Assembly (NCBI GenBank): GCA_030737835.1
Contig: CM060852.1
Location: forward strand, 23,111,868-23,175,867
Source: Acorus gramineus
Taxonomy: Eukaryota > Streptophyta > Magnoliopsida > Acorales > Acoraceae
Direction: 5' to 3'
Length of the DNA stretch: 64,000 nucleotides
In this document: positions 1 through 64,000 of the stretch, in pieces
Numbering within the stretch: the first letter of the stretch is position 1
Layout: each line of letters opens with the position of its first letter
Position numbers and translations under genes: made by a program
Notes under the pieces: generated by a model
Seen by the model: only the letters and a program-made list of their open reading frames with translations
Database searches by the model: none
What the model was told of the DNA's origin: nothing

Positions 1-71
1 ACACCGATCGAACGGCCACAAATCAATCCCGCACGCTAGAAAATCATCTGCATGAGCTGCACGATATCGGT

Positions 72-75
<4 letters not shown>

Positions 76-157
<82 letters not shown>
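76..157. repeat. (TA)n microsatellite
   Basis: Pure TA dinucleotide run. A short TA run resumes at about 995-1011 on the far side of the palindromic element, so that element sits inside a TA microsatellite. Confidence 0.95.
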
Positions 158-160
<3 letters not shown>

Positions 161-994
161 AAAAATCCATATAACCCCCTGTAATCACCCCTCTATATCC
201 ATAAAACCCCCTCCGTCTGCATTCCGTCCATCTGTTTAACGGGGCAGGGGGTTATATGGATTTATGGCAGATTACAGGGGGTTATATGGATTTTTGTCAT
301 TTTTTTTTTAATTTTCTTTACGTGTGGTTTAAAAATTAGACTGTTTAACATTTAGTTTTGAATTTTTTTTCAAGATACCACGCACCTTTAATTTTAATAA
401 AATAAAAAGGGTTATTCAGATTATAAACACATACAAGATCACCCACCAAAGAGATAGAAGTAAAAGAAAATGAATTTTGTAACAAAAAGTGTGTAACATC
501 AACCAACAAATTTTCAAAAATGCGAATTATGTTTTTTATTAAATCTTGGGGCACCTCTTGTGTTGGTGTCATGAGTAAATTTTGTTGGGGATAAACTGTA
601 CGTGGAGGAGTAGTTTTGGGTTCTTTTTTGAAATATCAAAAGAAAAAGTATATATCTCTTTTACTTCTATCTCTTTGACGGGTGATCTTGCATGTGTTTA
701 TGATCTGAATAATCTTTTTTTTTTATTAAAATTAAATGTGCATAGTATTTTGAAAAAAATTTAAAAGTAAATATTAAACAGTCCAATTTTTAAATCACGT
801 ATAAAGAAAATTAAAAAAAATGAGAAAAATCCATATAACCCCCTGTAATCTGCCATAAATCCATATAACCCCCTGCCCCGTTAAATAGACGGACGGAAGG
901 CGGACGGAGGGGGTTTTATGGATATATTGGGGTGATTACAAGGGGGTTATATGGATTTAGGCCAGATTTAAGGGGTTATATGGATATTTCCCCC
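157..994. mobile_element. Nested palindromic (foldback) element inside a TA microsatellite
   Basis: The ends are inverted copies of one another: AGGGAAAAATCCATATAACC at 157 and its near complement ending in CCCC at 994. Each end is itself a hairpin: the unit CCATATAACCCCCTGTAATC near 167 returns inverted near 270-295, and the same arrangement is seen at about 823-994. The two halves of the middle (about 302-480 and 640-822) are also inverted copies, including a GATAGAAGTAAAAG segment. No convincing open frame for a transposase is present. TA repeats on both sides fit insertion into TA-rich DNA, as known for Stowaway and Micron-type MITEs. The superfamily is not certain. It ends about 190 bp before the start codon of the methionine-salvage gene. 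Confidence 0.8.
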
Positions 995-1184
995 ATATAT
1001 ATATATATATAACCGTACAACCAATAACCGCGAAGCATCTGATTCGCTGGACAGCATAACTCATCCCTTCCGGTTCCAGTCTCCAGACGTCCCAGTCACT
1101 CGACGGAGCGAAAAAAAAAAGAAGAAAGAATTAAAGCTTTCGAAGAACCGAAACCTTCGCAGAGTCACAGAGACACCCAAAAAA
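995..1184 (+). promoter_or_regulatory. Probable core promoter and 5' leader of the methionine-salvage gene
   Basis: This 190-bp stretch contains a TATA-rich run (995-1011), a CCAAT motif at 1021-1025 and a purine-rich leader before the ATG at 1185. The transcription start cannot be placed by eye. The palindromic element forms its upstream border, so any further promoter elements lie inside or beyond that element. Confidence 0.4.
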
Positions 1185-11706
<10,522 letters not shown>

Positions 11707-11767
11707 GCTTACGAAAACAATTTTTTTCCTAAACAATGACATCCTTTAGAAAATGTTGGTCATAACA

Positions 11768-11773
11768 AATAAA
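11768..11773 (+). terminator. Candidate polyadenylation signal AATAAA
   Basis: AATAAA lies 62 bp after the stop codon of the methionine-salvage gene, in AT- and T-rich DNA. The position suits a plant near-upstream element. It is a short motif and not proof. Confidence 0.4.
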
Positions 11774-13685
11774 GATGTTGTAAATTATTGCATCATATAT
11801 ATATATATATATTGATGCTGGACATGGATTTGCTTATGTAAGAAAATATTGAAGTCTGAACTTTATATAAAATCTTCTGAAGGGAGAATTTGTTTACACC
11901 TACCAGGAGAAAGATGTGACTTGTAAGTGGTCACATCCAGATAGCTATGTCTCATTGACTTCACTGTAAAGGATGGAATAGCATGTATGAATTGGCTTGC
12001 ATTTCAAAGTATTGGTTCTAGAACAAATGAATCCCACATTTTTCTATGGTAGTTGAGAGAGACTTTATCTTTGTCAATGCACTTTCAAGTAGGACCAGAT
12101 CTTCAGCCCTCACTTCAGGTGAAATATTCTGTAATCAATTGGACCAAAGTGATTTCTTGATATTAATACTGATTCTAGGAATCATATGATGGTGAAATTT
12201 TTTACTTAGCATTACACCGTGTTTGTTCGCAAATATGGATTAGAAAATAAATCATGATCATTTAGAAATAAATTATGATATCTATGTCTGAGATGAAAGT
12301 TATGATTTATTCTTATTCCAATAGTATAATTGTATTCTTATTATGAGAAATTTAACCAAATACAAAATGGAATAACATGTCATGTATATATATATATATA
12401 AATATTGTATGCCTGAATAAGCTATCTGCTAATCTAAAGGAGGATACATGGTGCGTATATTTGGATAGTCATAAATCCTCTCAGATTCAAATTCTTAAAA
12501 TGATGCCCTTCCATGCCATATATGACAGGTTTTCAGGTCTTCAGAATTGAATGAATTCTGTGACAGAATGCCCATATCTCTCTCATTTACTCCACCCTCT
12601 CCCCATCACAATTCCCTAAATTTGGTTCTTCCAAACACACCAGCCAGAACTTACCAAATTTCCTTGGCAGGCAACATTTATTACAAGCCACAACTTTTTC
12701 ACATAGGCCTCACATGACATGGCCAACAGAGAGACAGCCAAAGCTTTATGTGCCTATCCCTCACATGAGGTCAAGAAAGATTTTTATTTTGACTAATATT
12801 AAGATAAACGGTCTTTTTTACAACTCCGTTTATTATATCATCAGTTGTTTATATTCACATTAACGAGATATATACATTGATAAAAAATAAAACAATAAAA
12901 TGAAATTCCTTCAACACCCTACCTACCAAATCAACTCTTTACAGCTGTCGTACAACCTGTGTTTCAGGAACCACTGTATCACCTGTTTCAACTTTGATGT
13001 ATTCAATACAACTTTTCTTCTTCAAAATTCAATATCAACCATTCCCTTTATTTATTTATTTATCTATTTTTGGTAACTATGAACCTTAATATTAGTTCAA
13101 AGAGTGCTTTTACACCCTGTTCTTATATATACCATTCATTGTAATAAAGTTGAAACTTTTTTACACATTTTATAATTTTATACAATCGATTGTAATATAT
13201 ATTTTATTTTTTATAAAAATAGATTCATACAATTTTAAAACAAAATTAACTAAAAAGGTGTTGAGTCTAACATTTTCTTAAAGTCCAAATAAAACATTGA
13301 ATGCACAAAATTACTCACAAAGAGAATTCAAACTCAAGAAATTATGGAGAGCAGCAACCCATCCAATAATTCAATATTTGATATTCATTCACAATTCACA
13401 CCCATCAAAGAACATGAGCTAATCTATCGAGTGTTTCCTTCAATTTTCTTCACTTAAAACGTTAAGAAACCTTCAAAGAAACAATAATCACTCATAACAT
13501 CAAATGCTTAATCATCACTCACTCAGCAAAACAAAGATTGATTTTTTTTTTTTTTTTTTGAGATCTTAGAGAGCATGAAAAACAAAAGAGACAACTTTGA
13601 ATTATAGAATTCCTTCTTTTCCCCCAAATCTAAAAAAAAAAAAAAATTAGCAATACCTCTCAGAACACTCAAAAAACCCAAACTC
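11774..13685. other. Intergenic region, no gene seen
   Basis: AT-rich spacer between two convergent genes. It contains short TA runs near 11800 and 12390 and a TTTA-rich run near 13050. A weak hAT-MITE-like end (GTGTTTGTTCGC) occurs near 12220. I see no open frame or RNA gene. The 13540-13685 part should be 3' UTR of the VQ gene. Confidence 0.6.
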
Positions 13686-14372
13686 TCACGAATCCGAATC
13701 CGCCGTCACCGTCGCCGTCGCCCTCGGCGACGTGACGGGGAACAACGGGAGCAGCCGCGGCGGCGGCTCGGCCCCCCTCGGCGACGGGTGGAGGTAGTAC
13801 CCTTTCTCGGCGATAGCCCTCTCCTCCGCCGTCGCCGCCGCCGCCGTTGCATTCGGAGGTCCGCCGGTTATCGGAGACGCCCTATTGAACGGGTCGGAGA
13901 CCAGAGGCGTGACCGGGCTGAGAACCAGCGACGGGAAATCGAGGATGCTCGGCGAGAGGATCTCCGGCGGGTGCAACTTCCGCGGGGAGAGACCGGCGCC
14001 ACCGCGGCAGGCGGCGGCGGCGGCGAGGGGGCTGAGCTTGAACCCGTTCTTGAGGCTGCTCCGCCTCTCGTAGAGCTTGAAAGACGGCTTCTTGGGGCCG
14101 GTGGGGATTGGGTTCTTGATTGGGGGCTGATCGGATGGGGGTTTGGCGGTGGAGGAGCCGGTGAGCATCTGGACGACCTGCTTGAAGGAGGAGGTGTTGG
14201 CCTGGACGAAGGTCGTTGGGTATGGATTCGATTCGAATCTTGGTGGGTTTGTTGTTGTTGGGGGTTTTGCACCACCTCCGACGAATCCGCCATTGGAGCT
14301 GCTGCTGGTGCTGCTGCTTGGGGAGGTTTGGGTTTGTGGGTTCTCTTGGGGAGGTCTTCTTGGGCGATCCAT
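13686..14372 (-). CDS. VQ motif-containing protein
   Basis: Single-exon gene of 228 aa, a normal length and structure for plant VQ proteins. The VQ core FKQVVQMLTG is at residues 63-72 (F63, V67, Q68, T71, G72), preceded by PTTFVQANTSS. VQ proteins are nuclear cofactors that bind WRKY transcription factors through this motif. The C-terminal half has many Ser/Thr-Pro sites (LSPRK, LSPSILDFPSL, LSPVTPL, TSPRA) and the ending LLPLFPVTSPR, which matches the VQ4/VQ13/VQ31/VQ33-type group whose members are MAP kinase substrates. An N-terminal Ser/Gln/Pro tract and an Ala run (about residues 117-122) are low complexity. The GC-rich coding region contrasts with its AT-rich surroundings. I chose the ATG at 14372 because it gives the typical N-terminus; an upstream overlapping frame is not VQ-like. 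The exact paralogue is uncertain. Confidence 0.95.
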   Translation of the reverse strand: MDRPRRPPQENPQTQTSPSSSTSSSSNGGFVGGGAKPPTTTNPPRFESNPYPTTFVQANTSSFKQVVQMLTGSSTAKPPSDQPPIKNPIPTGPKKPSFKLYERRSSLKNGFKLSPLAAAAACRGGAGLSPRKLHPPEILSPSILDFPSLVLSPVTPLVSDPFNRASPITGGPPNATAAAATAEERAIAEKGYYLHPSPRGAEPPPRLLPLFPVTSPRATATVTADSDS

Positions 14373-14600
14373 TGATGTGGGGGGTTGTTGTTTTTGTTTT
14401 TTGGGGGATCAAAATCTCACCTTTGGTTGTTGAAGATGGGTGTTTTTTTCTTCTCTCCTGGTCGGTCTCTCTCTCTCTCTGTGACACTATTCACCTGTTC
14501 ATCTCTGTACAGGATGGAAATGTGAGAGGGAGGGGGGGAGGGGTTTTAATTTTTTTTTAATTTTTTGGGAGCTCACATTGACTTTAAAGGGGGATGGGGT
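14373..14600 (-). promoter_or_regulatory. 5' leader and proximal promoter of the VQ gene, with W-box
   Basis: A GA/CT-rich leader (about 14467-14482) precedes the start codon. A W-box TTGACT occurs on the plus strand at 14578-14583. WRKY factors bind W-boxes and VQ proteins partner WRKYs, so feedback control is plausible but inferred from one short motif. Confidence 0.35.
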
Positions 14601-14813
14601 CTCCAGGGTATAGTCTACAGGAGAGTTTACCCTGATTGGTTCTCTCTGAATAAATTGTTTTTTGTGGGGAATGGTAGATAAAGATGCTTTCAATTTTTTT
14701 TTTTTTAAGTTGTTAGAAGGAGTATATGTATAGAGTTCTCACTTGTTTTTTGTTTTTTAAAAAGTTATATTTTATGTCATTAAATATATTCTTTTTTAAA
14801 ATATGAGTGGGAA

Positions 14814-15302
14814 ATTAAATAGGGGCTCTTGTGGTGGCTCGTTTATTATTTTTTAAGTTTTTTTTAGATCCTTGATATGGTAAAAAGTTATCTTTAAGCT
14901 CTTTCAGCTAGATGTTGTTAAAAAATATCAAAAACATCATCTGTTCAATTGTTTTAGTATACTGTTAATACTTCTCAATTTATCTTAAGTATATCTAGTA
15001 TATTATTAACACTCCCTAGTACATTGTTAACATTCGCATATAATGTCATACACCCAATTATTTTAGTACACTATAAATACTCTCAAATACATTATTAAAT
15101 ATTCTCCGTATACTGTTAACACTCTCTAGTATATTGTTTACATTTTCATAATTGGACGAGGATATTTTTGATATTTTTGAAAAACATCCAACCAGAGGAA
15201 CCTAAAAATAATTTTTTTACTGCCTTAGGAATGTTAAAAAAACTTTAAAGTTTTCAGGGACCTAAAAATAATTGATGGGTGGTCACAAGAACCTCTAATT
15301 AA
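14814..15302. mobile_element. Palindromic MITE, family A/B/C, copy A
   Basis: Terminal inverted repeats of about 130 bp: GGGGCTCTTGTGG on the left pairs with CCACAAGAACCTC-like sequence on the right. Both arms contain a shared ATATTTTTGATATTTTTGAA-like segment. The centre is a degenerate tandem array on the theme GTATACTGTTAACACTCTC. Related copies lie at 23731-24241 and 58962-59566. No coding capacity is present. AT-rich flanks resembling TTAAATA/TTAATTA prevent a firm target duplication call. Confidence 0.75.
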
Positions 15303-15672
15303 TTTTTTTTAAAAATGAGTTATAAATATTGAATTTAAAATATAAAAAAATTAAATGTTTTATTTAAGGGTTTTTTATTTTTTAGTCTCTATAAATATAT
15401 CTATTTAAGGATTGATCCCTCACTCCTTCATATTTTGATTTTAATCTCCGGATTTAAAAAAACTAAAAAGAAACATATCCTTTAAATCTGAAAATTAAAA
15501 CCAAAATATTAAAAGATGGATCACTAAATCATATGATTTATATTTTATAAGGACTTAAAAAAAAAAAAACCCTTTATTTAATTATGTATATACTTGACCC
15601 AAATGTATATAAAAGAGATAATGACAGAGAATGTCTAAAGATAGTATCATGATACTCCACACATATTTAGAT

Positions 15673-15759
15673 AAAAACATTTTATTTTCCACATGGATCT
15701 GTAAATGTTGATGAAGAAAAAACATTTTATTTTCCACATGGATCAGTAAATGTTGATGA
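15673..15759. repeat. Two-copy 45-bp tandem repeat
   Basis: The unit containing ACATTTTATTTTCCACATGG, then a GATC and GTAAATGTTGATGA stretch, occurs twice with a 45-bp period and about one mismatch. Confidence 0.85.
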
Positions 15760-16029
15760 GGTCTCAGGGCTGTGATTCTGTGAATGAGTGGGGTGAAAGT
15801 TCATTGGGGTTGAGATTCTGATGAGCATTGTTTGACTTGTGTGGTGTCTGTCATTCACGGAGAGGTTGTTTTATGTCCCCTCTGACAATGTTTGATGATC
15901 CATAACATACAAGTCAATCAACAAAATTGATGGGACTGTTCAATTCTAAAATAATAATAATTTTGAGACTCTAATTTCACAGTCCCAAATAAGTTTAGTA
16001 ACTTGATAAATATAAATTATCTATTATAC

Positions 16030-18480
16030 TCTTAATTCTGTTTTGAGAAGCCCGGTCGTTATGATTTTTTTCGTTTTGTTTGGAACGTCAACAATTAATG
16101 GGATTTTACAACATAGAGAATCATCAATTGTCGATCTTTTTTTTCTGATTTCAATTGCCGATACATTTTTTATATAGTTCAAACGATTGTGATGTGTCGG
16201 ATTTGCTTAGGCGAACTTCCAGCCTTGTTGAGCTTCCGTTGTAGTCGATTCATGAGTGCAGTCTCTTTTCGCCGTTCACCTCCAAATTGACGGTTGTAAA
16301 TCTGCTCGGTTTGACGACCCCATCGACGTCGATTCAAACCTTTGAAGTGTTGAGACTGAAAGAGAGGACGGTCGGAGAGCTTCCTATCTTTAAACGATAG
16401 ACTGTCCAGGATAACCACAAAAGCAAGGTCGCCATTGAAGACGGAGAAGGGGAAGTAAATTAAAAGCGAGGTCAGGTATTTGTTTTGTTGTATTTACATT
16501 GTGGAAAACTGTGTATTGATTAATAAATGTAACAGTTAATGAATATTGCGGTTTGATGCGAAAGAGACACATTTAAGCAATACACAGTTTTTTTGTTATT
16601 TTGTTACATTTGAAATGTAACAGTCTTGTAACGACATAATGTTATTTAACATGCGGATTCATGGATATTTCAAGGATCAATTATATTATTATTCATGACT
16701 ATTTGGTTTGCACGGGAGTCTACTACATTTCTTATTCTCTTTTTTGTTTCAACAACATTTTTTAACATGAATGTCATAAACTGTTACATTCTGTTACATT
16801 CGTAAATGGAACATTCAATCGCATACACATAATAATTTGTATTTGTTACATTTGTAAATATAACAGTCAATCGCATACATATAATGATTTATATATTTAT
16901 AACTGTAACAGTTAACTACAGGTGTATTGTTGTGGAAGTGTTACATTTTTTACATGACAATCTAAACAGTTATTGAAGAGAAAAAAATTTATTTGCTTTT
17001 GCAAAGGAGTCTGCTACATTGAAGTCACTGTTACATTTATATAACACAGTTATACAATCATAAGATTGTTACATTTACATTTATGCAACACTATTACATT
17101 CTGTAACAGTTATAATCATTAAAAAAAAACTGGAACATTTTTTTGTGTTATTTAGGTAATCTTGGTGTAATTTAGGTAAGTTTTGGTGTAATTTTGACGA
17201 AAAACAATTTAGGTAATTTTTGTGTAAGCTAGGTAAGTTTTTGTGTAAAATTCATAAGAAATTCAAAATTCAAATTTTGAAATAGGCAAATTTTAGAGTA
17301 GGATATATTTTTCAAAATAGGTAAATTTCAAAATAGGCAAATTCAAATTAATGTGAAAGATTAATAAGAGAAAAAATGGGGATTTAGGTTAATGTGATCT
17401 ATTTTTAATGAAGGGTATATAGTATTTTGTCATTTTACCCATTTTTAAAAGTTAACAAGCCAACCAATAAGGTGATGACACCTCATGGGGCATGTGAGTG
17501 GGGCCTATGAGTTAGGTCTAGTATCATCACCCAATTTATTTTTGTAGTGCAAGGGATCTTATTATTGTTATTATTTTGAAAATGAACACAATTACACAAA
17601 ATTCGTGGGATTATAGTTTATATATTTTGATAGTGTTTCAATCATATAGCTCCTCTAACGTTAAATTTTCTTTAAATTCGTTAAAAAAATGAATTAAATC
17701 AATTTATCATGAAAATATATGCTTTTTTCGTTAAATTATATATATATTATTAGAACACGTTTACTATTTTTAAGAAACGAAAAAAAATGTAGACTAAATG
17801 CAAGATTGTCATGCACGTGGAATGTCACTAATATTGTTCTTTGAAATTGATTCTCATCAAACATGTTTTTTTCTATTTCTGAAAGCAGTTTCAAAGTGAT
17901 ATTTTTAATTGAAAAGTGGAGTCGTGCTTTTTAATTAATTATTTAAAGTTTTTGGTGTTTAAAAACATATTTATAAATTTTAGTTTCCTGTAGAAACAAA
18001 ATTATCAATATATATATGCATATGTGTTCACTCTGAAAGTACTTGAACATTTTTTCTACTAGTCTAATATGGAGGATTGTCCCACAGTTGATGAAGACTG
18101 ATCATCATAAGGGAGGAGACCTACAAAAAAAAAAAAAAAAGACAAAACACTCAAATGATCAAATCAACAAAAGTGGAAGCATAAATAAGATTTCTTTGTT
18201 CCTTTGTATACCTCCTTTTGACTTATTCTTTAGTTGAATTTTTATGATCTCACACATGGAATTTGGTTCCATGTACTTTTTCAAATGAATATATGTATCC
18301 TATATATCATTATTGACGTGAAAAATAGAGGTATAAGTAGAGCTAATTAGAACATTATTTGTTCATATTACATATCACACACTGTGTTTAGTCCATCATA
18401 ATGAACACTATGTGATTTGGTTTTACTAGCGGTTGCAATAGTATCTGATCTAATATTAAAGAAACCATGAACACATTTCA
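16030..18480. repeat. AT-rich spacer with dispersed GTTACA/TGTAAC motifs
   Basis: Between about 16480 and 17115 the motif TTACATT and its complement-like TGTAACAG recur many times, including a near-duplicated block with CAATCGCATACA (about 16815 and 16870). From 17150 to 17260 a GTGTAATTTAGGTAAG-type unit repeats. The 16179-16418 minus-strand frame (79 aa) is less AT-rich than its surroundings but I do not recognise it. The whole could be a decayed DNA transposon, but I found no clear terminal inverted repeats. 17460-18480 holds nothing I can support. Confidence 0.5.
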
Positions 18481-18502
18481 TTTATAGTTATAGTCATATC
18501 TT

Positions 18503-18716
18503 TTTCTTTTTTTTTATATATCAGAGGGATCCTCCGTGGCTGATCTTACGGTCGAACTGGGAATGCTACCTCCGCCTGTTTGTCCCAGTCCCATGAAAAA
18601 TTCTTTCGAATAATCGCCAACAAACAGGTGAGTAAGTCAGCGCCAAGATTTAAACCCAGGACCTATCGGTAACACCGCTAAGCACTGAACCGTTGTGTTA
18701 TGACCACTGTGGACCA
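18503..18716 (-). mobile_element. tRNA-derived SINE with long target duplication
   Basis: Read on the minus strand, the element starts with a Pol III box A-like TGGTCATAACACAACGG and a box B-like GGTTTAAATCTT, and ends in a poly(A)-like tail (seen as T-rich sequence at 18503-18516). The flanks 18482-18502 and 18717-18737 are 21-bp direct repeats with one mismatch. This is the expected signature of LINE-mediated insertion. The body is 214 bp, normal for plant SINEs. Confidence 0.88.
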
Positions 18717-18785
18717 TTATAGTTATAATCATATCTTGAGATGAATTGGACTCTCTTTTAAGAAACCTTGTTTTGGCAGGATCTC

Positions 18786-18787
<2 letters not shown>

Positions 18788-18824
<37 letters not shown>
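18788..18824. repeat. (TA)n microsatellite
   Basis: Pure TA run. Confidence 0.9.
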
Positions 18825-19401
18825 CTAATTACTCAGTGAATGATGCATCTGAGAAAGAGAAACAAGTGGAGAAGGGAAAGCAGAGAAAGGGCATCTAAGT
18901 CTCATTTATGATGGAAGGGGAAAGAAACCAAATTGGGGGACTTCTTGATATCAACAACCCACATTGACATTAATATAAAGTCAGATACCTGGTCATCCAT
19001 ATTAAAGCCGGTCTCGTAACTATGATTTAAAAGAAGAATTTTCTCTTTCATAATCCAATTCTAGTAAATTCCAAGAAGAAATCAATGTGAATTTTGCTTG
19101 GATTGCACATGAATGATCATAGAAACATTTTTAACACCATTTACCTGAGTGTTCAATTATAAGTGAATGAAAAGGGTCACCAAACAAACCCTAAATATTG
19201 ATATAATGATCCAAAATTTAATTAATTTTGATAAATCAAATTTATTTTATATCAGAAATGAAAAGACTGGTCATCCTAAATTTTTTAGAGGAGTTATATA
19301 TCCTTTTATTTCTCATCCACATCAATTTATGTCATAGTTATGATCATTAGATCTTTTTTTCATCCAATTTTTATTGTACAAACCACCCACCCCCAAGCCC
19401 C

Positions 19402-19679
19402 CAACCCTTCAAACACACATTAATATCTTTGAAAATGCAAAAGTGATTTTTGATTTTTCCTGACCATGATTAGGTCCATCACCAGATTAAAAAAAAAAAT
19501 GTTTTAAATGGGTTTTGGATGTGGCTATTGGAATTGATCCTCAACCCTTCAAACACACATTAATATCTTTGAAAATGCAAAAGTGATTTTTGATTTTTCC
19601 TGACCATGATTAGGTCCATCACCAGATTCACCGCAAATGTTTTAAATGGGTTTTAGATGTGGCTATTGGAATTGATCCT
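19402..19679. repeat. Tandem segmental duplication of about 139 bp
   Basis: Copy 1 (19402-19541) and copy 2 (19542-19679) are nearly identical from CAACCCTTCAAACACAC to ATTGATCCT. They differ mainly in a poly(A) run (19490-19500) and a few bases. High identity points to a recent duplication. No gene is included. Confidence 0.92.
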
Positions 19680-20992
19680 CTTCCACCCACTCTCTTCTGT
19701 TGTTTTCACCTTTTAGGACCTCAAATTCCCAATACACTTGAAGAAAAAACTGATGCTACTTGAGTTTCAAAGTTTTTGCTCTCCATATAATCTCAACCAA
19801 AAAAAAAAAAAACACACCAGAGTAGCTGAATTTGATAAAATAATGATCTTTACAAGTTATATTAATATAGAAAAATAAAGTGAAAACATAAAGTCCAAAT
19901 TATGATTGTTTTATTATAAAAAAAAATAGTCTAAGTTAAACTAGGGTTAGGCCTGCTTGGCCTGGGTTATGACCTTTCAAGCAACCAAACAATTGTTACA
20001 AACAAGTTGGATATACTTGCAAATGTGTTGTCACCAGTGGGGCTTTTCCATAAAATAAAAAAAAGCCTTGCCATGTTTTCACAGTCAAGTGGTACCCTCC
20101 ACAACCTTTCAGTCAAATGAGATGTCCAAAAAGTATTGTGAGCCATTAAAAAAGAAAAACTTGCCTTCCCTTTCATTCAAATCAATTGATTATTATATAT
20201 ACATATAAAACACACCCCACATATCACATAAATCAAACTTTTGATCACGTAAATGGATCTCATTAAATACATTAACACACATAAAACCCAGGTTTTTAAG
20301 ACAACCAATTGAATGATTTGTTTGATGAACAAGGATGGTTGTACAAATTTTTCAATGAATGAATGGACATGTGGGAATATCTTTATGTTGGTTGCTTTCA
20401 GTGGGTGAAGGACCACCAAAAAAGAATAGAAAGGGTCACCCTTGTTTAGGAATCCAACCCAAGTCAAAGCACTCTTACAAAATAATCAAAGCAACATTTA
20501 AAAATAAAAATAATCAAAGCACTCTTTCACTTCATGTACTTTGTTATTACTTCTATTTCGGACTTGTACCAAGACACTTATAATAGAAACCGCCGAAGCT
20601 TATCTATTTTTTCTCAGAAAAAAAATAATTAAAAATAAAATAAAATAATAATAATAATAATTAACCTTAGTTCCCACACATTTTATTAAACAATTATTCT
20701 CTGTGTAGTTATGAATTAATATAACCCTATGTAAATTACAACAAGTTCTTGTACGCACCTCCCATCACTATTTTTTTACACAACTATAATTTAAATTTAT
20801 AAAAAAAATAAGACACTAATTTTCTATTTTTCTTATTAAAATTGAGAATTCTATTTAGATTTTTGTATTTTCGTAAAGTGATTTTCATATTTATTTTAGG
20901 TAACTTGTAATATCACTAGATGAAATATTATTTAAATATGTTGTTTGAATGAATAGCAATGTAATAAGAAGATTAAGGGTGCGTATAGATTA
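19680..20992. other. Intergenic region, no gene seen
   Basis: AT-rich, with short A runs and an ATA/ATT microsatellite near 20640. The 20177-20467 minus-strand frame (96 aa) has no recognisable features. I support no gene here. Confidence 0.55.
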
Positions 20993-21225
20993 AGGGTGTG
21001 TATGGTTGCACGATTGCAAAACTGATTACGTAGGAATCTGGGTTTTAAAACTAATTCTGCAGGAAGCTCACTCCTCCGGCTTTTGAAAATCGCAGTTTTT
21101 ACGTACTATTTGTATGAAATCTGTCTGTAAGAAGCTGCTATAGTAAAACTATTTGGTTGCACGATTGTAGAACCAGCCTCCTATAAACACAAAAACTATC
21201 TGATCATGCAATCAAACACTGTCTA
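20993..21225. mobile_element. hAT-like MITE
   Basis: The left end GGTGTGTATGGTTGCACGAT is matched in inverse orientation by the right end, which reads CAGTGTTTGATTGCATGAT on the minus strand. Such GTTTGGTTGCA-type ends are common in plant hAT MITEs. No coding capacity. Exact ends and target duplication are unclear. Confidence 0.5.
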
Positions 21226-23730
21226 AATGTTTAACTAGACAAACATATATACTGGGTAGTTGTTTCTATTTTTTTTAATTATACATAGGATTATCACAAT
21301 TTGAGAAAATCACATGAAGTAGGATCAACTTTTCTTTTTGAAAAATGGTTAGTTAAAACTCAGTTGAAAGTTGGAACTAATTTCTAAAAACAATTTTTTT
21401 AAAAAAACAAATTTTTAAACCTTTTTCATAAAATTACACTCAATCAACTTTTTCAGAAAAGTTGACAAATAAATACTAAAATATAAAATTAACCGTTTAA
21501 ATCAGAAGCAGAATCAATTTAATAATTGATTCCAAACATATACCTAAGTTGAGGTCTCTCTCTCCCCATCACATTCACAATGAGGAGATTTGCCCAACAT
21601 GGAAATTTCTCTCCTTGGGGACCATAAGTTTCTGAGGAAGTAATTGAACACCACGTATACATTACATGGGGGAAAAAAGTGTCTTTAGTGTAAGGTGCAA
21701 TTGATGTATACATAGTAAGATAAGAAATATATGACTTTGAATCTGTGACCCTCTTTCATGAGGTGGTCCATCACCACCACCATTACTAAACATCTACTTA
21801 AAAGGACTGGTTTGGACGGTTGAGATCATGGTGTTCTCTTTTAGGAACAAAAGTTTGGTATCACGATTCGCTTTTCTGAACATTAGGGATGACTGTGAGA
21901 CAAATATGAATTCCTTCATTTTCATACACATCGATACACTCCAACCTAATGCATTCGAGTTTCAAATTTGAAGCATTATATTGTTATACACATCTCATCT
22001 ACCTCGTTAACTGCTTATATTTGTATTAATGAGATATATATAAATTTTATATATTTTTTTATATATGAATCCATACAATTCATTGGAATATATATACTTC
22101 TTTTATATATATATATAAAAGCATATACTTTACGTGTTTTTTAATAAAATAAAAACAGTTGTGGATTGGAAATGGGGTTGTAAATGAGACTGGATGTAAC
22201 ATTTTCCTTCGATCCCGCTTCTTTCATAATCAAGTATTTGTGAGAATTTTAGATGAGTTGTATGATCTATTGTAAGAAGTTTCGTATCAATATATAAATA
22301 TTTATATTCATCTAATATAAATTTTTAAGAAGATCAAATTTAGGATATTTTTCTAATTTTATTTATATATTAAAATTTATGATGTGCTAAAATAAACATT
22401 GTTTTTATGTTTTCTAAAGGATATAATGAAATTATAAAATCTAAAATAGTATTTTGAAGATTCATACAATAAAATTTGAATATCCTTCATCAAAATATCA
22501 AAATCTTCAAAATGAAGACTCCATTGAAGTTGAGAGGACTTCAAATATTTAAATTCTTTCATGTGAGTTTTCAAAATGAAGATCCTCATTGGAGATGCTC
22601 TTAGAAACCAAACATAGGTGGACTAGGTTTAAAGTGGCATAAATTGGAGATAGAGAGGATTTGGTTTTGTTCAAATCTCATCTTGATCTGTTTCATTGCC
22701 ATTCATATGGACAACTTTCTCTATTTTTGTGTATCATTTGGATATCTCAAAATAAACACTTTCTCATTAATATTGTTTTGTCAGTTATCACTTTGATTAT
22801 CTTTCATAATCTAGAGTCGTTTGTGCTTTAAGCAGGTGATTTATATATACGAACTAATCACGGTTTAAGAGCTCTTTGAGTGTTTCTATGCTCTTAATTA
22901 AGTTTGGTGACATAGAAGCATCTCAATTATAAGCATTGGCAAAATTAACAAGCCACTTGATATCCTTATTAAAAAGTATTCATTTTGGGGGGAATTGATG
23001 TTTTGGACACATTATAGTGTGTAAATCAGAAACTTGATTCAATTTATCAATATAAACATATTGTTAAAATGCTTAAGAAAGTTGTTTAAATAGTATCAAA
23101 ATATTATTTTCTTATATATTATATGATTAGACATGATCCCTCCATATGGTCATCAATCTTAATTAGTGAAGGACAAATCAGCAAATTCTCCCCGATCTCT
23201 TCCTCCAATTTCGGCTTGCATGTCAAGTCATGGCCTTGCATTTGACCACCCACCATTGTTGCCCCCCCCCCCCCCCCACTTGCATGATGCCTTTAGATCT
23301 CAGCAATCTATCAAGAAGGTTCACTGCTCTCCTTTTCTGGTCCCCCACCCTTTGTTTAGCTTATTCATGGTCAAGGCATTTTTGTATCAATTGACAATGT
23401 ACTTTTAATTAAGTGGACATGGTGCAACATTAATATAGATTTTCATTAAACAACCATATGTTTATTAATATAATGGTTTTCACCGGATGCTCACAAGATG
23501 ATGACAATTCTCTTCTTGATCTAATTTTACATTTAAGCATAGTAAATTTCTAATTAATTGATTAAAAGTGCTAAGATGATCAAGAATAAGGATACCTTCC
23601 TTCATATGAATCTCATCATATAGTTGTTTTTTTCAATTACAATTTTTGTTGAGAAAATTAAGTTTTTGTGATCTCCCATCTATTATTTTTAGGTCCCTCA
23701 AAAATTTTAAGTTTTTTTAAGTCCCTGAAA
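21226..23730. other. Intergenic region, no gene seen
   Basis: AT-rich. It holds a 16-nt poly(C) run at 23262-23277 and a GGAGATGCTCTTAG end of a decayed MITE near 22590. 23660-23730 duplicates the terminal repeat of the palindromic family next to it. No coding region is recognisable. Confidence 0.55.
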
Positions 23731-24241
23731 TTAATTAAGGGTCCTTGTGATCACCTATCTATTATTTAGTTTTTATATTTTTAATTAGTTAAAAAATTAT
23801 CTTCGAGTCCTTCTAACCTGATGTTGTTCAAAATTATCGAAAATGCCCTCACCCAATTATACGAATGTATTAACAGTGTTAACAGTGTACTTGGGAGTGC
23901 TAAAAATGTACTTGAGAGTGGTTACAATGCACTTGAGATACTTAACAATGTCCTGAAGAGTGTTTATGATATACTAAAATAATTGGGCGACAGACATTTT
24001 AGGCGAATGTTAATAATGTATGGGAGAGGGTTAACATTGTATTAGAGATACTTAACAATATATTAGAGAGTGTTAACGGTGTACTAAAATAATTGTGCGG
24101 GGACATTTTTGATATTTTTGAAAAACATTATGTTGGAGAGAGCTAAAGATAAGTTATCACTGTCTTAGAATCCTAAACAAACTTAAAAAATTTCAGAGAT
24201 CTAAAAATAATAGACGGGAGCCCACAGATACCCCTAATTAA
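23731..24241. mobile_element. Palindromic MITE, family A/B/C, copy B
   Basis: The left end TTAATTAAGGGTCC and the right end, reading TTAATTAGGGG on the minus strand, are inverted repeats that extend into a shared TCTATTATT segment. The centre is a clear minisatellite with a period of about 25 bp on the theme GTGTACTTGAGAGTGTTAACA, which is copy A's repeat in reverse. A further copy of the terminal repeat lies immediately upstream (about 23660-23730), suggesting nested insertion or a partial duplication. Confidence 0.78.
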
Positions 24242-24410
24242 ATTGTCCCAATTTTTTCCAAAGGATTTTCAAAATTTAAACATTTTCCAAACTTAAACCA
24301 TAGACTCCACAAAGTCTCCTCTCCTCATCCATGATGTTGCGCATCACCTCATTGATTAAATACAACTCGATTGTGCATGTAGTTCTAATCTAAACCATCA
24401 TATTATTTTT

Positions 24411-24568
24411 GGTACAGGGTGGTTGAGATGCACCCTTCCCCACCAGGGAGGTCAGGGTTCGAGCCCCGATAATCCCCTCATGGGAGTTAATCATTGGTGG
24501 CCGGTTTAGTTTGTGAACCTTAAGTTGTATTATTATACTCGTCCTTTGTAAGTTTTTCTATAAAAAAA
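24411..24568 (+). mobile_element. tRNA-derived SINE
   Basis: Starts GGTACAGGGTGGTTGAGATG (box A-like) and has a near-perfect box B GGTTCGAGCCCC at 24456-24467. It ends in TTTTTCTATAAAAAAA. The spacing suits a Pol III internal promoter. It is not a tRNA gene: the sequence cannot form the cloverleaf stems. The target duplication is not clean. Confidence 0.7.
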
Positions 24569-24630
24569 TTCATCCTATTTTTCATCCATCACATTTTTTT
24601 TTACTCCTTCACCATTGGAGACTACCTTAG

Positions 24631-24942
24631 ACCATCTCTAATCTTTACTCAAACATATATTCAAATTTCACTAAAAATTTGAGTAAAAATTTCAATTGTT
24701 ATGGTGCATCTTCATCCGTCATTTTGTATTTTACTCAACTATTTTACAAAATATGGAGTTAAAGAAGAAAAATAACATTTAAAAATTTGGGTAAATGCTT
24801 GAGTCTCATTTGATTTGGGTAAAAGTTTGAATAAAAGTTTAGTTTTGTATAAATACGGGTTAATAATTGTAGATATTTTTAGATGACTTTTATTCAAATT
24901 TAAGTTTGAATACGCATTTGAGTATGAGATTAGAGATACTCT
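24631..24942. mobile_element. MITE of the CATCTCTAATC family, copy 1
   Basis: The left end ACCATCTCTAATCTTTACTC mirrors the right end, which reads GAGTATCTCTAATCTCATACTC on the minus strand up to about 40 bp in. A second copy lies at 40431-41313 with the same terminal sequence. Non-coding; superfamily not assigned. Confidence 0.7.
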
Positions 24943-27280
24943 ATATGTGACCCTTATTAGTCATTGGTGCTTCCATCTTTTGGTGCCATAAGAACATGTT
25001 CCACTTTTCGTCCAACTTCTCCACATTGAACTTTGATTACATTGTTGATTTATTGATACCTTTGAAAAATAAGCTCATTAATTGAGGTAGCAAAGAAAGA
25101 GAAACACTATTCAATCACACTAGAGGAAATTTATACAGTTGGACAAAAGAATATATATATATATTATATTGTATCAATTGTATGGGAAAACTCTAACTCG
25201 GAAAAGAACATATATATTATATAATGCTCCAAAATGACTTAAAGCTTATAGAACTATCATTATACATTACATTATACACATGCACGAAAAAATTTAGGGC
25301 GTCAAAGACGTTTTCTGTTATAGTTCTTTCTTGACCGAAATGAAAGATATAAATCCAAAAATATGAGATTGTCTAATAATAAATCCAACTGATTATGTAA
25401 AAACTAATTTCCATTATCAAAATTCATTACAATTGGTTCCATAAACAAGTCTTAAATTGTCAATCACTGAAATACATATTCAAGTTCCATTGCTTTTGAA
25501 CTTTTACCATCCATTATAAATATGTTTAACATGTCAAATTTTTATCCCTTCTTTTATTCCCAATTTGGGGGTGTGGGATGAATCACTCCTTGTCTGCGTT
25601 TTGCTTTTCAATTCTTGATGTACACATCTCCAATCAACTAAAGAATCCAAAGAGAGTTAAAAAGATAACCCATTCTAACAAGAGAAGCTCCAGTTCAAAA
25701 TTCCATTTGAAAACCACTGGCCAAGGCTCAACTTGGTTGTCTGTTGTGTTGGGTACATCAATATAATCATTCCTTGTTAGATAAACTACATTGGTGGATG
25801 CTTCACATGAGGCACCTTTTCCGGACAATCAGTTGATATCATCTGTGAAGCAAGGACAGATTTGAACAAATTGAGGAAGAAAGCAAAGAATAAGATTCAT
25901 AAGCTTACCAAAAAAATAAGATTGATAAGTGGGTTACCTTGAATATACAAATCCAAACTCAAGAAATTAATCTCAATGTGTTGTTTTAAGGGCTGGTTGG
26001 CAACCCATTGGACATACGTTTTTACTTTTAGAGGAATTGAAAAACGCAAATTTGTTTTCAAACAGTTCCAAAAAAAGATGATTAATTAATTTGCTGGTCA
26101 ATTAATAGATTGTGTGATTAATTTACTGAAATAGATTTTGATTGCTTAAAATTTTATATCAAAGAGTACTTGAAGTCTCTTAGAAGTAACAAAGCAAAAA
26201 GAAAAAAAAAACCATAAATGTGGAGTTTGAAGATCATAAACTGAGATAATCTGATGAGTACGCAATTGAGAACATATTCTATTGGTATGAAACACTGCAA
26301 ATTAAGTTGTATGCGATTCTTCTACAATGTAATGGCATTCACTGGATGTGAAGTCCTGTTTAGTCATCTTTTTATTGCGTGTGGTGGAATGGATTTTCAT
26401 TATGAGTTGTGTTGTAATTTGAAACTCTAATTTTGATCAATAATCAGTTTTATTTTTTCTCACACCTTCAAAAAAATGAATAAGTAGAAAATTTAAGAAA
26501 GTTAAATATGAGATGTGGACCCAACCGAACTTGGGTTAGCCTGCTAGCACTCTTATCGTCGTGGGATCAAACATTGGGGAAACCTTTTTTTTATTATTAT
26601 TAAAAAAAAAGATAGAGATAAATGTTATTGCAATCACTTGTGCTATCCTAACAATAAATTTTGAATCTTTTAAATGTTTTTTATTATTGCTTAATGATCG
26701 AAATACATAACTTCACGAAAAATAAAATACATACGCGAATAATGCATATATTTCTATATTTATTTTTTCTAAGTATATGTTTATTTAACCTAATACATGA
26801 TTATAAAAATTTACTCAATTAGGATCTCAAGAATGATTGTAGAAATGATTGAGGGTATCAACACTCTATTATTAAGAGCGTTGAAACACTCAATTAGTTT
26901 TGTATCTTCATCTCCAATCTAAAAACAGTCTCCCAACCGCCTATAAGGTAACGTATGAAAATTGTTATTTTTTTTTTAAATTACACTCATATATCTCTGT
27001 GTATACTTCACTTTTTATACAATATGTATTTTTTTTAAAAAAGAAAAGTGATATGGGCTGCGGTTGCACACATGATTGGACATATATCGCTAATACATTT
27101 AGTCCAGTTTGCAGCCCCATCTACAGCCATGTAGGATAGCGCAATATATATTTAATTTCATACAATAGTATGTAATTCAATAGAAAAATATATTCAATTT
27201 AAGAAAGATAAGAAAACAAGTGTGGACTTTGGATATGGGGTGGGACATCATTTTCCTTTTCCTATTATTAAATAAAAAGA
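24943..27280. other. Intergenic region with a possible SINE fragment
   Basis: AT-rich with no gene seen. 26519-26620 (TGGACCCAACCGAACTTGGG, a GTGGGATCAAACATTGGGG box B-like block, then T-rich) resembles a degenerate SINE. A CTGCGGTTGCACAC to GCAGCCCCATCTACAGCC stretch at 27058-27130 looks like a decayed relative of the repeat at 27281. Confidence 0.4.
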
Positions 27281-27552
27281 AAAAGATACACTCAGCCCCT
27301 ATTGCAATTCATCCCGTTTTTCTTTTTAAAAAAAATTATACACTCACCTTTTGAAATGCATGCTATTATATGAAATGAAGTGTATACTGAGATACATTAG
27401 TGCATTTTTTTCATGATGAAAAAATGAAAAAAAATATGAGTCGTATACAATGATATGACTCATACACTATGATAGTGCGGTATATACTACGTTATCATAG
27501 CGTATAGGGCTGCAAAACGGGCTACAAAAAAGACTGCGTGTATCAGCGCTCT
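27281..27552. repeat. Dispersed repeat D, copy 1 (probable MITE)
   Basis: It shares with 34917-35215 the order: AAGATACAC start, CATCCCGTTTTTCTTTTT, a TGCTATTATATGAAATGAAG block, repeated TATGATAGTG and CTATGATAG motifs, and a GGGCTG-A-AAACGGGCT ending. The TATACACT/TATGATAG motifs make the middle partly self-complementary. Non-coding. Confidence 0.7.
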
Positions 27553-28346
27553 AAATAAAATAATGGACCTGGCCAACAAAAACCCATACTCAGCATTCGG
27601 CCCATTGTGAAATTTTTACGGAAAATGTCATACCCAATTCATTGGAAAATATTAGACTCAGTCACATTTATCAACCAAAACTCAAATCTCATATATTTTT
27701 ATTTTATTTAAATAGTAAACATTATCTAATAAGGTATATGCTTTGATAAAAAGTGCATATCGCTCTATTACAAGTTGAATGAACCTATTTTTAATGAGTG
27801 TAAGAAATTATTTAATGTGGTATATACAGTATTTAACGAGGTATATGTTTCACTAGATTTCTAACGTGGTATATAAGATTGTGTTTTGAATTGAGAAAAA
27901 AACTAAGTGTAACTTCCCTCAATTCATTTAATGGATGACAAAATTTAATGGATGACAAAAAGACAGGTCATTGTAGGCGTGGTTCTTAGTATATGCTTGT
28001 AATTTCACTGTAGTTGGTTTTATGAAAGTATGTGCTACATTAAGCAAAACATGTAAATTTTAACTTTTCATAAGTATATTCATACAGTCCATTGGAATAT
28101 ATTTCATTTCTTGTGAATGCATATGCTTCAATATATGAAATATTACTTTTAAAAAATCGAAATACGTGTGAATCACACGTAGGGTTGTATGCATAACTGT
28201 GCCTAACTTCTCCATGTATTTTGGAAAAATATCATGCTCAATCACACTGATTTTTATTTTTTATTTGGAAATATATGTTTGGCTGATTAAATAATTTTTT
28301 TTATAAAAAATAAAGTAATTTCATCAATACCTTAGTATGATATATT
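27553..28346. other. Intergenic region, no gene seen
   Basis: AT-rich DNA between two MITEs. The 28060-28245 minus-strand frame (61 aa) is not recognisable. Confidence 0.5.
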
Positions 28347-28764
28347 AGGGGTCTGTTTGATTGACAAGTGGGATTGAGATTATGTGAATCCTGGGATTCT
28401 AAATCCAGGTGAATTGGGATTGTAAATCATGTCAATCTGTTTGGTAAGGAACATAATTCAGAAAACAGGATTGAGATTCTCAATCTCAATCATGTGTTCG
28501 GTAATGCATGGATTACAATATAAAAAATATACATTTCTAAAAATACCCAATATATATATATTAGATGTATTAAATATATATATATATATTAAAATATATA
28601 TTTTATAACTAATTTGCTATGATATATATATATATAGCAATTAATTACGATATCATAGTAAAATAGTTATGATAGTAATATAATATATATTTTATTATAT
28701 TGGTCTAGATTGGGATTCTCAATCCTAATCCAAGTACCCAATACTCCTATCCAAACAGGCCCTA
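28347..28764. mobile_element. hAT-like MITE
   Basis: The left end AGGGGTCTGTTTGATT pairs with the right end ATCCAAACAGGCCCTA as inverted repeats; a GGGATTGAGATT block near the left recurs inverted near 28707-28730. This is the common GGGCCTGTTTGG-type end of plant hAT MITEs. The middle is TA-rich and non-coding. Confidence 0.65.
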
Positions 28765-29555
28765 GGAGTGTATCAAAGAAAATATGTAGTCATCGATTCT
28801 CTTGATAGGCCACAATTACCACGAGCAAACACGAGGAACACATTTTTTTTCCTATGCTACTAATACCTGTACTTGCATAGTATATACTTTCACATTTTTA
28901 GTAATATAGTATATACTGGCACAATGGAATCTATATTGTGTTACACGATTTCATACATTGCATTTTACAAAAATATATATTTTATTAATCAAGTATATAT
29001 TTCATTATTCAAATATATACTTAAAATGAGGTATTTCATTAGTCAATTATATAATTAAAATGAGGTAAGCAAAAGTAATTCTAAGGATGAATAAGTAAAA
29101 TTTCCTCCTCTTAAATTAATTAGTGGGCCGATTATCTGTCACCAAGGTTGGGCTTGACCCTGGACAATTTAGTGGGCTGACTGGCCTCACTAAATGATGG
29201 AAATCATTTGATTGTTAGACTGCTTAATTCGTTAATGGATTCCTAACCAAATTTATTTTTCACTGTGGTTTGTACATGAAAAATGATGAAAATTTTAATT
29301 TAAATATAAAAAATACCATTACATATATTTAAAAATCTCTCTAAAATTATTCCAAGATTATAAAAAAAATGACAAAAACCAATACGATAAAAAATTTAAT
29401 GATAAAATGAATAAAATTAAATAAATAACCATATGTATAAGTATAAACTTCAAATGAGGTTGATACGGTAATAAGTTGCATGTTACATTTTATTTAAATA
29501 TTAAAGCCGATAGCATATTGATAACTCCCAAAAAAAGAATGATTATTTTATTTAA

Positions 29556-30334
29556 GGAAAAATGATAAAAAAAATATCTTAAGAGTTAAAATTACCCAAA
29601 TCAGTAACTTTTTAAAATTATACCTAAAAAAGTCTCATTTCAAAATTTTGAAAACACAAAAGACTAATCTACCCTTATGTAATTAAATACTTAACATCCT
29701 TCTAACCCTGTTCGGTTATTCCACACTAAAAATCTATTTTTTCTACAAAATAACAATATCTCGATACATGATGAAAATCAATCTTCTTAGAGGTTTTGTT
29801 ATTATATATCATATTGTGTGTTTCTTATATATATCTTACATGATGTTGTTTATCATTTTTCATTGTGTATAATCATAATATGTAATTTAAATCTGTGTTG
29901 TGTCCCAATACAACAGATGATATTTTAGTATTCTAAATCTTTATTTACATATTTATTTTTTGGCTATTTACATATTTTTATGACGTCATTAGTACATATC
30001 CATTTTTTTAAAGAAGCATCAACATTTAATAGAGTTCATAATAAAAAAAACTCAAATTATATTGGTACATATTTCACAAAATCCACCTAATCACAATGAA
30101 TTTATAATAAAAAAATTTGATCTATATGAAAATGTATGAAATATAACGAAATAGAGGGTGAAATATTTTAACAAAGTTAAAAGGTATGTAATGTATTAAT
30201 GATCTAATTGCATAAGGGTATATTAGTCTTTTGTGTTTCTAAAATTGTGAAATAAGACTTTTTTAGGTATAACTTTAAAAGTGGTTGATTTGGGTATTTC
30301 TAACTTTTAGAAGAATTTTTTTGGTCATTTTTCC
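29556..30334. mobile_element. Non-autonomous Mutator-like element (MULE MITE) with 9-bp target duplication
   Basis: Terminal inverted repeats of about 150 bp start GGAAAAATGA on the left and end TCATTTTTCC on the right. Both arms contain TACCCAAATCA, TATACCTAAAAAAGTCT and AACACAAAAGACTAAT. The element is flanked by perfect 9-bp direct repeats TTTATTTAA (29547-29555 and 30335-30343). Long TIRs with a 9-bp duplication are diagnostic of Mutator-type transposition. No open frame is present, so it would need a transposase from elsewhere. Confidence 0.88.
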
Positions 30335-30530
30335 TTTATTTAATTAGAGATATTAATTGTATTGTTTAATTATATTATTATTAATGCAGGGGCGTAATTA
30401 TTATTAAAAAATATACAAGGATTCCATAAATCTCACATTGTGGGATTTAAAATCCATCCCCATTTTTCTTAATGCTTGGATTTTTAATGCAGTGTGACTT
30501 ATTTTTTCTTTCAAGATTATCACTAAACTA

Positions 30531-30848
30531 AGGCCCTGTTTAGTTGCACGTTTGGGACAGCTTTTACTTTTTGAAAAGCTAAAATCATGCAGTCAAACTG
30601 GACAGTTTTATTCATAATCGGAAGCTGAATTCCTTTTAATTTTTTCCTTGAAATTCGTGTTTTGAAAAGTTCAAAAACATTGTTTTTTTGTTGGAATCGA
30701 TTTTTTGAATTGAAGAGCAACTTTCTCTATATTGATTCCTGAATTTAAAAAAAAAAACATCCCAATTAAAGTCAAGGTTTAAAATAATCTTAAAAAACAG
30801 CTTTATTCTAAAAGTTATTTTTCAATCTATGTTTCTAAACGGACTCTA
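30531..30848. mobile_element. hAT-like MITE
   Basis: The left end AGGCCCTGTTTAGTTGCAC is matched inversely by the right end GTTTCTAAACGGACTCT. The middle contains AAAGCTAAAATC and related self-complementary A/T stretches. Non-coding; no clear 8-bp duplication. Confidence 0.6.
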
Positions 30849-31085
30849 AGTGACGGATTCTCAAACTTTTCTAATCATTAAGAATGAAATCAAATATATA
30901 AAAAAATACCACATACCAAACGGACCCAGGAGCAATGTAACAAATAGAGTTTGACAATGCTCTAGAATTTAGTCGACTAGGCTGGATCATATGAGCGGGT
31001 TTCAATTCCATATTTTTTAAACCTGCGCAGGGCTGGAATCGACTTCAAGTCGATGGCCTATCTACTTCTCGATCCGCCTGATGGG

Positions 31086-31211
31086 TGTTAAATGTATATA
31101 TATGTTAGGGTTAAGGGTATATTAGTCTTTTCCTTGTTTCCCTTTTTGTACTATAAATATTGGATATAAACCCTAATAATATGATTGATTCATTCTTTTC
31201 ATATTCTAACA
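31086..31211 (+). repeat. 5' LTR of copia copy 1 (126 bp)
   Basis: Begins TGTTAAATGTATATA and ends CATATTCTAACA, giving the TG...CA ends of an LTR. It matches both LTRs of the second copy. It contains a TATA-like CTATAAATATTGG. At 126 bp it is far shorter than typical copia LTRs. Confidence 0.93.
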
Positions 31212-31223
31212 TGGTATCAGAGC
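31212..31223 (+). promoter_or_regulatory. Primer-binding site (initiator tRNA-Met)
   Basis: TGGTATCAGAGC directly follows the 5' LTR. This is the standard plant copia primer-binding site, complementary to the 3' end of initiator methionine tRNA. Confidence 0.93.
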
Positions 31224-31493
31224 TTGAATCCAATTTTTTTCTTTGATCGTCAACGTCCCGTCGCCCCCGTGCCGCTTGCCGCTGTGCCGCCGTCGCACCG
31301 TTGCTGCTCCGCCGTTGTGCCGCCGCTGTGCCGCCCCGCGCCGCCCTCTTGCGCCGCCTCGCGCAGCCTTACCGCTGCTGTGCACCGCCCTGCCGCTGCC
31401 CTGCCACCGCCCTGCACCGCCCTGCCGCCGCCCTGCACCACCCTGCCGCACCGCCTCGCACTGCTGCGCCACCCTGCCGCGCCACCCTGCCCT

Positions 31494-31620
31494 GTCCGCG
31501 CCGTGCCCGCGCCCCGTCCGCGCCGTGCTCGCGCCCCGTCCGCGCCGTGCCCGCACACCGTCCGCGCCCTGTCCGTGCCGTGCCCGCACCGTCTGCGCCG
31601 TGCCCGTGCACCGTCCGCGT
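31494..31620 (+). repeat. 22-bp GC-rich tandem repeats in the copia leader
   Basis: Units of GTCCGCGCCGTGCCCGCGCC type start at 31494, 31516, 31538 and 31560, then become degenerate. They lie in a very GC-rich leader (31250-31900) in otherwise AT-rich DNA. Every frame stays open by composition, which creates spurious Pro/Ala/Arg-rich frames on both strands. Confidence 0.85.
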
Positions 31621-32105
31621 CTGCCTGCGCGTCGTCTCGGAATTGCGTGATCAGCGCGGATCCGCGCCGATCAGCCCGGATTTCCTGGGGTTCTGTCCCG
31701 GATTCGGTCTCGGACAGCATCCCGGATCTCCCGAGAATTTGTCCTGAGATCCCGTGCTTCGCGCCCACGCGCGCCCGACCCAGCACCCGCTCGCCCGACC
31801 CGGCTCCAGCTGCCCGACGGCCCAGCTGCCCGACTCGGCTCCAGTGCCCGACCGGACCCGGCTCCAGCGCCCCGACCCGACCCGACCCGGCACTAGCTGC
31901 CTGACCCGGATCCGCGACCCGTTTACCGCCCCGTCATCGCCTTTTTCGGTATTTTCTTTATTCGGCCGCTACGGGTTCATTCGGACTCCAAATATAGTCA
32001 TATTGGTACTCATTTTGCTCCATTTTTCATTTTGCACGCATCTGTGACTATATTTTCATCATCCGAGGCATATATTTTTTCTCTGTTATTCTCTTTTTGC
32101 CTATT

Positions 32106-33113
32106 ATGGCTACGGATAACACTCAGATCATCGATGTTAAGTTTGATGGTAACAATTATGATGTCTGGTCTATTAGTCTTGAACTTCAGCTTGATTATCG
32201 TCGCCTATTGGGTCATGTACTTGAACCATCTCCACCGGGTTCTGATGAGACCACCATCAAGGCCAGAGCTGAGGCGTATACTAAGGCTTTGTTGACATGG
32301 AAGGAGGCCGATTCTCGGGTGAAAGCTTATATTGCTTCTTCGGTTATTCCAAATATCCGTAAACATTTGAAGCCGTTCATTACAGCCAAGGAATATTGGG
32401 ACTTTCTGAAGAATTTCTATACGCAGACCGATGGTGCTCAGGAATTCTATCTACATCAGACCATTTCTACTTCTTATCAAGGGGAGCTTTCTATTCATGA
32501 TTTTTATTATCTTTTGTCTGATTATTGGGATCAACTCGCACCTATGGATCCTCAGATGGAGGGTATTTTTCTGACACGCTATCGTGAGTACCGTAATCGT
32601 CAACGATTGTACCAATTCTTGATGCGTCTTCGTCCTAAGTTCGAGGCTATTCGTGCACAGATTCTTCATCGTTCTCCCAAACCGTCTCTTGATACGGTTC
32701 TTTTTGAGTTAGTTGCTGAGGAGACGCGTCTTCGCACTGTTGTCACTCCGCCTATCGTTGATCACAGTTCTGTCAATGTTGCACATCGTCAAGATAATTG
32801 CTACACTCGGGTCACTTGCTATTATTGCCATAAATTTGGACACGTGCAATCTGAATGTCGTAAGCGTGCTCGTGATGGTGCTCCTCTTGTTTATGTACCT
32901 CGCACTTCAGCCCCTGGAGCACTTCCTCCAGCACCTCGTCCACTAGATCCTGCAGCATCACGTGCACTAGCGCCTCGGGCGCAAGCACCTCGGGCACCTT
33001 CTACAGTTCCTCCACGTCGCTCTCAGCCTCGACCTGCAGCTGCTGTTGCATCTGATTTTCCTACTGATCCGCCGGCATATTCTTCCTCTCAGATCACTGA
33101 GAGTCTTGCGTAG
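32106..33113 (+). CDS. gag: Copia Gag polyprotein (capsid plus zinc knuckle), copy 1
   Basis: 335 aa from the ATG at 32106 (MATDNTQIIDVKFDGNNYDV), the usual start of plant copia Gag. The capsid (UBN2-type) region covers about residues 10-230, and a CCHC knuckle CYYCHKFGHVQSEC lies near residues 237-250. The tail is rich in Pro and Ala (APRAQAPRAP) and may be a linker. The frame ends with TAG at 33111-33113, but the same frame continues straight into protease sequence. The stop therefore looks like a mutation that split a single Gag-Pol reading frame. It packages element RNA in the cytoplasm. Confidence 0.88.
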   Translation: MATDNTQIIDVKFDGNNYDVWSISLELQLDYRRLLGHVLEPSPPGSDETTIKARAEAYTKALLTWKEADSRVKAYIASSVIPNIRKHLKPFITAKEYWDFLKNFYTQTDGAQEFYLHQTISTSYQGELSIHDFYYLLSDYWDQLAPMDPQMEGIFLTRYREYRNRQRLYQFLMRLRPKFEAIRAQILHRSPKPSLDTVLFELVAEETRLRTVVTPPIVDHSSVNVAHRQDNCYTRVTCYYCHKFGHVQSECRKRARDGAPLVYVPRTSAPGALPPAPRPLDPAASRALAPRAQAPRAPSTVPPRRSQPRPAAAVASDFPTDPPAYSSSQITESLA

Positions 33114-34510
33114 CTCCACCTTCAACAACAACAGCTTCAAGATATGCTTCGCTCAGTGACTGGTAGTGATTCATCTGCTCCCTTTTCTGCTTCTACTGCG
33201 GCGACAGGTAACCTTACCTCCTCATGGATTCTTGATTCTGGGGCTTCCCATCATATGACTTCTCAGGCATCCTTTATTAGTTGTCCTACTCGCGTGTTTC
33301 CCACTCCTGTTATTCGTACGGCAGATGGGACTCCTCTGTCTGTGTCGAGTTCTGGTTCTCTTGCTGATCCTTCTCATCGATTTCAACTTCCTGATGTTTT
33401 TCATGTTCCTGGTCTATCACTAAATTTGCTTTCTGTTGGTCAAATTGCGGATCATGATTGTCTCATTACTTTTGATTCTTCTACTTGTTCTGTACAGGAT
33501 TGTCGTACGGGGAAGCAGATTGGGACAGGCTCTAGACGCGGTGGGCTCTACTACATGGATCACCTTCATATTCCTTCATCTTCTGCAGCTTCTGCTCGCT
33601 TGATTTCTTCTTCTCCTTCCTCCTTTGATGTATGGCACCGCCGTCTTGACCATCTCTCTCCTCCAAGACTTCGTTATCTAATAAGTACCGGTGTTTTAGG
33701 TTCCTTTTCAAAAACTGAGCTTCAACCATGTGTGGGCTGCAAGTTGATAAAACACTTGGCTCTTCCATTTCCTACTAGTAAACACATTTCTGCTTCTCCT
33801 TTTGATCTAGTTCACTCTGATGTTTGGGGTCCCTCCCCTATTCCTTCTAAAGGGGGTAACCGTTATTATGTTATTTTTATTGATGATTTTTCTCGCTTTA
33901 CCTGGATATATTTGATGCATAGTCGTTCTGAGTTGTTACCCATCTATAAATCTTTTGCTACAATGGTTGAAACTCAGTTTTCCAAACGCATCAAGGTGTT
34001 TCGCTCTGATTGTGGGGGGGGAATATTGTTCTCGTGCTTTTCGTGATTTTTTATCCTCCCAAGGCACTCTACCACAGCTTTCCACTCCTTATGCTCATCA
34101 GCAGAACGGGGTTGCTGAGCGCAAACACCGTCATATCCTCGAAACGACCCGGTCCTTACTCCTCTCTGCTTCTGTTCCTGTTCAGTTTTGAGGTGAGGCT
34201 ATTCTTACAAGTGTGTATCTCATCAATCGCACTCCGTCGTCTATCACTGCTGGCATCTCCCCCTTTCACCGTCTTTATCATAGTCCTCCTGATTATTCTC
34301 GTCTTCGTGTTTTTGGATGCACGTGTTTTGTCCTACTTCCTCCTCTTGAGCGTACCAAATTGTCTCATCGTTCCACTATGTGTGTTTTTCTTGGGTATAG
34401 TAATGAGATCAAAGGATATCGATGCTATGATCCCGTGGGAACTATGGTTTTTTTTAGATATTTCTATTTTATTCTGGATCATCTCATCTCCACTCAGATC
34501 TGTATAACTC
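33114..34510 (+). pseudogene. pol: Copia protease-integrase fragment, copy 1
   Basis: The protease active site WILDSGASHHMT is at 33225-33260. The integrase zinc-binding part has WHRRLDHLS and CVGCKL, followed by catalytic core motifs HSDVWGPSP, IDDFSRFTW, RSDCGG and HQQNGVAERKHRH. Breaks: a frameshift in a G run near 34012-34021, and a TGA at 34189-34191. Homology stops near 34500, before the reverse transcriptase. It is non-functional. Confidence 0.9.
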
Positions 34511-34540
34511 TTTTCATAATGAAATCGGTTGATAGCAGTT

Positions 34541-34916
34541 ATCTATCTTCTTTTAAAAAAAACTTGCATTGGAGGGTTGAACCATGCAAGTTGGATGTGA
34601 GTTTTAAACTTGAAATCTGGCCTAAATTAGATATTATAAAAAAATCATAATTTTTTTCTGGTTGAATTTCCGACCAAAACCATTTTACATGTCTTATATT
34701 AATTTGATTAACTGAAATATTATTTATATTATATATTTTAAGATGTTTTGAATCAAATGTTTTATTTGATGTATGTAGAACGTAATTTTTTTATGATAGG
34801 AATAATTTAATTTGCTAGATAATATTTTTTTTTATTACATTATCTTGACCCAAGGGTATATATGAATTTCAAGATGTAAAATTCAAGATGTAACCATACA
34901 TTTATAGAGTTAAGAA
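34541..34916. other. AT-rich spacer, nothing recognised
   Basis: Sequence between the truncated copia element and repeat D copy 2. No coding or repeat signal that I can support. Confidence 0.5.
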
Positions 34917-35215
34917 AAAAGATACACGTAGTCCCATTGCAGCCCCAATTGCAGTCCATCCCGTTTTTCTTTTTTCATAAAATTATACATTTAATCTTTG
35001 AATGTATGCTATTATATGAAATGAAGTATATATTGAGATACATTAGTATGATTTTTTTTATTGTGATAAAATGAAAAAAATGGACTGTAGTATATACTAT
35101 GATAGTGCAGTGTATAATTTAATAGTATAGTATATACTACATTATCATAGAATATGAGGTTGTAAAACGGGCTGTAATGAAAAACGGACTGCATGCATCA
35201 GCAGCACCCGCTAGA
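34917..35215. repeat. Dispersed repeat D, copy 2 (probable MITE)
   Basis: Similar along its length to 27281-27552. It starts AGATACACGTAGTCCC and ends with AAACGGACTGCATGCATCAG. The two ends share GCAGTCC and CCGTTTTTC in inverted orientation. It ends only about 50 bp before the promoter motifs of the snoRNA gene. Confidence 0.7.
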
Positions 35216-35259
35216 GTTAAATATTGTGTATATAGATTGGGTTTGGGTTACATCAAACT

Positions 35260-35425
35260 TGAGCCCATCCCAGTAACAAGGGTTCAAGGCTCTCTGTATA
35301 TGAGACATAAAATGCAGGGTGCATTCGTCATTTTGCACCTCCAATGATCTGATGGATCCGACGGTTGATATCCATCTGAGAAATCTAGGGTTTTTTTGGT
35401 TTTGGTTTTCCTTGCTATAAAAAGG
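35260..35425 (+). promoter_or_regulatory. Promoter of the snoRNA unit: site II, telobox, TATA
   Basis: A site II core (GCCCA at 35263-35267, TGGGC on the other strand), a telobox TAGGGTTT at 35386-35393 and a TATA box TATAAAAA at 35416-35423 lie in that order. Site II plus telobox is the known promoter signature of plant ribosome-biogenesis genes, including independently transcribed snoRNA genes. The TATA box is about 150 bp before the snoRNA, leaving a leader that would be trimmed. Confidence 0.65.
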
Positions 35426-35488
35426 TGATGTTGTTGGTGGCTGTCTCTGGGGCATGAGTTCTCCAATTCTCTCTCTCTTACTCTGTTA

Positions 35489-35491
<3 letters not shown>

Positions 35492-35518
<27 letters not shown>
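35492..35518. repeat. (ATT)n microsatellite in the snoRNA precursor leader
   Basis: ATT trinucleotide run between the TATA box and the snoRNA. Confidence 0.9.
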
Positions 35519-35519
<1 letters not shown>

Positions 35520-35563
35520 TTGTGGGTTTGATTGTTGTTTGATGTTTTGGGTATCCAAGATTT

Positions 35564-35653
35564 GAGGCCAGTGATGAAAGATATATTGAGTTGCAAATGA
35601 TGGAGTTTCATGTGATTCAAATACTATTATCGCTACGTTCTTTCTGAGCCCTC
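35564..35653 (+). ncRNA. C/D-box snoRNA guiding 2'-O-methylation of 5.8S rRNA (A47)
   Basis: Box C GTGATGA is at 35571-35577 and box D CTGA at 35644-35647. The flanks GAGGCC and GCCCTC form a short terminal stem. A possible D' (TTGA, 35586-35589) and C' (ATGATGG, 35598-35604) lie between. The guide TCGCTACGTTCTT at 35630-35642, directly before box D, is complementary over 13 nt to plant 5.8S rRNA AAGAACGUAGCGA. The fifth base upstream of box D (35639) pairs with the A that I count as A47 of 5.8S, a known plant 2'-O-methyl site (I recall the guide being called snoR9, but did not check). The RNA would act with fibrillarin in the nucleolus. About 90 nt is a normal length. Confidence 0.82.
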
Positions 35654-36238
35654 TCTTCATCTTTTTTTCTGTTGTTATTTTTTTGTTTTTTGTGTTTTTG
35701 TTAATTTTTTCTGTTGTTATTGTCTAAAAACTTGTATTTCATGTTTATGCATTATTTCTTTCAATTCCATGTATATGAAATTTTCATGATTACAGTTTTT
35801 GTGAGTTTTTGGCACATATTCCATCACGGTACACCTGTGTTTTTTTTTTTTTTAGATCATATATATCACACCTAATGATTTATGTATTTTAGAAAAGATG
35901 AAGTACACATTTGAATGATATTATTATAAAAATATAAAAAAATTTAACTAGTATGTTTTTATGTTATTTTGTACTGGACAAAATCTTTGTTTGTAGGATC
36001 ATATTTCCTGAGGGGTAAGCGGTAACGAATGAAAATGATTTTAGAATGGATTTTTTTACTAAGCCTAGATTTTGAATAAATGCAAATCTTATTTACTAGC
36101 CAGAGTTATATAACTTGTTACAATGAGTGGAAGGGTTGTAAAAAAGATTGAGTATACTGTGTGTTTTTTTTAGTAGCGATGCCTAAAGGTAAGAGTTTAG
36201 ATCCCATGTCTTATTTGAGTCTTCTTTGGGATTATAAC
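35654..36238. other. Downstream of the snoRNA, no gene seen
   Basis: T-rich sequence follows the snoRNA and could include its precursor 3' end. No further box C/D pair or protein frame is convincing. Confidence 0.45.
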
Positions 36239-36477
36239 ATGTAGGGTGTAGAAGAAAAAAAAAATGCACCTTCTACAATGCTGTTATATGTGGTATTTAT
36301 CCCAATTAATCACACAATAATTAGGGTGATCAAAGCATATGTTTGAATTTATATTTGATCTTTAAATAACAATTTAAAAATATGCATTAATCACTTTCAA
36401 TTATTGTATGATTAATTGGGATCAATGTCATGTATGGTAGCATTGTAGAAGATGTATTTTTTTTTGGCTCCTACATA
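36239..36477. mobile_element. Foldback MITE with about 85-bp inverted repeats
   Basis: The left arm ATGTAGGGTGTAGAAG through CTTCTACAATGCT and CCCAATTAATCACACAATAATT is repeated inverted in the right arm (AATTATTGTATGATTAATTG, GCATTGTAGAAG, CTCCTACAT). Arms leave a short loop near 36360-36395. Non-coding. Confidence 0.8.
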
Positions 36478-36654
36478 GATTTTTGGTTATGGACGGCGAG
36501 TATGGATTGATTTTTTTTATAACTAATATTGGATTTTTTTTTCATTTAAAAAAAAGAGTGAATAAGTATAGATAATGTGAGCTAGTAGGTTATGATTTTA
36601 GGATGCCCACCTAATCCTTTGTTTGTCTCTAATTTTACTAGGATCTGCTTGACT

Positions 36655-36801
36655 TTATGTGTAAGGCCTTCACGTCAAATATTTTATATTACACAGTTAA
36701 AAATATTTTACATCACACATCAAATATTTTACATCAAGTTGATTTTTAACTGTGTGAAGTAAAATATTTAACATGGTAACCTTACATAGAAAGTCAAGCA
36801 T
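36655..36801. mobile_element. Small foldback MITE (TGCTTGACTTT family), copy 1
   Basis: The ends TGCTTGACTTTATGTGTAAG and CTTACATAGAAAGTCAAGCA are inverted repeats. Inner TTACACAGTTAAAAAT and ATTTTTAACTGTGTGAA also pair, giving one long hairpin of about 147 bp. Confidence 0.8.
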
Positions 36802-37324
36802 GTCATAATAAAATTATAGTCAAGCAGAGTATCCGGTCTCATGCATCGGAGGCTTTTGAGAAATTAGATTAGATTTTACCTGGTTCGATTGTGAAAAAAA
36901 ATAATAATTCATGCAACAAAAAGTGGCCCTAAAATTAGAGCATGGGAAATGCAACTTTTTGATTATTATTGTGATTGATCCATTGATATACTATTAATGG
37001 GTAACCATAAACCTAGAAAAAGAACAAAGGTAAAGCCTGACTTTTGAACACCATGTTTGGGTACATACATAACTATGGAATTGGGTGGAGTAGGATGAAA
37101 TAAGGTTAGAAATGTTGTTTGGATGACTAGTATTGGCTGGAATTTGGATGCTGAAATAAGCAAGAATAAAGAGGTATAGCAATACCACCAACCCCCTTGG
37201 AATTCTCTTATTCCATCCTATTATATAAGTGGGGCCCACATATTTTTTTTCCCCACAGTTCACCCCTGTTGTTTAATTTGGACCGGGTTTGAATCTTTTT
37301 GCTTGTTTTTATATACTTGAATCA

Positions 37325-37450
37325 TGCTTGACTTTCATTGTAAGACTACCAATCACATTGAAAAACAGATGGTTGTAAATGCATGTGATTTTAAAAAGAA
37401 AAAAATATATTTCACTTGATGCATTTACAACCACATGATTAGCCAAGCAA
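37325..37450. mobile_element. Small foldback MITE (TGCTTGACTTT family), copy 2
   Basis: Begins TGCTTGACTTTCATTGTAAG like copy 1 and ends AGCCAAGCA. Inside, TGGTTGTAAATGCAT (37370-37384) and ATGCATTTACAACCA (37419-37433) are a perfect 15-bp inverted repeat. It lies immediately upstream of the zinc-finger pseudogene. Confidence 0.65.
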
Positions 37451-37501
37451 GATACAAGTATGAATAAAACAAGTAGAAGACCATTATCGTCTCCATTAAA
37501 G

Positions 37502-40350
37502 ATGAAGAGGATCGAAGAGACCCACTGTGATGGCCCGTGTCCCAAACCCTCGACACGTGCCTCAAAACTCACCATTCTTTTATATATATATATATATATA
37601 TAAAAACATCGAAATAACCACTCTATATGGATAACATATAATCATCAAGAAATATATAATCACATATATAAACTCACCCAGAAAAGTTTAAGCAGTCAAC
37701 ATAGCATCTAACACACCTCATATACAGTCATCCATATATGTAGAGCATTTTAACATAGGCATGGTTCACTAGACCAGCCTCTACAAAAAATAATCATATA
37801 CAGATCCAAAACATCAACAATATCCATATCTATATATATATACCTATCACCAACTGGACGTGGCCCCCAAAAGAAGACAAAGTCAACGCCTAGGAACCCC
37901 CGCCTCTACTCTGCAAAAAATAGGAAAATAGAATAGAATGAGCGAAAGATGCTCAGTAAGTAACCCAGACATTCCACGCATAAGGAAAATAAGGATGACA
38001 TCAAAGTCAAGCTTCATCAACATCAGGTCAATGCATAATAACAATTAAAAGTACTGTATGATCATTAGTGGAGAACAATAACATCGCTGATATATAAAAA
38101 TAGGAATGAATAGCTCAAATGAACACATCACAACTGATAAGACCAATAAATATCATCAAGAAGCAACACCACTAGACTGAAGGCACATACTCTGAAATCA
38201 CCCATCAAGCAAAGAAAGTCAATTAACTCATTGATGGCACTTTGAGATGTCACAATTCTACAAGAATGATAAGGGAATCACAACTCTGGCCCCTGAATGA
38301 CCGAAGCGCAGGATAGACCATCTACATGACCACCCCATCTCGGCCCCTATGTTTGAGATGTCCACATCTATACCTCTCGCATGTGACCCTCGGAATATTC
38401 ACCACGGAATCACTACCTGGCCCTTGAAATGTCCAGGCACGGCAGGGTATTCTCAAATCCCCCTTGTTGGACCGTACGTACTCATGTGCGCTGGGGAGGT
38501 AATCCTCAACCCTCACTGTAAGGTCTATGGTCATCCAACTCCAAGAATACAAATTCAAGAGGTAATATACAAAGCAATGAAACACACACAATATAAGGCT
38601 TCATGGTCGGACAGCACAACCATGCTGATCATAGATCAATGGCAAGACACTGGAATGGATACATCATGATCAAAGGAAGGCTCACAAATCAACTATAGAT
38701 TTAGAACTCTCAAAAACTGTCTAGAACAAGGATAAATGACAACGATTAGATAATGATGATGAATCACGAAGCAAACCTTAATAATCACACTTCAAAGACT
38801 AATCTGAACTGGGATAACATAAACCACACTCTCGAATGATAATTGAATTATAGTGGATAAATATGAAGCAAGCCTCAATGAGAAACAATTCTAATTAATA
38901 AAGATGACATGAATAATTCTGCGTCTCAACAATATAGTATAGTAACCGACAATAGTTAGTTTTACGAACAAATAGGGATAAAAACAGTTTTGAATATCAA
39001 ACAATATCAGAGATGATAAAAACAACAATGAAGCGCGGAATTGGAAATAGCAAACACAAATATTGGGTCACTTACAACAATACTACGTGGAATGGAATGT
39101 AGGACAAACAAATATTGATCGGGTTACTTACCTCGCAATTCACCACCTCAACTGGACTCACCCTATTCCAACTCTTAAAACAGGCAGAGAGGAAATCCAC
39201 TGATAAAAATATAATCTCAATCAGATACTAACATATAATCCTAATAATCAAGAAATTCTCATTTTCCCCCGAATCAAATCCGATGTCCTAAATACAAGCC
39301 CTAAGTTAACACAATAAAAATAACTCTCCAATTCTTATTTACCCAGCCCCAAAAATAAATTCATATTTCAGTCCCACATCACAATTTTTAATTTAGAACT
39401 AAAATAGAACAACCCTAGATGAAGAATAACGATGAAAAGAACAAGAATCCTTACCCAGTATGACACGAAAAATATTCCATGAAGCTTTTCCTAATTTTTC
39501 CCCTTTTATTTTCCCTTGGAATAGAGTCTCGGGTGACTCTTCCTCTCTCACATATCACCCACGCCACCTCCACCGACTAACCACTTATTTAAAACTTTAG
39601 ATTCCGTCAAATGACGAAAATGCCCTCCTTTAGAATTCTGCGCAGCCTCAACTCTAACCGCCATAACTTCTCGTAGGAAAGTCCACTTCAAATGATTCAA
39701 CTTCTGTTGGAAAGGTAACGAAAATATCTACAACTTCTATGTCTAGACCAAGATCAAAAGAAGCCTCCAACTATATTAAAAATAATGACAAACAGAAGAC
39801 CTTGCAATTTCTTCTTCTATGGGCATAAATGGTAAAATAGCCATAACTTTTCTAATATAGCTCCAAATGACACCAAACTAATTTTATATGAGAGATAACT
39901 CAAAAATGAAGACTTCATATGTTTAGCGCAAAACCCAATTATGCCTCGAAGGTGCTTTCTGAAAATGTAACCAAATGCAAGGCTTCAATAATAATAAGGA
40001 CAAAAAGCTTAATAACATAAACTTATCATATTTTACAATTTAAACACGTAAATATTAGCATAATTCGGCATAAGAGGGTCCGGGCTATTACACCCACGGT
40101 GGGCACTATGCGAGCCACAAGAAACTAAGTTCCGCGCCATCTAACCACAGGAAATCGGTCGTTTTCGCCATCGTTGTGGAGGATGACAAGTCTCTCTCTG
40201 TCAGGAGCTGGCGCTGCCACCGTCGCTATGTCTTCGAGGGTCCACAAGTGCTCTGTATGCGGCTTAGAGTTCTCCTCAGTCCATTCCATCGGTAGCCACA
40301 TGAGGCGGTTGAGGGATGTGGAGAGGTGGAAGGCAAGATCATGGTGTTGA
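37502..40350 (+). pseudogene. C2H2 zinc-finger (ZAT-like) gene remnant split by a solo LTR
   Basis: With the inserted LTR and one duplication copy set aside, the flanks read across the junction into GGHYASHKKLSSA, the second half of a plant QALGGHRASHKK-type finger (40098-40130). About 110 bp later, in a different frame, KCSVCGLEFSSVHSIGSHMRRLR (from about 40243) is a second C2H2 finger in which the QALGGH signature has decayed to HSIGSH; a TGA follows at 40348-40350. The MRRxR ending and two-finger layout resemble stress-related ZAT repressors (ZAT11/12 type). The first half of finger 1 is missing, the fingers are frameshifted and there is no EAR motif, so it is dead. Confidence 0.7.
37526..40092. 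mobile_element. Solo LTR (2.57 kb) with a perfect 5-bp target duplication
   Basis: It begins TGTGATGGCCCG and ends CGGGCTATTACA, which are imperfect inverted repeats with TG...CA ends. It is flanked by CCCAC at 37521-37525 and 40093-40097. It has no gag/pol coding between these ends, so the most economical reading is a solo LTR left by LTR-LTR recombination. The TGTRATRGCCCG-type ends and length suit a large Ty3/gypsy LTR, but the family and orientation are inferred. It contains a (TA)n run at about 37580-37602. Confidence 0.82.
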
Positions 40351-40430
40351 GTGTTTCAGCTTTTAGTTTGTATTGGATGACACATGGCCGGTTGAGGGAG
40401 GAGGTGGAGTGAAATCTTTTTTTTTTTTTA

Positions 40431-41313
40431 AGGTCATCTCTAGTCCTTAGTCAAATGTATATTTAAATTTCACTTAAAATTTGAATAAAAACTTGATTTG
40501 ATATGATATATCTCCAATCATCATTTTGTTTTTATTCAAATCTTTTAAAAAATTCACTTCTTCTAATTATTTCCTATAAATATTTTCTGTTATAAAATAA
40601 AAGGAAAACACATAAAAGAAATAAATGGACACACAAGAGAGATGTAAGAAAATGAAGTTCTTCATAACTTCTCTTCTATTCTCATTCTTCTGTCTTCTCT
40701 TTCATTATCTTCTTCAAGTTACACCAATCCTCCTATATATAGCCCCACAAACATAAGTATGAAAAATCTCAAAAGATACCTCAAAGCATGCATCCCCATG
40801 AATTACATATTAATATTAGATGAGATGTCTATTATAATGGGTGGTTATCCACTAATACATGCATATATATATATTTACAACATTTTCAAAGTTTTTTCTC
40901 CAAACTATTCAATTTTTCTTCCTTTCCAAATATTTAAATTTAACAATTACTATCATCCAATTTTTTGAAAATAATAATAATATTTTTTTATTGGAGTAAA
41001 AATAAAAGTTACAAAATAAAGATGAAGACTTAAGAAAGAAGACCATTTTTTTTTTTGGGGTTTCACTAGATGATGAAAATTTTGGGGGATAGGAAGACAT
41101 CTAATATAATTCAACAAAAGGTGGAGTTGAAAGAAAAGAAAATGTCACATTAGAAGAAAATGTAGAGATAAAGGAAAAAAAAAAGAGTTGTTAAAAATTT
41201 AGGTAAAGATTTGAGTCTCCCTTGATTTATCCAATGGTTGGAAAGGGTTTTGGGTGACCTTTAATCAAATTTAAATTTGAATAAATATTTGGGTATAGGA
41301 TTAGAGATGCTCA
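40431..41313. mobile_element. MITE of the CATCTCTAATC family, copy 2 (long form)
   Basis: The left end GGTCATCTCTAGTCCTTAG and the right end (minus strand GAGCATCTCTAATCCTATACC) are inverted repeats that continue into a shared CAAATTTAAATTTGA-like tract. The same family as 24631-24942, but with about 570 bp of extra AT-rich DNA inside. No coding region. Confidence 0.65.
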
Positions 41314-42599
41314 CTTTTTATAGTTTGGGTTAAAAATGTCATTTTACAAATGATAACACTTATTCACACTTTATTTTATCTTTTATTCATAATTTATCTA
41401 AACAATAAAAATTTATTGTTACATTTTTTAATAAAAATAATAAAAATACACAACCAAACAAAAAAATCACTTATTTCTTATAAATCCCAAAATAACTTTA
41501 TACTTCCATCCAAACAACACAAAGGCTTTACCCAAAAGTGGTGTCTATGAGATAGCATTCGACTCTGTTTTTTTTTTTAAAATAAATTTTTTGGATGTGG
41601 CAGCGTAAAACTTAAAACATGTGGTGTACTTTTTAATTCTCCATTAAAATTTTAAGTTTAGGGAGTATGGGAGAACTCCCCATTTGTTATTTTGGTGGAT
41701 TTTAGTTCTCTCCATTTACTTCATTGGGTCATGATCTTGAAGCATCTCCTTGGGACATAGAAGGTCCTAGTTCATGGGTCTCTCTGCCTCTGTTACTATG
41801 AGGCATTCACCATTGATGTTCTTGATGTCACCATTGAAGCTGTCTGAGCTTTCTTTCCTGGTATGACAACATTACGAACATGACATTGAAATTTCTAAGA
41901 CAAAAGAAATTTTCATTCGTTTAGAAGAATAAAGGTCACATGCTACCAAAAAAGAGAAAAAGATGATAAAGACAACAACAAAGGTTATCTTTTATTTGGC
42001 ATTGAATTTTGTAAGATTTGGTGAACTCAACAAAATTGGAAATAAGAGAAAAGTTGATTAAACAAAATCGATTAAACAAAATTGAATAAGAAAGATATAC
42101 ACTATACTTGTATGCACAGCTTAGAGCATCTGCGATGGGGTTTTTCTTGGTCTACTTCACCAATTCAGGCCAGTGAGGGGAAAAAAACCCCTCCAACGGG
42201 CTTCTTGCCCCTCGCCAATTCATGCGGGGGAGAAGGGACACTCACCAAATGGGGGAAGCCCCTCGGAGCTCCCAAATATGAAAGTTACATTAAAAAAAAA
42301 TTCATATGGTGGGTCTCACAAGAAATTAAAAAATTATGAAAAGTTGCAATGGATGTATATCTCAACGGATATATCTCAACTGATCTTTTTTTACCTATTT
42401 AACCCAATACTTGTTCATACAATTTTTTCATTTTCAATCTACAAGTTTTGTTGTTTCAAAATTAAGGTTTTTTTTTATCTAACTTTTACATTTGATCTGA
42501 ATTTCTCATTGTTATCATTTTATTTTTTCAAGTATTAGTTTTATTAATTTATTTTCATTGTTTTTTGCGCAGATGGATACTCGTGGTAATGCATTTTAC
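41314..42599. other. Spacer with unresolved fragments
   Basis: 41690-41880 is less AT-rich and contains a small exon-like frame ending at a GTATGA donor-like site (near 41862), but I cannot identify it. 42121-42300 starts with AGAGCATCTGCGATGGGG and has GC-rich blocks like a MITE end or body. The hAT transposon is inserted at the right edge. Confidence 0.4.
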
Positions 42600-45500
42600 C
42601 ATAGTTTTAAATAGCGATCAATATATCGTTTTCACCGACGAAAACGCTAATTCGCGGGGATTCGTGAAGGATTATCGAAATCACGCTGACGCCAGCATGA
42701 TGTCAGCGCATATATCGTCGATATATCGACTAGTCGGGTCGGGTGGCCAGTCCGACTCGACTGCGTATTTTTATTTTTTTTTTAAATTGGCTATGAAGTC
42801 GTTGGGGCCCCAACGCCTATATTTTTTTGTCATTCTTTCCCCAATCCTATAAATACTCTCTCAAACCCCCCCATCAATATTTTTTTTTTTTTTATCCTTC
42901 TTTTCCCAATCCTATAAATACTCTCCCAAACCCCCATTCTCACAACAACAACTCAATACACTTCTTCTCTACCATTCAATCACTCTCAATCTCTCATACA
43001 ATCTCTAGTTCTCTACTATCTCTTTTAGTAAACAATTTTTCCCAAGATCCCTTAATCCCAAAAGAAACCAAAAATCCAAAAAAAAAAAAAATCCAAAAAT
43101 CCATAAAAAATCCAAAAAATTCCTATCTTGGTGGAGATATTGGTGGACTACTTGGAGGACTTTGGTGGAGTTCTTGGAGGCTTTTGGTGGAGACTTTGAA
43201 GGCTTTTGGAGGAAAACTACTCCTCTTTCAATTTTTTTCCTATTTTTAGAGGTATTTATTCTTTGCACTTAGTAGAGGTTTTTTAGAAAGTAGTTAAAGT
43301 AGCATCATCCACTTAATTAAATAATTAATATTTAATTTTTTGAAACCTAAAAAATCTTTTTTTTTTTAAATGTCTTCTTCTGGAGCTAGTTCATTTAATC
43401 TAAGACCGGCTAATACCCTGCATGGAAATATGGTGAATATAAAAGTGCTACTGAAAAACATATAGTCAAATGTTTACTTTGCTCACATCTATGTAGTGGT
43501 GGCATAACCAGACTCAAAGAACACATATTGCATTCACCAGGAGCTAATGCTAAACCTTGCCCTAGAACAACACCAGAAATTAGAAAAGAAATAGAAGAAT
43601 TCATGAATAAAAAATCTGAGAGTAAATGTAGAAGAGGTTCATTTTATTCTGAAGATTTTGCTAGAGACATAGGAGATCAACCACATGTAGGTGATGATGA
43701 TGTAATAGAAATTGGTGGTCCTAGTTCAAGGCCTCCTCCATCCAAACAAAGAAGGAAAAACACTAGAGGTCCTATGGATTTATTTTGTAGAGGTAATGTT
43801 GAAGATGTAGTTGATCAAAGATTAAGAGGAGGCCCTGGACAACAAACAACTTTAGAAAATAGATTAAAAAAAGAAGAAAGGAAAAATGCAATTCAAAAGA
43901 TAGCTAGATGGGCAATCACTGCAGGTGTATCTTTTCATGCATTAACTTCACGTTCTTTTCATGTTGCATTAGAAGCAATAGGTAGATTTGGGTCTGGTTT
44001 AGCCCCACCATCAATGCATGAGATAAGTGAAACATGTTTGCAAGAAGAGGTAAGAGAAACTCATAAGATTTTAGAGATACATAAAGGACATTGGAAAACT
44101 TATGGTTGTACATTAATGTGTGATGGATGGACTGACAGAAGACAAAGATCATTAATTAACTTTTTAGCTAATTCTCCAAAAGGAACCATGTTTTTGAAAT
44201 CCATTGATGCATCTGCACATTCACACACTGCAATATTTGTTTAAAGAAATAAATGATGTTATTGAAAATATTATTAAAAGAAAATGTTGTTCAAATTGTA
44301 ACTGATAACGCTGCTAATTATAAAGCTGCATGTGAATTAGTGATAGAGAGGCACCCCACAATATTTTGGACACCATGTGCTGCACATTGTATTGATTTAA
44401 TTTTGGAAGACATTGGAAAGATGCATATTAGAACTATTAGTTTAGCTAGAAGAATCACTGTTTTCATTTATACACACACAATTATTGCACTGCATGAGAT
44501 TGTTTTGCAATGGAGATATTGTTAGGCCAGGACCCACTAGATTTGCCACATCATTCTTAACTTTGCAATCACTTTGGGAACATAAGAATGCACTTAGGAC
44601 ACTCATGGTAGCAGATGAATGGACCAAGAGCAAGTGGTGTAACCTTAGAACCGGAAAACAAACAGAAAGAACTATTCTTTCTGTTCAATTCTGGAAAGGT
44701 GTACAACGAGCCCTTCACGCTGGAATTCCTCTGGTCCATGTCTTGAGATTAGTTGATGGAGATGAAAGCCCTCTATGGGCTACTTATACAATGCAATGGA
44801 TAAGGCCAAAGAAAAAATTAAGGAAAACTATCAGTACAGACCACTGCAATATGGCTCTGTTATTGAGGTAATAGAAGGAAGATGGAGTCGTCAGATGTCG
44901 TCTGACCTTTACCATGCAGGATTTGTCCTTAACCCCGGAGTATGGTTTAAGACCGCGGACCGGGACGCGGCAGTCCAAACACATATGCTTCGTTGTGTGC
45001 AGGCAATGGCGAAGATGGAGCCAGATCCGGAGGTGCAAGACAGACTGCAAAAACAACTGGATTATTATTTACAGGAAAGTGAACCGTTCAGTTGGGGAAC
45101 CATCGTGAGAGCAAGGGACAACACAATCCCAGTCAATTGGTGGGATAAATACGGGGGCGAGGTACCAGAGTTGAGGAAGGTCGCCATCAAAATTCTTGGA
45201 CTCACTTGTTCATCTTCCGGTTGTGAGAGAATTTTGGAGCGCATTTGAAAATGTGAGTTGTCCTTACAAATTTATGAAGTACGATTTTTAAAATTTATCT
45301 ACTTTATAATATCTCACTTTAATTTTCTTGCTTTTAACAGTTACACACCAAGAAGAGGAATCGGTTGAAGCAAAAGAAGTTGAATGATTTGGTGTTCGTG
45401 CAATACAATAAAAAAATTGCATGAGCGTTTCCTAAATCTTCAACGTAACCCAGCACATGAAGATCCAATCAATTTGGATTCATTGGAAGACGACAACGAG

Positions 45501-46175
45501 TGGATTATGGATGTCGACGGCCCAGTATTCCAAGGTGAAGACTTGACATGGTCTCAAGTGGAGCATCAAGCATACGGCGACACCATAGAACATCAACGCC
45601 CGAGACGATCCACGCAGCAGACTCAACAATCTGAAGGTGCAAGACGACGTGGAAAACGGCCAATCATTGAGGAGCCTGAAGATGAGGATGACGACGATGA
45701 TGAAGAAGACGAAGTCATCCCTGCAACACAATTTCAGGGCCAAGAAGGAGTTGAATCATCAGATGAAACAAGAGATGTGGATAATGAAATTCAAGAAGAA
45801 GACACAGATTCGGATGACAACAACGGTGGACACGGCGGCAACGATGGTGGTGGCACCTCTTATGGTTATGACACACCATTAGGTGGAACACAGGGAGGGG
45901 ATTTTGTAACCAATGCAATGGATTATCTATTTAAATGAAATTTCTTCACTTTTATAGTTTTATGTTGTAATTAATTAGTTATGCATTTTTATTTCAAACC
46001 AAAACCATTGTAAAATTATTAATATCTTCATATGAAATTATTCTTATTCATTTTCATTATTTTCCACAATTTTTTATCATTTTTTTGCTTTTTTTTAATT
46101 TTTTTTCCATTTTTTTAAAAAAAAAAAAATTTTCGGCCAATCGATATATCGGTTAAATCGATATTTAAAATATTA
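42600..46175 (+). mobile_element. hAT transposon (DUF659 class), full length, inactive
   Basis: Flanked by 8-bp direct repeats CATTTTAC (42592-42599) and CATTTTAT (46176-46183) with one mismatch, the size typical of hAT. The ends are short imperfect inverted repeats (CATAGTTTTAAATAGCGAT on the left, ATCGATATTTAAAATATTA on the right), with subterminal CGATATATCG-type motifs at both ends (about 42714-42730 and 46140-46152). It encodes one transposase, now broken by several frameshifts. Length 3576 bp. Confidence 0.88.
43370..45938 (+). pseudogene. hAT transposase with BED finger, DUF659 and hAT C-terminal domains
   Basis: Starts MSSSGASSFNLRP, then shifts frame into a BED-type finger (KCLLC ... 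RLKEHI, about 43468-43530). The DUF659 part includes YGCTLMCDGWTDRRQRSLIN (about 44100-44160) and VTDNAANYKAA and CAAHCIDLILEDIGK (44300-44425). The hAT dimerisation region VNWWDKYGGEVPELRKVAIK to TCSSSGCER runs to about 45235. An intron with GT/AG borders (45253-45340) precedes HTKKRNRLKQKKLNDLVFVQ. An acidic, Gly-rich tail ends at 45938. Frameshifts lie near 43420, 44235, 44280, 44500, 44780, 45225 and 45410, so no active protein is made. It would have cut and re-inserted the element in the nucleus. Confidence 0.9.
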
Positions 46176-46183
46176 CATTTTAT

Positions 46184-46794
46184 AACGATGTTCTTAACAA
46201 TGAAATACTATTATTTTTTAGCCTTTTATTTTTATCACTCTAAAAGTCTTCTCATTTTTATCCTAATCTTCAATCCAAAAATGGCTCATTTATCGTAATT
46301 TATGACAATAAAACCCAAGAGATAGATTTGAAACACAAAAAGATAAAAAAAAACCAAGTATTTGTGTGTAGCCTAAAAATACTAGTATTTGATTAATTTT
46401 ACTATCCTACAACTTGGTTTTCTGTTTTAAACATGAATCTCAATCAATCAATTGATGTAAAAATAAAAATTAATCATGAGAACAAAAAACATTGGCTGTG
46501 ATGGATCCTCGTGTGCCCGAGATTTAATTGATTCATCTCACCAGCAGCTGATCTCAATCCACCCCCGACGAGCTGCTCCTGCAGTTGGATCAGCAATGTC
46601 ACACATCAAAAGCTCCTTCACTGGTATAAATGGAAGGTCTCTGTCCAGATCTTAATCCAGAACCATTTACCCCAATTCATCAAGCTCCCTCCCACAACCC
46701 AGCAAAAAAGAGAGAGATCTAGCGAGAGAGAGAGAGAGAGATCGGCGGATGGCCGGAGGAGGAGTTAAGATAGAATCAACAATTTTGAAGAGAA
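46184..46794 (+). other. Possible orphan promoter, leader and first exon
   Basis: A TATA-like TATAAAT (46625-46631), a C-rich leader with a (GA)n run (46725-46740) and an ATG at 46749 (MAGGGVKIESTILKRM, then stop) resemble the 5' end of a gene. No downstream exons follow. It may be a gene remnant or chance; I cannot name it. Confidence 0.3.
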
Positions 46795-46814
46795 TGTAAT
46801 CAAAAAAAAAAAAA
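46795..46814. mobile_element. Tail-only retroposon insertion with 17-bp target duplication
   Basis: A 20-bp insert (TGTAATC followed by a run of A) is bracketed by perfect 17-bp repeats AACAATTTTGAAGAGAA (46778-46794 and 46815-46831). A poly(A)-ended insert with a long target duplication is the signature of a LINE-driven event aborted almost at once. Confidence 0.75.
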
Positions 46815-47183
46815 AACAATTTTGAAGAGAAGAAATAAAGGGTTTTGATTTTTTAATTTTTCTAGAGTTTGTAGGGGAGAGAGGAAGATGAGATCCATTT
46901 GGGAGAAACAGTTTTACTTTGGATGAAAAAAAATGGGAATGAAAAAAGGGGGTTTTATTAAAAGGGGCAATGTGGTCCTTTCACTTTGGTTTACATTGTA
47001 GTTTTCCCTACAAGGCTCCATACATGTATGTAGTCTTGTAGGAAAAAATATAGTAAGAGAGGGGTGTGGAGAGGCTTTTGAATGCAGGTTTTAAGGTTTT
47101 TGAATCTCTACGTGGAAAAAAATATGGTGTACAGAGTCTTCTGGTGATACTCTAATAAGACTCTCTAACTCGCTATCCGTGCC

Positions 47184-47223
47184 ATGCTCCACAAATTAAA
47201 AGAGACATTTGTGGAGCATGGTT
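47184..47223. repeat. Perfect 14-bp inverted repeat (hairpin)
   Basis: CCATGCTCCACAAA (47184-47197) and TTTGTGGAGCATGG (47210-47223) are exact complements with a 12-nt loop. It lies in a stretch that looks like a MITE end (TGCTCTTA nearby). Confidence 0.85.
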
Positions 47224-48841
47224 GAAGGTGCTCTTACCCATCCACCTAATCTTTGTAGGCTTATTGTTGTTCTAACCAATGTGAAATACATTACAGTCAG
47301 GGCACAAGTTGGTGTGCCCAAAACAAGATTGCAAAAGGATTTGTTCTACCTGACATAGGATGAAGAACCATTATTAACTACAGTCAAGAAATCCACTGCT
47401 CTGTTTCAGATGGCATACATTCATGGAAAATGAGATGGAGATAAATCTTCTTATTGTTATTATTCATCTAGGCGACGACCCGTATAGCTAACTTAGGTTG
47501 GATTGGAGGAAGTCAACCCAAATCCCATCCGATATTTTGATATGACTATGAAATATTAAGAAGTTCACCCAAACCTAATTTATCGGGGTTGATTCGGGAT
47601 CAGATTTAATATGGGCTAGATTAGATTTTGTTTGAATTTAGATTAAACTCTACAACAATTAATGTCTTGTGCGAAAAAAGAAAATAAAGATGAAAAAAAA
47701 AATAGAGGATGGTGGAGAGAGATAATAGTGAAATGAACTATAAAAATGAAATATTAGAAGATAAAAATAAATTGCACAATTTATAATCTCAAATATTAAA
47801 ATTTTTAAATTCAACTTAAAAATTTAAATTTACTAGTTATTAGGTTTAGGTTGGGTTTGGGTAACCCGAGTCCTCAATCCAAATCAACCCGAATTAAGAT
47901 TGAGATGCCTGGTTCGGATTCAGGTGAATCCTAATACTAAAATATCAACCCAAATCGATTGAGTTTGGTTATCTGCCCAAGTTGTGCCCCTGGTGACTCA
48001 CAATCCATAAACATAGCTCCATTTGCATTCCATTTTTCCTAAAGCAATGTATAATACTTCGTTAAAGGACTCAAAGTAGGGACAAACCTTCAGTGAAAAG
48101 GGAATATTTTGGTTCATAGAGATAGAGTACAAAAAAATAAATAAACCAAAATATAAAACTTGTAACCAGGCCAAGAGCCCCACCCAAAAAGCTCTTACTT
48201 TGCTCTGGTAATGAAAGGCCACACACATTGCTTTCCGACTTTGACTTCAAAAATCCCCCCAAATATACAAGTCCAAAAATGTATAATATAAAGTTAAGAC
48301 TACATACATCTCCTCCTCAAACAAAAAATCAGAATACCTCTTAAAAAAAAAAATTCAAAATCTTTATTAATCCGCAGTGGCATCCGTTGTCTATACATAA
48401 ACTAACGCAACGTGAAACGATAAAAAAAACTCTTTGAATCCACAAGAAAGAAAATCTGAAATTTTTTTTTTCTAAATATTATTTATAATAAAATTGATTC
48501 CTTAGGTTACAAGTCTCCTATTTATAGTTTATATTAATAACAGAAAATTTAAAAATGACTAAAAATAGTATAAATTTGAAAACTATAATTTTACTGATTT
48601 TATGAGATCCTAAATGATCATAGGAATAGATAACAATCAATTTTGATATATTACGATAGAGATATCACAAATCTAAAATTTATTAAAAATAGTAAAATTT
48701 TTGAAGACCCAAATAAATAAATTTTTGAAAATTAAGAATTGTTAATCGTATAACGATGTTTTTTTTCATGTAAAATTTCATCTGATTCTAAGGGAATTCT
48801 TCTGGTGGTCCCATCTACATCACATGACCTCCATCATAAAC
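47224..48841. other. Intergenic region, repeats only
   Basis: 47460-47960 contains degenerate GGTTGGGTT / CAACCCAAATC motifs in both orientations, typical of decayed repeat DNA. The rest is AT-rich. No gene is supported; the 48071-48262 minus-strand frames are not recognisable. Confidence 0.5.
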
Positions 48842-49626
48842 TCACATAATCAACCTTTTCAATCTCTCCAGAATCCTTGACATCTCAAACGCCGATCTGG
48901 ACTCTGGAACCTACAAGAGTAAAAAAAACCAAGAATGGTAATTCAATTTCCAAGCAATTCATACCAATCCAAACTTCACAAAGTAATTCAAATCATGCAT
49001 GGAAAACCAATCTCACCAATGAATGCACAGTGTAGAAAACCTTGTCATCCAAAACAGAGGAGCTCGCATTGAGTACCTCGACCCCCTCTTCTTCGAGGAC
49101 AATGACCATGTCGTAGAACACGAACCTCTCGCTCGGGCTGCTTATCACTATCACCTCCATTGCAGGACCTAGATCATGAATCTCAATGTGGGGAGGTGTC
49201 ACCATGGTCGCTGACGCCGACGATGAGGTCCCCCCACTTCTGTATATGATGTACTCCTTCCTCTCCTTCAACACCTTGAGTTTCTCTTGCAAACTCTTTA
49301 TGTACTCTGTTGTTTTGTCGAGTCGATCCATAAGCAATGGCACTTCTTCCTATAGAAACACAAATAATTCACATAATACAAACATTTGGCGTCCATAATG
49401 ATGACTGAATAAGAAAAATGCAACCAAACAGAAATGACCCCTATGACTATCTATGCCAGAATACCAAGACTATGCTGCATCAAGATAGAGAATTGATAAA
49501 AATAAGAACCTTTGAGTGGGGCAATAGTGAATCAAGCTTGGTATAAAGGGTTTTCATTTGAAGCCTTCTGTTCTTCTCCATGGTCTTTCTGTCCCTTCTG
49601 TTGGAAGAAGAGCTAGGACCCTCCAT
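48842..49626 (-). CDS. bHLH transcription factor (bHLH162-like)
   Basis: 172 aa from three exons: 49626-49510, 49349-49017 and 48910-48842, with GT/AG introns in phase 0. The basic region and helix 1 DRKTMEKNRRLQMKTLYTKL (residues 12-31) keep the E-box-contacting Glu17 and Arg20/Arg21, but have no His at the usual G-box-specifying position (Arg13 instead). The loop and helix 2 follow in exon 2 (PLLMDRLDKTTEYIKSLQEK, about 43-62). A C-terminal ACT-like region carries IEIHDLGPAMEVIVISS and VLEEEGVEVLNASSSV, and exon 3 ends with SRSAFEMSRILERLKRL. These features match small plant bHLHs of the bHLH162/118/125 group, which dimerise and bind DNA in the nucleus. The start is the first ATG after the TATA box. 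It looks intact. Confidence 0.93.
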
Positions 49627-49900
49627 TGATATGAATTTTCAAAGGGAAAATGAGAGCTTGTGTTGTGTTTGGTGGGTTTCAGGTGTTTGTGTTGTTTATG
49701 AGGTTTATATAAGAAGATGCTCCTCTGTGGTGAGTCTGAAAGTTCTTTGTTGACTCTTTCAATTGAACAAATGTTGGAACTATTGGGATTTCGGCAGGTC
49801 TACTGTTTTAGTTTTCTTATGTTTGACCGTTGACACCGACCAATAGTGATACTGAATAAAAATAAAATATGATTTTTTTAGTATTGGAGAAACACGTGTG
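49627..49900 (-). promoter_or_regulatory. Promoter of the bHLH gene with TATA, W-box, DRE and G-box motifs
   Basis: A TATA box (TTATATAA, 49705-49712) lies about 80 bp before the ATG. Upstream on the plus strand are W-box cores TTGACT (49750), TTGACC (49823) and TTGACA (49830), a DRE/CRT core ACCGAC (49835-49840), and a G-box/ABRE ACACGTG (49892-49898). The combination suggests stress or hormone control; binding is inferred from motifs alone. Confidence 0.5.
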
Positions 49901-50232
49901 AACATGCTTTCATTGAGTCAAAATGGTTTCCACGTTGGGGTCAGATGGTTCTATGTGGGGACTATAGTAGTGTGTCTGTGGTGTGCCACATAGATGGATG
50001 TTTTAATATTAAGTGATGTGTGCAACACACAATGAAATGTATGTCTCACACACCACTTATTAGTGGTGACAGTTTGAAAATGATTTGATGTGGCTTGCCA
50101 CAGATGATCCATACCTTTCAATATTGAGAACCCTCTCCCTTTTGGATGGAATAAAGGGTGCTTCCATCATGAACCGGGTTAGTCTCATCCAGCTAGGCTA
50201 TGGTAGTGACTTGGTTTGACAGTGTGACTTTC

Positions 50233-50464
50233 AGGGTTCGTTTGAGAGGCAAACTTTTGTTTTTATCAGAATTGCAAAATCAAATACGTTTTCAAATGTG
50301 TTTTGAAAAAACATGTTTATTAAAAAAATTATTTCAACTTCAATATAAAAAATAAAAAAGATGCTTTTATTATAAAAAAAAAAAGAGATTTCTAAAAATA
50401 AATTTCTTATTAAATTATTTTATACAAAATCATATTTTTCAAACAGGTTTTAAAACGATCCCTT
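50233..50464. mobile_element. hAT-like MITE
   Basis: The left end AGGGTTCGTTTGAGAGGC pairs with the right end GTTTTAAAACGATCCCT as inverted repeats, and AAAACATG and CATATTTTTC lie inside. Non-coding. Confidence 0.55.
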
Positions 50465-52103
50465 AGCCTTAGTCCGATTAATAATTGAAATCCAATTTAA
50501 TAATACATACAAATTTCCAATCAATTCACTGGTTGGACTCATAATTCTTGGAGTATCAACTATAGTGGTTTGAACCATGTCAATTCTAATAAAAAAAAAT
50601 CAGTTGTATTTGTTAAAAAAATTAGAATTCATAGAACTGGAGTCTGTCCAATTTCTAGACCATGGTTCAGACGACATTTTATTTATCCAATGGTCTGGGT
50701 GAGTGAAATGTTGTCCCCAAATTTGTATGATCATATCTCTTGGGATTGGTCTTGTATCTATAAATATTGGATGAGTGTTGCCTATAAAAGGGTTTTTCAA
50801 GCCTCTTATATCGTAAATTCTAGTGATTTGTGGTATGTTGACAAGGTTGTCCTAAAAGTTGAATTTTTTGAATGGGCCGTAAGAAAAATTCTAAAGCGGG
50901 ACCTCATACATCATTATATAAAAAAAATCTATATTGTTTCGATCTTATACACTATCAATATTACTAAATAGATACACAATGTTATATAATTATTTAAATT
51001 AAATCATTATACAATATCATATGCACTTCATAAAACAAAAAAACAAAAAAATTTACAAATTGAAATGTCTATTGGATTATGGTTGGAGAGATTTAGGGGA
51101 AAAAAAATTTATGATTGATTTTGAGAATATCAAACAGATTGAGAAAGTTAGTTGAAAGGGATTAATTAAAGTAACACATCTCACCCTACATTTTATTAAA
51201 TACAACTAAATAGATGGTTTTTAGGGGCTCTAAGCAATTACCATGGTAACCTTGCCTTAGGGCCAGCTCTATATGTGGAGAGTATCTCTCGATGGGGAAT
51301 CACATAGATTCTTTTTTTTTTTTTTTTTTAAGAAAACAGGAGACATATCTATTTCAGTAATGAAATAGCAGATGTTCGAATTGGTGGTGAGAGGATAAGA
51401 GGACATCAAAACAAGAGAGAATAAAGTAAAAACCCAATGAGAGCCGGTGAAACACGGTAGATAAGAAACGTAGATTTCTTTGTTCCTATTGGGAATGCTT
51501 GTATTTAATTTATCTTAATGGATCTATTATCACTATAAATCCGATCTCGATTAAGTTTTTTTCCTTGCAAGTGTTGTTAGTGATTTTCAAAATGTATTTT
51601 TATTTATCTTGTAAGTTTGTGTTTTATGTTTATAACTTTGTGTATTAGGTTTTAGTCCTACATCGGTAAAGAAAAAAAATTTATGCACTATATAAAGTAT
51701 AGTATGTATAAAGTATTGTTTCCTCTATCAATGGCAAGATGTTATGCACAAGCACCGTTAGCGCATGAGCGCGATGGTCGCAATGTGACGCTTTGTTGGC
51801 GCACTTGACACTTGAAATCTAACGGTCTAGATTGGAGGTGATTGAGTCTCATTAGATGCCTTGAAAGGGTATTCCAATATCTATTAATAGGCATGGTTTC
51901 TAACCATTCAAACCACTTCCAAAATTATAAAAGACTTTCTTTTTCTCTAAACTTTGTTCCAGTATTGGATTTCTGCAGAACTTAATACTTGGGCAAATAT
52001 TTTCTAAAGGTGAGTGACACAGTAACGTGACTTAAAGGGTTCCAATGAAATCTCGGTCCTAATCACAATTGCATCATATTAGAACTAGTACACAACAAGA
52101 ATG
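50465..52103. other. Intergenic region; possible LTR or snRNA-type promoter remnant
   Basis: The 50570-50971 frame (133 aa) is not recognisable. At 51655-51665 GTCCTACATCG matches the plant snRNA upstream element (RTCCCACATCG) with one mismatch, and TATATAAA follows at 51689-51696. Similar ACATCGG motifs also occur in LTR starts, and the GC-rich block at 51745-51810 looks like retroelement DNA. I cannot decide between them. Confidence 0.35.
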
Positions 52104-52230
52104 TGTTAAATGTATATATATGCTAGGGTTAAGGGTAGATTAGTCTTTTCCTTGTTTTCCTTTTTTGTACTATAAATATTGGGTACAAACCCTAATAATA
52201 TGATTGATTCATTCTTTTCATATTCTAACA
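52104..52230 (+). repeat. 5' LTR of copia copy 2 (127 bp)
   Basis: TGTTAAATGTATATATATGC to CATATTCTAACA. It contains CTATAAATATTGGG as a TATA-like element and AACCCTAATAATATGATTG near the 3' side. Confidence 0.95.
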
Positions 52231-52241
52231 TGGTATCAGAG
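52231..52241 (+). promoter_or_regulatory. Primer-binding site (initiator tRNA-Met)
   Basis: TGGTATCAGAG directly abuts the 5' LTR; the next bases differ (TTT instead of C) from copy 1. Confidence 0.9.
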
Positions 52242-52390
52242 TTTGAATCCAATTTTTTTCCTTGATTTTTTGTTGGCGATACTCTCCGTTCGGAGATCGT
52301 CGACGCTCCGCTGTCCGTCGTTCTGTTCGTGTCACCCACGCGTAGCCCCGCCGCTGCCCCGCACTTATCCGCAGCCCCTGCCGCTGCCCC

Positions 52391-52541
52391 GCGCAGCCCC
52401 GCCGCTGTCCCGCGCAGATCCGCTGCCCCCGCAGCAGCCCCGCGCAGCCCCACCACTGTCCCGCGCAGATCCGCTGCCCCCGCAGCAGCCCCGCGTAGCC
52501 CCGCCGCTGCCCCACGCAGATCGGCTGCCCCCGCCACAGCC
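52391..52541 (+). repeat. 51-bp GC-rich tandem repeats in the copia leader
   Basis: Three units start at 52391, 52442 and 52493, each with GCGCAGCCCC, CGCGCAGATCCGCTGCCCC and GCAGCAGCC. The repeat differs from the 22-bp array at the same place in copy 1. 51 bp is 17 codons, so frames stay open and produce spurious long frames on both strands. Confidence 0.88.
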
Positions 52542-53278
52542 CCGCCGCTACCGCAGCCCCTGCAGCAGCCCCCGCCGCCGCCGCCGCCCCGCCGCTGCAG
52601 CAGCCCCTGCCACCCTGCTGCCACCCTGCTGCCGCAGCCCCGCAGCCCCTGCCGCAGCCCCGCAGCCCCTGCCGCAGCCCCGCGCAGCCCCTGCCACCCT
52701 GCTGCGCCGTCCAGCGCTGCCCAGTCCCCCACGCGCGCACAGTCCGCGCCGTGCCGGCTCCCTGCCCGCGCCCCTTCCGCGCCCTGCCCGTCCACGCGCC
52801 GTGCGCGCCCCGTCCGCGCCGTGCCCGCACACCGTCTCCGCCCTGTCCGCGCACTGTCCGCGTCTGCCTCCGCGTCGTCTCGGAATTGCGTGATCAGAGC
52901 GGATCCGCATCGATCAGCCCGGATTTCCTGGGATCCTGTCCCAGATTCGGTCCCGGACAGCATCCCGGATCTCCCAGGAATTTGTCCCGAGATCCCGTGC
53001 TTCGCGCCCGCGCGCGCCCGGCCCAGCTGCCCGACCCGGCTCCAGCGCCCGACCCGGTTCCAGCGCCAGCTGCCCGACCCGGTTCCGCGGCCCGACCCGT
53101 TTGTCGCTCCGTCATCGATCTTTCGGTATTTTCTTTATCCGGCCGCTACGGGCTCATTCGGACTCCAAATATAGTCATATTGGTACTCATTTTGATCAGC
53201 TTTTCGTGATCTACGCATCTGTGACTGTTTTGGATCTATCAGATACTGTTTATTTTGATCTATTGCTGTGCAAGTACT

Positions 53279-56200
53279 ATGGATTGCAGATATTGTCACT
53301 CCTTTGGTCATGTGACCCTCGATTGCCGCAAGTTGGCTAGAAAACGTGCTCGAGATGCCGCTTTCTCTTTATCAATCCAGTCGTCTACTCAATCTTCTCT
53401 TTGTCAGGATCAGATATGTACATCAATTGCACCTCGCGTTGCTTCTGCTCAGTCACAGTTTACCACAGCTCACCTTATTGCACATTTAAAGGGGCTACAA
53501 GATCAATATCAACAGCTTTATGTTATGTTACGATCATTGACTGGTATAGATCTTTCTGGTTCTGTTCAGTCTGCTTCTACTCCCGTACCAGGTATACCGA
53601 TTACCTCATGGGTTCTTGATTCTGGGGCTTCCCATCACATGACATCGGATGCATCGATTCTTGTTAATTGTACACCACTCCGTTCTCCTTCACTTATTCG
53701 CACTGCTGATGGTTCTCCTATGTCTGTCTCGAGCTCTGGCATTCTTTCTGATCATTCTCATCGATTTAATGTGCCAAATGTTTTGCATGTTCCTAAACTT
53801 TCCATGAGTTTGTTTTCTGTCAGTCAACTTGCTGACCTTGGTTATACGATCACATTTGATTCATCATCTTGTTCTGTTCAGGATCGACTTACTGGGAGAC
53901 GGATTGGGACTGGGCGACGACAAGGTGGACTCTATTACATGGATCAGCTTCATGTTCCTCTGCCTTCCGCTGCTTCTGTGCAGTTAGATACAAATTCCCC
54001 TTCCCCTTTCGATCTTTGGCATCGTCGTCTTGGTCATTTGTCTCAGCCTAGACTCCGATATCTTGTTAGCACCGGTGCATTAGGATCATTTTCTCGCACG
54101 GATCTTCAACCATGCGTGGGCTGTAAATTGGGTAAGACAGTGGCTCTTCCTTTCCTTCCAGTTCGCATATTTCAGATTTAGTCTTTTCTGATATTTGGGG
54201 TCCGTCTCCTATTTTTTCAAAAGGGGGAAATCGATATTATGTCATTTTTATCGACGACTATTCTCGTTTCACTTGGATTTACCTTCTCTCTAGTCGTTCA
54301 GATTTATTGCGTATTTATACTTCTTTTGCTACCATGGTTGAGACTCAATTTTCTCGTCGTATTAAGGTGTTACGCTCTGATTGTGGTGGTGAATATTGTT
54401 CTAAGGCTTTTAGTGAATATTTGACATCCCAAGGCACCCTTCCTCAGTTTTCCACTCCTTATGCTCATCAACAAAATGGCGTTGCTGAGCGTAAACACCG
54501 TCACATCCTTGAGATGACTCGATCTTTACTTCTTTCTGCATCCGTCCCTGTTGAGTTTTGGGGTGAGGCAGTTCTCACAAGTGTGTATCTCATCAATCGC
54601 ACTCCGTCATCTATTACTGGTGGTATCTCACCATCTGAGCGGCTTCACAATCAGCCACCTGATTATTCTCGTCTTCGTGTTTTTGGTTGCACATGTTTTG
54701 TTCTTCTTCCTCCCACTGAACGTACCAAGCTTTCTCCTCGTTCTGCTATGTGTGTTTTTCTTGGATACAGTATTCAACATAAGGGTTACAAGTGTTATGA
54801 TCCTATTGCACGACGTCTTCGCATTTCTTGTCATGTCACATTTTGGGAGCATCATCCTTATTATGCTCTTCGCTCACCTCCGGCTCCACTTCCTCCGTCT
54901 ACTGTTGATGACCTTATTTTTCTGGATTTCTCTACTCCTGAGTCATCCCCATCGTCTATCCCACCGGCTTCTATTCCTTCATCTGTCCCATCTACGACCT
55001 TGCCATCCCCTATATCTCCTTCTTCGGATGATTCATGTGAGCCGAGTCCCCCTGTTGTTGCTCCTGCGCCTGATGTTGTTCAACCAGTAGTCGACCATGC
55101 CCCGGCAGTCGACCCCGCATCAGCAGTCGACCATACACCAGCAGTCGACCCCGCACCGGTAGTCGATCCCGCACCAGTTGCTCCTCGTCGCAATCCGCCT
55201 CGCGCTCGTCGACCTCCTCAACGACTTAGCTTGGTTGCCTCTGATTCTTTTTCTCCTAGTTTTCAGTGTTTTCTTTCAGCTGTTTCCACTCACTGGGAGC
55301 CCCAATCATATCGTGAGGCTGTCGGCATTCCAGAATGGGAAGGTGCTATGGCAGAGGAGCTTAGTGCATTACAACGCACTCATACGTGGAAAATTGTACC
55401 ACTTCCTCCAGGGAAGACTCCTATCAGCTGTAAGTGGGTTTATAAGATCAAGACCAACTCTGATGGTTCGATTGAGCGTCACAAGGCTCGGTTGGTTGCC
55501 CGTGGTTTCACTCAGCAGCATGGTATTGATTATGATGAGACATTTGCTCCTGTAGCAAAGATGACAACTGTTCGTACTTTGATTTCTGTTGCTTCTGTTC
55601 GTCAATGGCCCATTTATCAGCTTGATGTCAAGAACGCTTTTCTTCATGGTGATTTATCAGAGGAGGTTTACATGACTCCTCCTCCGGGTCTTCCTCATTC
55701 ATCTGGTCATGTATGCCATCTTCACCGCGCTCTCTATGGTCTCAAGCAGGCTCCTCGTGCTTGGTTCGCTCGATTCACTGATGCTATCTGTGCTGCTGGG
55801 TTTGTTCGAGTTCCTCTGATCCAGCTTTATTTGTTCACACCTCTGGTCCTCATCGTACTATCCTGCTGCTTTATGTTGATGACATGATCATCACCGGCGA
55901 TGATTCGTCTCATATACAGTCGGTCAAGCAACATCTTCAGCGTCAATTTGAGATGAAAGATCTTGGCAAACTTCGCTATTTTCTAGGCTTGGAAGTTGCT
56001 TCTGCTCCGCGTGGTTATCTTCTCTCCCAACGCAAGTATACTGCTGACTTGATCGACCGTGCCTGTCTAACTGATGATCGCATTTCTCCCACTCCTATTG
56101 AGCTTCATGCTAAGCTCCGGCCTGACGATGGAGAACCACTCTCTGATGTTACTCGTTATAGACAGCTTGTTGGAAGCCTCGTCTATCTCACTGTCACTCG

Positions 56201-56777
56201 TCCTGACATTGCCTATGCTGTGCATATTGTCAGTCAGTTTGTCGCTGCCCCTCGTACTGTTCATTATGCAGCAGTTCTTCGGATTATACGCTATCTACGT
56301 GGCACTATATCTCGTGCTCTGCTGTTACCGTCTTCTTCTACTCTTGAACTTCGCGCTTATACTGATGCTGATTGGGCAGGAGATGTCACAGATCGAAAAT
56401 CCACAACTGGTATATGTGTCTTTCTTGGGGACTCTCTTATATCTTGGAAGGCCAAGAAACAAGACATTGTTTCTCGTTCGAGTGCTGAGGCCGAATATCG
56501 TGCTATGGCATCTGCTACTGCTGAGGTTGTTTGGCTTCGACGCCTCCTCTCTGACATGGGCGTCATTCTATCTGCGTCTACTCCCCTATATTGTGACAAC
56601 AAGAGCGCCATTCAGATTGCTAGCAATCCAGTATTTCATGAACGTACGAAGCACATCGAGATCGATTGTCACTTCGTCCGTCATCATTTTATTGCGGGAC
56701 TATATCACTCCCATATATTTCCTCATCTCTTCAGTTATCAGACTTTTTCACAAAGTCTCATACACTTCAGCGGTTGA
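53279..56777 (+). pseudogene. pol: Copia zinc knuckle-protease-integrase-RT-RNase H, copy 2
   Basis: The first ATG (53279) opens straight onto a CCHC knuckle CRYCHSFGHVTLDC, with no capsid before it. Protease WVLDSGASHHMT lies near 53613. Integrase has WHRRLGHLS and CVGCKLGK, IDDYSRFTW and QNGVAERKHRHI. The IN-RT linker carries five 18-nt repeats. RT has CKWVYKIK, HKARLVARGF, YDETFAPVAK, DVKNAFLHG and YVDD (55872-55883). RNase H has DADWAGD and SSAEAEYRAM and a CDNKSAIQIA motif, ending at 56777. Frameshifts lie near 54160 (integrase) and 55810 (RT, just before YVDD). Without capsid and with a split RT it could only move, if at all, with proteins from another element. Confidence 0.92.
55087..55176 (+). 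repeat. Five 18-nt tandem repeats in the integrase-RT linker
   Basis: Units of the form GCAGTCGACCCCGCACCA encode AVDPAP-like hexapeptides (VVDHAP, AVDPAS, AVDHTP, AVDPAP, VVDPAP). The frame is kept. Confidence 0.9.
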
Positions 56778-56803
56778 GCAAACTCTCGGTGTATGATCCA
56801 CCA

Positions 56804-56819
56804 TGAGTTTGAGGGGGGG
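56804..56819 (+). promoter_or_regulatory. Polypurine tract
   Basis: A purine-rich run ending in seven G lies directly before the 3' LTR. It is the usual primer for plus-strand DNA synthesis. Confidence 0.85.
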
Positions 56820-56948
56820 TGTTAAATGTATATACATGCTAGGGTTATTAAGGGTAGATTAGTCTTTTCCTTGTTTCCCTTTTTATACTATAAATATTGG
56901 GTACAAACCCTAATAATATGATTGATTCATTCTTTTCATATTCTAACA
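56820..56948 (+). repeat. 3' LTR of copia copy 2 (129 bp)
   Basis: TGTTAAATGTATATACATGC to CATATTCTAACA; almost the same as the 5' LTR, with a 3-bp insertion after GGGTTA and a few substitutions. Confidence 0.95.
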
Positions 56949-56954
56949 AGAATG

Positions 56955-57473
56955 ATGCTATATAAAGGTCTACAGAGCATTCAGATACTAAAAATTTAAT
57001 TAACACATCTATTATGACATCACGCTTAATTAACATTTTATTTTTAGCCCCCATATTTTTTTGTTCAATGAACTTTTATGTGATCATTATATCAATTAAT
57101 TCCGCAAACATTATAGTTTATTAAACAAAATGAATTTAATTCATTTCAATATATATTAAGCATATATTTTAAATATCGGCTCGTTGCTTGATGGTTAACA
57201 AGGGACACCTCTCGATGAGAAAGACTTAGGTGGTATTTGGTTCACCAGTTTTTCAGCACTTATAAGACTTGAGGCTGAAATTCAATACTTATTTGACATA
57301 ATCTTTGTTTGGTTGGTACCCAATGAATTAATGCTTAAAAAAACCCTCATTCAGCCCAAAAACCCACAAATTTTTCTTTCATCTTTCTCTCGATCACTTA
57401 TTATTCTGCACTCGTGAATCGCGAATTTGGTTCATGTGCATGGCAGAAAAAGTGTATCCATACCCATTGTATG

Positions 57474-57529
<56 letters not shown>

Positions 57530-58390
57530 AATGTATTTTTAAAACAATTAAAACCAGTAAGCATGGTGATAAAATTTTATGTACAATAAATGTCATGTTC
57601 GGTACATAGTGTAAAGCATAGAGGTAATTATACTATTTTTAAGATATATTCAAGTATTATTTTTGATACATTAGGTGCAGTAGATATATGTGCGGAATAC
57701 TTTTATGAGTTGTTTGTTTAGAGGAATCACAGAAAAATAGGAGGGAATACGAGGAGAATAGGTCTAAAAAGTTGTTTATTTGAAAAGAATAGATTAATAT
57801 AGCACCAATAATATAAAAAATATATATTAATATAGCTATGATAAAATAAGTGAGAATAAACTGATTTGTATTCCAGGTTTCCCCTGTGTGTTATTCAACT
57901 CAATTGAGTTTATTGGTATAAATGAGTACACTATTAAATTAACTGTCATCACCTCGACCTATTGATCAAATCATTTTTTTATTTTTTATAAATCTAACTA
58001 CTAAAAACTTCTTTAAAAGAAAAATAAATTTAACTAAAACCACAACTAATGAAGAAGTCATTTATTCCATTGGTATACTTATCCATTCATATAGATAGTC
58101 ATAAACTACACCTTAATGTCTTAAAAACATTTTACTCAGTGACTGTGTCAATGAAAACGCGGGAATCCAACAGGAACAGGGAAGGTCCACCGTCCATAAA
58201 CACCAGAATGAGATAACAACATCATCCATTAAATATTATAATGACGTTTTCCGGAATTTGAACTTCAAATTAGGCGATCAAAATTTTAAATTTAATTTTA
58301 AATTTTAATTAATGACAGTATAAAATTGAATTTCAATGTAAGAAAAAGGTCGAATTAGTCATCCCAACAGGTTGTTTAGGTTTGTTATTA
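56955..58390. other. Intergenic region, no gene seen
   Basis: AT-rich, with a long (TA)n run at 57478-57528. A GGTATTTGGTTCACC motif near 57232 and TTTGTTTGGTTGG near 57306 are hAT-MITE-like fragments. No coding region supported. Confidence 0.55.
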
Positions 58391-58436
58391 GGGGGACGGT
58401 TATTTTAACCCCACCAACTCCTCCACCCACCCCTTA

Positions 58437-58467
<31 letters not shown>

Positions 58468-58821
58468 TATTTTTGGTGATCCTAACCCACCTCGACCAAC
58501 GGAACATCCACGAGAGGTCGCTCGCGAAGGCATGGTGGACGGCGTTGCCGTCGACGAGGTAGGAGGAGGAGGAGGAGGAGCGGAGTTGTTGAAGATGGAG
58601 GCGGTAGAGCTTTTGGGCCACCTGATCGACGACGGAGGGGGAGGTAGAGAGGAGGCAGCGGTGGGCGGGGACCTCATCCTCCCCCGTCCGCGGCGACGCC
58701 ATCCACCACGCTTTCGCAAGCGACCTCTCATAAATACTCCGCTGATTGGGATGGGTTAGAATAAAAAAAAAAAAAAAAAGAGGGTGGGTGGAGGAGTTGG
58801 TTGGGTTGAAATAACCTTCCC
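58391..58821. mobile_element. GC-rich palindromic element with coding-like arms
   Basis: Left arm from GGTTATTTTAACCCCACCAA through CTCCTCCACCCACCC to GAGAGGTCGCTCGCGAAGGC and ATGGTGGACGGCGT (about 58399-58550) is repeated inverted at about 58680-58821. Arms are about 140 bp with interior (GGA)n and GC-rich sequence. A TATTA flank on both sides may be a target duplication. The GC content and codon-like pattern of the arms are unlike the surroundings. The 58400-58921 minus-strand frame (173 aa) is not recognisable. It may be a MULE-like element carrying a captured gene fragment. Confidence 0.65.
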
Positions 58822-58961
58822 TTTTATTAATGTTGACTATTATTTCAAAACAAACGGTCCTACGTGGCGGACGGAGGCGGGACCACACTGTTCTCGTGGG
58901 GACCACCAATAAGAAAAACAAATCTATTTTAAATTTATTTAAATCAGAAAATTTTAAAAAA

Positions 58962-59566
58962 AATTAATTATAAGTCCCTCAAGTTACCCCCGTATTAATT
59001 TTAAGTCCCTATCGCTTTTCAAATTAACAATAGATCTTTAGGGGTACCAATCCCTATTATGTCTTGGTGTCTATCACTAACGGGAGGGATAACCGCAGTT
59101 AACTTTTTATATTTTACCCTCATTCAAACAGTCTGTACACTGTTATGTACTGTATATACACTGTTAATCTACTACAGATACAACCATTCTGTGTACACTG
59201 TTACCATCATGTGTGCATTGTTGTTATTTTATGTACATTATTGTTTGTGTTTATGTATACTGTTAGTAATCTGTGTGCACTAATATGGGTTGTCTGAAAA
59301 CAAAAACAGAGGAGGGAGGCGATGGAAGCGTGCGGGGGAGGGGGAGAGGGGTAGGGCCATCGTTTGTGAGAGTTGGTGAAAGAGAGAAGAAAAAAGTAAG
59401 AAAATGGGATGGGGGTAAAAATGGAAGAAAAATGGATGGGGTTAAAAGAGAATGGATGGAAGGACCTCCACATAATAGGTGTTGGTACCTGATGACTTAT
59501 TGTTAAAGTTATAAGGACTTAAAATTAATATAATATAAAGATATACTGAGGAACCTGTAATTAATT
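58962..59566. mobile_element. Palindromic MITE, family A/B/C, copy C
   Basis: Inverted ends AATTAATTATAAGTCCCTCA and (minus strand) AATTAATTACAGGTTCCTCA, then a shared TATTAATTTTAAGTCC. The centre has repeated TGTACACTGTTA-type motifs as in copies A and B, but it also holds a G-rich block (59310-59470) not seen in them. Non-coding. Confidence 0.7.
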
Positions 59567-59640
59567 TCCTTTTTTTTTTTTTTTTAAGTACCGGTAGACA
59601 AACAGCCTCCAAAATTTTATAAATCATGAAAGATAGCTCA

Positions 59641-60300
59641 TCTATATCTATACTACCTATAAAAGTGCTGATCCATAAAAAATATTTATCTATATCTATA
59701 TTTATACTATTTATATTATATTATACTATTTTTATATTATATTATATTATTATATACCTATAAAAGTACCAATCCATAAAAAAAACATTTATTGAACATG
59801 TTTACCCTCACCAATTCATAAAAATTCATTCTTCCCTCAAATAATATTTGATTAGACATATTTACCTCTCCCAATCCATTTAATCCCATCACACTTCATC
59901 CACGTAGCCATCAAGACCATTTAAGCTCTTCCATAGCAATTAATTCACATCTCTAAAATCAAAATCATCACGCCCAGAACCATTTCACCAAAACATTACT
60001 ATTAGTACCCTTTCAATAAAAAATTCATTACATTACGTCCCCATCCAAAATTGTCTCTCACAATATATATAAATCTATATATTTATTTATATCTATTCAA
60101 TACAGCAATACTACTTATAAAAAGATTTCTACTGAGAGTTTTATCCTTTTTAATTTCTGAAAATCCATCCGTCCAATTCTTTGTTTACTCTTTCATTTAC
60201 CATCATTTGTTTTTTCATCTCCCAAGCCACTTCATCTTTTTCAATAGTTCCGTTACGTTTCTCTTCGAACATCTCTGCTTTCAATAAAAACATTCATTGA
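59641..60300 (+). mobile_element. Helitron-like 5' region
   Basis: TCTATATCTATACTACCTAT followed by AAAAGTGCTGATCCATAAAA is the usual start of plant Helitrons (TCTATAYTA...TATAAAAG). A second, diverged copy (CCTATAAAAGTACCAATCC) lies at 59757-59775, which suggests nested insertion. The 3' hairpin with CTRRT end is not identified, and neither is a Rep/helicase protein. It may be non-autonomous. Confidence 0.5.
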
Positions 60301-63236
60301 ACATCTCAGATGGCGGCGGTCGACAGCCTTCCATGCCGAGAACCGAAATTCTTTTACAAATTTCATTATGTGTCACCGAAAATTCATCTGCTGTGTCAAG
60401 ATTCATCGGACCACCAATGACCATGATCACCGCTTCGCTTCGCCGGTGGGGGGTCTGACGCAAACACAACCGCGAGGAGGAACCTCAACTCCGCTTCTCC
60501 ACCTCTCCAATTCAGGTGAAGTTCCGTCCCTTCCATCTGTCTAGAATGTTATTTAATGTGGATCATTTGGTAGTTTGTTTTTTTCTTTTATTTTCTTGGG
60601 AAACCTAAAAACATAGATTGTATGTATTTCAGTTGAATTTTTTAATTAAAGAATTTCATGTTTAGTTTGGAGGTGGCTTTTGTTCAGTTGGATTACCACT
60701 TTTGTTGTTTTTTTTTTTATGGAATTGATGAAATTCGATTTCTTCTGATTCCTTTCTCTCTTTGTCGTAAAAGATCTCAAAGTGTAAATGCTTCCCCTGC
60801 TCCTAGGCATACATAGAAGGAGCAGTAGTTTCACTGGTAAAAAGTTCTAACAGATGATGGTTAGTTTCCCATCTTCTCCAACTATTATGTTCGATTCTCA
60901 GTATCGTACGTTATGTTGTTGGTAATGTTGTGCTGTTCATTGATATGCATGTCTGTTGTAGACATTTTATTACACATTGTCAAATTTTCATATTATGAAA
61001 TTGGGTTTTTAATATCATGATCCCTTACCCAATTCCTTTCTTATGTTTATTCGTTTCTTCATGATATGATTTCCTGATGTCCACTGTATTTTCTAATAAT
61101 TTGTCTATCTATCTCTGTTCAGATATAGAAGACCATGGTAGCAATATGTTATATATTATGATATTTATCTCCGCATTCAACTCTATTCACCGGTTGATAC
61201 ACTTGATTATATTACTACAGAAGTCCCGCTAAGGAAAGGATATGCAATGGAGTGTGATTGGTTAGTCCTGTGGCAGCTTAGTTCTTAAGTCTATTTATGA
61301 GCTTTGTTTCTATTATGTACTTTATGGGTGATCACTCGGAGCAATTATGTATGAAAAGCTTCTTGGTTATCTGCCTTTTATTCTGAACATTAAATGTCAT
61401 CTACTGCAGAATGATACTCTGATAAAAAATGCAGTGCAGCTTTCTTCATTATCAACATGAATATGTTTTATTTAATTTAGTACATTAGTCTGAACCTTAT
61501 AAGGATAATCAATATTTCTGGTCAGATTTTTTTATCAGAAATAAAACATGGAATTTCCATCCCCAATGTCTTGTTGTGAAAATATTTTTTTTAAAACCAA
61601 TGGACTCACTAACTGATAAAGACATTTGATTGGTTCACCGTGACTTTGTATTTTTATGTGTTCAAGAGATTGTGTTAGAGATCATGCATTGAATTGCTTC
61701 ATTCTTATTTTTTCCTTTCTAAAATTTTTTGGCTATTGCATGAATAAAAGATGGAAAATTTATCATGATGCTATTCTCATGCTCCCATAATAATGTTTAT
61801 GTTGATGCCACATTGTTTTTGCATTTTATTTTTAAATATGCATATCTATCTTATTTAGCCAACTATCTTTTTTTCTCAGTTTCTTTTCCAACCAGTGCGA
61901 TCACGTTCGTAGAAATGGATACTGGGGGTGCATTTTATTTTATTGACCTGTGCCACGGTATTATCATTTGAATACCTGGCGGTTTTCTGCTACATCTTGG
62001 ACTATTTGCCAAATTATCTGTTTGCTGCTAAAAACTGTTATGGCTTCCCTATTTCTTTAAATTCAAAATGATGCCCGAAGTACATTATAAAGAAGTTCAC
62101 TGACAGTTACAGCTCCTGGGGGATTCCCGTGTCACGATGAACTTCATTTTGAGATTGAACTTCTAGATTTCCTTAACCATAAATATATTTACAATTTAAT
62201 CTCATACCTTGTATATATGCCTTGCAATACACTTTTTTTTTTTTTTTTTGCATTCATATGTTTAGAATGGTGAGAAAAATGATACATTTTTCAGTTACAT
62301 TTTTTTTACACTGAGGCCTATCATACTCACTTACCTGTGTGCTCGTATGGTTTGCATGCTTTTCAGGTGGTTGGTGAGGATCTTGGAAGTCCTTAAGCTG
62401 TATCACATTTTTGTTTGTTTTTTGAATAAATGAATAAAGTAGCTGGAAATAACATAAATAGTTTTTGAGTTCGTTTGTAATTAAGTTTTCTGACATGCTT
62501 TGCCACTTCGCTTTATTGCTATGTGTAATTTGAAAATGGATTTGCAGTGTCTTAGAGACCAAATGTCATGTGTTGTATGTTGAATATTTTTCAACGACAT
62601 GTCATGGGTTAAATACTTAAATCCAAATAGATTGTATGAAAGTGGGAACACAAGAAAATTACAAGAGTGAAAAACTCTATCATTAGAGCAACTGTTGAAT
62701 ATATGTGTGTGTACAACTCTATAGAGATAAAACTGCATACACACACCCATCATCCTAGAAGAAAATGATGATATTTTTACCTACTATCAATTTGCCTCTA
62801 TAATTCACAAAACTAATAATACACCCACCAACAGTAACAATGTACGTGTACCGATAAAAAATTCTTCTAAATTCTTGCAGGTTCATGCAGATAATAAGAA
62901 GAGAACCCGACCATCAAAACACTAAAATAGCATAAGTATCTATTCTGAACCTGATATGAAATTTCATAACATAAGCATTTAAAGGTCCTCCTAAACCAAC
63001 AGGTTTATAGTACGTATTCTTATTGTAGTATTTTTGAACAGGCAAAATGCATCGAATAGCAGATACAATATAGGTTCAATCCGCAAAGAACAAGGCGTCG
63101 CAGTAGAATAATGATGTTTAGACTTATTCTTACTCCAGTTTGTGCTTCTCCAGTTTGTGCTTCTCAGGCTGATGAATTGGAAGATGAAGTTGATGTTCTT
63201 CTACATGTTGTCTAATAAAAGTACATAGCACTCGAT
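60301..63236. other. Unresolved region, no gene supported
   Basis: A GC-richer block (60305-60520) has an ATG at 60310 (MAAVDSLPCREPKFFYKFHY, stop at 60415-60417) and a donor-like CAG|GTGAAG at 60515. Intron-like T-rich DNA follows. It could be a captured first exon within the Helitron-like element. Further exons cannot be linked. Confidence 0.35.
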
Positions 63237-63420
63237 CATAGGAAAAAGCATAGTATTGTCCGATTCATGGGGATACATGGAAGTGTACTTATTTCTAAAC
63301 CGAGTACTAAAGTAACGAATTCGGTTTTTTCCATTTCTATCAATTTGATATGTATTTTTCGAAAAAAAAGAAATTTTTTCGTTAGTATTCATTGTTGATA
63401 AAAACAAATTTACGGTAGAT
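63237..63420 (-). pseudogene. ndhF: Nuclear plastid DNA fragment (NUPT): part of ndhF
   Basis: On the minus strand the frame reads [15 protein letters not shown] and then [12 protein letters not shown] (about 63238-63395), which matches the C-terminal part of plastid ndhF (NADH dehydrogenase-like subunit 5). Similarity ends abruptly near 63240 and beyond about 63410. A short isolated fragment amid nuclear DNA is a NUPT and has no function here. Identification is by motif memory. Confidence 0.75.
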
Positions 63421-64000
63421 TACTATTCTAATGTATTGCGACACTATCCTGGGTATGAGTATCACCCATATCTGTACTATAATATTATTTCAGTCTACAA
63501 ATGGAAGTTCTTGGTGCTGTCTTTTTTTTTTTTTTTTTGGGTTGGCTCCTGGTGCTGTCTTTGGTGCTTTAGACTTTGCAATCCCACTAAAAAATGGCAA
63601 AATATAATTTGAAAGATCATAAGATTTCCTTTTTTTTCTTTAATCTAAGTTTTATCAAATTTAGGAGTCTGATGCAATCCCTCTTTTTCTCAAAACAACC
63701 ATTGAGACGGTTGGCTTGGTATTCAAATTGAATCTTGATTTAATTTGTTTCGTGTATATGCAATCGTGATTTATTACAAATTAGTAATATATGCACAGTG
63801 ATATCTAACATATTGGGTTGATGAATTGATTGGACTTTCACTCTAGCAAATTAAGGAATTGGTTATATAGCATTGATTATTGTCTTTAAAGCCTTCTTTT
63901 TCCTAGAAAACTAAATATAGTTGGATAAATTTTGAGTTTATAATAGCTTTTTTAAAATACTACTAGTTTGCTGATGCTTTTTATCAAATTTGTCTCATCA
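63421..64000. other. AT-rich end of the window, nothing recognised
   Basis: Contains a 19-nt poly(T) run near 63521-63539. No gene or repeat that I can support. Confidence 0.5.

Follow-up and report, generated by a model that had tools for sequence, protein, structure and literature searches.

The stretch at 35260-35653 of a 64,000-nt piece of Acorus gramineus DNA (the window, analysed over its whole length) raises the question of whether it contains a box C/D snoRNA gene with a promoter of its own and which rRNA nucleotide its product would address. The initial annotation had read it as a self-standing gene whose RNA is predicted to guide methylation of 5.8S rRNA at A47.

Family assignment

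A covariance search against the snoRNA families, as proposed in the initial annotation, was performed with Rfam cmscan. It recovered the family RF00356 at 35563-35654 on the plus strand with a score of 47.5 bits, compared to a gathering score of 45 (E 0.00085). The match spans the full model (1-98), exceeds the gathering score by 2.5 bits and is the sole Rfam match reaching its gathering score in the whole 64-kb window. The 18 nt that comprise the guide and box D show no difference to the RF00356 consensus, which makes the A47 target a property of the family. In contrast, the stretch between box C and the guide has diverged from the consensus and the terminal stem of the Acorus copy is short. 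We conclude that the locus is an ordinary plant gene for a box C/D snoRNA, belonging to a family already catalogued. Such genes had been described as often missed by annotation pipelines, but this does not make the gene new, since Rfam detects it at the default threshold. The accessible part of a study on tomato gives expression values for an RNA under the name snoR32_R81 (PMC4575465); the family is therefore expressed in at least one plant.

The naming of related RNAs requires some care. In the portion of PMC8053127 available to us, Arabidopsis SnoR9 is the assigned guide for 5.8S A47, the nucleotide that the Acorus RNA is predicted to target. Arabidopsis SnoR32, although it shares its name with the Rfam family, is assigned there to 18S U1266 and A1330 and not to 5.8S A47. 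The label SnoR32 is thus subject to a naming conflict between that publication and the Rfam family.

Boxes, guide and predicted target

The features of the locus are as follows.

35262..35267, minus strand: site II element TGGGCT (motif search)
35386..35393, minus strand: telo box AAACCCTA (motif search)
35416..35423, plus strand: candidate TATA box TATAAAAA (motif search)
35563-35654, plus strand: snoRNA (RF00356 match, 47.5 bits)
35564..35567, plus strand: 5' arm of the terminal stem, GAGG (predicted fold)
35571..35577, plus strand: box C, GTGATGA (from the sequence; aligns to UGAUGA of the family consensus)
35630..35643, plus strand: guide, complementary to 5.8S positions 43-56 through 13 Watson-Crick pairs plus a G-U pair
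35639, plus strand: D+5 nucleotide, opposite 5.8S A47 (position count)
35644..35647, plus strand: box D, CTGA (from the sequence)
35650..35653, plus strand: 3' arm of the terminal stem, CCTC (predicted fold)

Both boxes agree with the motifs of C/D snoRNAs (RUGAUGA for box C, CUGA for box D). The 13-nt complement to 5.8S rRNA occupies 35630-35642, with the additional G-U pair at 35643 directly adjoining box D, and the computed energy of the duplex of guide and 5.8S is -21.9 kcal/mol. Of the 5.8S sequence used for pairing, the M1 motif CGATGAAGAACGTAGC, which is conserved in plants and holds most of the site, appears in the accessible text of PMC3062550. Counting five positions from box D leads to 35639, which faces A47. 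The guide hence adjoins box D and places D+5 on a nucleotide whose methylation is known from Arabidopsis, for which the available portion of PMC8053127 lists two mapped methylated sites in 5.8S rRNA, one of them A47. Box C, box D and the 13-nt antisense element described in the initial annotation were accordingly all found, and its N+5 count to A47 was reproduced. Together, the Rfam match, the D+5 count and the methylation mapped in Arabidopsis support the reading as a C/D snoRNA whose guide addresses 5.8S A47.

The terminal stem noted in the initial annotation is weak. Four pairs (GAGG/CCTC) were obtained from the predicted fold and a scan, with gaps of 3 nt to box C and 2 nt to box D. The naked RNA is predicted to fold with -25.2 kcal/mol (z -2.78; 3 out of 200 shuffles were equally or more stable), and part of the guide is paired in this fold.

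The chance level of the guide was estimated from 200 dinucleotide shuffles of the window, considering both strands. Matches to 5.8S of at least 12 nt, ending at CTGA or one base before it, did not occur in any shuffle, while the mean for at least 11 nt was 0.01 per shuffle. When a box C in range was demanded as well, a match of at least 10 nt was likewise absent from all 200 shuffles. In the real window, the snoRNA gene is the sole site with a 5.8S match of at least 8 nt. When both strands of the window were scanned for C/D features, the gene and one loose candidate at 38753-38807 (plus strand) emerged, the latter with no Rfam match at gathering score. Guide matches were evaluated for 5.8S rRNA.

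Promoter and transcription unit

A telobox, a site II motif and a TATA box had been noted ahead of the snoRNA, and all three were located. Single promoter motifs are weak evidence. The telo box is present five times in the window (2.88 expected), a number reached by 19 of 100 shuffles and thus near chance. Site II elements fall below chance (24 found, 36.06 expected), and TATAAAAA is frequent (40 versus 15.45). For these reasons, the layout counts more than the individual motifs. Within distances set after inspection of the locus, a telo box and a site II element combined with a TATA box were found for 384 of 126000 position-strand combinations (0.3%), the snoRNA locus included. A telo box within 300 nt and a site II element within 400 nt upstream occur in two stretches per orientation in the window, with both distances chosen post hoc when the locus had already been seen.

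The arrangement at the locus, a telo box and a site II element upstream together with a TATA box, is the one used to recognise independent plant Pol II snoRNA genes. According to the accessible text of PMC4660826, both elements are placed 5' of the TATA box. In the part of PMC3022908 at hand, 34 of 40 snoRNA loci of Arabidopsis that lie outside introns combine a telo box with site II or TEF boxes. For rice, the pair of telo box and site II is given for 14 of 35 orphan snoRNA genes outside introns, which is below half.

Between 34700 and 37300, no open reading frame of at least 110 aa overlaps the region. Pfam matches (to E 0.1) were absent from all 10 plus-strand frames of at least 45 aa listed for 34700-38300; among the 17 minus-strand frames of that length in the same interval, the two examined gave none. 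The promoter layout and the lack of a recognised host gene favour an independent Pol II unit, in agreement with the initial annotation. The gene is probably a plant member of RF00356 that lies outside introns and has 5.8S A47 as the predicted target. Against this reading count the small margin over the gathering score, the divergence between box C and the guide, the short and offset terminal stem, the partial pairing of the guide in the naked fold and the minority of rice orphan genes with a telo box and site II. In such a unit, RNA polymerase II would initiate about 30 nt downstream of the TATA box and the precursor would be trimmed to a product of about 90 nt bound by the C/D core proteins. 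Fibrillarin in this particle may then methylate the 2'-OH of 5.8S A47, whose pairing partner is the fifth nucleotide ahead of box D.

Alternatively, the same promoter could drive a host transcript, short or non-coding, with the snoRNA in one of its introns and freed by splicing, which we consider unlikely. Host-gene promoters likewise carry telo boxes and site II elements, and of the 109 snoRNA loci studied in rice, 31 (28%) were intronic (both from the accessible part of PMC3022908). A candidate donor GGTATCC at about 35550 and a candidate acceptor TTTGTAGGAT at about 35994 were spotted by eye; however, T-rich DNA commonly holds splice-like motifs. The frame and Pfam results given above also speak against a host gene, although short exons or a non-coding host are compatible with them.

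Quite unlikely is a decaying duplicate with the working copy elsewhere in the genome. The small margin over the Rfam threshold, the weak terminal stem and the transposon pieces and repeats in the flanks would fit such a copy, as would the several paralogs found in most plant snoRNA families (available text of PMC5122169). Both boxes are nevertheless intact, as is the 14-nt guide, and a promoter layout is present. A transcript of RNA polymerase III, comparable to tRNA-snoRNA or U3-type genes, is hardly credible: seven consecutive T at 35662-35668 and a single match resembling a B box at 35282 would suit it, but the window contains no tRNA, and with the motif patterns applied, 35000-35563 showed neither an A box nor a USE. 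Moreover, the interval from the TATA box to the snoRNA contains runs of four T at 35489, 35518 and 35545, which would be expected to stop this polymerase.

Copies and neighbouring sequences

With the snoRNA as BLAST query, the window returned the gene itself and two matches of 12 nt, and nothing else. An Rfam search for a second snoRNA (to E 5) over 35640-37600 resulted in 22 matches, all under their gathering scores. The 18 nt of guide and box D were encountered in six viral contigs; as 0 of these 6 loci had an Rfam match at gathering score, the occurrences were taken as chance. A plant 5.8S pattern was found in none of the viral contigs. It appears doubtful that, in its lineage, the gene exists as one stand-alone copy and that no other guide serves 5.8S A47; if true, its removal would be a clean test of the role of the A47 modification.

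Two inverted repeats of MITE size are located at 36256-36465 and 36609-36837. Several of the weak, below-threshold matches, to miRNA families, overlap them and more likely reflect MITE-like repeats. A further repeat, 34940-35173, recurs at 27293-27523.

The window also features two related copia-type elements (31083-34650 and 52103-56948), the frames of the first extending to about 34650 on the flank of the snoRNA. Their ends are similar, with a 95% match between 31085-31247 and 52103-52266 and 93% between 31083-31211 and 56817-56948, and carry telo-box motifs. The left element looks truncated, since its internal DNA match to the right one ends at 34402 (54772).

Frames at 43414-45938, the first with a DUF659 match, presumably belong to a hAT-type transposase. 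A gene for a VQ-motif protein lies at 13689-14408 on the minus strand; on the basis of this protein, a copia-type retrotransposon and the snoRNA, the sequence reads as plant nuclear DNA. The frame at 972-1559 on the plus strand contains the beginning of a class II aldolase domain, and we take it to encode, probably, a methylthioribulose-1-phosphate dehydratase.
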